Positions 1 through 64,000 of a stretch of DNA of 64,000 nt are shown here, piece after piece. The notes under the pieces are model-generated. The model saw only the letters and a list, made by a program, of their open reading frames with translations. It was not told where the DNA came from and ran no database searches. The translations under genes were made by a program, and so were the position numbers. Numbering within the stretch: position 1 is the stretch's first letter; every line of letters starts with the position of its first letter. Where the stretch lies: NCBI GenBank assembly GCA_900095095.1, contig FMBT01000290.1, positions 372,001 to 436,000 of the forward strand. Reading direction: 5' to 3'. The DNA is from Fragilariopsis cylindrus CCMP1102 (lineage: Eukaryota > Bacillariophyta > Bacillariophyceae > Bacillariales > Bacillariaceae).

Positions 1-1
1 C

Positions 2-778
2 GGGCGGCACTCAATATCCGATTTGAATAGAATTATGGATAAAAATAATCAATTGCGACAATACAGATGGATTCCTATTATCCGACAGGGATATTTCGGG
101 CAAGCCACCGGTATGTTGTTGGACAACTGTGGTAAAGAAGACAACGGGTTGAGGAGCAATCAATGGGCTTTGAGCATGGCAAAACTCACTAACAAGCTAG
201 TACCTGCTCAGAATCAACAAGCTCAAGACCAACAACGTAAAATCGAAAGACAACTAGAATTAGTTGATGCACAGCAAATGCTACTCGATGACGCCCAGAT
301 GCAGGAGAAGGACCAACCAATGATGCAACCCGATGAACTCATAGAATTGGTAATGAAAAAGTTAGAAAATTCCTTCGATCAAGAAGACCGTGTGCGTTTA
401 GCATTTGTTGGACTGACTGTTTGCAACTTCATTGACGATGAAAAGGTTGCCATGGAGCAAACATCTCGCATCTGGGCTGAATGTTTACTCTCCGATGGTG
501 CACAGTGGACCGAATGGGCGTCGGAGGGCGGTGGTAGCGACTTGGCATGGCTACGCGAGAACGCGTTGTCTTCTACAGTCTTTGGTCGCTTGTTAGTAGA
601 GTGTCGCAAGGATGAAAAAAATATGAACAAAGTTATGTATGGACGAGATATTGAGACTTCTGTGTTGAATCGAGTCCAGGGTGACGACAATCGTGAGTCC
701 TTCACTCGCGTGTTGAGGACGGTTGCCGCACCTGATGATTCGATTCAAGTAGAATCCTTGATGGTGTCCTCATTCTAG
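2..778 (+). CDS. C-terminal part of an unrecognised protein (runs in from the left edge)
   Basis: The frame is open to the left edge of the window, so this is the 3' end of a longer gene. The first internal ATG is at 35 and need not be a start. The visible ~259 residues are soluble, with a Gln-rich amphipathic stretch near residues 65-110 that may form a coiled coil, followed by a compact acidic region containing two Trp-rich turns (QWTEWASEGGGSDLAW). There is no signal peptide, membrane segment or motif I can name. The stop at 776-778 is followed by ~200 bp of AT-rich DNA shared with the 3' end of the convergent lyase gene. The low repeat content compared with its neighbours suggests a conserved host gene. 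Confidence 0.6.
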   Translation, partial: GRHSISDLNRIMDKNNQLRQYRWIPIIRQGYFGQATGMLLDNCGKEDNGLRSNQWALSMAKLTNKLVPAQNQQAQDQQRKIERQLELVDAQQMLLDDAQMQEKDQPMMQPDELIELVMKKLENSFDQEDRVRLAFVGLTVCNFIDDEKVAMEQTSRIWAECLLSDGAQWTEWASEGGGSDLAWLRENALSSTVFGRLLVECRKDEKNMNKVMYGRDIETSVLNRVQGDDNRESFTRVLRTVAAPDDSIQVESLMVSSF

Positions 779-978
779 TAGTGGGGCTACTAGTATCGAA
801 AAATACAGATGCAATTGCGCTTTTTTTCTTGTCTAGAAAGAGCGTATGATTTAATTAGGGAGTCTAATTTCGAAAAGTATTGATTGTTGAATTTGCTATG
901 CTTTTCAATTAAAATTATAAAAAACTATTTCGTCGAATCTCGACAGCCTTTAAAAATAATCTACCGTAGATAGATCAT

Positions 979-2292
979 TCATTGTGTTACGGCAATTTTT
1001 TGTTCCGCAAGATCGTTTTTGTAGTTGTTCTCGTTTAGTTGCTTCCATTGTACTTTTGCTGCTCTAGAAATGATCTCCGATGCTTCATCGATCTCTTCTA
1101 TTGTCGTCGTCGGACCGACACTCAATCGTAAAGTTCCACGTGCAAATGAAAGAGGAACCTTCATTGCTAACAAAACGGAAGATATAGATCCTCCAGTGCT
1201 ATGACAAGCAGCACCAGCGGAGGCAGCAACACACGAGCTGATACTTTCCAGCAAATCGCTTGATCGTGTACGATCCAATCCAACACTTAACGTATTCGGT
1301 AATCTCTTTTTAGGATCTATGGGACCATTAACTCGAATATTATTTTCACCCAAAAGTTTTTGTAAATTTTCAAGTAACCGACTTCGTAGTCGTTCCATAT
1401 GTGCTGCGTTCTGTTTTAAATTCATTTGTGCCATTTCAGCTGCTTTCCCTAATCCAACTATGTAAGGAGTATTTTCTGTACCTCCTCTTCGTCCAAATTC
1501 TTGTCCACCACCGATTAGCATTATACCACCACCACCAATCTTATTATTATTATTCGTGAATTGTCGACCGTGTTCTTCTAAGCAACCCGGTCGAACATAC
1601 AAAGCCGCAACACCCTTTGGTGCACCAATTTTATGACCAACAATTGTTACCATATCCGGACATCCAATATCATGCAATTGGATGGACACTTTCCCAGCCG
1701 CTTGCTACAACAACAAGAAATGAAGAAAAATCAAATGGCAAAATTACGCGAGAATGAATGTACGATAGAATTGTAAGATGCCAATATGGTTTCGTCAATT
1801 AGAATGATAGATTCAAATGCAATATTCATATACACATACATATAACATGACACAAATCAATAATCCGCTCTTTTATCTTACCGCTGCATCCGTATGGAAT
1901 AAGATACCTCTGCGACGACATTCCTCTGCAACTTCTTTTACAGGTTGTAAAGCACCCGATTCATTATTAGCAAGCATTAATGTTACTAAGACGGTATCCG
2001 ATGTAATCGCTTTGATAACATCATCGGCAGAAACAATTCCTTCTGTATCGACAGGAACACGAGTAACATCAATATTAGTATGGTCATTATTATCCTTTTT
2101 TTCTAGATATTGAAGATACATTTCTATCGCAGGATGTTCGACGTTACACGTAACAATGTGACGTTGTTGTTGTTGTTGTGGATTCTTCTTCTTTTCGGAA
2201 TGGGATGATGGCGATGATAACAATGCCAATTTAATTGCAAGATTATCCGATTCTGTCCCACACCCTGTAAACCAAATAGCGGAAAGATCCAG

Positions 2293-2335
<43 letters not shown>

Positions 2336-2781
2336 ACTGTTTTATTGTTATTGTCTTCGTTGTCGGCTATTGTTGTTACTCCTAAAAGTTGTTGTAAGAT
2401 TTGTGTTCTAGCCGTATGGATTGCTTTTCTTGGTTCTGTGCCAAAAAGATGCGAAGAAGATGGATTTCCAAAATGTTCTTTTAGATATGGTGTCATGGCA
2501 TCATACACTTCTTTATATATAGGTGTAGTTCCATTGTAATCTAAATAATACGACCTTGGCGATGACAACAACGACGACGACGACGACGACGATGCTGAAT
2601 TTCGAATAAACCACGATGACAAGTTCTTCTTGCTCTTTTTCTTGCTGTATACCATCCAAGCTGCTGACGCCACAACGACAGCAGTAGTTCCACCGATCGT
2701 GATAATCCAAGATGATGTTGTCGACGACGATGATGTTGCTACTGGCTGTGTCATTACTGACGAATTGCGTTGTTGAGACAT
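979..2781 (-). CDS. Selenocysteine lyase / NifS-like cysteine desulfurase, membrane-anchored
   Basis: Two exons, 2781-1882 and 1704-979, joined across a 177-bp GT-AG intron, give a 541-residue PLP enzyme of aminotransferase class V. The join restores HTDAAQAAGKVSIQ, a hallmark of the family. The PLP lysine is in VGHKIGAPKG. The later GGGQE...GGTENTP segment and the Cys loop GAACHSTGG resemble animal selenocysteine lyase more than mitochondrial NFS1. The reaction is removal of Se (or S) from selenocysteine (cysteine) to give alanine. Unusual points are a hydrophobic segment at about residues 26-46 followed by a Lys-rich stretch, which suggests an N-terminal membrane anchor, and long Ser runs inserted in the N-terminal third. 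Substrate choice between Cys and Sec cannot be settled from sequence. Confidence 0.88.
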
Positions 2782-3047
2782 GATGGGCAGGTCCGTTCAA
2801 TGGCTGTAGTAATAATGAATGTAATGTATCACAATAAAAGTAAAAATCAAAAAATAATCAAGATTTTCTTGAAAGTACTGTACGTACAGTACTACCGGTA
2901 CTGTAGGACCTACTATATAGTAGACTCTATTCTTAGGTCCTAGGTACTATTATAGAGTATGTTCCTACCATGATTTGTTTTCAATTTTTTTTCTGATCGC
3001 GCAAAAAAACGAAATCTTTCAACAAACAATGACAACAATTAAAAGAA
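2782..3047. promoter_or_regulatory. Divergent promoter region with clustered palindromes
   Basis: This 266-bp gap separates the lyase (minus) from the histone chaperone (plus), so it must hold both promoters. It contains a perfect 20-bp palindrome at 2874-2893 (AGTACTGTACGTACAGTACT), a 14-bp one at 2909-2922 (CTACTATATAGTAG), and two nested inverted pairs: TAGGACCTA with TAGGTCCTA, and ACTCTAT with ATAGAGT. Together they could fold 2874-2957 into a multi-hairpin. A role as dimeric factor-binding sites is inference. Confidence 0.5.
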
Positions 3048-4919
3048 ATGAAGTGGAAACAAAAACAAACAATAGAAAGAACGGAATGCATCAATCTAGC
3101 CTGCGAAGCAAGACTTGAAATAATGTTGAGTTCTAAGACGAAGAATAACAGTAGCGACGACAACACTTCGGTGATGATGACGAAAACAACGACCAGTAGT
3201 TCGACTTTAACCACCGACAACAACGGATCGTCGTCGTTGTTTCAAATCAAATCATGTTCACCTCAAGGTTTAGTAGATGCGTTGATGAGTTCACGGGGAA
3301 AAGAAGAAACCATAAAGATTTTACGTGAATCATATGAACTTGTAGCTTCTTCTTCTTCGTCGTCGCCTTCGTCATTGTCATTGTTAGTATCTCCCAATGA
3401 TAAAAAGACTGCTGCTACAGATGACAACAACAACACCGATGACAATGAAAAATTACTAGGTGAAGCTTTGTTATCAGAACCAATCGAAACGTCAATTCTT
3501 TCACCACGGTTAGGAAAATTTTCCTTACAGCTGTATGAAAATGGTCTGATGGCAACGAAGATGAATGATCCTACCATTAAGATAACCCTTCTTGCTGACA
3601 ATAATAATAATAATAATAGTAATAATACAAGCAGCTCATCCTCATCGACACCAGTTGTTGTAAGTCATGCAATATTATTTCCAAAACCAGAAGATTGTAA
3701 AGTGATTGTTTCGAATCGTAAAGATGGCGCAAAACAGAAGAAAACTGGTGGTAATTTAGTTCTACTGAGACTTTCATCTGCAATATCTGTCCCGAAACTT
3801 AAATCTCCAACTCGTCAATTGTGTTTTGCATTACCAGCAGATACAAAATTGGGTCGACCGATCGGACCATCGCTGTTGGTACAATCATCATCACCATCCT
3901 CCTCATCATCGTCAGACACTAGCAGTACCAGTGACGACAATGACAATAGTAAACAGCCTACTGAAGAATGGGGGAAAGTGCTGAAGCAGGCTTTGGGTGG
4001 ACAACAACAAGGAACAGAAGAAGAACAAAAAGAAACATTGGTTTTGGCAATCATCCGACCAGGAATTGATTTCAAAAGTCATCAACCTAATAATAGTAGT
4101 AGTACAACAGCAGGTATGCCATTCGTTAATTGTTATTTAGGAGTAAATGATGGTGTATTGTATCCACTCAAGGAGGGATTATTATTCTATAAACCACCAA
4201 GGTTCCTACCACGATCCGATTTACATTCGATTGCATGTGGAAGAGGTGGTGGTGATTCCTCTCGATACGTTGATATGGTCGTTCAATGTAATAGCAGCGA
4301 GAATGATAATAATAATAATAGTAACGACGATAAAGAACAGAAGGCAGAAGAAGAGGAACAACAGGAAACTGTCGAATTTACAAACATCAATCGAGAAGAA
4401 AATCTTGTTTTGAATTCTTATATACATGATGTTTTAATTCCCGCAATGACAGACGATGCGCATCGCGCATCAGCAACAGCTAAAAAAGCAAAAGGAAGTA
4501 CTAGTACGAAGAAGGATTCTAATTCTAATTCTACTGATGACGATGATGATGATGATGATAGTGCTGAAGTAGTGGCGATCGCAGAAGTTGACGCTGATGA
4601 TGATGATGATTACGAAAAGATCGAATTAGTACAGGCGGAAGAAACTGAAAGCGACGACAACGACGACGACGATGATGATGACGATGATGACGATGATGAG
4701 GATTTTGAAGGAGAAGATGATGATGAAGTCAGCGACGACGATGACGACGACGACGACGATAGTGAAGATGATGATGAAGGAGTCGCCGTAGTTCCAGATG
4801 AGTTAGCTCAAGAACTTGTCAAGGAAAAACGAAGAAAGCAAAAAGAAGATTCTGCCACAGATAGTGAAGATGAAGGAGACGGACCACGTCTATCGAAGAG
4901 ACTTCGTCGGGGGGCGTAA
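3048..4919 (+). CDS. Rtt106/Pob3-type histone chaperone with acidic tail
   Basis: The 623-residue single-exon protein has the double pleckstrin-homology layout of the Rtt106/Pob3 middle domain. The first PH-like unit lies at about residues 150-265. The second, more diagnostic one (GVNDGVLYPLKEGLLFYKPP followed by LPRSDLHSIACG) lies at about 365-470. The C-terminal ~130 residues are almost pure Asp/Glu and end in a basic KRLRR motif, as expected of a histone H3-H4 chaperone acting in the nucleus. Poly-Ser and poly-Asn insertions separate the conserved blocks. An alternative start at 3123 (residue 26) would remove a Lys/Gln-rich leader. It could be the Rtt106 homologue or a diverged FACT subunit; no SSRP1-type N-terminal domain is seen. 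Confidence 0.75.
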   Translation: MKWKQKQTIERTECINLACEARLEIMLSSKTKNNSSDDNTSVMMTKTTTSSSTLTTDNNGSSSLFQIKSCSPQGLVDALMSSRGKEETIKILRESYELVASSSSSSPSSLSLLVSPNDKKTAATDDNNNTDDNEKLLGEALLSEPIETSILSPRLGKFSLQLYENGLMATKMNDPTIKITLLADNNNNNNSNNTSSSSSSTPVVVSHAILFPKPEDCKVIVSNRKDGAKQKKTGGNLVLLRLSSAISVPKLKSPTRQLCFALPADTKLGRPIGPSLLVQSSSPSSSSSSDTSSTSDDNDNSKQPTEEWGKVLKQALGGQQQGTEEEQKETLVLAIIRPGIDFKSHQPNNSSSTTAGMPFVNCYLGVNDGVLYPLKEGLLFYKPPRFLPRSDLHSIACGRGGGDSSRYVDMVVQCNSSENDNNNNSNDDKEQKAEEEEQQETVEFTNINREENLVLNSYIHDVLIPAMTDDAHRASATAKKAKGSTSTKKDSNSNSTDDDDDDDDSAEVVAIAEVDADDDDDYEKIELVQAEETESDDNDDDDDDDDDDDDEDFEGEDDDEVSDDDDDDDDDSEDDDEGVAVVPDELAQELVKEKRRKQKEDSATDSEDEGDGPRLSKRLRRGA

Positions 4920-4928
4920 ACAAATATG

Positions 4929-4980
4929 GTTATATAATACTAATGATAATAGTAATAATAGTAATAATAGTAATAATGGA
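4929..4980. repeat. AAT/AGT trinucleotide microsatellite in 3' flank
   Basis: Just after the chaperone stop codon, AATAGT-type units repeat for about 50 bp. This is a simple repeat in the presumed 3' untranslated region. Confidence 0.7.
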
Positions 4981-5160
4981 AACATATGTTTACATTAAAT
5001 AATTAGATAATATGAAATCTACCATTCATTCTTGACCGGAAGAATAGGTAGTCCATATCTTTGGTCTTGACGTAAAGTAAAATGAAGAGTAATAGTATTC
5101 ATTACCTTGTATAGTTTATTTTTAATCTTCAATCGCCATTCTTACTAGTTATCTATATTA

Positions 5161-6099
5161 CTATTTTTTATTACGATTTGCTGTACGAATTTGTCGTAAT
5201 GATTGCATAGTATCAGATGCAATTGATTTATTTGCTTTCGATGTTGCATCTGCTGCTGCACCTAATGCAGTACTGACTGCACGTTCTTGGATACCACCAT
5301 TTATAGCTAGCAACAATAATGCACTAGATGCAGCACATGCCGGTTTTGAATCTGTCATCATCATTGTCGTCATAAATTGTAATCCATAAACAACATCGTT
5401 TGCCTTATATGATAATATAATTGGATTATCATTCAATACCGATGATTGTAAATATTGTTTCCCAAATTCATCAATTATACGTTGTGCTGTTTCTTCAATT
5501 ATAGTTGGGTCTAATCGAAATAATTGTGGACAAGTTTCTAAAATTTTGGATTCTTGAATCATCGAAGAAGAAGGAGGAGGCGTAATAACACCCTCGTCTA
5601 CGGTGTCAAGAAGTTCAGAAAGTTTTTGTAATGTAATCTTCCATCGTTGTCCTTGATCCCAGTCGGATGTATCTTCGGTGGTCAATGATTCTTCGCTGGA
5701 ATCATAATCCACTGGAGAAGTGTCTCTTGAAGATAAATCCAATAACGGTTTTTGGTTTGTCCTTTCACTGATTTCCCAAGTCAATTTTTGAGTTGCAGCA
5801 ACAATAAACTCTTCGTCACTACAATTGACATCGTTAATAAAGGAAGAAGAAAATAGACAGCGATGATATGCATTGTTATAATTATAATTGTTATGATTAT
5901 GATTGCTATCGGATATAAAAATGTCCCTCCTCGTCTTTCTAGTAGCATGAAAAATTATCCTTTGTTGTTGCTGTTGTTGGAATCCATGAACGATGACGAC
6001 GCCAACTCGTTGCAAACCAGCAGTAGACAAAACATAATTGATAACTGCAAAATAATAGGTAAAATGAAGAAGTAGACACCGCGTCATATTACTTTTCAA
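5161..6099 (-). CDS. Unrecognised protein with N-terminal signal sequence
   Basis: The 312-residue product starts with a basic then hydrophobic segment (residues ~7-38). This is followed by poly-Gln and a basic stretch (FHATRKTRRD), a layout compatible with a secretory signal plus organelle transit peptide. The middle is acidic and Ser/Thr-rich. The C-terminal ~110 residues look folded and helical, ending in an Ala-rich region (ALLLLAINGGIQERAVSTAL) that may be one membrane helix or a helical hairpin. I do not recognise the family. It is transcribed divergently from the PrmA-like gene. Plastid location is inference only. Confidence 0.6.
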   Translation of the reverse strand: MKSNMTRCLLLHFTYYFAVINYVLSTAGLQRVGVVIVHGFQQQQQQRIIFHATRKTRRDIFISDSNHNHNNYNYNNAYHRCLFSSSFINDVNCSDEEFIVAATQKLTWEISERTNQKPLLDLSSRDTSPVDYDSSEESLTTEDTSDWDQGQRWKITLQKLSELLDTVDEGVITPPPSSSMIQESKILETCPQLFRLDPTIIEETAQRIIDEFGKQYLQSSVLNDNPIILSYKANDVVYGLQFMTTMMMTDSKPACAASSALLLLAINGGIQERAVSTALGAAADATSKANKSIASDTMQSLRQIRTANRNKK

Positions 6100-6546
6100 T
6101 GCATCGATCGTTTAGATTTACCTCCCCTTCACTCCCTTCCTTCTCTTCCGCAACGGTTCAATGATATTCAGGTCGTAAGTCGTAATCTATGATTTGAATT
6201 GAATTGAATTGCTTTTGAGCTATTTCTTTTAAAGTAAAAGCGAAAATCTAGATGACGTATCATTTTTATCTTACTTCGTAGCTACTGTATTTCATATTGT
6301 GAAGAGAGTGAATGAGTGAGTCGAGTCAGTCGAGTCACAGATACAGATCACAGATGCTATTTCCGCGATGCCGAATTTTCAAAATTCGTCGTGTCCATAG
6401 AAAAGGTCTGTATCCTGACTCTTGATGGATTTTATTTTTGATGTATTATGAGAATGTTTGATGTTTTGATACATTCTTTCATTAAATATATGATCGAGCA
6501 GCTATTTATTCTTCTCTCTGCGTCTCTCTTTCTGGTATAAAAGATC
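6100..6546. other. Intergenic divergent promoter region, 447 bp
   Basis: The region is AT-rich, with a short GAATT pentamer run near 6194-6210 (the same unit that forms the large array near 29.7 kb) and GAGTGA/GAGTC-type repeats near 6305-6340. A TATAAAA string lies at 6537-6543, too close to the ATG at 6547 to act as a conventional TATA box for that start. No gene is seen. Confidence 0.5.
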
Positions 6547-7464
6547 ATGGCGCCACCAAAGTCAAAAATTTCTTTCCTCTGTTATCTCGTCCTACCGTTT
6601 TGTATCGCTCAACGAAGAAGTCAACACTCTGTTGTACTAGCCTTTCAGTATGGCATAGCTTCTACACGTACTTTTCGAAGAACCCATCAATTGTATTCGA
6701 ATAATGATATTATTGGAACTGAAACTACAGATACGGTAGAGGATGCGTCAACAGCACCAACAGCACCAGCAGCATCAAAAACTTCTGCTAGTGATCTACG
6801 TTCTGTGACATTTTCAAATATTCAAAAAGAACAGGAACCACAACTATTATGTAATTTTTTAATGGAACTTGGTGCGTGTAGTGCCAGTATTGTTGATGCT
6901 GATCGTGGCACTACAGATGAAACGGCTATATTTGATGAATTCGATCCAGGTAGTATGACACGAACTGCTGTTACTAGACATAGTTGGAATAATTGCGATG
7001 TATCAGCACATTTCCCTGCATCGACATCATTAGAATGGATAATGGAGATAGTTCAAGATACATTTCCTGATTTGCCAAAGTATACGAGTGTAACGGCTGT
7101 TGAAAATAAAGACTGGGTATTGCATGTACAGAAATCATGGAAGCCGATTATCTTACCACCGTTCGTATTGCGATTTCCATGGCATACCGATCAAATGGTA
7201 CAAGAAGCTATGTCGGAGAAGAAGAAAACAACACCTACTACCATTGACAGTAGTGACGACGACGACGACGATGATACCGTAGTAGAACTTGAATTACAAG
7301 GAGGGATTGCTTTTGGTACTGGTGAGCACCCAACAACACAATTGTGTTTGGAATTTGTTAACGATGCTATTCGACAACAAAAAACGAAAGACGACGATGA
7401 TTATCATATGGTTCGTATAAGGTTCGGGTTGAAGTTACCCGTATTAACCCTAATATCAAAGTAA
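6547..7464 (+). pseudogene. PrmA-like methyltransferase, 5' part, split by a copia element
   Basis: Residues 1-285 (to 7401) are the N-terminal half of a ribosomal protein L11 lysine methyltransferase. They include the PrmA-specific N-terminal domain, the W-rich block near residues 190-215 (KDWVLHVQKSWKPIILPPF) and the FGTGEHPTTQLCLEF motif at ~260. The leader has a signal peptide followed by VVLAFQ, a diatom plastid-targeting junction, so the enzyme would act on plastid ribosomes using S-adenosylmethionine. From 7402 the frame runs into the element's LTR and stops after 20 foreign residues. The S-adenosylmethionine-binding half lies 7.8 kb downstream at 15211-15741. Removing the element and one copy of the ATGAT duplication leaves the frame continuous through a run of Asp codons. 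This allele should therefore be non-functional unless the other haplotype is intact. Confidence 0.85.
7397..7401. repeat. Target-site duplication ATGAT, left copy
   Basis: ATGAT directly before the 5' LTR matches ATGAT directly after the 3' LTR at 15206-15210. A 5-bp duplication is the size usual for Ty1/copia integrases. Confidence 0.85.
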
Positions 7465-7671
7465 TCTAAATAAATATGTCTTCTATGTCGTTTAGCGAGA
7501 AGTGCTCGCTAAACCAGTGATATTCTAATGAATGCGCATTTCGTGTTTGTTCAGAAGTATTACATCTTTAATCATAATCTTAAATCTATCAACTTATAAA
7601 CACAAACCTTAACCTTAACTACACCCTTATGACCGTTCATTAAGTTAAGCTTTACTACGAATACAATTATA
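7402..7671 (+). repeat. 5' LTR of the copia element
   Basis: The 270-bp repeat begins TATCATATGG and ends ACAATTATA, not the common TG...CA. The boundaries are fixed by the start of identity with the 3' LTR after the polypurine tract and by the ATGAT duplication. A perfect 10-bp inverted repeat with a 5-nt loop lies at 7490-7514. Confidence 0.93.
7490..7514 (+). other. Perfect LTR hairpin (10-bp stem, 5-nt loop)
   Basis: GTTTAGCGAG and CTCGCTAAAC flank AAGTG. The same hairpin occurs in the 3' LTR at 15024-15048. It could be an RNA structure near transcript ends; its function is unknown. Confidence 0.7.
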
Positions 7672-7684
7672 GGTTATGAGCCCA
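7672..7684 (+). other. Primer-binding site resembling the initiator tRNA-Met anticodon arm
   Basis: Immediately after the 5' LTR is GGTTATGAGCCCA. Its complement, TGGGCTCATAACC, matches the anticodon arm of eukaryotic initiator tRNA-Met rather than a tRNA 3' end. Priming by a 5' half-tRNA of this kind is known for Drosophila copia and yeast Ty5. Assignment here is by motif similarity. Confidence 0.7.
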
Positions 7685-7898
7685 AATATTCTCTAACGTA
7701 ATATTTCAAATTTTACTCAACTCTGAGCACTAACGGACACACGAATCACGCCGGCTCTTCAACTTCAAATTTTCATCACTTAAGTGAAACTAACCGTTGT
7801 CTTCAAACTAACGGTCCCTTCCAACTTCATCAACGCACAATCGCGTACTACATTCGCTCTCTTATCGCTCCTACTCGCCTTACTTAGGCTACTTTACC
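7685..7898 (+). other. Untranslated leader of the copia element
   Basis: These 214 bp lie between the primer-binding site and the gag start. The stretch is C/T-rich with repeated CTTCAAACT/CAACTTCA strings. It would hold packaging and translation signals; none is recognised individually. Confidence 0.5.
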
Positions 7899-9860
7899 AT
7901 GCGGACTTTCCTTAACAGACGCCCACTCGCCGTTCCATTCAATTCAAATTTTCTGCAAACGGTACTCGTTCTTTTGATTTTTCTACTTCCAACTCAACAC
8001 GCTAATCAACGCGCTAATCTTCCACTACACGCTAATCAACGCGCTAATCCACTACTCACAACTCAAATTCATTCTAAAATCAACGTCAAATACACTTCAA
8101 TTGCAGTAACAACCATGGAAATAGACTCATCAAGCCATCAAACACCTCCTAACGATAACGATACCGCAGGTGAAGTAGCCTATCACGATACCATTCAACG
8201 TGCTAATTCTGATCCATCTCATCATTCCTCTACTGCATCAGTACCGATCTCAACAATTCCTTTTAACCTTAACGTCTCGCCAACCACCAACGTCCCAATT
8301 ACTGTTGCTATACCATCGACCATGAACAGTCTCAGTCTCAAACTCGGTGGTCTCACCATCTCAACAATAAGCGAGTCTACTGAACAAGCACGCTCCTCCA
8401 CTGGAGCTCTTTACTCTAAAGCAATTCGCGCTACCTACGATGATGATAAGAAAGGAAAACTGGATCTTCTTAAACTAGTTCAAAGCAAGCAACAACAACC
8501 TTACGTTGCTACTTCCATCTCCGTAAATGACCCAGAAAAGCTACTTAATCACTACTCTCTTTCTAAGCTGAACAAGGAGTGTGCACAGAACCTCAACGTG
8601 TATGACCTCCTAGGTCCTTTTCAGACTATTGTGTTTCCTACTGTTCCTGGTGGGAAAGTGCTCAACAAGGACGTATCAGGAAACTATTTGACACACGATC
8701 TATTTAACAATACTTTCCAGGTCACTGCACAACAGGTTGCTGACTCATCACGATGGTACTCTGGGTATACTCTTCCAGCTGACAGATTTCAAGAAGACTT
8801 AGAATGGTCGCTCGCCTACTTCAAAAACAACGTTGACGCCGCACTCTATGCTCGGATCCATTCCAAACTACTCACTTTCGACGAACGCTGTAGGGGAGGA
8901 CCCCTATTCTTCAAGCTATTGAATGACGAGACTACTACCAATAGTGATGCTAATAAGAAGGCTCTCATCGTCATCGTGGACACTTACAAGATCAAAACTG
9001 ACTGCAAAGGGGAGATCATACCAGATGTGGTTGACTTGTTCCGCTCTATCACCGATACAGTATATGCGCTTCATGATGACTCTCTTCCGGATGAATATGT
9101 TGACAAACTCATCTCGATTTTCACCTCCACTAGTGTTGATGAATTCAACGGTCTCTTTGAATCTTTAAAGAATGATCTCTTCAAGTCGCAACTCCAGGCA
9201 TCTATCACAAACTCCTTAATCGTTCCTTCTACTGAGTCCTCTTCACTCACCAACAATCTTGCCGGGGCATCCTACGTACTGGAGTACGCCTGCAGAGCCT
9301 ACTACACTCTCTGCCAAAAGGGATCTTGGGATAAGTGTCTTCAACAAGCACCGGGCGACTCTGCATTTATCGCTGGTGATGGTTCTCAGCCACCTACTAC
9401 TGAACGCAGATGTTTTAACTGCAATGAACCGACTCATCACTTACGGAACTGTCCCAAGCCAAGAGATCATGCCACCATTAACAAGAATAGAGAACTTCAC
9501 GGTAGTAAGCGCCAACCAACTGGGTTTCGTGGTGGTCGTACTCCTTATACTCGTCCGACCAAGTGGAGATTGCCTGAAGACGGAGAGAATAATAAGCGTG
9601 TAATTGACAATAAGCCTTACACCTTCAATCCAACTTCCAAGCGCTGGGAGCCTGACTCCACCCCTGATAGTGGTCAATTGCCTCAGGGTGCTAATGTGAG
9701 TCAACCTCCTGTACCACCTACTGCTCCTGCTACGCCTACTGCACCACCTACTCCGTCACCTACTACCTTCGATCTTCCAACCAACATGAATTCCGAAACA
9801 AAGAAGCAGTTCATCTCTCTCGCTATGAAGCATTGGCAACAACAATGGGATGACGCGTGA
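7899..9860 (+). CDS. Copia gag polyprotein
   Basis: The 653-residue product forms the nucleocapsid-type shell of the element. Its N-terminus has a short hydrophobic stretch and a direct 10-residue duplication (HANQRAN twice). The central ~350 residues are the copia-type gag region. A CX2CX4HX4C zinc knuckle (CFNCNEPTHHLRNC) lies near residue 510, followed by a basic Arg/Lys/Gly region and a Pro/Thr-rich tail. Pol continues in the same frame after the gag stop codon, with no further stop between them. This arrangement is compatible with stop-codon read-through, a strategy known among LTR elements. The start at 7899 is the first ATG after the leader; an ATG at 8115 is an alternative. Confidence 0.88.
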   Translation: MRTFLNRRPLAVPFNSNFLQTVLVLLIFLLPTQHANQRANLPLHANQRANPLLTTQIHSKINVKYTSIAVTTMEIDSSSHQTPPNDNDTAGEVAYHDTIQRANSDPSHHSSTASVPISTIPFNLNVSPTTNVPITVAIPSTMNSLSLKLGGLTISTISESTEQARSSTGALYSKAIRATYDDDKKGKLDLLKLVQSKQQQPYVATSISVNDPEKLLNHYSLSKLNKECAQNLNVYDLLGPFQTIVFPTVPGGKVLNKDVSGNYLTHDLFNNTFQVTAQQVADSSRWYSGYTLPADRFQEDLEWSLAYFKNNVDAALYARIHSKLLTFDERCRGGPLFFKLLNDETTTNSDANKKALIVIVDTYKIKTDCKGEIIPDVVDLFRSITDTVYALHDDSLPDEYVDKLISIFTSTSVDEFNGLFESLKNDLFKSQLQASITNSLIVPSTESSSLTNNLAGASYVLEYACRAYYTLCQKGSWDKCLQQAPGDSAFIAGDGSQPPTTERRCFNCNEPTHHLRNCPKPRDHATINKNRELHGSKRQPTGFRGGRTPYTRPTKWRLPEDGENNKRVIDNKPYTFNPTSKRWEPDSTPDSGQLPQGANVSQPPVPPTAPATPTAPPTPSPTTFDLPTNMNSETKKQFISLAMKHWQQQWDDA

Positions 9861-10010
9861 AACGCGATCTCCTCAGTTGACGCCATCGAGGTAGTTGCTG
9901 TCGTCCTCTGGTGGACCCCAATTTTCCTCTCACTATTCCTACTCTTCAGCCGTTCTGCACTCCTATCAACGCTATGGAATATATGGTCTTCCTTTTGGTT
10001 CTACTGCGCG

Positions 10011-13000
10011 ATGATCGACTATTACATCCTTCCGTATGTCTGTTGCCTTATCACCATCCCACTTGGTTTTCTTCGAAACTGCTTCCTTTCCTTCACTTGG
10101 TATCTTGAGAAACATATCTCAGTAGAATTCTACATCTACGGTATGTTCCTTCCCTTCGCATACATACCATCCATTCTTTTCAATCACGCCGGACGCTACA
10201 CCCTACCTTATTCAAAATGTGGTGGTCCTCGTCGTCGTCGCCATCGTTCAAAGGGAGCTCATCTAGCTCGATACTTTTCAAATCTACGTGTGCAAAGCTC
10301 CTCTACGATCATCCATACCACTACTTCTAAGGGAGATCATCGAAATTCTAATCCAATTTGCAACAGAAGTACTGCCTTGAATGATGCTTCTCAACATCCA
10401 ATACGACAATGCATGCATCTCATGGTCATCGACAACCTCCTTCAATGTTGTTTCTCATCTAATGCTTCTCAACTGGTGATTCTCACCGTCATGGTTCTCA
10501 CCAAGTTACTTGCTTATCATCGATCTAAGAAGCGATGCTCCTCGACAAATGCTTCTCAACATTCAACTACATGTCTCACTGCCGACGAGCAAGTAGCTGA
10601 ACTAATCAAGAACAATCCAGCTCTTAGCCTTGATCTGTTTCTCTTCGAATGTAAAATGCACTGGAAAGATATCCTATCTCCATCACCAACTACGATCACA
10701 TTTCCTTCCAATGACATTGACTCCTTTCTGCATTCCTTCAATTTGGTGGATCACTTCAACACTATCAAGTCTCTCCTACCATCTAGCCAATATAAGTCTG
10801 TTGATCCGTCATCAACTCAATTTCAACGGATACTTCTCGAAGCAAGAGGGCTACAAACGTCCATTCGACAGTATGGGGAGGTCCTACCTCTCTCTTCACC
10901 AGCAATCTACGTGTCAGAGAATAAGAGCGATCTGCCAATCGTCATTGACACTGGCGCCTCTTGTACTATTACACCGACACTATCTGATTTCACTTCAATG
11001 CCAACAAAGTCGGATACTGCTACATTAGGGAGTCTCACTACCGTTCAGACTAAAGTTGCAGGCCAAGGGCCGATCGAATGGGATATCGAAGACGTCAATG
11101 GTGTTCTGAAGAAGCTTCGCACTATCTCTTATTATGTACCTGAAGCAACCATTCGGCTCTTCTCTCCTCAAGGATACTTCAAAGCAAATCCAAAAGGGAG
11201 TCTTACTCTCAACATCGATGGCATCTTCCTTCACATGCCTTGTGGTACTACTCTTAAATTTCCCATTCAACCTGGAAGTAACCTCCCAATAATGCTAACT
11301 AGACAAGCCCTGAGCCGATCTCGAACTACTACAGCCTGCAACTTCAAGCCGTCGCACAAGCCTTCATTGAATACTATGTCAAACGTTCTCTCCTTCATGT
11401 GTTCTTCCACCTATGATCACTTTGTCCATGGAGCCATCTTCCACCTCCAACACGCAGGCGCTATGGCCGCTATTGTGAATGATGACTCAGTCCTCAAGCA
11501 AGCTAATAACAATCTCTCTCCAGAGCAAAAGGAATTGCTCCTATGGCATTATCGCTTAGGTCATATTGGTATTGCACGAGTGCAAACTCTTCTTCAAAAG
11601 CCTCGTACAAATTCACTCGATGATAGACTAGACAGATTAATCTCACCTTCAAACAACAAGAGTTCTCATTGTCAACCTCCTCTATGCTCCTCATGTCAGT
11701 ACGCGAAACAGAAGCGAAAGAATCCACCTAAGCCATCAATCTCAAGACCATTGCCATCACCTACCGGACTCAGTGACGACATCCTCAATGCTGGAGACAG
11801 AGTGTCTGTTGATATCTACTGTTCATCTACTAGAGGTCGTCTACCTCACACATTTGGTAAAGAAAAGAAGTCCTCTCAATTCACCGGAGGCGCAATCTTC
11901 GTGGATCATGCAACCCGTCTCATTCATAATACCCATCAACATTCAACCTCCACTGCCGAAACTGTCCTATCCAAGCACGTCTTTGAAGACTACTGTGATT
12001 CCTTTGGTGTTCGTATCAAGGAGTATATTACTGATAACAATCCTTTTCATGGTTCTGATTGGGTTAACGACTGTAAGAATCAACGTCAATCTCATAAGCT
12101 CTCTGGGGTAGGAGCTCATCATCAAAACTACGCTGAACGAAACATCCAATCCATCTTCAATATGGCCAGGGGCATGCTTATTCACTTTGCCATGCACTGG
12201 CCCCAGGCATCCTCCACTGACTTATGGCCTTTCGCTGTCGACCAAGCTATCTACATATGGAACCATCTTCCTGATTCCGACACCAAGCTCAGTCCAATTG
12301 AGATGTTCACCCAAACCAAGTTTCACAATCATCATCATCTACAGAACCTACACGTGTTTGGGTGCCCAGTTTATGTTCTTGACCCTACTTTACAAGACGC
12401 AAAGAGGCTACCAAAGTGGAAGAGGCGCAGTCGTCGTGCAGTATATCTTGGTTACAGCAAACAGCATTCTAATAATGTACACATGGTTCTCAGTCTCGAT
12501 ACTGGAAAGATTTCACCACAATATCATCTTGTCTTTGACGACACCTTCTCTACTGTCTACTCGGATGGTGCATTTGACGCCGACGTTTGGGACTCACTTG
12601 TAACATCCAATCTTGAATTGCACGATGACGCTCCTTCTACTATTCCTTCCACATTTGAATTTACTGATACCACTTCCAATTCAACAGGAGGGAGATTTGG
12701 GCGTCCTATTCTTCCTACCGTATCTTCTGACTCACCTGAAACCTCAAGCATTCAATCCTTCATTGATAATCTACCTCCGGCACCCGTCGATCGACCTACA
12801 TTGCCGGATCATCATCCCTCTCCAAATGGCCCTGAAGCATCCTTCCGATCTCCTCTTACCAAGACAAGGCCCTTGCCCACTCATCGACCATCCTTCACTC
12901 CAGAGGGAGGTCGACCCCTCTCTGTTCCAGAGGGAGGTCGATTCTCCACTTCTTCTTCTCCAAAGGGAGATGCATCTTCATCTCCAGAGGGAGGCCTTCG

Positions 13001-14921
13001 ACGCTCTTCCAGATTGAGAAAGCCTGTTGACCGACTGAATCTCCTCAATTCAACTAGGAATGTGGACCCAAAGATGTTCAACATGTTCAATAGCACGCCT
13101 TGCCCTAAAGGTTCGAAGCAAATCACTTTCAGAAAGACAGACCAACCACCTCGTGTCACAAGAGAATCAATTAACCAACAGTTCCTTTCACAGCTACGTT
13201 GGGACAAGTTCTCTCACACATGCTCCACTGCTCATAGCGCTCTTGGTAGTTTCGTCTCTGAACATCGCAGATACTTATCCAAAACCAACTTACTTGACTA
13301 CCTAAATCCTGCTTTATTAGCTACAATGGCAAACAAAGATGACAATCCAACCTTCAAAGAAGCAATGGCCGGACCAGATGCTGCAGGATTCATCACTGCT
13401 ATGGAAGCAGAAATTCTCACTCTAATTGAACTTGATGTTTTCGAAATTGTCGAACGCTGTGACAGCATGAAGGTCCTATCAGGCGTCTGGGCATTGAAAA
13501 GAAAACGCTACCCTGATGGAGCTATCCGAAAGCTCAAGGCAAGATACTGCGCTAGAGGATTTGAACAAATTGAAGGAGTTGACTACTTTGAAACCTTTGC
13601 CCCTGTCGTCATGTGGCTCACAGTGCGACTCCTCCTTATAATGAGCATTCTCCTTGAACTTGAAACCACTCAAATTGACTACACTGCTGCTTTCGTCCAT
13701 GCGGATATTGATTGTCTTGTCTACGTTGCAATGCCACCTGGCTTTGGTCTCCCTGGACAAGTATGGAAACTTCGAAAATCACTTTATGGCCTTGCCCAAT
13801 CCCCAAGGAACTACTTCCTCTATACAAAAGATAAACTACTAAGTATGGGATTTGTTCAATCTGAAGCAGATCCATGCTTATTCATTTCTGCTGATATTAT
13901 CTGTTTAATCTATGTGGATGATGCCCTTCTATTCTACAAAGACAAGCAAGCCATTCATACTCTCACTGATAAAATGAAACTACAAGGCATGCTCTTTCGA
14001 GAAGAAGAGAGTGTAGCTGGCTACTTGGGGGTACACATTGACAGGAGAAATGATGGGACCATTCATCTCACTCAAAAAGGTCTTGCTGATAAAATTGTCG
14101 ATTCTCTACATCTCAATGGAGACGATGTCACCTCCGTTGACACTCCCTGCACCAAGTACGTTCCCATTGATGAAGATGGCGAATTAGCTCATGGAGAATT
14201 CAGCTACCCTTCTGTAGTTGGTCAATTAAATTACTTACAAGGTCACTCCAGACCTGATATCACCTTGGCTACCTCGCAAGTGGCTCGATTTGTTCACAAG
14301 CCAAAGAGATCTCATGAACTAGCACTCATCCGACTTGGTCGCTATCTCAAGGGAACTGCTGCTAAAGGAATTATCCTACAACCAATCAACTTAAATCAAT
14401 TAAACATCGATGTCTATGTCGACGCTGCCTTTGCCTGTGGTTGGGGATCCGAGTGTGGCACTAACCCTGAATCAGTCAAATCTCGCACAGGTTACATCAT
14501 CGAAGTTGCAGGGTGTCCAGTCCTATGGGTGTCCAAATTACAGTCAACTATTGCTACTAGTACCATGGAATCTGAGTACACTGCACTTTCAATGGCACTT
14601 CGCGCTGCTATTCCTCTCATTGCTGTCACCAAGGCTGTTGCAAATGGTCTTGCCTATACTCAAGATCGAATCTTAACTTTCAAAGCTACCGTTCATGAGG
14701 ACAATCAAGGAGCCATTATCCTTGCCAACTTAGAACCCGGTCGTCACACACCAAGATCAAAATTCTATGCACTTCGACTACACTGGTTCCGATCATGGCT
14801 CAAGCCAAATGAAATTGAAATTATTTTCATCAGTACTAAGCTTCAAAAGGCTGACTATCTCACTAAGCCTCTACAATCAATGCCTTTTGCAATCAACCGA
14901 AAACTCTCTATGGGCTGGTAG
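10011..14921 (+). CDS. Copia pol polyprotein (protease, integrase, RT, RNase H)
   Basis: From the first ATG, 1,636 residues are encoded; the same frame is already open from 9861. Domains in order are an aspartic protease with DTGAS near residue 313, an integrase zinc-binding H-H-C-C region near 510-560, and an integrase core with D, D and E in VSVDIYC, ITDNNPF and NYAERN. A Pro/Ser-rich linker with repeated PEGGR motifs follows near 965-1010. The reverse transcriptase has KARYCARGFEQ, LYGLAQSPRNYF and YVDD near residue 1302. RNase H has SRTGYI, TMESEY and EDNQGA, and the copia-specific ADYLTKPL lies at the C-terminus. The ~300 residues before the protease are unusual: several hydrophobic segments and Cys/His-rich stretches that match neither gag nor pol. 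The element looks intact. Confidence 0.92.
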   Translation: MIDYYILPYVCCLITIPLGFLRNCFLSFTWYLEKHISVEFYIYGMFLPFAYIPSILFNHAGRYTLPYSKCGGPRRRRHRSKGAHLARYFSNLRVQSSSTIIHTTTSKGDHRNSNPICNRSTALNDASQHPIRQCMHLMVIDNLLQCCFSSNASQLVILTVMVLTKLLAYHRSKKRCSSTNASQHSTTCLTADEQVAELIKNNPALSLDLFLFECKMHWKDILSPSPTTITFPSNDIDSFLHSFNLVDHFNTIKSLLPSSQYKSVDPSSTQFQRILLEARGLQTSIRQYGEVLPLSSPAIYVSENKSDLPIVIDTGASCTITPTLSDFTSMPTKSDTATLGSLTTVQTKVAGQGPIEWDIEDVNGVLKKLRTISYYVPEATIRLFSPQGYFKANPKGSLTLNIDGIFLHMPCGTTLKFPIQPGSNLPIMLTRQALSRSRTTTACNFKPSHKPSLNTMSNVLSFMCSSTYDHFVHGAIFHLQHAGAMAAIVNDDSVLKQANNNLSPEQKELLLWHYRLGHIGIARVQTLLQKPRTNSLDDRLDRLISPSNNKSSHCQPPLCSSCQYAKQKRKNPPKPSISRPLPSPTGLSDDILNAGDRVSVDIYCSSTRGRLPHTFGKEKKSSQFTGGAIFVDHATRLIHNTHQHSTSTAETVLSKHVFEDYCDSFGVRIKEYITDNNPFHGSDWVNDCKNQRQSHKLSGVGAHHQNYAERNIQSIFNMARGMLIHFAMHWPQASSTDLWPFAVDQAIYIWNHLPDSDTKLSPIEMFTQTKFHNHHHLQNLHVFGCPVYVLDPTLQDAKRLPKWKRRSRRAVYLGYSKQHSNNVHMVLSLDTGKISPQYHLVFDDTFSTVYSDGAFDADVWDSLVTSNLELHDDAPSTIPSTFEFTDTTSNSTGGRFGRPILPTVSSDSPETSSIQSFIDNLPPAPVDRPTLPDHHPSPNGPEASFRSPLTKTRPLPTHRPSFTPEGGRPLSVPEGGRFSTSSSPKGDASSSPEGGLRRSSRLRKPVDRLNLLNSTRNVDPKMFNMFNSTPCPKGSKQITFRKTDQPPRVTRESINQQFLSQLRWDKFSHTCSTAHSALGSFVSEHRRYLSKTNLLDYLNPALLATMANKDDNPTFKEAMAGPDAAGFITAMEAEILTLIELDVFEIVERCDSMKVLSGVWALKRKRYPDGAIRKLKARYCARGFEQIEGVDYFETFAPVVMWLTVRLLLIMSILLELETTQIDYTAAFVHADIDCLVYVAMPPGFGLPGQVWKLRKSLYGLAQSPRNYFLYTKDKLLSMGFVQSEADPCLFISADIICLIYVDDALLFYKDKQAIHTLTDKMKLQGMLFREEESVAGYLGVHIDRRNDGTIHLTQKGLADKIVDSLHLNGDDVTSVDTPCTKYVPIDEDGELAHGEFSYPSVVGQLNYLQGHSRPDITLATSQVARFVHKPKRSHELALIRLGRYLKGTAAKGIILQPINLNQLNIDVYVDAAFACGWGSECGTNPESVKSRTGYIIEVAGCPVLWVSKLQSTIATSTMESEYTALSMALRAAIPLIAVTKAVANGLAYTQDRILTFKATVHEDNQGAIILANLEPGRHTPRSKFYALRLHWFRSWLKPNEIEIIFISTKLQKADYLTKPLQSMPFAINRKLSMGW

Positions 14922-14925
14922 TACC

Positions 14926-14935
14926 AGAAAGGGAG
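14926..14935 (+). other. Polypurine tract
   Basis: AGAAAGGGAG directly abuts the 3' LTR, where plus-strand DNA synthesis is primed. Its end fixes the first LTR base as the T of TATCAT. Confidence 0.8.
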
Positions 14936-15205
14936 TATCATATGGTTCGTATAAGGTTCGGGTTGAAGTTACCCGTATTAACCCTAATATCAAAGTAATC
15001 TAAATAAATATGTCTTCTATGTCGTTTAGCGAGAAGTGCTCGCTAAACCAGTGATATTCTAATGAATGCGCATTTCGTGTTTGTTCAGAAGTATTACATC
15101 TTTAATCATAATCTTAAATCTATCAACTTATAAACACAAACCTTAACCTTAACTACACCCTTATGACCGTTCATTAAGTTAAGCTTTACTACGAATACAA
15201 TTATA
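14936..15205 (+). repeat. 3' LTR of the copia element
   Basis: These 270 bp show no difference from the 5' LTR that I could find by eye, including the hairpin at 15024-15048. LTR promoters can start transcripts outward into downstream host sequence; whether that occurs here is unknown. Confidence 0.93.
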
Positions 15206-15210
15206 ATGAT
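15206..15210. repeat. Target-site duplication ATGAT, right copy
   Basis: Matches the copy at 7397-7401. One of the two copies is original host coding sequence. Confidence 0.85.
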
Positions 15211-15741
15211 GACGACGACGATTTTCTATTCATGGATTATGGTGCAGGTAGCGGTGTCTTAGGAATGGCTGCATGTAAATTATATCCATCCACCCGTGCT
15301 ATCGGTGTTGATATCGATGTTGATGCTGTTCTTATTGCCAATGCTAATGCAGAAACGAATCAAGTCAGTATGAAAAATTATCTAAGTGATTTAATCCAAA
15401 CAACGTGTGATGACGAATCAACTAGTATCCGTCTAAAGGCATTTAGTAGCAAGGATGGGCAACAGGCTGAAACATTACCAGAAGAACTTAATGGGCCTAT
15501 CTACGATGCATGTGTTGCGAATATATTGGCAGCCCCATTAGTCTCGCTAGCACCAGCAATATCAAGTCTATTAAAACCAGGTTCTCCATTAGGTTTGTCA
15601 GGTATCATGACTAGTCAATCGAGTATGGTACTAAAAGCGTATGCTGAATACTTCGATGATGTTAAAGTTGAAAGGGAATTATTAGGCTGGGTTTTGATTA
15701 CAGGAAAAAGAAAGAAAGAGAAGAAAAGTTACTACTTTTGA
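15211..15741 (+). pseudogene. PrmA-like methyltransferase, 3' catalytic part, severed
   Basis: This is the S-adenosylmethionine-binding Rossmann half of the gene that starts at 6547. Motif I is DYGAGSGVLGMAA, the acidic motif II is GVDIDVDAV, and the PrmA signature CVANILAAPLVSLAP is followed by the terminal GWVLITGKRKK. It is in frame with the 5' part once the retroelement is discounted, giving an original protein of about 461 residues. The first internal ATG at 15232 lies immediately before motif I, so any protein made from this piece alone would lack the L11-recognition domain and plastid leader. No decay is evident in this half, consistent with recent disruption. Confidence 0.85.
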
Positions 15742-16722
15742 TATAAATATAAACATAAAATGAGTTAACTTACTATTTATTTTGAATTAAATGATTATAT
15801 TCACGAGTTGTTCATGTGCTCATTATGAAGGTCCATTACGAATACTAATGTAATTATTTTATTTGCAACTCTCACTCGTCGACGCAGCACCTACTCATTA
15901 CCCATTACTCATTACACGTCTTGCAGCCCACGATGCAGCTCTCCAAAATTCATCAGCATTGAGATTGGCATGACAACACGGCCAAAGATTTTGTTTATAT
16001 CGAACAATCTTACTCAGAATGCTACTATCCAGTTTCTATGCTCCTTCGAACACACCCTTTACATCTAGGTACACTTCGGTCCATAATGATGTAACAATGT
16101 ATATCACTGTATATGGATTTATGCTAGTTTTCATATGCTAATTATTCTACACGATAAGAAAACACTTGCTGTCACCATCCAAATTTCTACTGTTGAAATA
16201 ATCAATAATACCACCCACACATCCAGACAACCTGAGCCACTCCTCCTTTTTTCAGAGCCTCCAGAGCAGCATATATAGGCCTGCTGATACCACGAATTGT
16301 ATTGTACGCCGAGGTGAACATATCTGGAATAATTTCATCGGGAGCGATGGCAAAGAAGCTTGGCAGCTTTTCTCCATAGAAAAGGGCTGGTAGTACTACT
16401 AGTAGTACTAGTAATGCTTCTATATTGATTTACTTCTTTTTACATACTTTGCATTGTCGTTGTATCTGTCGATCGGTCGTTCTTCGTCGTTCTATATATA
16501 TATAAGTATCGGAAAACCTTGTAGTTAAGTCGTCGTATTGCGAACAAATTCCACGACTGAATATTCGGAGGAGATGGGAAATTGCATTTTTTTAATGGGA
16601 AATCAAAATCTAAACACGACATTCATAGAAGTAGGCAACGCAAAACGCAATACATAATCCTCATCGCCATCCTCATCACCAATCACAAACACAAACAGAA
16701 ACAGAATGGACGAGATGACATC
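15742..16722. other. Intergenic region, ~980 bp
   Basis: AT-rich, with short repeats (CATTACCCATTACTCATTACA near 15893-15914, here cut across copies) and a perfect 20-bp palindrome TAGTACTACTAGTAGTACTA at 16391-16410. No coding signal is convincing. The right part should hold the promoter of the hydratase gene. Confidence 0.45.
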
Positions 16723-17781
16723 ATGACGATGAAACAACAACTTCTTAGACATTACAAAAGTTTACTATGTCCGTACCAATATCAATTACTATTTTCATTG
16801 TCAGAATCATCATACACAAAAAATGAGTCCTACATTGCTTCCGTAGTAAGCTACAAATCATTATGTATCCGACAACGACAACGACAACGACAAAGCGGAA
16901 TGAGAAGAAGATATTATCATAATACTAGTAATCATACCGACAATAATAATAACACTGCTAGTATCGATGCTGATTTCACTGTCACTGCCACTGCCACTGC
17001 CACTGCCACTGCCACTGCCACTGCCACCGTTGATCCTCCTGATGTGAGAATAAACAATATCAATATGAATAACAACACAAGTATTAGTAGTATTTCCTCA
17101 ACAATACCATATATGGGACGGGGTATTAAAGTTGGTCAATATGCTACAGTGGAAAGATCGTATAAGAGTGAAGATGTTGATAACTTTGGTAGATTAATTC
17201 AAGATTTTAATCCGTTACATTCATCATCGTCGTCGTCCACGTCGTCGTCGAATAATATTAATGATCATGATGAAGAAAAACACGATGACAATATGATATC
17301 ATCATCTTTATTGCAATTGCAAAGAGAAGTACACGAAAATGCTGGATTGATTCAATACGAAGAAGAAAAGGAAGAAGATGATGCTGATGATTGTGATGTT
17401 GATATTGATACCAATAAAATACGACCTACTAAAGCATTAGTACATGGAATATTCGTATCATCAATATTTTCATCAATGTTTGCAAATATTGCACCTGGTT
17501 GTGTTTATATCAATCAAAGTTTAGATTTTATATCACCTATTTTTGTTCATGATATTATTATTGGTTGTATCAGTATTGAAAAAATTAGAAGACGTCGCAG
17601 TGGTGATGGTATCGTCGTTCAGTGTCAAACAAGAGTTTATAAATACAAAGATATAAATAGTAATAATAATAATAATAATAATAATGTTGGAAGAAAGATC
17701 CTCCAGCAACCATCACATGCACAGATGGCAGTAAAGGGTCATGCCAATGTTTGGTTACCAATAGGATACAAACAACAATGA
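16723..17781 (+). CDS. MaoC-type (R)-hydratase, hotdog fold, probably mitochondrial
   Basis: The first in-frame ATG is 16723, giving about 352 residues; the open frame upstream lacks an ATG. The first ~60 residues are basic and hydroxylated with few acids, like a mitochondrial presequence. A dipeptide Ala-Thr run follows. The MaoC/R-hydratase hotdog begins with VGQYATVERSYKSEDVDNF and the catalytic-type NPLH; VHGIFVSSIF and YINQSLDFISPIFV follow. The closest functional guess is the 3-hydroxyacyl-thioester dehydratase of mitochondrial fatty-acid synthesis (Htd2/HsHTD2-like), or another (R)-enoyl-CoA hydratase. Unusually, about 70 low-complexity Ser- and Asp/Glu-rich residues split the fold right after NPLH. 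They should form a loop beside the active site. Confidence 0.75.
   Translation: MTMKQQLLRHYKSLLCPYQYQLLFSLSESSYTKNESYIASVVSYKSLCIRQRQRQRQSGMRRRYYHNTSNHTDNNNNTASIDADFTVTATATATATATATATVDPPDVRINNINMNNNTSISSISSTIPYMGRGIKVGQYATVERSYKSEDVDNFGRLIQDFNPLHSSSSSSTSSSNNINDHDEEKHDDNMISSSLLQLQREVHENAGLIQYEEEKEEDDADDCDVDIDTNKIRPTKALVHGIFVSSIFSSMFANIAPGCVYINQSLDFISPIFVHDIIIGCISIEKIRRRRSGDGIVVQCQTRVYKYKDINSNNNNNNNNVGRKILQQPSHAQMAVKGHANVWLPIGYKQQ
16979..17028 (+). repeat. Coding (GCCACT)n microsatellite
   Basis: A hexamer GCCACT/GTCACT repeats about eight times and encodes alternating Ala-Thr in the leader of the hydratase. Length variation between alleles is likely. Confidence 0.75.
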
Positions 17782-17995
17782 TGAGGTGCTACTTATTAAT
17801 TTGTGACATTATAATCTTTCCAATTATTTATAAAAATGCAATTATTATTATTTACCCTTTGTGTTATATATTACTATTGGTTTTTAAGAAATTGACTACA
17901 CGTCATGATTTATTGTAGTTGTTTGGAGAATGAATATGTATCGTTATTATGAAAAAATGAGAGGGAGAGAAATGGGAGAGAAATGGGAGGCTATT

Positions 17996-19936
17996 TTAAA
18001 TCAAAAACCTTGTATTGCTTCTACCGGTTGATAGTTTCGGCTCTGAGACAGACTTTTGAGGATAATTTTCGTCTTCGTCCTCGGAATAGTCGTCGCCATC
18101 ATTAACAATAGAACCCATCTTCATCTTCATCATCATCATCTCAAATCGTGACGATTCTTCATCCTTCTTGTCACCGTCGTCGCCAGTACTGCTGCTGCTG
18201 ATTCGATTCTGTGGAGGAATCAAACTTCTTCTTTTTCCGGCAGCAGTCGATAAATTACGTTCTGAAACAGTCTTTCGAGAATTGCGCAAGTAATGATTCC
18301 CGTCATCGTCGTCATCAGCATTTCCTCCTTTTTTAGCCATCGTCGTCATGGTCATCGTCTTCTCGAATCGGAACGATTTTCCCTCCTTATCATTACTAAT
18401 ATTACTAATATTGCTCCTGATGCTGATGTTGATCTTTTTCGAAGGAGGCGTAGGAGTAGGTTGATGATGATGATTACCCCCCTGAGTTGTTGTTAATAAT
18501 GCTATTGTCGTAGGAGAGTACTTTGATTTTGATTTTGATTTTGGTGGTGGTGGTGGTTTCGTCGTCATGCTCGTGGCAATATAATTATTCCTTGTATAAT
18601 CGGCGACCTTGATTCGTTTGTTCGAAATTACAGGTGTTTTACCATTAAAACAATTCATTCCTTCCTGTCGTAGCGTATCAATAGCAGTAGGAGGAGGTGA
18701 TGGTGATGGGATGACGAAGTTTTCCCCGATTGGTAACGACATCGTTCTTTGTGGTGGTCGTGGAGGAGGTGGTGGTGGTGATGGCGATGGGTTAACGATT
18801 TCTGTATCATTCTTAGTATCAGTGGTAACACTATTATGGCAACCAGCGATGGCGGTAGCAGCCAAAGTTTCCTTCTTTTTCTTACTCTTGTTGATTCTTC
18901 TTTGTTTTGATTTGTGTGTGGCGTATAATTCGTATACTCTAGCCTCTTCTGGAGACAAGAATTGTGACGAACGCATACTGCTAGTCTTGACGAATGATTT
19001 TCTAAATGTTTCTGTGCTTCGTTCCCGTGGTTTCACCTTAGAACACGATGAAATACGAGTTGCCGTAGTTTTTAGTGGTGGAGACAGTACAGCATTTTCA
19101 TCAATTGTTTGCCCCATCAATTGGGTGATGATTGTAGGGGGACTCGTCAATGAAGCTATACCGTTTGATGTATCGGTAGTGGTCCTTGGTGATATTCCTA
19201 GTCTACTTTCATCCGCATCCTCGAGCTGAGACTGAATGTTAGATGCAACTTCCGTAAAGTTTTTCATAAGATCAAAGAAATTATCGTTGCCACCCAATAA
19301 TGCCATCGGTCGAGAAAAGCATAGACTCAACTCTATGACAGGGAATTGTTGCAGTCCAATACTGCATGACATTTGCTGCTGGTGCTGGTGTTGTTGCGAT
19401 AATCGTGAATTCGGTTTAAGACCAACAGAAGAAGATGATGATGAGGGATCTATTGCCAATAGATAACCTTTGCGTTCGTCTGCGAAATAATTGAGTTCCA
19501 AAGCCTTTTTCATCACCGACGTCGATTGTAGTGATGATGCACAGGTATAGATACATGTCCTGACAGATAGAGTATCATCTTTCTGTGAAACATTCAGACG
19601 GAATTTATGATTAGAATCGTCGTATAGGGTTATAATTTCGTATTCACCTGTTTCGTTGTTCTTATTAATTTCTGAATCATTCCAATGCTTCTCTAAGCTG
19701 GCCATATAGTCTTTCAGACGCTTTCTGCGGAATTTCTTTATACCCTTCACTTTACGAAAATTTCTGTTAGTTGTTTGACTTGTTGTAGATGTTGTTGCAT
19801 CATTTTGTCGACCTCCACGTCGGACGAAGCGGAAGCTCTGTGTTCGTGCCATCGTCGATGTCGCCGTCGTTGCATCTCGGCCACGACGGAAGTGGAAGCT
19901 TTGTGTACGTTGAAACATTGAAATACTATTCTTCAT
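17996..19936 (-). CDS. Unrecognised basic, proline-rich protein with RTQSF repeats
   Basis: The 646-residue single-exon protein opens with two copies of an RTQSF(H/R)F..RRG motif (residues ~10-20 and 30-42). A folded region follows at about 75-240 (ITLYDDSNHKFRLNVSQKD, MKKALELNYFADERKGYLLA, FFDLMKNFTEVASNIQSQL). The rest is disordered with poly-Pro tracts. Near the C-terminus, pairs of related segments recur (TVSERNLSTA and SVSEPKLSTG; SFRFEK and SSRFEM). The RxxS contexts suggest basophilic-kinase or 14-3-3 sites. The folded block faintly resembles CesT/Tir-chaperone-like domains in its helix at the end, but I would not assign it. No signal peptide or membrane helix is seen. Confidence 0.65.
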   Translation of the reverse strand: MKNSISMFQRTQSFHFRRGRDATTATSTMARTQSFRFVRRGGRQNDATTSTTSQTTNRNFRKVKGIKKFRRKRLKDYMASLEKHWNDSEINKNNETGEYEIITLYDDSNHKFRLNVSQKDDTLSVRTCIYTCASSLQSTSVMKKALELNYFADERKGYLLAIDPSSSSSSVGLKPNSRLSQQHQHQQQMSCSIGLQQFPVIELSLCFSRPMALLGGNDNFFDLMKNFTEVASNIQSQLEDADESRLGISPRTTTDTSNGIASLTSPPTIITQLMGQTIDENAVLSPPLKTTATRISSCSKVKPRERSTETFRKSFVKTSSMRSSQFLSPEEARVYELYATHKSKQRRINKSKKKKETLAATAIAGCHNSVTTDTKNDTEIVNPSPSPPPPPPRPPQRTMSLPIGENFVIPSPSPPPTAIDTLRQEGMNCFNGKTPVISNKRIKVADYTRNNYIATSMTTKPPPPPKSKSKSKYSPTTIALLTTTQGGNHHHQPTPTPPSKKINISIRSNISNISNDKEGKSFRFEKTMTMTTMAKKGGNADDDDDGNHYLRNSRKTVSERNLSTAAGKRRSLIPPQNRISSSSTGDDGDKKDEESSRFEMMMMKMKMGSIVNDGDDYSEDEDENYPQKSVSEPKLSTGRSNTRFLI

Positions 19937-20527
19937 CTACTTTTCGGGTATTTTCAGTTCTGTACAGGTAAACGTTTGATATATCGTAATAGAAGGAAAT
20001 GTAGGGTTTTTGATTGTATGGGTAATATTATGATATTGTGAATAGAGCAGAGCGTGACTATTTAATATTGAATATTGAGATTATTCTTACCATAATTTGC
20101 AATATCATTTTGTAAGTGATTCGGCCAATAAATACTACTGGTTTCGCCGTGGTTTCATTCCATGCTGTTATTCATAAAAACCAGCATGCTACAAGTACAA
20201 CTAGTTTATCCATGTTGTAATAGAGCTGAATAATGATGTGGTTGCATGGCGTTTGTGTAGGTTTTATTGAGGTTTCGAAGAAAATCTCAAAGTACGGTAG
20301 TCCCGTGTGTTGAGTCCCAAAAGCAACAAATCTTAAATTTATAAATTTAAAACAAGCATTCGAGCATGATGCAACATTCGAACATTGATGAACAAAACCT
20401 TGTGACTGATGACGACGTAGTAGACACAAATAACAAACTACAAAAGTGTGTCAGAGGATTGAGGATATAGCTCAAAATCAACATCTTGGCAAATCGCATT
20501 CCAATAAAGGACAACATCAAGGTGAAC
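19937..20527. other. Intergenic divergent promoter region, 591 bp
   Basis: AT-rich DNA between two divergently transcribed genes. No RNA gene or repeat is apparent; short open frames on both strands have no coding character. Confidence 0.45.
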
Positions 20528-21667
20528 ATGGATGATGATAGTAAATGTTCGAAGAAAGACGACGAATCGTTGTCGCCATCAAAGTCAAAGGAAAGAAATG
20601 ATAATAATGATGATGTTGATGATGATGATGTAGACCGAAAGAAGGGAAGAGGAGATCATATCAGTAGTAAAGGTCGCAGTCACGAAAATCGGGATGATCG
20701 AAAGAAGAAAAAGAAAAAACATCGAAAACGAAAAAAGACTTCTCGTAGAGATTATTATTCCAGTGACGATGACGATAGTTACGATAGTGACGGTGGTGAC
20801 GACGAGGACAACGATAGTAGTAAACGATCAGAGGACTCGCTTCGACATGAAAAGAAACGACGAAAGAAGAAACACCGAAGTAAAAGCAGTAGTAGTAGTA
20901 GCCGTCATCGTCGTTATCGTAGTAAACGTGACGACGATTACTCATCTTCATCTTCTTCGGTTTCATCGTATCCATCATCAGCGTCTATGTCAGAGAGTGA
21001 CGAAGACAACAGAAAACGAAAGCACAAATCAGATCATAAAAGGGACCGAAAACACAGCAAAAAGAGTAGTAAAAGTAGTAGAAAGAAAAGAAAAAAGGAA
21101 TCCAAAAAGAAAACAAAGCCATATGCTGCTTCCGATGATAAAAAGAAGGAGGATGGTCCACCGGTCTTTGGACAGTACGGATTAATTAAGTTAGCGGACC
21201 TACCCCAAAAGCAAAGAAGTTTTGAAATATGGATGGAAGAAGTTAAAAAGTTGGGTGGGTTTAATGGTCCAAAATGGGAGGTGCAAAATTACTTCAAGGA
21301 ATATGCAGAAGATTACAATACAGCAACGATGCCTCATATTAAATACTACGACTACGACAAATGGGAGATGGAGGAGTATAACAAAACCAAAGCGGCGGCG
21401 GCAGCTGCAGCAGCAGGCGGTGAAAATGCATCATCCTCCGCGAAATGGAAGGAAGATTTACATATTCGTGAACAACAAGAAGCGGCAAAAAAGAAGAAGA
21501 AGAATGAGCTTGTTTTGGTGAGGAGTATGATGAGCAAAGAAAAGATTGAAGAAATGAAACGTAAGAAACAACTTCAGGCAGAATTGGAACATGCCTTCAA
21601 AACAGGAGATCGTACAAATTATCAGAAACTTAAGAAACGTATGGATAGAGAATTTGGAGAGAAATAG
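20528..21667 (+). CDS. SCI1-like Lys/Ser-rich nuclear protein
   Basis: From the ATG at 20528 the product is 379 residues. The first ~210 are low-complexity Lys/Arg/Asp/Ser with SR- and KKKK-type clusters, typical of nuclear speckle or splicing-associated proteins. The conserved domain follows: FGQYGLIKLADLPQKQRSFE, WMEEVKKLGG, YFKEYAEDYNTATMPHIKYY. This matches my memory of the plant style cell-cycle inhibitor 1 (SCI1) family, also found as uncharacterised proteins in animals and fungi. The C-terminus is a charged helix after a poly-Ala run. Role in RNA processing or cell-cycle control is family knowledge and weakly defined. An upstream extension of the frame starts only from non-ATG codons. 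Confidence 0.7.
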   Translation: MDDDSKCSKKDDESLSPSKSKERNDNNDDVDDDDVDRKKGRGDHISSKGRSHENRDDRKKKKKKHRKRKKTSRRDYYSSDDDDSYDSDGGDDEDNDSSKRSEDSLRHEKKRRKKKHRSKSSSSSSRHRRYRSKRDDDYSSSSSSVSSYPSSASMSESDEDNRKRKHKSDHKRDRKHSKKSSKSSRKKRKKESKKKTKPYAASDDKKKEDGPPVFGQYGLIKLADLPQKQRSFEIWMEEVKKLGGFNGPKWEVQNYFKEYAEDYNTATMPHIKYYDYDKWEMEEYNKTKAAAAAAAAGGENASSSAKWKEDLHIREQQEAAKKKKKNELVLVRSMMSKEKIEEMKRKKQLQAELEHAFKTGDRTNYQKLKKRMDREFGEK

Positions 21668-22387
21668 AAAATGAGATGAACGAAAGAAAGAAAGAGAGTG
21701 TAAGAAATGGTCGAAAGATGATGCGATGGTAGTGAATGAGTCTTGGGGGTTATAATCCAATAAATAACAATGTTCTTCATACCGAATGTCATATTGCATG
21801 ACTTAATAGGATGTGAGAACACATGAGCTTGAGGGATCTAAGGGTGTACCAAATACCAGCATAACATATCTTAAATTACGATGGATTTTAAATTTAATAT
21901 ATTGCTAAATTCAAATATCAAATAAATTTTAAATGCATTAAGTTAAATTATTCACATATGTTATAGAGTTTACTGCATCCATCATGACTGGAAAACTTGA
22001 CTTTTTACATACAGTACCACATCCCTACAGAACTGAGCGAAGTTCTAAGTTAGTGGTACTTGTTGTAGCATCGTAAATAGTTCTACAATTACTTTGGGTA
22101 GTGAGGGGGAATTGTTGTTAGTCTACAAAAAGACTCGGCTTTAGTTGAAACAATAGTAACTCGTTTATCTAATTAATGTGCGTTTCATTAAAAACAACTA
22201 CAGTAGTGATTCGATTCTTTCTTCTTGAATAATAGTCATCGAATTCTTCATTCATTGTATATTCCTTCACCGCTACCCAGGAAGACTACAGTATTGTATA
22301 CCAGTAAGGGGTGGTTCGTTGCCACTACATTTTTCACAACATGGTCAACCCCTCTCAAAAAACAAACAAACATGCGCCCGCTCACAT
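21668..22387. other. Convergent 3' intergenic region, 720 bp
   Basis: AT-rich, with scattered TACAGTAC-type words (22009-22017) and no supported gene. It contains the ends of both flanking transcripts. Confidence 0.4.
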
Positions 22388-22945
22388 CTACAATTCGGGA
22401 GGTTTTTCTTCGTCAACAGCCTTATTTCCAAGGAATGAAAGGAAAATATTGTACCCAATTTGGATAGTGTTAATATATAATAATCGTTGTGCGGGTGGAA
22501 CAAACGCAAAGTTAATAGTATGGGCTGGTACCCATACCGCCCAGGAACCCATAACTGCTGTCTTCAAATCGGCATTTAATTTCTTGGTGTAATCATTCCA
22601 TGATTTGCCTTCCACAGCATTTAAGTATCCAAAGAATGCACAACCAAAGATTGGATTCCAAATGGTTTGATCAATGATAACCTTAGTGGCAACAGTTACA
22701 GGCTTGGTCCCAGGAAGTTTACTATCTAACAAACCATAGAAGTAATGTCCGGTGGAACCATGGAAAAGAAATCCAAATGAACCTAAACGGACAGTACGCA
22801 TAACATCGTACGGCTTATCAGATGGTTCAACGAATTTTTGTGCCAAGATATCACCAACAGTGAATCCTGTAAGGGATGTGAAACACTTTGTTAAAAGTGG
22901 TTGAGCATCCAACAATTTATTGTATCGAGCCCAAAGTCCTGACAT
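22388..22945 (-). CDS. Mpv17/PMP22 family membrane protein
   Basis: At 185 residues this is the usual family length. It begins WARYNKLLDAQPLLTKCFTSL and has GDILAQKFVEP near residue 30, QTIWNPIFGCAFF at ~113, and the signature WAVWVPAHTINFAFVPPAQR followed by the last hydrophobic segment. Four short membrane helices are expected. Family members sit in peroxisomal or inner mitochondrial membranes and are proposed small-metabolite channels; which membrane applies here is not visible. Single exon, with no low-complexity inserts. Confidence 0.9.
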   Translation of the reverse strand: MSGLWARYNKLLDAQPLLTKCFTSLTGFTVGDILAQKFVEPSDKPYDVMRTVRLGSFGFLFHGSTGHYFYGLLDSKLPGTKPVTVATKVIIDQTIWNPIFGCAFFGYLNAVEGKSWNDYTKKLNADLKTAVMGSWAVWVPAHTINFAFVPPAQRLLYINTIQIGYNIFLSFLGNKAVDEEKPPEL

Positions 22946-23749
22946 TTTTATAGTCTGTCTTTTTTTTTCTGTGCTTTATTCGTGGGACAAAAGTAAAAAA
23001 AAAGAGGGAGAACAAAAGAAAATATGAGTGAGTGCGAAATTTAAAAGTTAAAAGTATGTAATGAAAACATATGATACACGATCGTAGGAAGAAAAAATTA
23101 GATTATAGGAGACACGATGACAATGACGATACGAATCGAAACAAAGAAATATGCAATAAACGGTGTATCTGTATGCGAGACCTAATTATGTACAGAATCA
23201 TAGAAATATAAGATTCGTACATACTCAATAATGGTCGCATTTACTCTAGCGTCCCTTAGTAAGAATTGGCACCATATGCAAATGGAAACCTGGAAATCCT
23301 GTGGGTTACGTACGTGATCGGGAAAACGTTTTTAAGAATCCTCCCGTCCAACAAGTACCATACTCACACAAGATCTCAACGGGCTATAATTCCATGCTGG
23401 GGTGATATTCTGTCGCAAATAGGAACGCCTTATTTTGTTTGTTTGTTTGTGCAGTGTAGTAAAAATAAAATCAAACGAAAGAAAATGCAATCCATCAAAA
23501 CAATAAATAAATGAAACGAGTGTGAAGTCGAAGAAGTCCTGCGATGATTTCTCTATCTCTTTGATGGCAATGGTTAGTATTAATCAATATCAATTGAAAC
23601 CCTCTCTCGTCATTATTTCTCAAATTTTTCATTAATGAAAATGACCGGGCATCGACGACAGTCGTTAATTAGTTCGGGAAAAAAATCTACCAATTAGATT
23701 TCATTTCATTCCAGTTGGTCGTGAACGATGCCTTAGGTCCGAAGGTGGA

Positions 23750-23766
23750 GGGGGGGGGGGGGGGGG
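23750..23766. repeat. G17 homopolymer
   Basis: Seventeen consecutive G. It could form a G-quadruplex, or its length may be an assembly or sequencing error. Confidence 0.8.
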
Positions 23767-24228
23767 CATTGTCATTGCATTTGTAACATTGACATGACAA
23801 TGTATCTTTTGCCATTGAGCATGATGATATTACAGGGGTATGTATTGACTTACAGTACTATTTGTTAAGGATGATATACCGTAATATCAAAATAAATAAG
23901 ATATTATATTATGAATGTGAAAAAAATGACGAAGAAGTTATTTACAGTTCATTCGATTGTAGTTCGGTTCAACGAGAATCGACAACACAAACTTCCGCCA
24001 GAGCAAAAGAGTTTTGTGTGCTTTTCTATTGTCGTTGAAAGGATATGTGCAAAAATGCTGCAAAGCATGTGATGCTGGATGTCAATGCTAAAAAAATCGT
24101 GTTGAAATGCGTATTGAAAAACGTCAATCATGCTGCCGTGTGATTTGCTTTCCGAGATAGTAGCGGAAGTGCGTCCAACTTTGCTTGTTGTTGGTTGGTC
24201 GCGAGTGTTGTCAGTAACTTACCGTAAA

Positions 24229-24267
24229 ACTCAAACTTCGATGACGTCACGTCATCGAAGTTTGAGT
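24229..24267. repeat. Perfect inverted repeat, 18-bp arms around TCA
   Basis: The arms start ACTCAAACTTCGATGACG and are perfect complements separated by TCA. The centre contains TGACGTCA, the CRE/bZIP core. It could be a bZIP site cluster, a hairpin, or the relic of a foldback element. Confidence 0.75.
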
Positions 24268-24574
24268 AAAGGTTCTTCCAAGTGGCGGTTGTACGTCATC
24301 ATCATGTACTAAGCTAGCATTAAATACAGTAGGCCTTCCAAAACACACAAACACATTCATTTCCCGAACCTTATTGTAGCCAGAAATAATTTCTATAATC
24401 ATGTCTAGTTGAGCACCTGTCTTTCACGAACACAAGCACGAAAACAAAGCCTTATATATTGTTTGTAATGCGATTGATTGATTGGCTTGGAACAAAAAAG
24501 AACAGTGATTACACCTTCACGTCATGTACTGAAGAACTATATTGAAGTCCAAGTATTTTACTTACCGTACTATA

Positions 24575-25625
24575 ATTTTCTATGTTCATTGCAACTGACG
24601 GAGGTGCCATACCATTCATGGGATCAATAGACTTTGTAATCTCAGACGATGATGCAACCATCCTAGCTACATGTTTTGGACAACCACCAGGACAAGATCC
24701 GCTCTCCTTCCGATCTAAGAGGAAAGATTCAGTTCTATACAGACAGCTTGAGCATGATGAAAAAGTTAAAGGCATTTGACAAGTTCCCAGCGGCATCACT
24801 CAGTATGGTACTAGACTCAGAATGAGATGTACTATCTGCGCTACATCGTGCTCTCAAGTGGTTTCCAACTTATCCAAAAATATCTTGGGTGAAGAGTCAT
24901 CAGGACAACAAAGTTTATTTCGATACTGTGATGCCAACAGACGTGTACTTGAATCCAGAAGCAGATGAGCTGGCTACAATTGGTTTAAAGAGGTTGCAAG
25001 AAAAGCCATGCGTACCATTGGATCCTTCTACAGCTATACAATTTCAGCTGCAGGGTAGAACAATCACCAGAGACCTCAAGAAGACAGCACGGGAGATACT
25101 AACATTACCAAAGCTACAACAGTACTATTTAGACAAATTTTCGCATCAGTTGACTGGGACATTTTTTGACCAGTATACAAACGATATGTTTCCAAACATG
25201 GCAGCCAGTGGATGCACAAGTTCTGCCTAGGGAAATTGCCAACAGGAGAAAGGGTGTAAAAGCGAGGTCACTTCCATGATAAAAGGTGTGCCTCATGCTG
25301 GAACACAGTGGAAGATGACAATCATATCTTCACCTGAATAAGAAGGCGCATCAGCAGAATATACTCAAACAAATCAATAAGCTAAAGAATGTGGGAGGTC
25401 CCAAGTTATGCGACATACTTCAAGAAGGAATAATGACATACTTTCTGGGAGCGTGCATGACCAATACAATGCTCAGACTAAGAGGGCAAGAGGACATGGA
25501 AAGATATGATCTACTGACAGAGAAACAATTGCTGATGTATTCCCTATTAGAACCAAAACAAGCAGGTCAACCAGCAAGGCACCGCCCACATTACAGAAGA
25601 AAACTAAGGTGAACAACATACTCAC
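24575..25625 (+). mobile_element. Decayed retroelement fragment, RNase H-like C-terminal region
   Basis: Pieces on the plus strand resemble the RNase H-like end of reverse transcriptase polyproteins that I recall as common in diatom genomes: an IATDGGAIPFMG opening, then ISWVKSHQD with a downstream ADELA block, and LPTGERV with a Cys/His cluster. The fragment is truncated, with several breaks, and no ends are recognised. Whether it derives from a non-LTR or another class is uncertain. It looks old, unlike the copia element at 7.4-15.2 kb. Confidence 0.55.
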
Positions 25626-26177
25626 CAAGAGTACAACCGGCAGTAGAAGTATTGGATCAGTGCATTGACAATAGATTTGGTGATGTTCCTACTTAATAGT
25701 GTACTAATATAGATTAAAAACAGGCGGGTCGACCGTTGTCTTACTAGTCTTTATAAGGTGGTAAGGAGCGAAGCGGCAGCTTTTAAATAACAAGTTATAT
25801 ATAGTGCTACTGCTGCTATCACGTCTACGACTATGGAGGAGGAGAACACAACAGCTTCTTTATCTTCTATTATAATATGCAAAGACAGACATGTCCAGTT
25901 TTGAGATGAATATCGATCAAAAATATAAGTGATATGTGTCTTAAATTTGCATTGGAATGATACAATTGCATGTTTTCCTTTTTGGTGAACAATATAACTA
26001 TTTTTCTTTCTTTTTCTTTTGTTAATTAAATATTATGTATATACAGTATAAAGTAGTAAACAATTAAATAAAGATGTTCCCAGTCGAAATATTTCCGTGC
26101 GTTCTTTCTTATGCTTTTGTATAATAAATTCTAAATACAAAGATATCAATAAATACCTACCAACCTTCTTCTTCGTT
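25626..26177. other. Intergenic region, 552 bp
   Basis: AT-rich 3' flank of the transcription-factor gene; nothing recognised. Confidence 0.4.
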
Positions 26178-27743
26178 CTAGAATAGACTATTCAGATCTG
26201 CTTGCACTCTTTGATCACCAGCAAGTAATTGAAAAAATTCCTGCATTTCTTCTGTAACAACCAAATCAGTAAATTCGATACCATCATCATGCATGATGGG
26301 ATCGCAAACATCGCTTTCAATTTCATTATTTGATGTGCCTCCTGCTACATCAATAATGTCGCGTTTCTTGGCACTTGATGTTGTTCCTCCATATTGACTA
26401 TTACGGTCCGAGGAATTATTATTATTATTATTATCATTATTAATACTATCATTGAGAGGCTGGATTTCCATATAATGATAGCAGGTATCTAAATCTATCA
26501 ACTTTACTGTCATAACTAAGTTAGCCTCAGCCAATTGTGTGCTATTCCTTTTAAAGACATTGTACCGAGTTTTTGTAACAAAACATGGCATGTTCGGTTT
26601 ATTATGAAGGAACATGTGATTGAAGATATCTTGAGAAAACTTCCCCTTTTCAGACTTTGGCATCCATAGATCAACAACTTCTTTATTTGGTTTGTTTTCG
26701 TCCCAAACCTTATTGATTTCGTCAACAGAAGAAAAGTCTCTAGAAAAAAGAGGGGATGTCAAGAATCGGGAAGTGCCCTGTACTGTCATTCGAATAGCAC
26801 ACCATCGATTACGGAAGGTCTCATCAGGACGTACCGGATCGATCTGAACAGCTTCGAGAAGATCCCAGGGAATTTCTTCGATATTAAGTGGAAGACCGAT
26901 CGTCTTTCTTTGACTCTTCGGTACCAATATATCTCTCCCCAAGAAGTACATCGGTTGTGAACCAGAATCGATAGCAAAATTCGATTGATTCGATATAATT
27001 TCGTCCATCGAAATCCCCATTCTGGATGCAATAAATGACGCACGGGCAAGTAATGAAAAACTTCGACGTGTAAATGATAATGCAACCCACATACGGATTA
27101 GATGATGAATCCCATAATGTTCTTTACCTAATCCATTAGTAATACTCTTACAGATAATACTATCTTCAACTTGTAACGAAGCCATACCATTACATAGTCC
27201 CTCTTTGTTGTTGGTCATAGCTTGTCCATTCATAGCCGTAAGTGCATTGCATGCGGACGATGGAACGCCGTTAACGTTACCATTACCGCTGAACACGATG
27301 TTTGATCCACCAGATACTGGACACGAGGGCATGGGACTTGGAGAAGATAGTGCTATCGTGATCGCTAGAGCTTCATCTACCGTCTTATCTTCATTGTTTT
27401 TATTTGCCGCTCCCGTCGCCGTCGTTGTTTCCTTCTTTACCTTTTTTCGGCGTCTTGTACCTTGTCCTTGTCTAGAGATATGTTCGACGCATTTCAGTCC
27501 AATTCTTTCACATCGTTTGCATATTATGTTTCCATCATCATCCCTGACACACTTGACCTTAGCCTTATGGCTGTAGCAAAAAAAAGGAGAAAAAGCAAAA
27601 GCACAAAAGAAAATATTAGAATGATATTTTAAGATTGCGTTTATTAGTCAGTCAGTCACATATCTTGTTTGTACCCGGCACACACAAACTTTTTACATCG
27701 TAACATACCATTCAGTACAGGCTCTATTAGCAGACGTCCCCAT
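26178..27743 (-). CDS. Zn(2)Cys(6) binuclear-cluster transcription factor
   Basis: A 35-nt first exon (27743-27709) and a second exon (27570-26178), separated by a 138-bp GT-AG intron, give 475 residues. The splice falls inside the second Cys codon and restores ACTECHKAKVKC...CKRCERIGLKC, that is CX2CX6CX9CX2CX6C, a Gal4-type zinc cluster at residues 9-38. A basic linker (RRRKKVKKE) follows. The remaining ~370 residues have no family I can name; a block around 165-330 looks globular (FLGRDILVPKSQRKTIG, FRNRWCAIRM), and Asn and acidic runs lie near the C-terminus. It should bind DNA in the nucleus, perhaps as a dimer. Targets are unknown. Confidence 0.78.
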
Positions 27744-28633
27744 TGTAGTCTTCTTTTTTAATATTATTTCTTTCTTGTTACTACAGTATTAGTAATTATT
27801 ATGGGGAAAGCTCAACTGAAAAGTAAACTAAAAGTCATGATGATGCATGATAATGATAGTAAGAATATTAAACAAGACTTAAATAATTTAACATCATTCA
27901 ATCTCTGAAACCCCCGTATTAGCGCCATCATGCATCAATTCTTGTGTTGTTTGTTTTTGTGCATGTGCTTGCCCCAAAACTATTTACTTAAACTACAAAA
28001 AAGGGCTGTTATTTTGTACATTGAAGCGCGATGACAGACTTTATACAATATTCTGCTTTAAAAAAGAACAGCCTATTGCTTCTTATAAATGTAGTAGTCG
28101 TATTGCTATAAAATTCTCTTTTGATTTTATCAAAACATCAGTCGTTAATTTTAAATAAAATAATTTGCTTATTATGGTATATTAGATCAAGATCAGCGCG
28201 ATTACAGTGGTAATTATTGCGCCTTTTTTTTACAAGAGGCTGTTTAAAAATATAAAAAATAGTTTGTTAACAAGATGGTAAGTGTAAGGAGATCAAATCA
28301 ACCGAATTTTTGAGCGCGCGATAACAGTGGTAATTAATGCGCCCATGCCTCATATCAAGAAATGTCTTTTCCAGTCTTTTTGAGGCTAGAGAAAATCAAG
28401 TATTCCTTCTCAATTTTTGATCCGCGCTAAAAATAATCTTACGGTACAGTATATCATATTTTGGATCTTTTGTGCTTCGTGCTGTGAAACATTATTTTGA
28501 AATTTTAAATACAGCAGTCTCGAGACAGTGGACAAGAGCGGAGAGAGGTGTCCCAAGATTACAAAAACGCCTGGGACGAAGGCATCAGCATCAGCAATAT
28601 TATTCGTCATCGTTGTCAACACCAGCAATAAAT
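27744..28633. promoter_or_regulatory. Divergent promoter region with a duplicated 28-bp motif
   Basis: This 890-bp region between the transcription factor and the amidohydrolase contains two copies of a 28-bp word at 28196-28223 and 28316-28343. Each begins GCGCGAT, has ACAGTGGTAATTA in the middle and ends TGCGCC. They differ at two positions and start 120 bp apart. A third partial match, GCGCGATGACAG, lies near 28027. Operator-like sites are a guess. Confidence 0.5.
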
Positions 28634-30597
28634 ATGACGACGCAGCAACCACCAACCAAAAAGCTTAAGGCAGCCGTCATATTAAAACAACCACAACCAC
28701 CGCTCATATTACGAGCAACAACGGAAGCTGATCATGTATCTTCTCCCTGTATAGCAATATTTGCTGATCTTATCCTTGTAGGTCCAGCTAATGTGTCGCC
28801 AATTAAAAATGGTTGCGTTGTTATTCAATATGGTAAGATTCTGCATGTTCTTCAGAAGATGGAGGACGAAAAAGAATACAATAAATGGGCAGCAAAAGAT
28901 TCTCCTGATGCATATCATCACAGCAAATATTATGTAAAAGTACTAATGCCGGGAATGTGGGATGTACACACTCATTTTATTGGTGCTACATCACGTACAA
29001 AACCGATGATTGAACAACAATGGAATCACTGTTTCGAAGATCGGGCTGTTAAAGTTGGTAGAGATGTATCAAGACTTGGACAAGTATTGAATAGTGGTTT
29101 TACTTCTGTACGTGAAGTCGGTGGCCTAGGCAAGCATCTTAAACTGTTGGTAAAAGAAGGTACATGCCCCGGTCCTATGATTTACCATGCTAATGTGCCA
29201 ATACATATTACGGGTGGACATTGTGATCTCCCTTCTGATGTGCCCTTAAGTTGTTATGGATCTATTTGTACCGTCCAGGATGCTGACGGGGATGGTGCAT
29301 TATTTGGTAAAGGTTCAGATGGAACGTCAGATTGTTTAAAATCAGTCCGACGAAATCTCCGTGCTGGTGCTGATGTTATCAAATTATGTTGTTCTGGTGG
29401 AGTTATGAGTCAAACTTCAGGTTTACCAACAGAACCGCAATTTTCACCTCATGAAATCAAGGTAAGTATACTAAAAAGAAAACGCACGCACGTTCGACCT
29501 TGCGATGCTTTGGCCTGAGCGGTTTTTCAAACTACAAAACTTACGTTTTAACCTTTCTTATTTTGATCGAATCATCGAATTGAATTGAATTGAATTGAAT
29601 TGAATTGAATTGAATTGAATTGAATTGAATTGAATTGAATTTGAATTGAATTGAATTGAATTGAATCGAATCGAATCGAATCGAATTGAATTGAATTGAA
29701 TTGAATTGAATTGAATTGAATTGGACTGAACTGAACTGAACTGAACTGAACTGAACTGAACTGAACTGAACTGAACTGAACTGAACTGAATTGAATTGAA
29801 CTGAACTGAATTGAATTGATTCGAATTTTAATTGAATCGTATTGACTTGAATTGAATTGAATTGAATCGAATCGAATCGAATCGAATCGAATCGAATTGA
29901 ATTGAATTGAAACAACCACATAAATATCTTAAAGACAATGACCGATGAGGCATCACGACACAATGTGTTGGTGTGCGCACATTGTCATTCGGCACAGGGC
30001 ATATTAAATGCTTTAAACAACGGAGTGAAATGTATCGAACACGGAACGTTAGCTGATGAGGAATGTATAAAAGTAATGCTGGAGAAGGATGCTACGTTAG
30101 TTCCAACTAGGTGGGTGATTGAAGACTTAGTGGGTGAAGGTGGAATTGACGGTCCACGTCCGTCCGGCATGTCGGAACTTTCCTGGAAGAAAATGAAAAT
30201 GGTATACGGTGCGTCAACAGTTGCACATAAGGCTGCGATCAAAGCGGGTGTACGGATCGCTGTTGGTTGTGATGTGTTTGTAGCAGAGGGGTATGGTACA
30301 TCGGGAAAAGAATTGAAACATTTAGTCGATTTAGGGATGACTCCAGCACAAGCGATCGAATCTGCTACTGTGAATGGACCGATATGTTTAGGACCAGCAC
30401 GAGCTCCAAAAAGTGGTGCAATACAAGTTGGGTATGATGCCGACCTTATTTGTGTTGATAGTAATCCATTAGACGATGTAACGATTCTTGCGAATCCTGA
30501 TAAAATCCCCATCGTATTTAAAGGAGGTGTTGTCGTCAAGGATACTAGCGACAATACAACGTACTGCCAACCCGCTACGGAAGGATTAAACTGGTAA
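28634..30597 (+). CDS. Imidazolonepropionase-like amidohydrolase (prolidase-like)
   Basis: Exons 28634-29461 and 29935-30597 join across a 473-bp GT-AG intron to give 496 residues. Metal and catalytic positions of the amidohydrolase superfamily are present: HTH in WDVHTHFIG, Lys in VIKLCCSGGV, His in VCAHCHS, His in CIEHGT, and Asp in AVGCDVF. The C-terminal GYDADLICVDSNPLDD is the usual closing strand. The splice joins EIK to TMTDEASRHN, aligning without gap to bacterial imidazolonepropionase-like dipeptidases. These enzymes hydrolyse dipeptides or other amides with Zn; the true substrate is unknown. The intron is largely filled by a pentanucleotide array. The first ATG in frame is 28634; upstream codons are open but start only from GTG. 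Confidence 0.85.
29575..29911. repeat. Pentanucleotide variant array inside an intron
   Basis: About 67 units of 5 bp occur in three spellings (GAATT, GAATC, GAACT) arranged in homogeneous blocks. There is a long GAATT block, a short GAATC block, GAATT again, a block of about 16 GAACT, then mixed units and a final GAATC block. It fills most of the 473-bp intron and ends ~23 bp before the acceptor. Because five is coprime with three, it stays open in several frames. Confidence 0.9.
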
Positions 30598-30782
30598 GAA
30601 CATAAGGCTAAAAGGTGCTAAAAATCGAATCTTATTACATGTGCACTCTACTAGACTAGCTAGGAGAGAGCTTTCTATTACTTGTATTGTATGTAGTTAC
30701 GTTAGTTTAGCTCAGAGTAGTACTGTACTTCGTACTGTACCGTACTGTACGTTTACGTTATATAGTTTAGCATTAGCATTAA

Positions 30783-31700
30783 CTAGCTCCATGACCAAAT
30801 AAATACTGTTATACCAGATAATAGCACAATTGATTCACTAAATGATGGTGGCCATTTACCACCTTTTGTTGGTGCGAATCTTTGTAACCATTTTGGTGCT
30901 TCATTGCGTTCTTTCCAGTTTAATTTCAATTGTTCTTGTTGTTCTTGTAATTGTTGTTCTTGTTGTAATTGTTGTAATTGTTGTAAATCATTATCGTAAT
31001 CTGATTGCGATGGTGATTTTGATTGTGAATCATTATCTACTTTATCGAATTTGTTATCAATATCAATACCTATACCAATAGTAGTAGCGGCATCAGCATC
31101 AGCAGTACTAGCATTTGTAGCATTTGTAGTAGCATAAGTAGTAGTTCCATCTTCTACGAATGTTGATGCTACTACTGTTTCTTTTGATGACGAGGTGGTT
31201 GTTGATGATGTCATTGTTGTTGATGATGACATAAAACGACGACGATTATGATTATGAGTATTATGATGGACGACGAGACTACTACTTGTTCTAATATTAA
31301 GAAAATTAGTAGTAGGTAGTGATGGTGGTGTTACTAGTATTGTATTAGTGATGATGTGTTGATTTCTTCGTCTTGGTATTAGTTGTAGTAGAATTTGTTG
31401 TTGTTGTTGTTGCGGTTTTTTGTTTTGTTTTTTACAATGGAATAAGAAGTCAGTTACTGTCGGAATCGTTGTCGTCTTTGTCGTAATATTCGTCGTCTTT
31501 GTCATATTCGTCATCGCCTTTGTCATTGTCATCGTCGTATTTGCCATTGCCATTGCCATTGACGACGATGGCGATGACGATGATGCGTACGATGACGATG
31601 AAATTATTGAAATACTATTACGATTTAATATTGTTGTTGCGGTATTAGTATAATTAGCTATTCCTCGTCGTCGTCCTCCTCCTCTAATCATCATAATCAA
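30783..31700 (-). CDS. Unrecognised low-complexity protein with C-terminal membrane anchor
   Basis: The 305-residue product is basic and Ser/Thr/Met-rich at the N-terminus with few acids, like an organelle presequence. It then has Gln and Thr runs and a Gln/Leu heptad stretch (~240-262). The last ~45 residues are the only conserved-looking part: WKERNEAPKWLQRFAPTKGG, then a short hydrophobic helix ending IWSWS. A tail-anchored or single-pass mitochondrial inner-membrane protein is my best guess; the family is unknown. The stop follows directly after the helix, as in tail-anchored proteins. Confidence 0.55.
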   Translation of the reverse strand: MIMMIRGGGRRRGIANYTNTATTILNRNSISIISSSSYASSSSPSSSMAMAMANTTMTMTKAMTNMTKTTNITTKTTTIPTVTDFLFHCKKQNKKPQQQQQQILLQLIPRRRNQHIITNTILVTPPSLPTTNFLNIRTSSSLVVHHNTHNHNRRRFMSSSTTMTSSTTTSSSKETVVASTFVEDGTTTYATTNATNASTADADAATTIGIGIDIDNKFDKVDNDSQSKSPSQSDYDNDLQQLQQLQQEQQLQEQQEQLKLNWKERNEAPKWLQRFAPTKGGKWPPSFSESIVLLSGITVFIWSWS

Positions 31701-32099
31701 TCCTGGGTCGGTAATATAATAGAATAAGATGCCGGTGACCGTTATTTGTTAGTTTGTAATTTTGTGATTTTTCGCTGAGGGATTTTCGAGACTTAAGAAA
31801 TCGCTTGACAATTAATTCATTTTCGACGCTACTCCTCGCTAAATTTAGATGAGATCTTTGCCAAGTTTTTTCGATTTTTAATTGACATCAAAATAAATAT
31901 CCAACAGGATAACTATTATAATAAGTACGAATGACGTAGTGTACAAGTAACCAAGTAACCAGCTAGGATATAAGTTTCCATACATGCTTTAAACACTATA
32001 ATTATCCTTCTTCGTGCTGTTCAGGGATCTACGTACGATCTTACAACAATTCAATTCAATTCGATTCATTATTATTATTATTCATCTCGAAAACAGAAC
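31701..32099. other. Divergent promoter region, ~400 bp
   Basis: AT-rich; contains CAAGTAACCAAGTAACCAG near 31945 and a short AATTC pentamer run near 32048-32066. No gene is seen. Confidence 0.4.
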
Positions 32100-33083
32100 A
32101 TGTCGTCAAAGACAAATTCGTTTTGTGTGTGTGTCGTCATTCTCGTCACCAGCTTAGTTTTTCTTTTCACGGACCCTACGACTTGTTTTGCGCTTACAAG
32201 CACTAGCATTCGTCCTCTAATAATAAAAGGCCGATGCAATAGTGAAATAGTCAATGGTGGTGGCAATGGCAATGACATTGACAACGGCTACAGTTTCATC
32301 GGCAACAAAGTAATTGTTAATCGAGATTTAAGACTATTTTCGTCGACAGGATCATCATCATCATCATCATCATCAATAAGCGACATCGGCATCGATAACG
32401 ATGACGGTCGACGACAGTTTATCAAGACGGCTGCGGGTGGCAGTTCCACCTTGTTATCATCTTGTTTTGCACTTTTATGTTGCGATCCCGCTGCTAATGC
32501 ATTCGACAATCGGATTGATGACAAATATAGTAATGCAACACCTCGAACGGGCATAGACGAACCGAATGATTTAGGACATCAAGAACGTACGAAAAGTAGT
32601 AGTCAACGTACAAGTTATATTGGATTAAAACCATGTGATACATCACCGAATTGTTGGTGTTCTTCCGCACCATTCGAAAATAATCCTGCTCGATACATTC
32701 CTGCATGGAATTCTTCGCCGAATAATGGAAATTCAAATTCAATTGAAGACGTAAAACAAATTATTGATACATACGAAGCTGGACAGAATAATATTGATGG
32801 TGGTGGATATAAAATAATTGACTATATCAATGAAAAAAAGAAGAATGATAATAGTGGTGAACAATACATATACGTTCAATTTCAAAGTTATAAGGTAGGA
32901 TATATTGATGATTTTGAATGTTGGTATAATCCATTATCAAAGAAATTTGATATCCGAAGTTCCAGCAGAGAAGGATATTCAGATCTTGGTGTCAATGCCA
33001 AGCGTTTAGAATATATTGCAAAACGATTAGAACAAGAATACGGTTGGACATTTGATAGAAGAAAATCTGGCATGTTAGTCTAA
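32100..33083 (+). CDS. DUF1499 protein with predicted thylakoid-lumen Tat targeting
   Basis: The 327-residue protein ends in a DUF1499 domain (about 180-320): CDTSPNCWCSSA, VGYIDDFECWYNP, IRSSSREGYSDLGVNAKRLE. Its leader has three parts. A signal peptide runs to TTCFALT, the phenylalanine junction typical of diatom plastid proteins. A Ser/Gly-rich transit region follows. Then DDGRRQFIKTAAGG with a hydrophobic stretch ends PAANAF, which reads as a twin-arginine thylakoid signal with an AxA-type cleavage site. The mature protein would therefore lie in the thylakoid lumen. The biochemical function of DUF1499 is not established. Low-complexity Ser and Asn tracts lie outside the domain. Confidence 0.82.
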   Translation: MSSKTNSFCVCVVILVTSLVFLFTDPTTCFALTSTSIRPLIIKGRCNSEIVNGGGNGNDIDNGYSFIGNKVIVNRDLRLFSSTGSSSSSSSSISDIGIDNDDGRRQFIKTAAGGSSTLLSSCFALLCCDPAANAFDNRIDDKYSNATPRTGIDEPNDLGHQERTKSSSQRTSYIGLKPCDTSPNCWCSSAPFENNPARYIPAWNSSPNNGNSNSIEDVKQIIDTYEAGQNNIDGGGYKIIDYINEKKKNDNSGEQYIYVQFQSYKVGYIDDFECWYNPLSKKFDIRSSSREGYSDLGVNAKRLEYIAKRLEQEYGWTFDRRKSGMLV

Positions 33084-34305
33084 AACTAATCAATATAACA
33101 GATTAATAAGGCTAATCAATGTGATCTGAAGAGAGTTCAGTATGGTGGCTAATAATGTCTGTCTCTGACAGGACATCACTCAGCTCTTCCTTTTTCTTCT
33201 TTTTGCAGTATGTGTTGTATGATGTTTGGTCTCGTTGCCTCTGATGGACCTGTTTCCCTATCTCAATATTGTCTCCTCGTATCCATTGTAGAATTGATGT
33301 TGGTATTTTCTGTGATCCTTTAGTCCATTTCCTGACAGTAACTATGGATTGCTTTCCATGACTGAATATGTAATTCGCTACAACTTTCCCATGATATTGA
33401 CAATTTGATATACTCGTCAACCTTCTCCATGGAATAGACAAATTGTGTCTTGCAAGTATTGGAACCAATATTTTATTGCAGTGGTAAAATTTGGTCTCCA
33501 TTGGACAAGTGATGGTGATATTTAGCAAAGAATATGTCCATGATGTGTCTCTTGGTGATGACATAATATATGCAAATCATGCATCTGGTATTATTGTCAT
33601 AAGATCCAGTGCAGTACTATAGATAGTGATACAACTGCATTTTTGACTGGAGGCAATACAATGCAAGGGAAATCAATTTGAAGAAATTGTATATGTACAG
33701 ACATACATACATAGTAAAAAAATCACCAACCATGGAGAATAAAACTGCCAGCATCGAAAGCTCCACTTATTTAATGCTTGTAGTGATCATTTTGTTTATA
33801 CTAACAATAAGCCAACCAGTATTCTTTTGGTGGGTTTAATCAGCCAGATGTGATAAATACCAGGGTCAAATTTTGGCAAGTCTGCATATAAGTACCTAGG
33901 ATAATCTCGAATAATATAGTAAGACCTAAAGTAACTCTATAAACAACACAAAAAGGAGATGTAAATTGATAACAACCTACTGTACAGTATTCATTGTTTA
34001 ATACTGTACCAAAATAATAATTGTTACTCCTGGTGCAATTCAAGGGTTCCTGCTGTGAGTCATAATATTTTTGAAAAACTGAAAATAGCCTTATGACTAG
34101 AGGATGCACGACTCGGGTTCGTCTATTGCACATATTTATATTGATGCCTTCACAAATTTGTGAATGAATCTTTTTTATCTCCATTCTTCGTACTCTACAA
34201 AATGAAAGAGTGAGCTGTGTGATTGTGATCTAATTTGAAGTAGTTGTTATCGAACGTATATCACCTTCACCCGTACCAATCACAGGACATTTAAAAAAAA
34301 AAGCA
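33084..34305. other. Intergenic region, ~1.2 kb
   Basis: A 150-codon open frame on the minus strand (33564-33112) and a 114-codon one (34184-33840) have unusual composition (His, Ser, Ile) and no family I recognise. They may be relics of a mobile element or chance frames. The rest is AT-rich, and the cyclophilin promoter must lie at the right end. Confidence 0.4.
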
Positions 34306-34893
34306 ATGGCCACAAATGATATCGTAGTCTTTGAAACTACAGAAGGCAGTTTTCAAGTTGAATTATTTACAGAGAAGATGCCGATAACAGTGGCGAACTT
34401 CGTTGATTTAGCAATCGATCGTAAATTTTATGATGGCTTGTATATACATCGGATCGTACCCGAATTTTGTATCCAATTTGGTTGTCCATTTGCATTGGAT
34501 CCACATGTGTATCATGGCACATTAGAACATGACGATGTTGGAAAAGGATCTGGACCGGCCGATACATCCTTTAAAACGTTCGATGGAAAAGAACATCAAC
34601 GTGACGAAGATGGGAATATTGAAGATGAACTTATAAAGGGAATATCCAATGAAAAGGGAACATTAAGTATGGCAAATTCAGGTGAGCCGGATACAGGTGG
34701 GAGTCAATTTTTTATCAACGTTACAAGCAATAAACATCTCGATTGGTTTAATGGTTCATCTGAAAGTTATCATCCCGTTTTTGGCAAAGTAATTAAAGGT
34801 TATGACGATGTTGTGGAAAAAATCGAAAAGGTAGAAATTAATGCCGAACAACCGGTAACTCCAATTAAAGTTATCTCAATAAGGATGGTTTAA
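34306..34893 (+). CDS. Cyclophilin-type peptidyl-prolyl isomerase
   Basis: The 195-residue single-domain cyclophilin has no targeting peptide, so it is probably cytosolic. It has IVVFETTEGSFQVELF at the start, the catalytic HRIVPEFCIQFGCP block near residue 47, GTLSMANSGEPDTGGSQFFI near 110-130 and HPVFGKVIKGYDDV. It catalyses cis-trans isomerisation of Xaa-Pro bonds. An insertion between the FGCP block and the SMAN block makes it longer than the minimal fold. The Trp that contacts cyclosporin in human CypA is not obviously conserved in HLDWFNGSSESY. Single exon. Confidence 0.92.
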   Translation: MATNDIVVFETTEGSFQVELFTEKMPITVANFVDLAIDRKFYDGLYIHRIVPEFCIQFGCPFALDPHVYHGTLEHDDVGKGSGPADTSFKTFDGKEHQRDEDGNIEDELIKGISNEKGTLSMANSGEPDTGGSQFFINVTSNKHLDWFNGSSESYHPVFGKVIKGYDDVVEKIEKVEINAEQPVTPIKVISIRMV

Positions 34894-35068
34894 GTAAATA
34901 AAACAAGCAAATCAGCCAATCAATCCCATACTTCTTAATATTATTATTTTCCTTCATAAGCGTAAACGCTCTACGAGATAAGAAGTTTCTTTAGTCCAAG
35001 GTTTTTCGATCGATGTACTACTAGCCAATACATCGTACTGATTTGATTCCATCAAAGTATATAAAGTA

Positions 35069-37120
35069 TTATATATAGATCACATGTAAACTCCCGACTT
35101 TAGAATTTACTTTTCCTCTCGTAAAAGCACCACATTTCAACCATACCCCAAAAGAAGAAGAAGCACCCTTGCTGGTATTTACACTATTTTTCTTGTCGTC
35201 GTCGTCGTCACCATCATTTCTCGTTGAGGACAAATTATTATACATTGTCGACGGTGACGGTGACGATGGCGATGGTGTTGTTCGTTGACAAACTTCTGCG
35301 TACAGAGTATCATCTTCGTGCGCCCTCTTTTGTAAAACACGTGATCCAACCAAAAGACCAGTACTCAATGAAAAAACACCCAAACAAGCATCAGAATTTG
35401 AATTAATGTATGGTGAAATCATCGTAGTCGTTTGATTATGATCATTATTAGTGTTATCAACAGCGAAACCATTACAATTTGCAGATAAAGTGGGATTGAT
35501 TTCATTGGATGGAATAGTCATGTTACGCACAATCGATGTGGAAGTATTGTTACTACTATTCATTGCTGTTGTTGATGATGATAATGATGACATTGATGAT
35601 GATGATTTTCTTAAATCATGAAGCTGACAACTTCCAAATGACCGTTTGACAATAACTTGATGACCAGATTGGTACCGCGTAAGAAATCCTAAATCGGAAA
35701 CACATCCCAATGATACTCGTGCGACACCACCACCACCACCACCACTATTATTATTATCATTATTATGTATAATAGATTTTTCAGAGGATTCCTCATATTG
35801 GAGAATCGAACAAACCGTTCCTGATACTCTCAAATCGAGTATAGATACTTGTCCATTCCGATGACCAAACGCAACAATTTTTTCTTGTTCTTTACACATC
35901 ATTTCAACACGTAATGCATCACTTTGTGGAAAATTTTGTACATTAATAGTCCGAACGGTACTACTAATATAATTATTGTTTGAATTGTAATCTCCTCCTG
36001 CCTCCACTAATGGTAGAAAGAGTGGATTTAAATTGTTACCATTCCTATATCGTGGACAAGAAAATATTGCTATTTCATTTCCAAAACAAAAATCTGTTAC
36101 AGGATGTTGTAAGTCTGCTTCAACGTACGATGTTGCATATGGTAGTTTATACCATCGAAACAAGTAGGAATTGTTGTTGTTGTTATTATTATTACTCGAT
36201 GAACTATTATAATTACGGACGATAGTCCCACAAAGACCAGAATTTTCATGAATACGAATAGCATGAACGGGTGGACTTTGTATTGTTTGGATTCGATGAT
36301 CATGATGAGACTTTTTATGATGGAATAATCCCCATCCATCATGAAATATAGTAGCAACTGTTGGAAGATGCGGTTGTTGCGTATTTGATAATGAGTTTGT
36401 TGCTGTGGCGTTGGTTGTATTTATGCCTGTATATGTATCTGTATTTGTATTTGATAACATCGCAACGTCAAATGTTCTTGCTGATGTATGGAGACGATAT
36501 TTACAGGATAGATCCCACGAGCACATGGTGGAATTATCTGGCAACGTATGTTTCATCAGCCATTTTTTCTTACAATAGAATGCCGCTGCTTTTGGATTTA
36601 TTATCATATTTTCAAAATGATACTGTGTCGGCCATAATTGACGTAATGTATTCCTTTTTTGAATTGATAACCTCGGATCGGATTGTATTATCTGACTTAA
36701 TACAAACGACATTGATGGTAACCGAATCATCGTCTCGCCGTTGTTGTTGAGAATCAATTGTGATCTCGTGGTCAATATCGATGTCGATGTCGATGATTGC
36801 AATGGCATGACAAAACCAACATCATGGTTATCGTCTGTCTCGTCGTCGTCACTGTCATCATTCGTTTTATCTCTCTCATCCTCTAGTTTTTGCCGTTCCT
36901 GTTGTCGAATTCGTTGTCGTCGAAGGTCTTCTTCAAGAGACAATGGCTGATGATGACCATTGTTGCATTCTTCTTCCTCTTTTTCAATGCTACCTCTACG
37001 AAGTCGTTTTTTCTTGCTTTTGTTTTGTCTTCGCGGCATAATTGTTGTTATATTACTACTCTTACGCCGATCAACAGCAATAAGACGCACGTAGAGACTA
37101 TTGCCTAGTACACGCAGCAA
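35069..37120 (-). CDS. WD-repeat protein, DCAF4-like
   Basis: The 683-residue protein has a basic nuclear-type N-terminus (NKSKKKRLRRGS) and an acidic patch. A helical block follows (RLPSMSFVLSQIIQSDPRLS). It then has degenerate beta-propeller blades rather than textbook WD repeats: VHAIRIHENSGLCGTIV, VAFGHRNGQVSILDLR, and VIVKRSFGSCQLHDLRK, whose LDLR/HDLR strings recall the WDxR motif of CUL4-DDB1 substrate receptors. DCAF4/WDR21 is the best guess, placing it in ubiquitin ligation. Asn, Ser and Gly runs interrupt loops. The start may be the ATG at 37039 (residue 28, MPRRQNKSKKKR), which removes a hydrophobic leader. Confidence 0.6.
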   Translation of the reverse strand: MLRVLGNSLYVRLIAVDRRKSSNITTIMPRRQNKSKKKRLRRGSIEKEEEECNNGHHQPLSLEEDLRRQRIRQQERQKLEDERDKTNDDSDDDETDDNHDVGFVMPLQSSTSTSILTTRSQLILNNNGETMIRLPSMSFVLSQIIQSDPRLSIQKRNTLRQLWPTQYHFENMIINPKAAAFYCKKKWLMKHTLPDNSTMCSWDLSCKYRLHTSARTFDVAMLSNTNTDTYTGINTTNATATNSLSNTQQPHLPTVATIFHDGWGLFHHKKSHHDHRIQTIQSPPVHAIRIHENSGLCGTIVRNYNSSSSNNNNNNNNSYLFRWYKLPYATSYVEADLQHPVTDFCFGNEIAIFSCPRYRNGNNLNPLFLPLVEAGGDYNSNNNYISSTVRTINVQNFPQSDALRVEMMCKEQEKIVAFGHRNGQVSILDLRVSGTVCSILQYEESSEKSIIHNNDNNNSGGGGGGVARVSLGCVSDLGFLTRYQSGHQVIVKRSFGSCQLHDLRKSSSSMSSLSSSTTAMNSSNNTSTSIVRNMTIPSNEINPTLSANCNGFAVDNTNNDHNQTTTMISPYINSNSDACLGVFSLSTGLLVGSRVLQKRAHEDDTLYAEVCQRTTPSPSSPSPSTMYNNLSSTRNDGDDDDDKKNSVNTSKGASSSFGVWLKCGAFTRGKVNSKVGSLHVIYI

Positions 37121-37902
37121 TTATAGATGATGGTTGCTGAATGTTTATGACAGGGTTCATGATCATAACAACAAATATATTAGAGATATCAACAACTCAA
37201 TATTAGGATTCATTCATTCCGTAGTACAATTGAATAGTGTTATGACAATGGTGCACGACGAAAGACTCGAAACTTTTTGTTTGTTTGTGATAAATGATTT
37301 TTGATGATTTGATGCATGGTTGATGGTTGTCGTGGAATTGTCGAAATGGCGGCGCGCAATGGGCGTTAATTTTTATCGCGTTAATTTCTCGTATGTACAA
37401 CCGATCATTGATAGAAGTACTATAAAATAAATGGTACATTGTGTTTTAGTTTAGTATCTAGCTACTACTAGTAGATATGAGAATAATACCCCATTTATGT
37501 ATATATACAGTAGGTAGGTTTAATATTTTCTCTAAAAATTACAATAGTCTATTTTTTTTCTCTTTTTACACACAATATAAATCAAAGTACACATAAAATA
37601 GCTGTCATAAATGTTGTTGCATGGAACTACTACCGAAGTATCTGTTACAAACAAGAAAGGCTGCCCCCTTTTGCTTTTCTGTTTGCATTCCTTCCATCGT
37701 CGTCGTCAAAGTAGATTTAATCAATCAAACTTTAACTCAACATTTTCATTTGATGACCGAGACATTCACCCCATCCGATCAATGAATATCCTTTCCTGTA
37801 GGAAAGCGGGTAAATCAGCAACGATTAGAAAAAGGTCGAACGATAAAATTTCGATACAAGCATCCCCGTATATATATTCATATATACATATGTACATGTA
37901 AT
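37121..37902. other. Intergenic region, ~780 bp
   Basis: AT-rich. It contains TAGTAGATAT- and TACAGTAGG-type words near 37465-37520 and a C/T-rich tract. A 96-codon open frame at 37611-37901 lacks support. Confidence 0.4.
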
Positions 37903-40401
37903 TTACCCGAGGAACGTGAATGTTCTTTCGTCGTCGTCGGGTGCTTGAATTTCCACTTCGTCCTGATTGAAACCTTCATCTTGACCTGGCATGACCCCTC
38001 TTTCGTAGAAATAATCAACAAGTTGGTCGGGGATTTCATCTAAAACGGCCTCCGTCAATGCCGTATAACTTTTATAGTCATTGAATTGAACAAACTTCGT
38101 GATGTCTCGTCCTGATTCAATTTCTGCATCAAAGGAATCTAAAAATTCCATACCCGAAAAGTCAGCGTCACCTATTCCAAGTATAACAACCGATAGTGGC
38201 TCCTTACTAGCTGCAATCAATCGATTTTTTGTAGCCTGCACATCTTCTACATTCCCTGCCGTCAAGATAAGTAGAATTGTATATGACAAATGATCCTCTT
38301 CTCGTGCAGCCTCCTGAAAGTATATCAGTCCAGTAGCGAAGAAGAAGAAAACGAGAAAAATGAATAATGTTAGGTATAATATTATGGGATAGAACTTAGT
38401 CGACGTGAACTATTAGTAATGCACAGTACCCATCAAAAGCATATACATAATATCATGTAGGATAAAAGATAATAATGAAGAAACCGGCGTACCTGTTCGT
38501 GTTGGGCATATCCAGCAGCTGTATTGATCACTTCCGTAAATCGTGTTGGGAAACTCATTCGTAATGGTGTACGGAAAACACCACGGTATGCATCCATTAT
38601 ACCCTGTACGCCTTCCACTTCAACTTCTGTACCACATTGGAAACAATGTCGAACTTTGTCATTATACTTGGCACCGAATCCCCACACTGGAAATTTATTA
38701 TCAGAATCATACTTTGCTAATATAGAACCGACCGCAAAAATAGCTTTCTCATAATCATTCCATTGCTTATCTCCTGTATTATGAAAATAATGGGGTGTTC
38801 CTGGTACTCTTGGATCACCATTCGAGGCAGTGAAGTCAATTGCAACTGCTAAACTTATTTGACATCCACCGGTTAAATAATCTATGAATGCAGGTCTGGG
38901 TTGCGGAATGTTAGCAGGAGCAGCAGCGACCGGTGAAGAAATTGACGCACTTGACATTCGTTCCGTTACTTGTACTGTCGACGAATTTCTTTTGCTATTC
39001 TTCTTTGGCGACGTCGACGATGATGATGATGATTTTCGTGAGTGATTATTATTACTACTACTTTTATTATTATTATTTCCACCTAAGATTGCAGCTTTCA
39101 TCACTTCACATCGTCCAATAGGTTTACCATTATCTTGTTTACTAACAGTAAAACTAATAACATCACTACCCTGTGGTACAGGTTCTCTTGCATTTAATAA
39201 GCCTTGTACGGTCGTTTCGAATTCACCCATATGCTTATGTTTCCCAGATCGTCGATGATCCCAAATAACAATCTTCATTGCTCTGTTCAGATCACCATTA
39301 CAAATTGCCTCGAGGTCCAGTGTTGATTCGTTCCATATTGGTTGTAGTTCACGTCGAACAACATTGGATTGGTATACCTTGACCCATGTGGCACCGGTGG
39401 GACGTTCCACTTTTCGTAATAATTCAAAAAATGGACAACTGATCATCCCTAATGAACCAACATTTTTTAATTTAAAGGCACGCAATTGGAAGCAAAATTT
39501 TCCTTTCTCACCATCCTCCCGACAACGTTCAATATGTGCATAAATGGCACCACCAGTTTGCAATGATTTCGATCCAACATTCCCACGACTACCTAATATT
39601 TCACCCACTTCAAATAATGCTGTTCCCATCACACGATGAGGGAATTGTCCCTTCCGTAATAAGGCATGACTACTGGAATCACACACAATATTTAAATTTG
39701 TATGTGCATCATTCTTTTGTAATTTCTTTTCCGTAGTACCGGCCGCCTTGGCATCAAAATCGAAGACACCAACATCAATATAAAATGGTACACCAAATTT
39801 GTACCCATCCAGGAACACAATTGTGGACCAATTTGGATTCAAATTATTAAATACACTGTTAGTGTTTGTTATTATTGTCATCATTGTCATCATTGTCATT
39901 TTTTTTTTGTGGTCATCATCAAGGTTATTTTTATAATTGAATCGACGTTGTGAAATCGATCGAAACGACAACGACAACAACGGACGGATTAGAAAAAAAG
40001 TAAGAATAAAAAAATCGACAATCAAACCCAGAAAAGAAAGAAACAGAGACAAAATGTAAGGAACATGTATCATAATAAAACAGAAAAATTCACGATATCA
40101 CGACGACGACGACGACGACAATGACGACGATAATGACAACACGGGCACATTAAAAAGTACCCCCGGTGTCCGCACCGCACTGTACCGTATGCTGCCCAAA
40201 AGAAAAAAAAATCTTCTTAAAGAAGAAAAAACAAACTTACACATCGGTCCGTCCAATAATTTCTGGTTTATTATCTTGATTACTACCACGAAATGTCACC
40301 ACAGCAAATGGATCGGACATTTCAAATAATCCGGATAAATTCTTTAAATCTTTCCCACTCAATGAGAGCTGTAATCGTGTAGTAGTACCACTACTTGACA
40401 T
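37903..40401 (-). CDS. Copine (two C2 domains plus von Willebrand A domain)
   Basis: Three exons (40401-40241, 39855-38493, 38313-37903), separated by GT-AG introns of 385 and 179 bp, give 644 residues. C2A opens with LSLSGKDLKNL and the calcium Asp in MSDPFAVV; the first splice restores GRTDVVFNNLNPNW. C2B follows with NPNW-like PIWNESTLDLEA and DHRRSGKHKHMGEF. The copine-type A domain has the MIDAS-like DFTASNGDPRVPGTPHYFHN. The second splice restores YAQHEQEAAREEDH. Copines bind membranes in a Ca2+-dependent way and recruit partners through the A domain. A ~65-residue Ser/Asn insert lies between C2B and the A domain. The C-terminus after the A domain is acidic. Confidence 0.93.
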
Positions 40402-41153
40402 GATTGATTTGTATATTGTATTTTGTGTGTGTATTTTATTTGAAATCTGATTTGTTTTGAATTGATTTTGATTTGATTTAAGTTCTTATGAGTAGTTGAT
40501 GATGCGAGTGCAATTATGAGTACAGTGAGTGGGAATCAATCGTATCGAAGGGCAATAACTCGTAGGTTCCGTGTCCGTTGTTAATTTTGTCGTGGATTGC
40601 AAATAAAATGAATGATGATTATGTTGTTGTTGTTGTTGTTGTCGCTCTCTTTTAAGAAAAAATGTTTTAAAGTGAGGGAATAAAATAAATATGGGAGCCG
40701 AAATGAAACTATTAGATTGACGTCTTGGTTCTGAAACCAGTGTCGTTTTTTGTTATTCAAGCAGGGCAGCGCAGATAAGCGAATTGAAAAGTATCAATCA
40801 AGATGCCATGCATGCATGGATGAACAATCAATCACGACAGGAATGCTGAATTCGAGAGAGTTCTTGATTTTGCTTTTTAAAAAAAACCTGTTGTGCTTAG
40901 CTGCCACTGCTGCTGTTACTGCGTGGGCAATATAATTGTATGTTTTTAAGCAGAATATGACCGCGAAAACCATTATGCGAACCATCGCCTATCCGTCGTC
41001 AGTCAATCGCAAAGCGCCACAAAATTTTTAAGATTTTTTCATCTCATTTGTTTGAACGAAAAAAATTGTTGAAAAGTTGAAAGTAGCATATCGATACAAA
41101 AATACAAATTTTTTAAAGTTGTACTGTACGTCAAGAGGGATGCTGATAAAATC
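40402..41153. other. Divergent promoter region, ~750 bp
   Basis: AT-rich; includes a GTT run near 40623-40640 and GTACTGTACG at 41121-41130. No gene is seen. Confidence 0.4.
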
Positions 41154-42905
41154 ATGGAAAGGAGCATTGAGAAGATGAAAGGAATCGATGTTTTGAACGA
41201 TGGAAAGAAACCATGTAAAATTCGGAAAATGAATTCCAGTGATGATGATGACAATACTGATCGTCAAGAAACATCATTTAGCCATGATAACATTGATGAT
41301 GATAAGGGAAAAAGTATGATGGCGCCGCAGCAGCAACATAAACAACAACATAAACAACAAGAAAAGAAATATACTACTACTACTGGAATCGTATGCCAAT
41401 TCTGTAATAAAGTCTTTGCATCGAAGAATCTTGTTTTTCGTCATCTGAGAGACGCATCAACAACTTGTGGAAATACAATCATTGAAACTGGACAAAAACT
41501 TCCAGATGCACCGAGTAAAATTAAAAAGCACAAGAAAAAAGAGATAGCAAAAGCACTCCGTACTAGTCGTCGAAGAAAAAAAACTGGTCAGGCAAAACAA
41601 AATATTGATCCTGCGTCAACACTTTGGTTTGGTGACTTACCCTTACCTTACACCAGAATGGGAGGACAATACAAACGTTTACGAGCAGTATTGAAAGAAT
41701 ATTTACCCCGTGATGTGCCACCACCATGGATTAAAAAAGTGATTCGGAAAGGTTATCGGAAGGGAGGGAAAAAAAGTATTGATGAAAAGGAACGTGGTGA
41801 CTATTATGGGTATGCCATCATTGTCTTTCGTGATGCAGAGGAAGCGAAAAATGTGATGACCGCCATGGATGGAACTGTGATTGAATCCAAGATGGTATTT
41901 CCATCGGAACCTTCCATAATTACACCCGATTTTTCTACATTCGTACTGAAAGTGAACAATGTACAACATAATAATAATGATAATGATGATGCAAACTCAT
42001 CAAACAACAACAACAACAACAATTACAACAAGCGTGATTCTGTCACTACTAGCGGTGATCAGGACCCTCCATTGATAGATCAACTACGCCCTCTCTCTAC
42101 CCCTGAATTGCAAAAACGCTGTCAATATATGAAGGATAGATTATTAAAAACAGGTGGGAAAGTGTTTGTACCCCCCGCCAGGGAGACATCCGCAGAAGAT
42201 AATAATAGCGAGGATAATAATGAAAAGAAAAAATCTGAGAATTATACTGCTAGTCAGGAACATGACAAAATGTTAGACTTAGCTTTATCGCTCTACGATG
42301 CCATTGGTCCACGACAAGAACGATTATATAAAGGTCGAGTCGTACCAGAATCTATTCGAGATAATCTTGTACATTTATTAAAAAGTGTCCGTTGGCCAGC
42401 TGAATCACATCGAAAGGGATTAACGTCAGATAATTATTTAGTTCTACAAACGAATATAACTAAGGATCGATTTTATAATGATTTACGTTTGGGTTGTCGG
42501 GAACTGATGGATTGGGTCGATCCAAACTATTACTACAGTGGGATTGCTGTTACAAAGAATTTCGTTGCGTCACCACATATTGATGATCGTGATCAATCAT
42601 TTCAATATGCGGTCTCCCTTGGAGAATTTAATGAGGGAGGAGGTGAACTTTGTGTAGAGGGCAACAACAACAACAACAATGGTGGTGGTGACGATGGCGA
42701 TGGCGATGGCAGAGTTGATTATGTAAATGTTGTTGAGACACGTAACAGGATTGCAAAAGTCGACGGTAGGAATGTTCATTGGGTACGAAGTTGGAATGGT
42801 ACTGCTGATCGTTATAGTCTTATTTTTTATGACACAACTGATAGACATCAAACTGATATCATAAATACGGGTGTCGATGTAACGTTCCTAAAAGAAATAA
42901 AATAA
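41154..42905 (+). CDS. C2H2 finger / RRM-like / 2OG-Fe(II) oxygenase-like fusion protein
   Basis: The 583-residue single-exon protein has three recognisable parts. A classical-looking zinc finger lies at residues 81-108 (CQFCNKVF...FRHLRDASTTC). An RRM-like domain lies at about 158-260, with LWFGDLPLPYTR as the first strand and DYYGYAIIVFRDAEEAKNVM as the aromatic second motif. The C-terminal double-stranded beta-helix (about 430-575) has HIDD in PHIDDRDQSFQYAVSL as the Fe-binding HxD. The distal His is in VHWVRSWNG, and the Arg in DRYSLIFYD is a candidate for 2-oxoglutarate binding. I infer an RNA-associated hydroxylase or demethylase; no known family with this exact order comes to mind. Basic KKHKKKE and RRRKK strings suggest nuclear location. 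Start 41154 is the first ATG. Confidence 0.7.
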   Translation: MERSIEKMKGIDVLNDGKKPCKIRKMNSSDDDDNTDRQETSFSHDNIDDDKGKSMMAPQQQHKQQHKQQEKKYTTTTGIVCQFCNKVFASKNLVFRHLRDASTTCGNTIIETGQKLPDAPSKIKKHKKKEIAKALRTSRRRKKTGQAKQNIDPASTLWFGDLPLPYTRMGGQYKRLRAVLKEYLPRDVPPPWIKKVIRKGYRKGGKKSIDEKERGDYYGYAIIVFRDAEEAKNVMTAMDGTVIESKMVFPSEPSIITPDFSTFVLKVNNVQHNNNDNDDANSSNNNNNNNYNKRDSVTTSGDQDPPLIDQLRPLSTPELQKRCQYMKDRLLKTGGKVFVPPARETSAEDNNSEDNNEKKKSENYTASQEHDKMLDLALSLYDAIGPRQERLYKGRVVPESIRDNLVHLLKSVRWPAESHRKGLTSDNYLVLQTNITKDRFYNDLRLGCRELMDWVDPNYYYSGIAVTKNFVASPHIDDRDQSFQYAVSLGEFNEGGGELCVEGNNNNNNGGGDDGDGDGRVDYVNVVETRNRIAKVDGRNVHWVRSWNGTADRYSLIFYDTTDRHQTDIINTGVDVTFLKEIK

Positions 42906-43274
42906 TAATAACAACACCAATAACTTTTTACTACGGTATAATTTGTAATTGGGATACATTGATTTATATATCCTCTGTATTACATGTGTAGTTCTTTCTT
43001 GTCGTAGTCGTTGTGATGATTCAAAGTTCTCTCTCTCTCTCTTCTGTAACTACGACAAAAGAGCAACAACAAATTCTACGCTTTTTGATTTTGATGATGA
43101 GATTCACAAGGGGGTTAGAGAAAATAGGGAATTTTCGCTCAATTTTTTCTAGGATTTCTTTACGACTCACTCATCACTCATTTGATCATCACATACAATA
43201 ACAAACATACACAACATCACTCCGATAGAGCATACATTGTAATAGATTGATATCACAAAACAATAGAGTCTCAG
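42906..43274. other. Intergenic region, ~370 bp
   Basis: AT-rich, with a short CT repeat near 43030-43041. It must carry the glutaredoxin promoter. Nothing else is recognised. Confidence 0.4.
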
Positions 43275-44024
43275 ATGAAGTTCTTGCTTGCCCTTCTATA
43301 TCTTTTTTTCCCGGTCGTCGTCGTGGGATTTACGAATGTTGCTTTTAGCAGCAAGACAAACGAATTCGGTGCAGCTACAACTACAGGTAGTACAAATCAG
43401 CATCACGATGAAAGAATTGTAAGACGCACATCATCATCATCAACAACCTCGCTCTATGAGATGAAACGTCCTATTTTAGACCGAATAGCATCGTCGTTGT
43501 TCAATTTAGAGATGGACCGAGTTGAATCATCGTCTGTCGTCGATGAGCAAGGTCGCGTTGGCGAACCAATGTCCTGGGCACAAAATGATAGTCTCGCAAA
43601 TAAATTCTCAAAGATTATTGCCGGAAATGATTTAGGTTATAAATTCAAACAATGGGTTGCAGATATTGTTGCTGGAGAATACGACGAAGAAAAGATTGAA
43701 GCATACGCAAAAGACTTTATCTCTAATGCAGAAACATCAGGAGTACCCATTGCTATGTTTTCATTCACAACATGTCCGTTCTGTCGTGGCGCGAAAGACT
43801 ATTTTGATAAAGAGGGTATCGATTATGTTTCCTTGGAGCTTGACGAATTAGATGGAAATTTGGGAAACGAAATAAGGTCTGTACTTGGAAAAATGACAAG
43901 AAGAACTTCTGTTCCATCTATTTTTGTGAAAGGAACGGCAATTGGTGGCCTCAATGATGGAACACCTGGACTGATGCCGTTGGTAGAAAGTGGTGAATTA
44001 AACAATTTATTGTTACAACAATGA
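43275..44024 (+). CDS. Plastid-targeted glutaredoxin with N-terminal extension
   Basis: The 249-residue protein ends in a glutaredoxin domain (about 150-248): FSFTTCPFCRGAKDYF with a CPFC dithiol active site, the cis-Pro in RRTSVPSIFV, and GGLNDGTPGLMPL for glutathione binding. It reduces disulfides or mixed glutathione disulfides. The leader is a signal peptide followed by VVGFTNVAFSS, a diatom plastid-transit junction. Between leader and catalytic domain is a ~65-residue conserved-looking helical extension (SWAQNDSLANKFSKIIAG) of unknown role. Single exon. Confidence 0.88.
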   Translation: MKFLLALLYLFFPVVVVGFTNVAFSSKTNEFGAATTTGSTNQHHDERIVRRTSSSSTTSLYEMKRPILDRIASSLFNLEMDRVESSSVVDEQGRVGEPMSWAQNDSLANKFSKIIAGNDLGYKFKQWVADIVAGEYDEEKIEAYAKDFISNAETSGVPIAMFSFTTCPFCRGAKDYFDKEGIDYVSLELDELDGNLGNEIRSVLGKMTRRTSVPSIFVKGTAIGGLNDGTPGLMPLVESGELNNLLLQQ

Positions 44025-44376
44025 TGGCATTAATTTGATGAGTGATCATGTCTTTTCTTGCATAACAGCGGCGTAGTTTGGCCGACTACTTATGAATATA
44101 GTAGTACCTAAATAATGATTCCTAAAAGATCGACAGAAATCGATTGCCGCTAAGATAAAATTACGATAACATGTTTGGAGTAAAGTTGGCACGAATCAAA
44201 TCATGAACAACAGAAACAACAACAACAACAACAACGTCGGGTTGCTATTAAATGTAGTCACTACTACTCTTAACAAAAAATTACGTGATACATTGAGATT
44301 TAAACTCATTATTCAATTATTAGAGATGCTACTATTAGTTAGTTAGTTAGTTAGTTAGTTAGTCCAATTCATTAGT
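44025..44376. other. Convergent 3' intergenic region, ~350 bp
   Basis: Contains an AAC run near 44215-44235 and a TTAG tetramer repeat at about 44335-44363. No gene is seen. Confidence 0.45.
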
Positions 44377-45872
44377 TCAAACCCGTTCTAGAACGACAGC
44401 AATTCCTTGTCCACCTCCAATACATGCCGCACCGACATGGATCTTACTGTTGGGATTGTACGCAAACTCATGTGCAAGATGGGCTGTGATTCTTGATCCA
44501 CTCGCACCTAATGGGTGTCCAATAGCAATAGCACTACCATGAATGTTAGTTTTGTTCATATCTAAATCTAATTCCTTAGCACACGCTAAGAATTGTGCAG
44601 CAAAGGCTTCATTGATTTCGATACGATCAACGTCATTCTGTAAAGACAAATCGCCTGCTCGTTTTAATGCCTCCTTGATAGCCGGTACTGGACCGATCCC
44701 CATAATAGTTGGATCACATCCCACAATACCATAACTAACCAATCGACATAAAGGTGTTAAATTATGTTCTTTCACAGCCTGTTCAGATGCGACGATGATA
44801 CTACCAGCTCCATCGTTGATTCCACTAGCATTGGCTGCTGTAACGACACCAGTTTTTCGATCAAAAACTGCTGGTAACTTTGCTAATCCTTCTACGGTTG
44901 CATCTGGTCGAGGATGTTCATCCGTATCAAACATTATTGTCGTGCCTCTTTTTTTACCTGGAATTTCAATGGGTGCAATTTCTGCATCAAATAATCCTTG
45001 TTCCTTTGCTAACGCCCATGTTTGTTGACTTCGTACCGCATGGGCGTCACATTCCTGTGGAATATCAATATAGAATGTTGTATCATGTAAATGAGCGAAT
45101 GAGTGAATGAGTGGGCGAGTGAGTAAGTGAATGAGCAAAATAAAGGTATATTAGAATTTTTTGACTACAACAACAAAGACGAATGAACGGATCAAAGATT
45201 AACTCCACGCATGGTACACGACCCTCTTGCATGAACCTAGAAACCATCACGTTTGCGGCATCATCCACTTTATCGACCAGATTTGTGTTTGTTGTTGTTG
45301 TGCTCTACATGTACTTGTTACTTTGTAGTCCTACGTACCTCTCGTGTAATGTTATATTTTTTAGCAAGATTTTCAGCTGTGACACCCATTGGTATTTGTG
45401 CATATGCATCCGTTAATCCATCCCATAATGAATCACGAAGATGTAAACCGGAACCTAATTTGACACCATATCGTGAATCATTCCCTGATGCACATAATGG
45501 TGCATCACTCATATTTTCTGATCCACCACAAACAACTATATTCGATTCACCAAGCATTATAGATTGGGCACCTAAAATAACACTTTCAAATCCACTACCA
45601 CATAATCGATTAATTGTTAATGACGGTGCGGATAATCTCATACCGCTTTTCAATCCAACATGTCGTGCTAAATATGCAGCATCAGGACTTGTTTGTATAA
45701 CATTGCCAAAAAAAATAGAATCGACAAGTTCTGGATCTAAACCAATTGAATCCAATGCAGCCTTTGTGGCATGCGTACCAAGATCGGTTGCTGATATTGA
45801 TTTTAAACTACCACCAAAACCACCAAATGGTGTACGTTTTGCTGCTACTAAAAATATTCCTCCACCCGACAT
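44377..45872 (-). CDS. 3-ketoacyl-CoA thiolase, ACAA2-like
   Basis: Exons 45872-45339 and 45054-44377 join across a 284-bp GT-AG intron into 403 residues, the normal family length. The join restores NITREECDAHAVRSQQTW, matching animal mitochondrial ACAA2. Catalytic features are the nucleophile Cys in TINRLCGSGF (~residue 92), NEAFAAQ, GHPLGASGSR and the second Cys in CIGGGQG. It cleaves 3-ketoacyl-CoA to acetyl-CoA plus a shortened acyl-CoA. The N-terminus (IFLVAAKRTPFGGFGG) starts almost at the fold, as in ACAA2, whose targeting signal is not cleaved; no PTS1 is seen at the C-terminus. It is divergent to ETF-alpha, which serves the same pathway. Confidence 0.94.
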
Positions 45873-46496
45873 ATCTTTTATCTTTTATTTATTTATTTAT
45901 TTGTTTGTTTGTTTGGTGCTGATATGTGTGTTGTATAATCTGCGTTCAAGACTAGCTAGGTATGTTATGAAATTTCTATTTTCTATAAACTGATAAGGAG
46001 GAAATATGCTGTCTTTTTTCTCGTTTGGGATTTTGATTTTTATGATATTGTTGTCAATAGAAGTACCTCAACGGTTCTGAAACGGCATGGCGATTGACAA
46101 GATGAATGGCATGAAAATGGTGATGGAGGCAGTTTTGGACATAAAGAATGCTTTCTTTATCATTTTTCTATTGCCCATTTTCTAGATGTTATGTATTATT
46201 AGGATTGGGGGTGGTGTCAAGAATGATCGACGATGAGATTTTTATTCGTGATTAGATCAGTCGTGACATTTTTTTCTGTGTATTTGAGTATCGAAGAACG
46301 AACATCATCTACAGTATCACTATACCGCTATCTTTCATTCTCACAATAGAGTGAATGACCTGACGAATGCATATTACCTTCTTCCTTAACAAAACAAAAC
46401 AGAAACAACAAGCCTAGCAAGCAAACAAACGAAATCTGATTGTAGCCCTAATAAGTCATATAGTTATAACAACGAAAAGAATAACAAGATAATACG
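45873..46496. promoter_or_regulatory. Shared divergent promoter of thiolase and ETF-alpha
   Basis: This 624-bp interval lies between two beta-oxidation genes. It has a TTTA/TTTG tetramer tract next to the thiolase ATG (45883-45915) and TACAGTATCAC near 46311. No TATA box is convincing. Co-regulation is inference from arrangement and pathway. Confidence 0.5.
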
Positions 46497-48101
46497 ATGC
46501 TACGAAACGGAGTCCTCCTCACCAACACGTTGAAACGGGTATGTTGTCGAAGTCGAAGTGCTAATAATGTCAATTTCACGACCATCAACCAGCAACAACA
46601 ACAACGGATGATGGCATCGACATTAGTTATTTCAGAACCACTTGGTGTTGATGGGATTACACCAGCGGGGACACAATCGACTGTAACAGCTGCAACAAAA
46701 TTAAGCAGCAGCAGTAGCGGTGGTGGTGGTGATACTACAACTATTAATTTATTAGTTGTTGGATCCATTGTACCAACTAAAATTCCAATGGGTATATCAA
46801 AAGTTTTTCATGTACCGATTGATGATAAATTAAGTGAAACAGTTGCAAATTCTATAATTGAAATTATTGATGATGATTATAACGTTGTTATTGGTACAGC
46901 ATCAAAATTTGGTAGTACTGTCATTCCAAGAACTGCAGCATTATTAGATGTTTCTCCTATAACCGATATATTAGAAATTCAAGATGAAAGTAAGTAGTAG
47001 TTCCAACCATCAGTTATATAGTGGTGTATCGCTTTCTTTTCTATTTTTGTACTGGAAAGGGGTTCATGTATTACAATATTTAATTTTTTTTTTAAATTGT
47101 GATGGTTCAAAAAAGACGCTGATACTATATTTAAATATGACCATTTTTTCTTTCTTTTTTAATCTTGATATTATTATTATTTCGACACAAACACACACAC
47201 ACACCGCATTATTCAACATCGTCGTCATCAAAAGAAACATTTATTCGTCCTATGTATGCTGGTAATGTATTGGCGAAGGTAATTTCACATCCTGGACCGA
47301 ATGGTAATAATCGAAAAGTATTATCAGTCCGTCCAACATGTTTTGATAAGGCAGATCTTATTGATTGCTCTTCATCTGATATAGTGACAGTTGATACTGT
47401 TCAAGCTTTTGACAAGGCAAAATGGGTTGGTGAATCTGTATCAAAATCAGACCGTCCCGACTTAGGAAGTGCAAATATTGTTGTTAGTGGTGGTAGAGGT
47501 ATTAAAAGTGGTGATAATTTCCACATCCTAGAAGCACTTGCAGATAAATTGGGTGTAAGTAGTTAGTTGTTATTTTTGTGTGTTTGTATTTGCATTTGTG
47601 TTTGCTTCTGTTTGTTCATTTTTATTTGGAAATGTCTTGCCTATACCGTTGTCTCCAAGCGTTTGCAATATATTGTTGGTTGAAATTTTCTCCTAAACGC
47701 AATCATCAATGTTTTGTTGTATCTTATTCAATTCTCCTTTTCTTCTGTAATTTTGTTGCACGGCGATTGATTCGTTTGACTTTCTTACTAATTATCATGC
47801 AATTTTTACGACGATTCAAATTTTTTCGTACCAGGCTGCTGTGGGTGCATCAAGAGCAGCTGTTGATGCTGGGTTTTGTCCAAATGATTGGCAAGTTGGA
47901 CAAACTGGAAAGGTCGTCGCACCTGATTTATATATAGCTGCAGGAATTTCTGGTGCAATACAACATTTAAGTGGAATGAAAGATTCTAAAGTTATTGTTG
48001 CTATCAATACTGATCCTGATGCACCTATTTTCCAGGTAGCTGATTATGGACTGAATCAAGATTTGTTTGAGGCGATACCAGAATTGACCGAAAAAGTTTA
48101 A
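46497..48101 (+). CDS. ETFA: Electron transfer flavoprotein alpha subunit, mitochondrial
   Basis: Three exons (46497-46989, 47235-47554, 47835-48101) with GT-AG introns of 245 and 280 bp give 359 residues. The splices restore [13 protein letters not shown] and [15 protein letters not shown]. The C-terminal FAD domain has [44 protein letters not shown] and [13 protein letters not shown]. The N-terminus ([20 protein letters not shown]) is an amphipathic basic presequence for mitochondria. ETF carries electrons from acyl-CoA dehydrogenases to ETF-ubiquinone oxidoreductase. A Ser/Gly insertion lies near residue 65. The beta subunit is not in this window. Confidence 0.95.
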
Positions 48102-48443
48102 CCTTTTGTATTCATTACTAAGTACAGTAGCGAATTACTTTAAAACAATGTGTATATAAATAGAGGGCGGTAGTAGTGTCTCTCGGTTGGGAAGTTATGC
48201 GGTAGAGAAAAATTATTAGATTAAATTTACTACGTCTTGTTTCTTTTTTTCTCTCGTTTCCTATCGTTTCGCACTATAATTCTTTTGTCGGTATCATTCA
48301 TTATTGAGGAATGTGCTTTTCCATGTCTGTCGGAAAAAATCGTAGCGCAGTATTCCATTCGTTATTTTATGTCGTCTCTAATCAGAATATTGTATATGAT
48401 ATTGATGAAATAAAAATGATTTTATTTACTATCATCAGTTTTA
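48102..48443. other. Convergent 3' intergenic region, ~340 bp
   Basis: AT-rich between ETF-alpha and bL35m 3' ends; nothing recognised. Confidence 0.4.
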
Positions 48444-48870
48444 TTAAAAAACACCTAACAGCTTACGAACACGTTGTTCGATTTTTTTGCCTGTGATTCC
48501 TGTAGAACTGCCAAGACGATTACACCTTTGTCTAGTTTTGTAACCAGTATTGTGACTCATCCCCGATTTACCTCTGTGTATAAAAGTCAAGGTCAGCAGT
48601 ATATATATATATATATAGTGTGATAAAATAATAGAATAGTGAGTAAAAACTAGCATGCTGAGAAGGAATAAAGGTTTATCATTTTCTTTACACATGCACA
48701 CACACTCGACTCGATTCCACTTACCTTTTAATTGATCCACTTCCACGAACACGAAATCTCTTCTTGCAACCACTATTTGTTTTTACTCCTCCTTTGAATC
48801 TTAATTGTGACAATAAGTGATATGGTGATAATGAATACGATGACAGCGGTGATGCTGATGATTGTATTAT

Positions 48871-48907
<37 letters not shown>

Positions 48908-49017
48908 ATTGACGAAACCATTCTAGAGAATTCATTTTTGGTAGTGAAAGGCGAAGGAATTTTATTATGACACCGTCGAAGGATATTTCTTGAACCAAAG
49001 TTCCGTAGCAATGACAT
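48444..49017 (-). CDS. Mitochondrial ribosomal protein bL35m
   Basis: Exons 49017-48725 and 48573-48444, separated by a 151-bp GT-AG intron that contains a TA repeat, give 140 residues. The splice restores SIKRGKSGMSHN inside the bL35 core: KTNSGCKKRFRVRGSGSIKR is the diagnostic family block, followed by a basic C-terminus. The long leader (SLLRNFGSRNILRRCHNK) is basic and amphipathic and is followed by a poly-Ser run, so mitochondrial rather than plastid import is likely. It is a component of the large ribosomal subunit. It is divergent to bL32m across 652 bp. Confidence 0.87.
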
Positions 49018-49669
49018 CTTAAATCTCTCCCTCCTACTCTATATTATACTTTCTTGTTATCCTTCTTTTCCAGCCGCAATGATGGTGCTTGTTGGTATGT
49101 TGTTTATCGATTGGTGGTGTTCAAATGTGTCAAGTGTTTCGATGTTGTACAGTACAATTAATTGTGTATTTGTTGTTTCTCGCCACTTCATTTTGCTTTG
49201 TTTTCTGTTGCTTGTTTTCATATGTGGGTACAAACATACCGTAGTAAGTACTGTGCTATATAAGCATACCCATGTTACGTACATACGTACGTACGTGGAA
49301 ATGCAAGCCAAACAACACAGCAACAAAACAAACGATAAACGACATCAATGAAACAACAATATAACATAACCATACAACACACACGCGCACACACACACAC
49401 ACACTACTCTCTCAAGACACCGACAAAGCCGAAAACTTTTTTAGGCTGCAGTCGTAATCTGTCCTTTCTTTTGCCATATATCGAAACTATCGACAGGCAC
49501 AAACAACGTGATAAGCTGTAACTTTTCAAACAACATATCATCCATTTCTTTCTCTCTTTTGGAAACGTCGAACCAACCCCAAACACAGAGATTAATAAAT
49601 CAAACGATTGTTGTACGATCAACTAATCCCCCTATCAGCAAGTCCCCCCCCAACACAAAAATTATCAAA
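49018..49669. promoter_or_regulatory. Shared divergent promoter of bL35m and bL32m
   Basis: Contains ACGTAC repeats (49278-49294), a CA-repeat tract at about 49379-49405, TGTACAGTACAATT near 49147 and a C-rich run just before the bL32m ATG. No gene is seen. Confidence 0.45.
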
Positions 49670-50101
49670 ATGATTCGTCAGTCGTTGTCGCAGCAGTCCT
49701 CCCTGATGATCCGATGGGCATCTATTTTATTCCGTGAACGATTATCGACTACTACTATTATTAATACAACTTCATTATTTTCCGCTCCTATATTTTGTGG
49801 ACTACTGACTAGAAATATTCCAATACTAATGCCCAACAACAACAACAACAATATCGTCCTTGATGAAAATCAAAATTATCAAAATCATCAACAACAACAA
49901 GAAGATCAGCAACAACAACAACATATTTGGTTCGCTGTTCCAAAAAGTAAAATTTCACGAAGTCGTAAAAGAATGAAAACTACTGCTCAAAAACGTATCC
50001 CATTGAAAAAGAATATTGTATTTGATCCACGAACGGGTGAGGTTACACTGAAACATAAACTTCCATTCAATTGGAAAGATTATCTTCCCAAGATCGATTA
50101 A
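49670..50101 (+). CDS. Mitochondrial ribosomal protein bL32m
   Basis: From the ATG at 49670 the protein has 143 residues. The N-terminal ~45 are a basic presequence (MIRQSLSQQSSLMIRWAS), followed by Asn and Gln runs. The bL32 core starts FAVPKSKISRSRKRMKTT, the family's AVPKxKxSxSRxxxR pattern, and ends FDPRTGEVTLKHKLPFNW. The Cys pairs of the zinc-binding bL32 forms are absent. Large-subunit ribosomal component. The upstream open frame starts only at non-ATG codons. Confidence 0.82.
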   Translation: MIRQSLSQQSSLMIRWASILFRERLSTTTIINTTSLFSAPIFCGLLTRNIPILMPNNNNNNIVLDENQNYQNHQQQQEDQQQQQHIWFAVPKSKISRSRKRMKTTAQKRIPLKKNIVFDPRTGEVTLKHKLPFNWKDYLPKID

Positions 50102-51276
50102 AATTAAATTAAAGCTTAATATAAAATTAAATAACATAGGAATATATTTTATATTTGAAATACAATACACCAACACGCTTATCATCTTCCCGAATGTTAA
50201 ATAAGCAAAGGACGTTGTTTTAAAACTGCCATGGGAATTATACATTGTACTACTGTTCTTTCTTTATCTCTTTCTTTACATCTTAACTAAAATTACTTGG
50301 ATTATTTTGAGATTGTGGGGAACTAACTACTGATAAAAAGTTGTCACTAATCCCTATATTCGAAATAATAGTGTGTTCAATGATGTGTTTGGTTTTCTAC
50401 TAGTAGAGTAGAGTAGCTATCAATTATGATAGAACCAGTGTACATTGTAGTGAGTATATACTGGCACCTCACCCCGTACCTTCCAGTGTATTATATTGTT
50501 TGATTTTGATAAAAATCGAATGAATCGGAACAAACACATCATGATGCATGAGAAAGTATGCATCTTCAATTTAAAAGAAAAAAGGTAATACCGTACCGTA
50601 TATCCTCTTGTTTCCGTGTTATCATCATTATCATCAGCTATGGTAGAATGATGTAGTGAAGAAATGAACTACCGTCCAATATTTCATTTGTACTTAACTT
50701 GCAAATAAATGCACTACAATAATGTAGATTATCTACTATTTGATGAAAGTCACGCCATTAGTGAGCCATCGTGGGATGGAGGTATTACATACTTGTACTA
50801 ATCAAATAGTGAAAAAGTGGACGTGTTCCTCCTACCCTCGCCTTTGAGTGAGATGGTGTTTTTTTAAAGTAATGACAGGAGACAAGCTAATCAGGAGTAA
50901 TAATCACTGTACGTTATATCTATTTCTTTCGTCATCGTGGGCTGCATTAGAATAATAGTATACTATGTGACGATTATATAAAGACTTCAATGTATGTGTT
51001 CCTAGGTGATAGTATTGCAAGTGCAGTAAGAATCAAAAATATCAAGTTTATACTCAAACCCTTTATTTTACTATACTATATAGAGTGAATACAAACTACT
51101 TCTATTAAACCATTGCTATTCTACCATTCCAGTAGAGAGACCCACCCTTACCAGAATTATACAAATCTGGTAGCATTATTTGTATTTTCTTGTTGGCGGT
51201 ACTGTTATGCTACTCTGTTTTATAACGCAAAAATCTCTTCTTTCATTTCCTTGAATCATACATGCGGTGGGTTTAT
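50102..51276. other. Intergenic region, ~1.2 kb
   Basis: AT-rich, with frequent TAGTA/GTACC words (50400-50420, 50590-50602) and no supported gene or repeat family. It contains the ends of two convergent transcripts. Confidence 0.4.
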
Positions 51277-52235
51277 TTAGAGAGCCTTAAGTAATTTGGC
51301 GAAACTAATATTTGAACGTTGAGAAGCCTCGATACATTTTGCTTGATTCTTTTGGTAGGCGGCACCGGATGCAGCTTCAATGTCTAGGTAAAATGCTGTT
51401 GCAAGAGCTTTTTGTTCCTTTGACTTAGCAAGGAATGTGACAGCATTACGGGTCTCGTACATGTATCGGGTGAGTTCCCCGTTAACCTCTCTCCATTCTT
51501 TCTTATTGGCATATCCTTCCAATTTCGTAAGACGTTTGGTGGTTTCTTTAAGTACTTCATATTTCTTTGCTTTGTATTCAGGAGCATCTGGTTTGTAAAG
51601 CGAATCCTTACTGGCCTCTGGGTAAAGAGAGTATGGAGAGTAAGGTCGTCCAGCTCCGACTTGGTCCGATCCGTATGCTCCACCCTCAGAGTAAGAGGTA
51701 CCGTCACCGAGTAAACCGAAAACGGAGAATCGAGGAGATTCACCTGCAGCAGCGTTAGCAATAGCAGGAACTAAAGCGGCACCAGCAGCGGCAATTCCTG
51801 CCATAGCATCACGGCGGGATGATGTATCTTTCTATAGATATATAATGAAATACATAGAAGGGATGGTGAAGGGTGGAAGTGATAGAGAGTGAGTATTTAA
51901 TTAAAGATCAGAAAAAAAGAAAAATCATAGCTACAAATCAATGAATGGAATATTCCTTTGATCGTGTCTATCCTTTTTAATTTCACAACATCTACATAGG
52001 AAAAGACATTGAAGGAAATTAATTCCTGCGACGACGACTGGAGAAGTAAAATTCCATCCAATCAATCAATCTATCAATCATCAGAAATTAATCTGAGATA
52101 ATAATATAACCAATTTCTTCTGACGACTAGATAAATATCTCTCTCCTTTCTTTTTAACTAACTCAAGTAGATAATCCTCACCTGCGAGAAAGCAGCAGTG
52201 CATGCAATAAGGGAACTGAAAACGGCGATCTTCAT
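51277..52235 (-). CDS. PsbQ-like photosystem II extrinsic protein
   Basis: Exons 52235-52182 and 51831-51277, with a 350-bp GT-AG intron, give 202 residues. The first exon encodes only the signal peptide MKIAVFSSLIACTAAFSQ, ending at the diatom plastid junction. The second begins KDTSSRRDAMAGIAAAGAAL with AIANAAA, a twin-arginine thylakoid signal with cleavage site. The mature part is a Lys-rich four-helix protein (ETTKRLTKLEGYANKKEW, GELTRYMYETRNAVTFLA) like PsbQ' of red and diatom algae, which stabilises the oxygen-evolving complex on the lumen side. Low repeat content and preferred codons suggest high expression. Family assignment rests on leader plus helical pattern. Confidence 0.82.
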
Positions 52236-53030
52236 CTTGATTCTAATTTTTATTTTTATTTTTGGGTGTTGTGTAGACGTTGATGTGTTTATTTGAGCCA
52301 ACGTAACAGCTCGATGATTGCTTTTCTTATCTGCATGATTCTAACGCCTCTAAATCCTTTAAAGCGTTCGTCGTACTTGTACAAGATCCCAAGTTGAACT
52401 CGAAACAAACCAGTAGAAAGGAACGAAGGACTTACGTCAATCAAGAAAGTTCAAGAACATAAAAAACTCGAACTTTATTGCTGTTAACGATTACAGCAAA
52501 TCGAAAGAATTATTTTGGCTCATAACCTAGCACTAGCCTCAAATATTATTATTACTAAGCTCAATATTTTCTGCAACAAGTAGTAGTAATAATGCTTCTA
52601 TGAAATGAACACCTAGGAAAAAGAGGAAACAAACTAGGACCCAACCCACACTGTACATAAATTCAAGTTTTTCTATGTCTGTGTTTTCCTCCTACATTAC
52701 AGTAGTAGTGGTATATAATCTATAAGTTGTAAGCTTCATAATAATCTATAATGGAAATGAATATACCAACAGGCTAGTTCCGGATGGATCCAAGCACGTA
52801 GTAAATACTGTGTAATGAGAACTTCCGCATGTAAATAGAGATAAAAAAAAATGATACTCATATGGCACCTCTCTACCGCGAGAAAAGCACAATTAGCTAG
52901 TGAAGTTCCTTTTTTTTATAGGACTTGGAGATCCATGGGGGTCACTCAAACCTTCTAAGCTATCTACCCCACACAAATTTACACATTCCAACTTGATGTG
53001 TGGGCTAGAGGACGTAATATGGTTGTTTAA
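52236..53030. other. Intergenic region, ~800 bp
   Basis: Holds the PsbQ-like promoter at the left. AT-rich, with no gene. The tetranucleotide TTAA at 53027-53030 is the left target copy of the next element. Confidence 0.4.
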
Positions 53031-53583
53031 CAGGATTCAAGCTATAAGGTATTTTGCGCGATTTTTCACTAGTAAAAAACACGCGATAATTTAGAGAAGC
53101 AATTTTCAAAAATAAGATGAAAATGTTTGAAAGCTAATAATAATAAAAGCATTAGTGCAAATCGATACATATTTGGCACATGTACGGATCGAACCAACAT
53201 CCATACATTCAACCGCGGTGGCGTGTGACCAACTGACCCACAAGCAAAGCTACGTTGATTCGTATGAGTACACAGATATTTTAAGTATTTAATTTTTAAA
53301 AAATCGCGCAGGCATACTCTGAACGTGATACTTAGCGCTAACCGCGAATTTTCCTACTATGGCTCTTCCATAATTAATTTTTACCGGCTTGTTACGCTGT
53401 AGGTGCAGCCAATACAAAGAAATTTTCGCGTATTCTAAGTATATAAAAAGACACGTGCTCTTATTCGGAGACGCGCTGTGTCTCAATAGGGGGGTATAAG
53501 TCCAATTTTTGGGGGAGATATGTCCCCCCAAAAAATAGACCCCAAAAAGTGGCTCCCCGTGGGGAGCCATAGCTTGAATCCTG
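53031..53583. mobile_element. Non-autonomous piggyBac-type element, 553 bp, TTAA-flanked
   Basis: It begins CAGGATTCAAGCTAT and ends with the exact complement ATAGCTTGAATCCTG. Both ends abut TTAA (53027-53030 and 53584-53587), the piggyBac target-site signature. Inside the inverted ends the two sides differ. The left side carries AAGG and a subterminal CTAGTAAAAAACACGCG; the right carries a CCCCGTGGGG-centred hairpin and G/C-rich tracts. The same two subterminal types recur at 53824 and 62115. There is no coding capacity. A tRNA-like sequence with A and B boxes lies inside on the minus strand (53186-53240). Confidence 0.78.
53186..53240 (-). other. tRNA-like sequence with pol III A and B boxes
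   Basis: On the minus strand, TGGGTCAGTTGG (A box, 53240-53229) and GGTTCGATCC (B box, 53195-53186) lie 33 nt apart, and TGTG/CACA can pair as a D-stem. The T-stem has two mismatches and no acceptor stem forms, so it is not a working tRNA. It is a decayed tRNA or a tRNA-derived SINE head captured within the element. Confidence 0.5.
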
Positions 53584-53823
53584 TTAACTACCATACAATT
53601 CCAAATCTGTAAAGATTTCATCTAAAGTGAAAATCATGATTTATTGCGATCATTGCGCACCTATGCAGTAAATAGGCAGAAAATTCCATTATTTCAAGAC
53701 GCTCATTCCACATGTAGCAACCATCTTGGTCTAATACAGGGGCTTGCCTAAGAGACAAGGTATTTCCAATGAAGGAATAGAACTAAAGCCCACCATTTGA
53801 ATCATTTGAGTAAAAACTGTCAA
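53584..53823. other. Spacer between two piggyBac-family ends, 240 bp
   Basis: Starts with TTAA of the 553-bp element and ends with TCAA, a likely one-base variant of TTAA, before the next element end. No gene. Confidence 0.5.
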
Positions 53824-54380
53824 CAGGATTCAAGCTATGGCTCTCCACGGGGAGCTACTTTTGGGGGTATTTTTTGTAGGGGCATATTTCCCTCAAAAAT
53901 GGACTTAAACCCCCATATTGAGACACAGCGTGTCTACGAATAAAGATACGTGCTTTCTTACTAAGTAAGTTAAAATAACTCCTGGTGGCTATGTATGGGG
54001 TCCTACTAACCACTCCGGCAACTATTTGGAAGAGCATGTGTTCAAATATAGAGAGTCGAAAAACGTGCCGCACAACCGTCTGTGACTCACACCCAAGATT
54101 CAAAATTTGAAAAATCAGTCAAGTCTTAAAAAAAAAGATGGAGTCAACGCATGGAAAATATGGTTGACGGGGTCAGTCTTGGGAAAATAACTAGCAAAAC
54201 TACTAACAAATTCTTTTTTTAAGATAAATATTTCAAATTTTCATACTAACTAATTACTAGCTTTGAATATTTTAGTCACTAATTCTTTTTGGTTACTTTG
54301 CCACGATTTTCCGTCTAATAATAATATTACAAAACCACACCCAATATAATCAAAAATATTTAGAGTAGAATGGGTATAAA

Positions 54381-56633
54381 ATGCCTCCTAGAAGACGCCC
54401 AATTAGTTTAGAATGGGCCAAATCGTTAGTAGGACTGTCTATGAAGGGCAAGGTCCCTGAGTACTGGTGGCAAGGTTGCAAAGGCTATAGGCTAAATGAT
54501 GGTGTAGTCGTTTCATTTGGTATTGACAAGTTCCAGCTTCCATTTGCTGCAATCTATGATGGTGATGATATCATTGATGCTAATAATGGCATTAGGTACA
54601 GTCAAACACCCCCTTCTGAATGGACTGTAGTTGAGTTGGAAGATGGTCTCGATGAGGGTGGAAGGACAGTCGATCCAATTGAATGGACTGGGGAAAAGGA
54701 GGAGCTGGTAAATACAACTGATGAGGAGTTAGATTTGTTAAGGGACATTGATGGAGAGATTCGATTTGAACAAGTTTTTGATTGGATTCTTCCAAGGTTT
54801 GGTGAAGACAAGAATGAAACTCTATATTCTTGGCAAGCAGCAAGGATGAGGAATTACATGACAAAGAAAGTGGTTCAAGATGGATGGAAACCGAAATACT
54901 ATCAAGGCGATGATGATACGATTCAACCTGATCATGTAGCACGATTCTATGGAACATTGCTCGCTAAAATGCTAACTGGTAGTGGATTGATTAATCAAAT
55001 GTTTTGTACAAGAGAAATCTTCAATGCAGTTCCACCCATACAAGAATCAATGACCAAGAATGCTTTAGAAGATCTAACTAGCTGTCTACACTACAGCCAC
55101 GATTGGGACCCTATGGGAGACCTTGATTGGGATGATATTTATGATGATCCAAAAGTTGTGGCTCCACCACACATAGCAATACATAGAGTGAAACATGGGA
55201 TGTTAGAAGATTGCTATATTCAGGTATGTAATGTATTTGTTGTTATTGTTATTATGTTTTGAATCGATTACTAACCTACCTTCCTTCTTCTTCTTCTTCT
55301 TACAAGAGGTGGCAGTACTGGGTGAACCCATCAAAATGGATTACAACGGATGAGAGCCGCATTGCAGGATGGTATCATAGTGCCATGACAATAGGCCCAG
55401 AGCCCAAACCAATTTGAACTGGAGCTACTCTTCATACTGTCTGCATTACTGAAGGTCCTCTAAGCATCTAAGCTCATACAAGTTGTATGCTAGAGTATTT
55501 GGTGGTAAAACTGATCAAGATATCAACATACATAACAGGCATACTGTTAAGAAGTTGAAGATGGTATCATTGTATGACTTTATGCCTGCAGCATTTAAGC
55601 ATAACTAGGGCATTGTGTTGTAATGGACTCTGCTAAAATATCTGCCTACATGAGTGATGCAATGGCTCAAGTTGGACGAAACAATTGGGGTATCAACATG
55701 GTTGGTACTTGTCAATTGGATCAAACAGGGGCTGGACCACTTGGCAAGGCTGCTGTCAAAGCAAAGGAAGTTGTTATTGGTAGTCATGAGACTCTTATGT
55801 ACCAACACAACACCAAGCCCTTGCTTTGTACTGTTTGGGGTGACAACAACTTTGTCAAGACCCTTTCGAATTTGCATTCTCCATGTGTACTGCTGAGAGG
55901 TGGAATGAGAAGGAAGAAAAGAGACAGACAAACCAAGAGACGAGATAGGGAATTTAGTGATGTTGATTGTTCTATTCAACAAAAGGATTACTGTGAAACC
56001 TATCATTTGATTGATAAAGGGAATGGAAGTGAAGCTAAGTATGATCTGTCTAATGAATTGCATCTACATGGATGGTCCCCCAAGTTAGCAGCCAGGTATT
56101 TCAATATGAATATTAATAATGCCTACAAAATTCATTGTTATCTGTTTAAGAAGCATCATCCAACCAAAGTTGTAATGCCCTTGAAAGAGTGCATACATAA
56201 TTTGACCCATTCACTACTTCAACGAGGTGCTTCTATGAGGAAGAGAGGGTATGGAGCTACACCCAAAGCGACCAAGGATATTACTACTTCATCTTCTGTT
56301 GATGGAAGAAAAGTTAGATCTGATTCAGTTAGACAACCATTTACCTCCCCTACTGCAACAGTAATTGGTACACCTCAAACACCAGTGTCTGGTATTGGTG
56401 CTCGGGCTCTCCAGTATCGACAAGTTGCTTTTAAACAACAAAAGCAACTCCAGCCTGGAAGGAATCATATATCGGTTCCAGTGGTTGTTAAGGGAAATAA
56501 GGCTACATCTTATTGCAAGTACAAGAAATGTCCTGGTAAGAATTCTGGAGCAAAGAGAGCAAGAACCTATAAGTCAAAGTATGTATGTGAGGAGTGTAGT
56601 TTGGAGAAGGGAATCGATTTTTTGGCTATGTAA
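54381..56633 (+). pseudogene. PiggyBac-type DDD transposase, decayed, with an intron
   Basis: The first exon (54381-55223) encodes the N-terminal domain (MPPRRRPISLEWAKSLVG, DWILPRFGEDKNETLY, VPPIQESMTKNALEDLTSC). A GT-AG intron at 55224-55306 joins DCYIQ to RWQYWVNPSKWITTDESRIA, which carries the first catalytic Asp. Between about 55416 and 55620 the frame is disrupted roughly three times, although the protein similarity continues. From 55623 the frame is open to 56633: MDSAKISAYMSDAMAQ (second Asp), GDNNFVKTLSNLHSP, a candidate third Asp in HLIDKGNG, HLHGWSPKLAARYFNMN, and a C-terminal Cys-rich zinc-binding tail (CKYKKCPGKNSG...CEECS). It would cut and paste DNA at TTAA but is inactive as it stands. 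Confidence 0.82.
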
Positions 56634-57017
56634 TTCAACCAAGGATGTGGATGGAAATGTGGTAGTGGTTGATTGTCATACAGCATACCATGTGGAAAAG
56701 AAATTATATACATCTCCACCACCAGTGCTTACCACTGAAAGTAGTGTTGTTTCTGATCTAACAAATGAATAGATACATAACCATGTGATTCCAGGTGACG
56801 TCCGTATCATCAATTATGATACCAAACAACCAGACCTTATCAGCCATGAGTATGATAGTCCTACCCCAGAGCACATCATCGACTACTCTGATGCCATTTG
56901 AGAGAAATTGAAACTGGCTGGTATCCATGATATTCATAATTTAATTTAATTTAATTTGACTCATTGATTTACTATGTGATATATACATATAAATATATGT
57001 ATACTTTACTAATCTAA

Positions 57018-57059
57018 CAAAAAAAACAAAAGTAGATAATATCTACTTTTGTTTTTTTG
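57018..57059. terminator. A-rich/T-rich inverted repeat after the transposase
   Basis: An arm CAAAAGTAGAT preceded by A8 and its complement ATCTACTTTTG followed by T7 form a ~19-bp stem with an AAT loop. It could mark a transcript end or be the remnant of a foldback element. Confidence 0.4.
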
Positions 57060-57060
57060 T

Positions 57061-57669
57061 CCGTACGATGGATGCTGTTCTGCGCAGTGTTTGCGTCGTT
57101 GTCATTGTCGTTGTAGGATCACGAAAAATATGGACGCGAAGGGGTCCCTATTGGGTATAGACACGGCCGACACCATTTTTGCTTCGAACACCATCTCCTT
57201 CTTACTACAAAGGGGCTGGAAGCCCCTATCTATATCCATTAAGGACTCCTGTGAAACGGCGTTTAAATCCATTTGATATTTTATGCCAAATCGATGGTTC
57301 TCTACCACGAAAAATATGGACGCAAATCACGAAAAATCGGTGATATGGGCCGACGCCGACACCGACTCCATTTTTCTACTACAAAAATACAGCACCCTAG
57401 CACAATGCAAAAGCTTCTCAAAAAATACCTCTGTCCCAAACTACTAGTTTAAAAAACGGCTTCCTCATGAACAGCAGTGGAGACCGAGACCAATCTTGAC
57501 ATTTCCGTCATTCTGAAGGACGGCAAAAAAGTTGACCTTAAATATTAAGGACTGGCTGACTGCCAAAGCTCCACTGTTTGAGCTTGCCCTGCAAGATGAG
57601 TTTGAATGTTGAATTGCCCTGCAAGATGAGTTTGAATGTTGAAATGAAATTAGGGGCTATCTTAAATTA
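57061..57669. other. Non-coding region with CACGAAAAATATGGACGC repeats
   Basis: CACGAAAAATATGGACGC occurs at about 57120 and 57306, with related words around them (CGAAAAATCGG, GGCCGACACC, CGACACCGACTCC). A 30-bp unit is tandemly duplicated at 57584-57643. This looks like old mobile-element or satellite debris; no family is recognised. Confidence 0.45.
57584..57643. repeat. Tandem duplication of a 30-bp unit
   Basis: Two copies of a unit beginning TTGCCCTGCAAGATGAG lie head to tail, just outside the 3' end of the secreted-protein gene, with no visible difference. Confidence 0.85.
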
Positions 57670-58764
57670 TTAAAGGGAGCAACCCTGTAGCTTGAATTTG
57701 GGCCCACCCTCATCATCTATGATGCTAGCTTTAACCATGAGTTTTTCCAATTCGCAAGCTTCAAGGATTTTGTTGAAGCGAACGGTATTTTTATCAGCAC
57801 CATAGCGAGCCTTTGTTTGACAGGGAAAACAAGTTTTTGAGCCTAAGATAGAGCATGTTTCAAAACTAGCCAGCGATCCCACTTGGTCGCCATTGTTGTC
57901 GTCGATAGAATATTCTAGTTCTTGCAGACGGATAGCCGCATCAATACATCGGTTGTAATCGGAAGCCGAGCTAATGTTCGCAACTTGACCACCAGTTGGA
58001 ATGGAGCCACACCCGTCTGAAAACTGTTGATGACGTCGCCTCTTATTAAGAATGTCTTCACTCCAAATTCCAATAGATTCGGCAAAATCCGTGATGATTC
58101 CATCACTATCTTGACGAATTACTCCATTCGGGACAAAAGTGGATTTCAGCCATGTGCTAGTGACTGTCAAAAAGGCGACCCGGTTCAGTTTTGAATGCTC
58201 AACACCCGACAGGCGATTACTATTAGCAAAGGCGCCAACTAGTTTCTTGATATCGGGAAACGTCAAATCGTCGGCGGCAGTTAAATCGGCCAAGCCCATG
58301 TCGGCGGCAATGGACAGAAATCGCGGTTCTCCAGCCAAAGCATTGATAGCTTGACGTGAATCCACGGCGTAAATGGCATACCGATTGGCGTGTTCTTCGC
58401 ATCCGGTAGGAACAATGGCCGGATTAACTGTCTTCAGCTCTTTTTCTCCTTTGTACTCTCTCCAGGTTGGATTCTTGATATCCAGAAATGATTTGTATCC
58501 ACGGACGAGGGCCTTTCCAAGGAAAGTGGCATTCACGCTGGATGCATCATCATCCGAGGGCCGGTAGTCTAAATTTCTTCGAAGCTCAAATCCCTCTTCC
58601 AATGTTCCCGACACAGCAAGAAGCACGTATGATATCTTCTCGCCATTGCCGATGCCTCTTGCACATGACGGAGTTTTATCGATTTGGCAAACCTCGTCGT
58701 CGTGAATCGCTAATACCGCCGAGGAACAGCATAATACGAGAATTATCAAGTATAATGTTACCAT
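57670..58764 (-). CDS. Unrecognised secreted cysteine-containing protein
   Basis: The 364-residue product begins with a clean signal peptide (MVTLYLIILVLCCSSAVLA) and has no other membrane segment. The mature part has about eight Cys, including CFPC in SKTCFPCQTKARYG near residue 310. Hydrophilic blocks include TGCEEHANRYAIYAVDSRQA, FANSNRLSGVEHSKLNRVAF and YNRCIDAAIRLQELEYS. I do not recognise a family. It has none of the homopolymer runs of the host genes here and is visibly richer in G+C. It lies inside the candidate piggyBac segment, with its promoter facing that of the permease across ~1 kb. Confidence 0.7.
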   Translation of the reverse strand: MVTLYLIILVLCCSSAVLAIHDDEVCQIDKTPSCARGIGNGEKISYVLLAVSGTLEEGFELRRNLDYRPSDDDASSVNATFLGKALVRGYKSFLDIKNPTWREYKGEKELKTVNPAIVPTGCEEHANRYAIYAVDSRQAINALAGEPRFLSIAADMGLADLTAADDLTFPDIKKLVGAFANSNRLSGVEHSKLNRVAFLTVTSTWLKSTFVPNGVIRQDSDGIITDFAESIGIWSEDILNKRRRHQQFSDGCGSIPTGGQVANISSASDYNRCIDAAIRLQELEYSIDDNNGDQVGSLASFETCSILGSKTCFPCQTKARYGADKNTVRFNKILEACELEKLMVKASIIDDEGGPKFKLQGCSL

Positions 58765-59803
58765 AGTTTCTTGACGACTTCATAAAATGACGCTGGATTC
58801 GTCATGCCTTACATTGTGGATAATGATTCTAGTGCTGTCGAAGATCCCTTTCACAATCACGAACTGCGACAATCACTTCGAAATCTAGCGTACCACACTG
58901 CAGTAAATATGAGTCATTCCCGAAATAGGATTTTGATATTAATAAACGAACTGTATTTCCACTACGTTTTTAGTGAGTTTATGTGTATGAGGGACAGAAT
59001 ATAGAAGAGCTACTCTAGTCACTCTTCTATTATCATCAATTCCGCGATCTTTTCAGGAGCAGCCGATCAAAAATATTTTAACGCGTGTTAGGGGGGATAA
59101 TATTATGCCCCGAAAACGAAACAGCTTAATCAAAATTAAAAATTAAAAAATATTAGAAACTAAAAACAAATATTTGGAAGTTCTCAGTTGTCTCGTGCGA
59201 TATTGCAAGCATGCTTATGCGTTTCCTCTCCAACGCGTTTGGCATTTTCTGCATGTTGCCGAACTTTGACAAAGAGCTAGGCGATCAGGAAACTATACGC
59301 CGTAGAGACACTTTTCTAAGGTATTAACAAAGATAACGATAAAAACGAATATTATGATTTCTTTCTAAAGAGTGCAATAACAACTTCTTAAAACACCAGA
59401 TGTTTATTAGGGAACCTGGTCCAACTTCCGGTATTCTCTTTTTCTTTTTTCAGAACAAGAATATGCCGACAGATGGAGCGAAGAATCGTGCCAGACTGTA
59501 ACTCACTGCTCACTTCACTTCAGCGAAGATCCAGGAACAAGAATTTTCAGATGCCGAATATTCACGAAGAGGATAGCGAACATGTTTTGTTCTTCACATT
59601 ATATCCCAAGGTTTTCGGAAATATCATAGCGACGCTATTCCAGGTTGTATTGAGTATGTAACATCACGTGTATTGATCACAAAGTAATTTTTCAAGATAA
59701 AGTATCCATAATTTTTCGTTTTTTAAGAATCATCAAACGATATTATTTATTACGAATCAGTTTCTTTACTCCAGTATAACTTGGATAGAGATCATTCCTT
59801 ACT
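58765..59803. other. Divergent intergenic region, ~1 kb
   Basis: Lies between the secreted-protein gene and the permease. Small open frames (58804-59004, 59473-59661) lack coding character. Contains a GTGTTAGGGGGGATAATA word near 59085. No element ends are recognised. Confidence 0.4.
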
Positions 59804-61660
59804 ATGGGCATTATTGATACCTGGAAGACCGACGGGCCCAAGGCAGCGTTGCTTGGCGAGTATGACTGGAAATTCCTGTGCACCCCAAGATTTCCCTTTT
59901 GCAGCAAGGGAAAGAAGTACGACCCTCCGCCTTTCTACGCTTACGACGAGAATCTAAGCTTGTCCGTAAGCTTGATGATTGGTCTCCAGCACGCTCTCAC
60001 AATGAGTACGAATATCATTACTCCTGCCCTCCTCGTCTTCAATGTTGTCATGAGTTATTTTCCTGAAGATTACGATCCTTCTCTTGGAGAAGAGCAGGCA
60101 GCCAATAGAGAGAGAGCGCTAGATGTTGCACAATATCTTGTCAGCGCTTCGTTGATATGCTCTGGACTAGGAACGTTCATGCAAGTGAGCGCCATCAAAA
60201 TTCCTTTCACCAACTACCAGCTAGGAACAGGCATTCTCAGCACCATGGGAACCGCCAATCAATACAACGCCATTTTCCCCGTGATCTTGTTTGACATCAT
60301 GTCTGGTGGGTACGACATCGAGGAAGCATGGGGAAAACTACTTGGAACTATCATGCTTTGCGTGTGGCTCGAGGCCTTGATTGCTTTTATTCCACAGAAG
60401 ATCCTCAAGAGAGTGTTTCCTCCATATGTTCTTGGGGTCACTGTCATGCTCATTGGTGTGCAGTTGACAGGCGCAGGAATTAAATTTTGGGGCGGCGGAG
60501 TTGGGTGCTCAAGAAACCCTAGCGCCGACAACCCGTGCCCTGGAAATGGCGAAGTGATGCTGGGTTACGGATCTGGTCCATATGTTGCAATGGGATTCAC
60601 CGTGTTCCTCATCTTCCTGGTCGTTGAGATCTTCGGAAGCCCATTTGTGCGCAACACCATGGTTATCTGGGGTCTTCTTGGAGGCTATGCTATCGCTGCA
60701 TTATCCTCTTACGAGGGCGACCGGTTTGTCACGACAGACCGTATGAACAGCAGCCCTGTATTTACCTTCCTATGGGTAGAAACATTCCCGATCGGTATAC
60801 ATGGCCCTGCTATTATTCCGATGCTCTTTGCCTTCTTGGTAACTGCTATGGAGACATACGGGGACGTCACAGCTACCGAGCATGCCTCCCGTCTACGTCC
60901 TTCAGGAGAAGACCACGCCAAGAGAATTCAAGGCGGTTTGCTTGGAGATGCCGTAGCAACCTTTTTCGCGGCTCTTGGAACGTCTCCGCCAAATACCACC
61001 CTCTCCCAAAACAACGGTATTGTTGCTCTGACAAGATGCGCTTCTACTTCTGCAGGTTACTCTTGCGGATTCTGGTTGCTGACTTTTGGAGTTATCGCAA
61101 AAATTGGAGCATGGATTTTATCCATTCCAAACTGTGTGTTGGGAGGAGCTCTTACCTTTTTGTTTGCAAACATTATTGTTTCGGGCATCAAGCTGATCGG
61201 CTTCGATCGTATTGATAGACGCACTCATTACATCGTCGCAGCATCACTTGCACTTGGAGTTGGAACTGCGCTCGTGCCGGCCTTTTCCTCACCTGGTATT
61301 GGTGGAGCGGCCGAGCGGCCGAATCAGTGGTGGCCATACGACCCTGATATGTCGGCAGCTCTAGACTCGTTTCGCGTAGGTCTTATGATTGCAGTCAACA
61401 CTCCATACTTCATTGGTAGTATCGCAGCCATTATCCTCAATCTCGTGATCCCAATGGATCTCATCGATGATGCTGAGCTCGAAATTGAAGCACAGTGGAA
61501 AAACAGTGAAGAATTACCTCTCTCTGATCCAGTAAAAGAAAAAGAAGAGAAGAGTCCCGAACCCAATGAGGTAGACGCTCGATTGAGTGGCGGGACGAGC
61601 TGCATTGCACAAGACAACGATGCCGATATGGAGTCATATACAGATACCTCATGTGCCTAG
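59804..61660 (+). CDS. NCS2/NAT-family urate/xanthine-type permease
   Basis: The 618-residue single-exon membrane protein has about 12-14 hydrophobic segments. Family marks are GLQHALTMSTNIITPALLVF in the first helix (the conserved QH), PYVLGVTVMLIGVQLTGAG, ETYGDVTATEHASRL in place of the ExxGD region, and SQNNGIVALTRCAS, the NAT signature region with QN and TR. Members of nucleobase-cation symporter family 2 import xanthine, uric acid, uracil or ascorbate; the eukaryotic UapA-like form of the signature favours purines. The cytosolic tail is acidic. Codons are G+C-richer than in surrounding host genes and no homopolymers occur. It lies within the candidate piggyBac segment. Confidence 0.9.
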   Translation: MGIIDTWKTDGPKAALLGEYDWKFLCTPRFPFCSKGKKYDPPPFYAYDENLSLSVSLMIGLQHALTMSTNIITPALLVFNVVMSYFPEDYDPSLGEEQAANRERALDVAQYLVSASLICSGLGTFMQVSAIKIPFTNYQLGTGILSTMGTANQYNAIFPVILFDIMSGGYDIEEAWGKLLGTIMLCVWLEALIAFIPQKILKRVFPPYVLGVTVMLIGVQLTGAGIKFWGGGVGCSRNPSADNPCPGNGEVMLGYGSGPYVAMGFTVFLIFLVVEIFGSPFVRNTMVIWGLLGGYAIAALSSYEGDRFVTTDRMNSSPVFTFLWVETFPIGIHGPAIIPMLFAFLVTAMETYGDVTATEHASRLRPSGEDHAKRIQGGLLGDAVATFFAALGTSPPNTTLSQNNGIVALTRCASTSAGYSCGFWLLTFGVIAKIGAWILSIPNCVLGGALTFLFANIIVSGIKLIGFDRIDRRTHYIVAASLALGVGTALVPAFSSPGIGGAAERPNQWWPYDPDMSAALDSFRVGLMIAVNTPYFIGSIAAIILNLVIPMDLIDDAELEIEAQWKNSEELPLSDPVKEKEEKSPEPNEVDARLSGGTSCIAQDNDADMESYTDTSCA

Positions 61661-61678
61661 CCATCGATCGGTTCCTTC

Positions 61679-61798
61679 TAGTGCGACAGGCTAGTGTATC
61701 GAGCGCCTGCTGTTCGAAATGCGATACACAATGGTAAGTAGTGCGACAGGCTAGTGTATCGAGCGCCTGCTGTTCGAAATGCGATACACATTGGTTCC
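61679..61798. repeat. 60-bp tandem duplication containing a stem-loop
   Basis: Two nearly identical 60-bp units lie 18 bp past the permease stop. Each has GTGTATCG and CGATACAC as perfect 8-bp arms around a 20-nt loop containing GTTCGAAATG. If transcribed it would form two hairpins in the 3' untranslated region. Confidence 0.85.
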
Positions 61799-62665
61799 TC
61801 CGGTGTCATTCAAGTGGCTATGCAAATTATAAACACATTTTGATATAGTAAAGAAGTACTAATAGAGTGTGCCCGTTTGTTAAATATCCGTGTCAAGAAT
61901 CTCAAGATGGGAGGGCGTCTTGAAAATTCAGTTTGAGATTTCATCGGGTGGTCTCAATCTAATAGGGTGAACGCTTTTGTCTTCCACTAGCTTTCCACCT
62001 CTGAATATTAGCATTATTTTTTAAGTTAACTTTTTTGTTTTAGAAAATTAGCGCGTGTTTTTACTAGCAATTTTTTCTATAAAAAGACGAAAAAATCCTT
62101 ATAGCTTGAATCCTATTAAGTATGTCGCTGATCATGTATGTATGTATGCATGTCTTCGTAGGAAAATTATCGTTCTGATTATCAATGTCACCAAGACTAG
62201 GATTGATAATTTCTAATTTTGCCTCAAAAGCAGAAGAGATAATGGCAAGGGCAAGTTCCAAAAAAAGTTGTGTCGTCGTCGTTTTGTCGTCAAGAAAAAT
62301 CAAAAAAAAACAATTCGGGGAGGCAAAAAGGGGCGGGGACGACCGACGGATTTAGCTAGAATTGTGAAATAAGAAGCGAAAGTGATTTTCTCGCCTCGCT
62401 CGCGCGACGGCAAGCGCAAAGTTGGATTTCTTTTCAACAGCGGTACTATTGCATCATAGCGTTGTTTTCACCTTCTCCATTTTGTTTCACGTACAACACA
62501 CGTTAAGAAGTCAAAACTACCAGACTCGCTAGTTGTTTCGTTAGGGGGTGGCTTTATCGATACTAACGCTAAAGCAGCGCTAAGCACAGAACGCTCTTCC
62601 TTTTATCAACAAGCTTGAACAATAACAAATAAATTAAATTAATAGTAATATAGTAATATACTACG
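61799..62665. other. Intergenic region with the right piggyBac-family end
   Basis: Contains the subterminal and terminal sequence of the piggyBac-type end (62043-62115) followed by TTAA at 62116. Beyond it is the promoter region of the V-ATPase accessory-like gene. No other gene. Confidence 0.5.
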
Positions 62666-63730
62666 ATGATGATGATGAAGACTTGTACATTCGTATTAGC
62701 ATTTGCGACACTATTGTCGTCTGCTATTGCAGCACCTGCTGTTGTGTGGCAAAGTAGTAGTACCGCCAAAATTAGTAGTAGTAATGCACGTTCTCTTCAT
62801 TCTTCTGAAGACATTCATGCATCCGAATTGATGAAGAATGTCCTTACTATTTCTTCATCTGAAGCGCCTGCTTTAAGTGCTGTAATTTTCCTTATTGGAA
62901 AAGGTGATGATGGATCAGAACAATTATCGGAACTTGCTTCTGGTGGAAAATTACCATTAACATTTGCTAAGTATAATGATGCCACCGGTGTGTATCATTC
63001 AGTATCCGGTGTGGAAAGTACCGGTTCAATAGTGAAAGTAGCCGGTAACGCGATTACTACTGAAGGAAATAATAATAATAACAAGAATAAGAATAACCGT
63101 CGTGTCCTTGAGGTTACTTTGAATGAATTCAATAGTAAACTAACTTCATTGGACACGGCTGCTGTTGTTGATCCAGTTGCAGAAGTTGAAATTGATAGTA
63201 ATGGTACACCATCCTCCACTACATCAACATCCACATCAACCAATAAGAGAGTTACCAAGCGAGCACGTGCACTAGCACAAGCTGATATTTACATTGTGAA
63301 TGTGAATCCAACAACTGATGCATCCACTCAAATTGATAATTCTATTGTCCAAGCAATCGAACACAAGAATGTTGGTGCGGTTGTACTTGGTGGTATCCGA
63401 TCGATTGAAGAAGTGAAGCACGAGCGGTTCTTAACGAATCAACGTCGGATGACTGTGATGGAATCGAATGGAAATAAAATTATGGACAATCGCCGGCGTC
63501 GATTAGAAGAAGATGGCGATGCGAATGATGATGCTGCACAAGCTGATAATGCCAATAATGATGACTTATCTGGCGTATACTACGTTGCGATGACACCTAA
63601 TATCTTAGCTGGCTTATTATTTACACTTCTTTTTCTTGTTGTTACCTATACCGGTATCTCCTGTATGGGAGATATTCAAGGTGGTGATTGCTTTACAGAC
63701 AAGTACCCATCTCTTGGTCGTGAAGCTTAA
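62666..63730 (+). CDS. V-ATPase accessory-subunit-like type I membrane protein
   Basis: The 354-residue protein starts with a signal peptide (TCTFVLAFATLLSSAIAAPA), has a lumenal domain with Asn and Ser/Thr inserts, and a dibasic RVTKRAR stretch near 195 that could be processed. It ends with one membrane helix in YYVAMTPNILAGLLFTLLFL followed by GISCMGDIQ and a short cytosolic tail. The tyrosine/MTPNILAGLL helix and downstream GIS..GDIQ resemble the conserved transmembrane region of V-ATPase S1/Ac45, Voa1 and related Big1 proteins, which assist assembly of the Vo sector. The lumenal part is too diverged to confirm this. Single exon. Confidence 0.6.
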   Translation: MMMMKTCTFVLAFATLLSSAIAAPAVVWQSSSTAKISSSNARSLHSSEDIHASELMKNVLTISSSEAPALSAVIFLIGKGDDGSEQLSELASGGKLPLTFAKYNDATGVYHSVSGVESTGSIVKVAGNAITTEGNNNNNKNKNNRRVLEVTLNEFNSKLTSLDTAAVVDPVAEVEIDSNGTPSSTTSTSTSTNKRVTKRARALAQADIYIVNVNPTTDASTQIDNSIVQAIEHKNVGAVVLGGIRSIEEVKHERFLTNQRRMTVMESNGNKIMDNRRRRLEEDGDANDDAAQADNANNDDLSGVYYVAMTPNILAGLLFTLLFLVVTYTGISCMGDIQGGDCFTDKYPSLGREA

Positions 63731-64000
63731 AACAAAAAAAGGAAAGAAAAAGAAAGTACAAGACAAAGACATACATCAATCATTCCAAAAAAGAATCTTT
63801 TACCTTAGTACTCTCTCTATCATCATTTAGCATTTAATTAATAAATAATACCTTAAACCAAATAACTCCTGGCAATTAATTAAGTAGAAATATAATATAA
63901 AAACTCAGAGGTTTTTTTCAACTATTGTAGTTTATTTCACTCATATTTATATAATTCTAAAAACCTTCAACAGTACTCGATATATTTCTGTGCTTGCACC

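Follow-up and report, generated by a model that had tools for sequence, protein, structure and literature searches.

The window analysed here is a stretch of 64,000 nucleotides from Fragilariopsis cylindrus CCMP1102 (C91, nt 372001–436000; genome of 67.9 Mb in 818 contigs). Towards its right side lies a unit (nt 53824–62115) with the two ends of one TTAA-targeting transposon family, and between them a decayed transposase gene and two intact ORFs unrelated to transposition. The terminal motif, AGGATTCAAGCTAT, was found by pattern search at four positions in the window (nt 53032 and 53825, forward strand; nt 53569 and 62101, reverse strand), all of them exact, compared to a mean of 0.46 in shuffled sequences with up to two mismatches allowed. 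These four termini delimit two units, the 53824–62115 unit and a 0.56 kb non-autonomous element of the same family (nt 53027–53587), which has 15 terminal inverted-repeat bases, is flanked by TTAA at both ends, and is located 232 bp upstream of the TCAA that precedes the larger unit. The latter has 14 identical bases at both ends and differs at the outermost base. Genome-wide, CTTGAATSCTGTTAA, the terminus together with TTAA, occurs 45 times and the reversed pattern 0 times. Several family copies have TTAA at both ends; in the window copy, direct reading gives TCAA on the left (nt 53820–53823, presumably a decayed target-site copy) and TTAA on the right (nt 62116–62119), just as the original prediction had it. 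The end pair and its orientation agree with those of an ordinary family copy, and the sequence observation from which this study started, a unit with two correctly oriented ends, is confirmed and clearly exceeds chance expectation.

Among 32 loci that match the left (B-type) end with its adjoining 5' noncoding DNA (nt 53822–54380, forward strand), the ten best show 77–79% identity, the match starting two bases before nt 53824, inside the target site. This part is followed on the same strand by a piggyBac-type transposase gene and the start of the 3' noncoding part (nt 54381–56791; 86–88% identity to the ten best matching loci). A transposase gene is therefore present between the ends, as predicted, but is not intact: it carries an in-frame stop at nt 55415 (bases checked) and frame shifts (seen by tblastn). 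A presumed intron was recognised by eye at about nt 55224–55306, and about 0.1 kb of coding DNA is absent near nt 54521 relative to L075, a full copy on C476 that served as reference. The two transposase ORFs of the window copy have no match in Pfam, and the copy is assigned to piggyBac through its DNA homology with L075. When three ORFs from elsewhere in the family were compared with the piggyBac model (PF13843, DDE_Tnp_1_7), the 3' ORF of L075 came out over the cut-off (E 2.4e-12) and the ORF of L089 below it (E 0.0019), while that of L018 showed no match.

The window transposase has 37 private changes in 1134 comparable sites (3.3%, a strict lower count), distributed 13/12/12 by codon position, and this is the highest number among the 20 sequences (19 distinct copies) compared. 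The set comprised the window, L075, L077 and 17 of the 29 other loci with an A-type end; L041 and L077 are one and the same copy on C504, and L040 is the L075 copy. L036 and L037, being near-identical to L035, were omitted, nine more loci were unused, and for several sequences the private counts are lowered by the presence of close relatives in the set. The transposase has decayed neutrally, without visible constraint, and the element is dead.

The right (A-type) end, of the autonomous type (nt 61955–62115, forward strand), is part of a 165 bp piece (nt 61955–62119) that shows 73–85% identity to the corresponding 3' ends elsewhere in the family. What lies between this piece and nt 56791 is foreign to the family. 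Aligned with L075, nt 53822–56789 correspond to L075 30–765 and 869–3099 (extending to nt 56791 with L035–L038), and nt 61957–62122 to L075 3395–3560 (against several other copies the match begins at nt 61954 or 61955). At the gap, 5.16 kb (nt 56792–61954) have replaced about 295 bp of 3' noncoding DNA. Apart from this loss and the 0.1 kb missing near nt 54521, nt 53822–56791 and 61955–62119 together make up a family copy.

In the genome searches, 40 of 111 candidate places were scored for the left (B) end and 40 of 50 for the right (A) end, and scored ends were paired by strand within 15 kb. Among these there are at least 22 end pairs, the window's included; 18 of them measure 3,360–3,551 bp, which sets the family norm at about 3.5 kb, and one measures 3,986 bp. 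Eighteen of the 40 scored left ends are unpaired. Three pairs are over-long, those of the window (8,304 bp), C205 (9,721 bp) and C504 (10,701 bp). The extra DNA of C504 interrupts the transposase gene and holds an RVT_2 reverse transcriptase between identical direct repeats of 267 bp, as of LTRs; it is a young nested retrotransposon, presumably Copia-type, and a later insertion. In C205 the extra 6.2 kb lie inside the transposase gene, as judged by their edges (L075 1797–1930). Over-long pairs in this family thus need not mean cargo. C809 and C568 were considered together with C504 as independent composite jumps and rejected as duplicates, since all three have the same flanking DNA (no difference between C809 and C568 over 3,264 bp, and 98.3% identity of both to C504).

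Whether the two pieces of the window copy derive from one element was addressed with sites that separate L035 and L038 from nine other copies (14 of the 29 other A-end loci aligned; L036, L037 and L039 aligned but uncounted, and L061, which has the GTGAT state at the left junction, unaligned). At nt 56601–56791, directly left of the gap, the window sides with L035/L038 at five sites to none, and at nt 61949–62119 at three to none with one other, the right end holding only four informative sites. Further left the picture is mixed, at two sites to two in nt 56201–56600, and in nt 55598–56200 the other group is favoured (four to seven, two other). One 'other' site at nt 56798, beyond the homologous part, was dropped, and the two groups were chosen when the similarity to L035/L038 was already known. 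Best identities also differ between the pieces, being to L058 and L052 (88%) at nt 55263–56797 and to L035–L037 (85%) at nt 61955–62119. The agreement of subfamily markers on both sides of the gap suggests that both ends are probably parts of one autonomous-type copy, in line with the original prediction, although the sites are few; those at nt 55598–56200 would make this copy itself a mosaic, or else the two pieces are of different origin. That the two ends come from two different short elements is less likely. The neighbouring 0.56 kb element and the 165 bp right piece have in common only stretches of 39 bp (82%) and 18 bp.

The left edge of the insert is a patchwork. It begins with a fragment of a different multi-copy coding repeat (nt 56792–56946, forward strand), and nt 56792–56959 or parts of them match C83, C303, C324, C639 and others at 73–83% identity. 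A related multi-copy coding repeat at L087 1–1101 is open over 367 codons and has no Pfam match over the cut-off. Next come two fragments of another dispersed repeat (nt 56947–57120), of which nt 56947–57042 (91%) and nt 57055–57120 (94%) have counterparts in C651 that are separated there by about 1.2 kb; in the window they are joined by a perfect 19 bp inverted repeat with a one-base spacer (nt 57020–57058; fold z −8.7). None of the 39 other places listed (40 of 83 candidates scored) spans the first fragment and the C651-type pieces beyond nt 56959. Further into the insert there are a 30 bp tandem duplication (nt 57584–57643), an 88 bp dispersed-repeat fragment between the two divergent genes (nt 59093–59180, forward strand; five other genome places at 77–89%) and, just 3' of the permease stop, a 60 bp unit present twice (nt 61679–61795, forward strand; 98% in the tandem-repeat analysis). 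The last was found at no other place in the genome, and was rejected as a structured RNA as it folds no better than shuffled sequences (z 1.02 and 0.44). Elsewhere in the window, a tandem array of GAATT with about 66 units occupies nt 29577–29911.

No target-site copy of the insert is evident, since the longest word common to the two junction regions has five bases. A nested transposon with ends of its own was rejected: inverted pairs of at least 18 bases joining about nt 56800 and about nt 61900 were not reported, and one A+T-rich inverted pair (nt 57524–57545 with nt 62016–62037, 82%) lies off both insert edges. The identities of the repeat fragments, which run from 73% to 94%, suggest that the insert may be of several ages. 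Dating by these fragments was tried, but the divergence from the best match is 6 to 17% in the pieces at the left edge and 11% at nt 59093–59180, and set against the 3.3% private changes of the element these values leave the order of events unfixed.

Both genes within the insert are open throughout, so the original prediction of two intact non-transposon genes between the ends holds. The first, on the reverse strand (nt 57670–58764), is an ORF of 364 aa with a start that resembles a signal peptide by eye. It has no match in Pfam, NCBIfam or PDB, finds only itself in its own genome, and gave no pattern match in IMG/VR, a scan that reaches close relatives only. The second (nt 59804–61660, forward strand) is a single ORF of 618 aa encoding a UapA-like purine permease of the NAT/NCS2 family. 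The Xan_ur_permease domain is over its curated cut-off (PF00860, E 4.3e-53), the NCS2 superfamily model TIGR00801 is also above cut-off, and there are solved eukaryotic relatives: residues 14–552, with the QNNG stretch aligned, match PDB structures of a 'Uric acid-xanthine permease' (best E 3.4e-95), which we take to be UapA. A viral or bacterial source was considered and not supported, as one pattern match of the permease in IMG/VR and seven in GTDB genomes were not confirmed by tblastn; these scans reach close relatives only, so that horizontal transfer may still apply.

The hand counts of G+C offered earlier as a sign that the two genes differ from their neighbourhood are exact (30 of 60 at nt 60061–60120 in the permease, 22 of 60 at nt 42361–42420 in a host gene). 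Among the window ORFs of at least 200 aa, the two transposase ORFs excluded, the permease and the 364-aa ORF rank first and second in GC3 (0.501, z 2.80; 0.441, z 1.95) against 22 others, which are predicted and not verified genes. One ORF of the window resembles PsbQ (Pfam E 0.0018, below cut-off). While the difference in composition is real, it fails as a mark of the element. A genome search with PF00860 recovered, besides the window gene, C288, C451, C126, C99, C374 and C88, and the nearest relative found is a 5'-truncated permease pseudogene on C88 (nt 86248–87199, equivalent to L076 1749–2700) with stops in its second stretch. No element homology was seen in the 4 kb read around it, an element end being 27 kb away, and yet its G+C (0.477) is close to that of the permease (0.492); the value for the C451 paralog stretch is 0.428. 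High G+C goes with the permease lineage. The paralogs on C288, C451 and C126 match the permease in separate stretches of 43–50% identity, introns being presumed between them. Over 145 codons of the stop-free stretch, permease and C88 pseudogene differ by dN 0.106 and dS 2.34 (NG86). Synonymous sites are saturated, which indicates an old lineage, and we infer that it is older than the decay of the element and has been strongly constrained for most of that time.

The explanation we hold to be somewhat more probable than all others together is that a rearrangement split a dead element and brought in two functioning genes, the ends around them being relics. An autonomous piggyBac-type element of 3.5 kb would have landed at a TTAA, and its transposase would then have decayed. 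Later, the 3' noncoding DNA may have suffered a break that was repaired with other DNA, by template switching or by microhomology-mediated joining, an error-prone process that would have introduced both the mosaic of repeat fragments and a 4 kb block with two host genes, the secreted-type orphan and the UapA-like permease. Both are proposed to work as host genes. In favour of such repair we count the make-up of the left edge, where three or more pieces derived from repeats are chained together along with an inverted repeat; a patchwork of this kind is typical of template switching. The explanation as a whole also draws on the complementary pieces and the agreeing subfamily sites beside the gap, the neutral decay of the transposase next to two intact ORFs, the old and constrained permease lineage, and the nested insertion in C504. 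That only one copy was involved, the order of events and the repair mechanism are all matters that we infer. Against this explanation we count that no target-site copy is evident, that the insert may be of several ages, that the informative sites are few and some of them favour the other group, and that an insert acquired before the last jump would give the same anatomy. Even so, a split, dead element around two intact genes accounts for the data (family anatomy on both sides, a dead transposase, intact ORFs, a mosaic left junction and no second copy found) with fewer assumptions than cargo and spread.

Acquisition and spread of the permease by the element, as originally suggested, is possible but unsupported. 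Searches of the 67.9 Mb genome found no second copy of the insert; the transposase is dead, the nearest relative of the permease shows no element homology in the 4 kb read around it, and there is no sign that the element ever carried either gene anywhere. In such a scenario the element would have acquired the block with both genes at another site, perhaps when the gap left by excision was faultily repaired, and would then have moved here as a unit of 8.3 kb. In its favour, both ends are correctly oriented and bordered by TTAA on the right and by a variant differing in one base on the left, faulty gap repair might be expected to exchange an internal stretch for other DNA, and the GC3 of the two genes is unusual for the window. 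Weighed against the single copy, the dead transposase, a permease G+C that recurs in a relative with no element beside it, and the failure to find a likely donor copy of either gene in the genome, this capture is unlikely, though the strongest competitor to the rearrangement. That a working element took up the permease and the orphan gene whole, moved both here and then died, with the genes staying under selection, is doubtful. Should the block have been carried, this would be one of the rare instances in nature in which whole genes were moved by a cut-and-paste element. Among the open-access papers listed in literature searches, none has a title concerning algal piggyBac elements that carry genes, which does not mean that there are no such papers.

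It is distinctly improbable that two family copies flank resident genes, one on the left without its right-hand portion and one on the right reduced to its final 165 bp. The family is indeed common (first-look candidates: 111 for the B end, at least 50 for the A end), its copies or ends are occasionally close neighbours (C54, C567, C809), and the differing best identities of the two pieces and the other-group sites at nt 55598–56200 would fit two origins. Nevertheless, the remnants complement each other without overlapping and lack only about 295 bp between them, and the subfamily sites beside the gap agree. Moreover, given at least 50 A-end candidates in 67.9 Mb, the chance of one falling within 5.16 kb downstream in the same orientation is about 0.2%, assuming an even spread. 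An assembly error that joined unrelated sequence inside a repeat is very improbable: although the assembly is in 818 contigs and keeps near-identical duplicates (C809, C568, C504), the left-junction mosaic is common as a unit to no other listed place (40 of 83 candidates scored), and the sequence past the unit's right side (nt 62110–63990) matches only itself in the genome.

The rearrangement of a dead element is our preferred reading, and it means that an old transposon copy can enclose intact genes without any sign of having moved them; genes between matching ends should not, for that reason alone, be called cargo. Compared to the piggyBac superfamily (PF13843), the family has the TTAA flanks, seen as target-site duplications in several copies, terminal inverted repeats of about 15 bp, a DDE_Tnp_1_7 match in one better copy and short non-autonomous relatives, while the window copy differs in being dead and in holding a 5.16 kb insert. 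The 14 identical bases at its ends fall within the 12–19 bp given for piggyBac terminal inverted repeats in a passage of PMC2872659, but its termini, CAG[G/C]ATTC, lack the CC[C/T]T motif given in that same passage. Pack-TYPE elements, including Pack-MULEs, which stand for transduplication, likewise hold host sequence between transposon ends. The present unit is unlike them in having whole intact ORFs instead of fragments, a dead transposase of its own, only one copy found and no donor copy found; in its own genome the 364-aa gene matches only itself, while searches with the permease yielded just the old, truncated relative on C88 and the paralogs with 43–50% identity. Teratorn, described in PMC6431247 as a piggyBac-like element fused with a fish herpesvirus, also has a large foreign load between piggyBac-type ends. 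As far as that description goes, the window unit differs in having no recognised viral genes, no repeated copies found, and a length of only 8.3 kb. The permease itself is comparable to the UapA-type NAT permeases, which it matches over residues 14–552 and in the QNNG stretch, and is distinguished from them by being a single ORF in what is probably an algal host.
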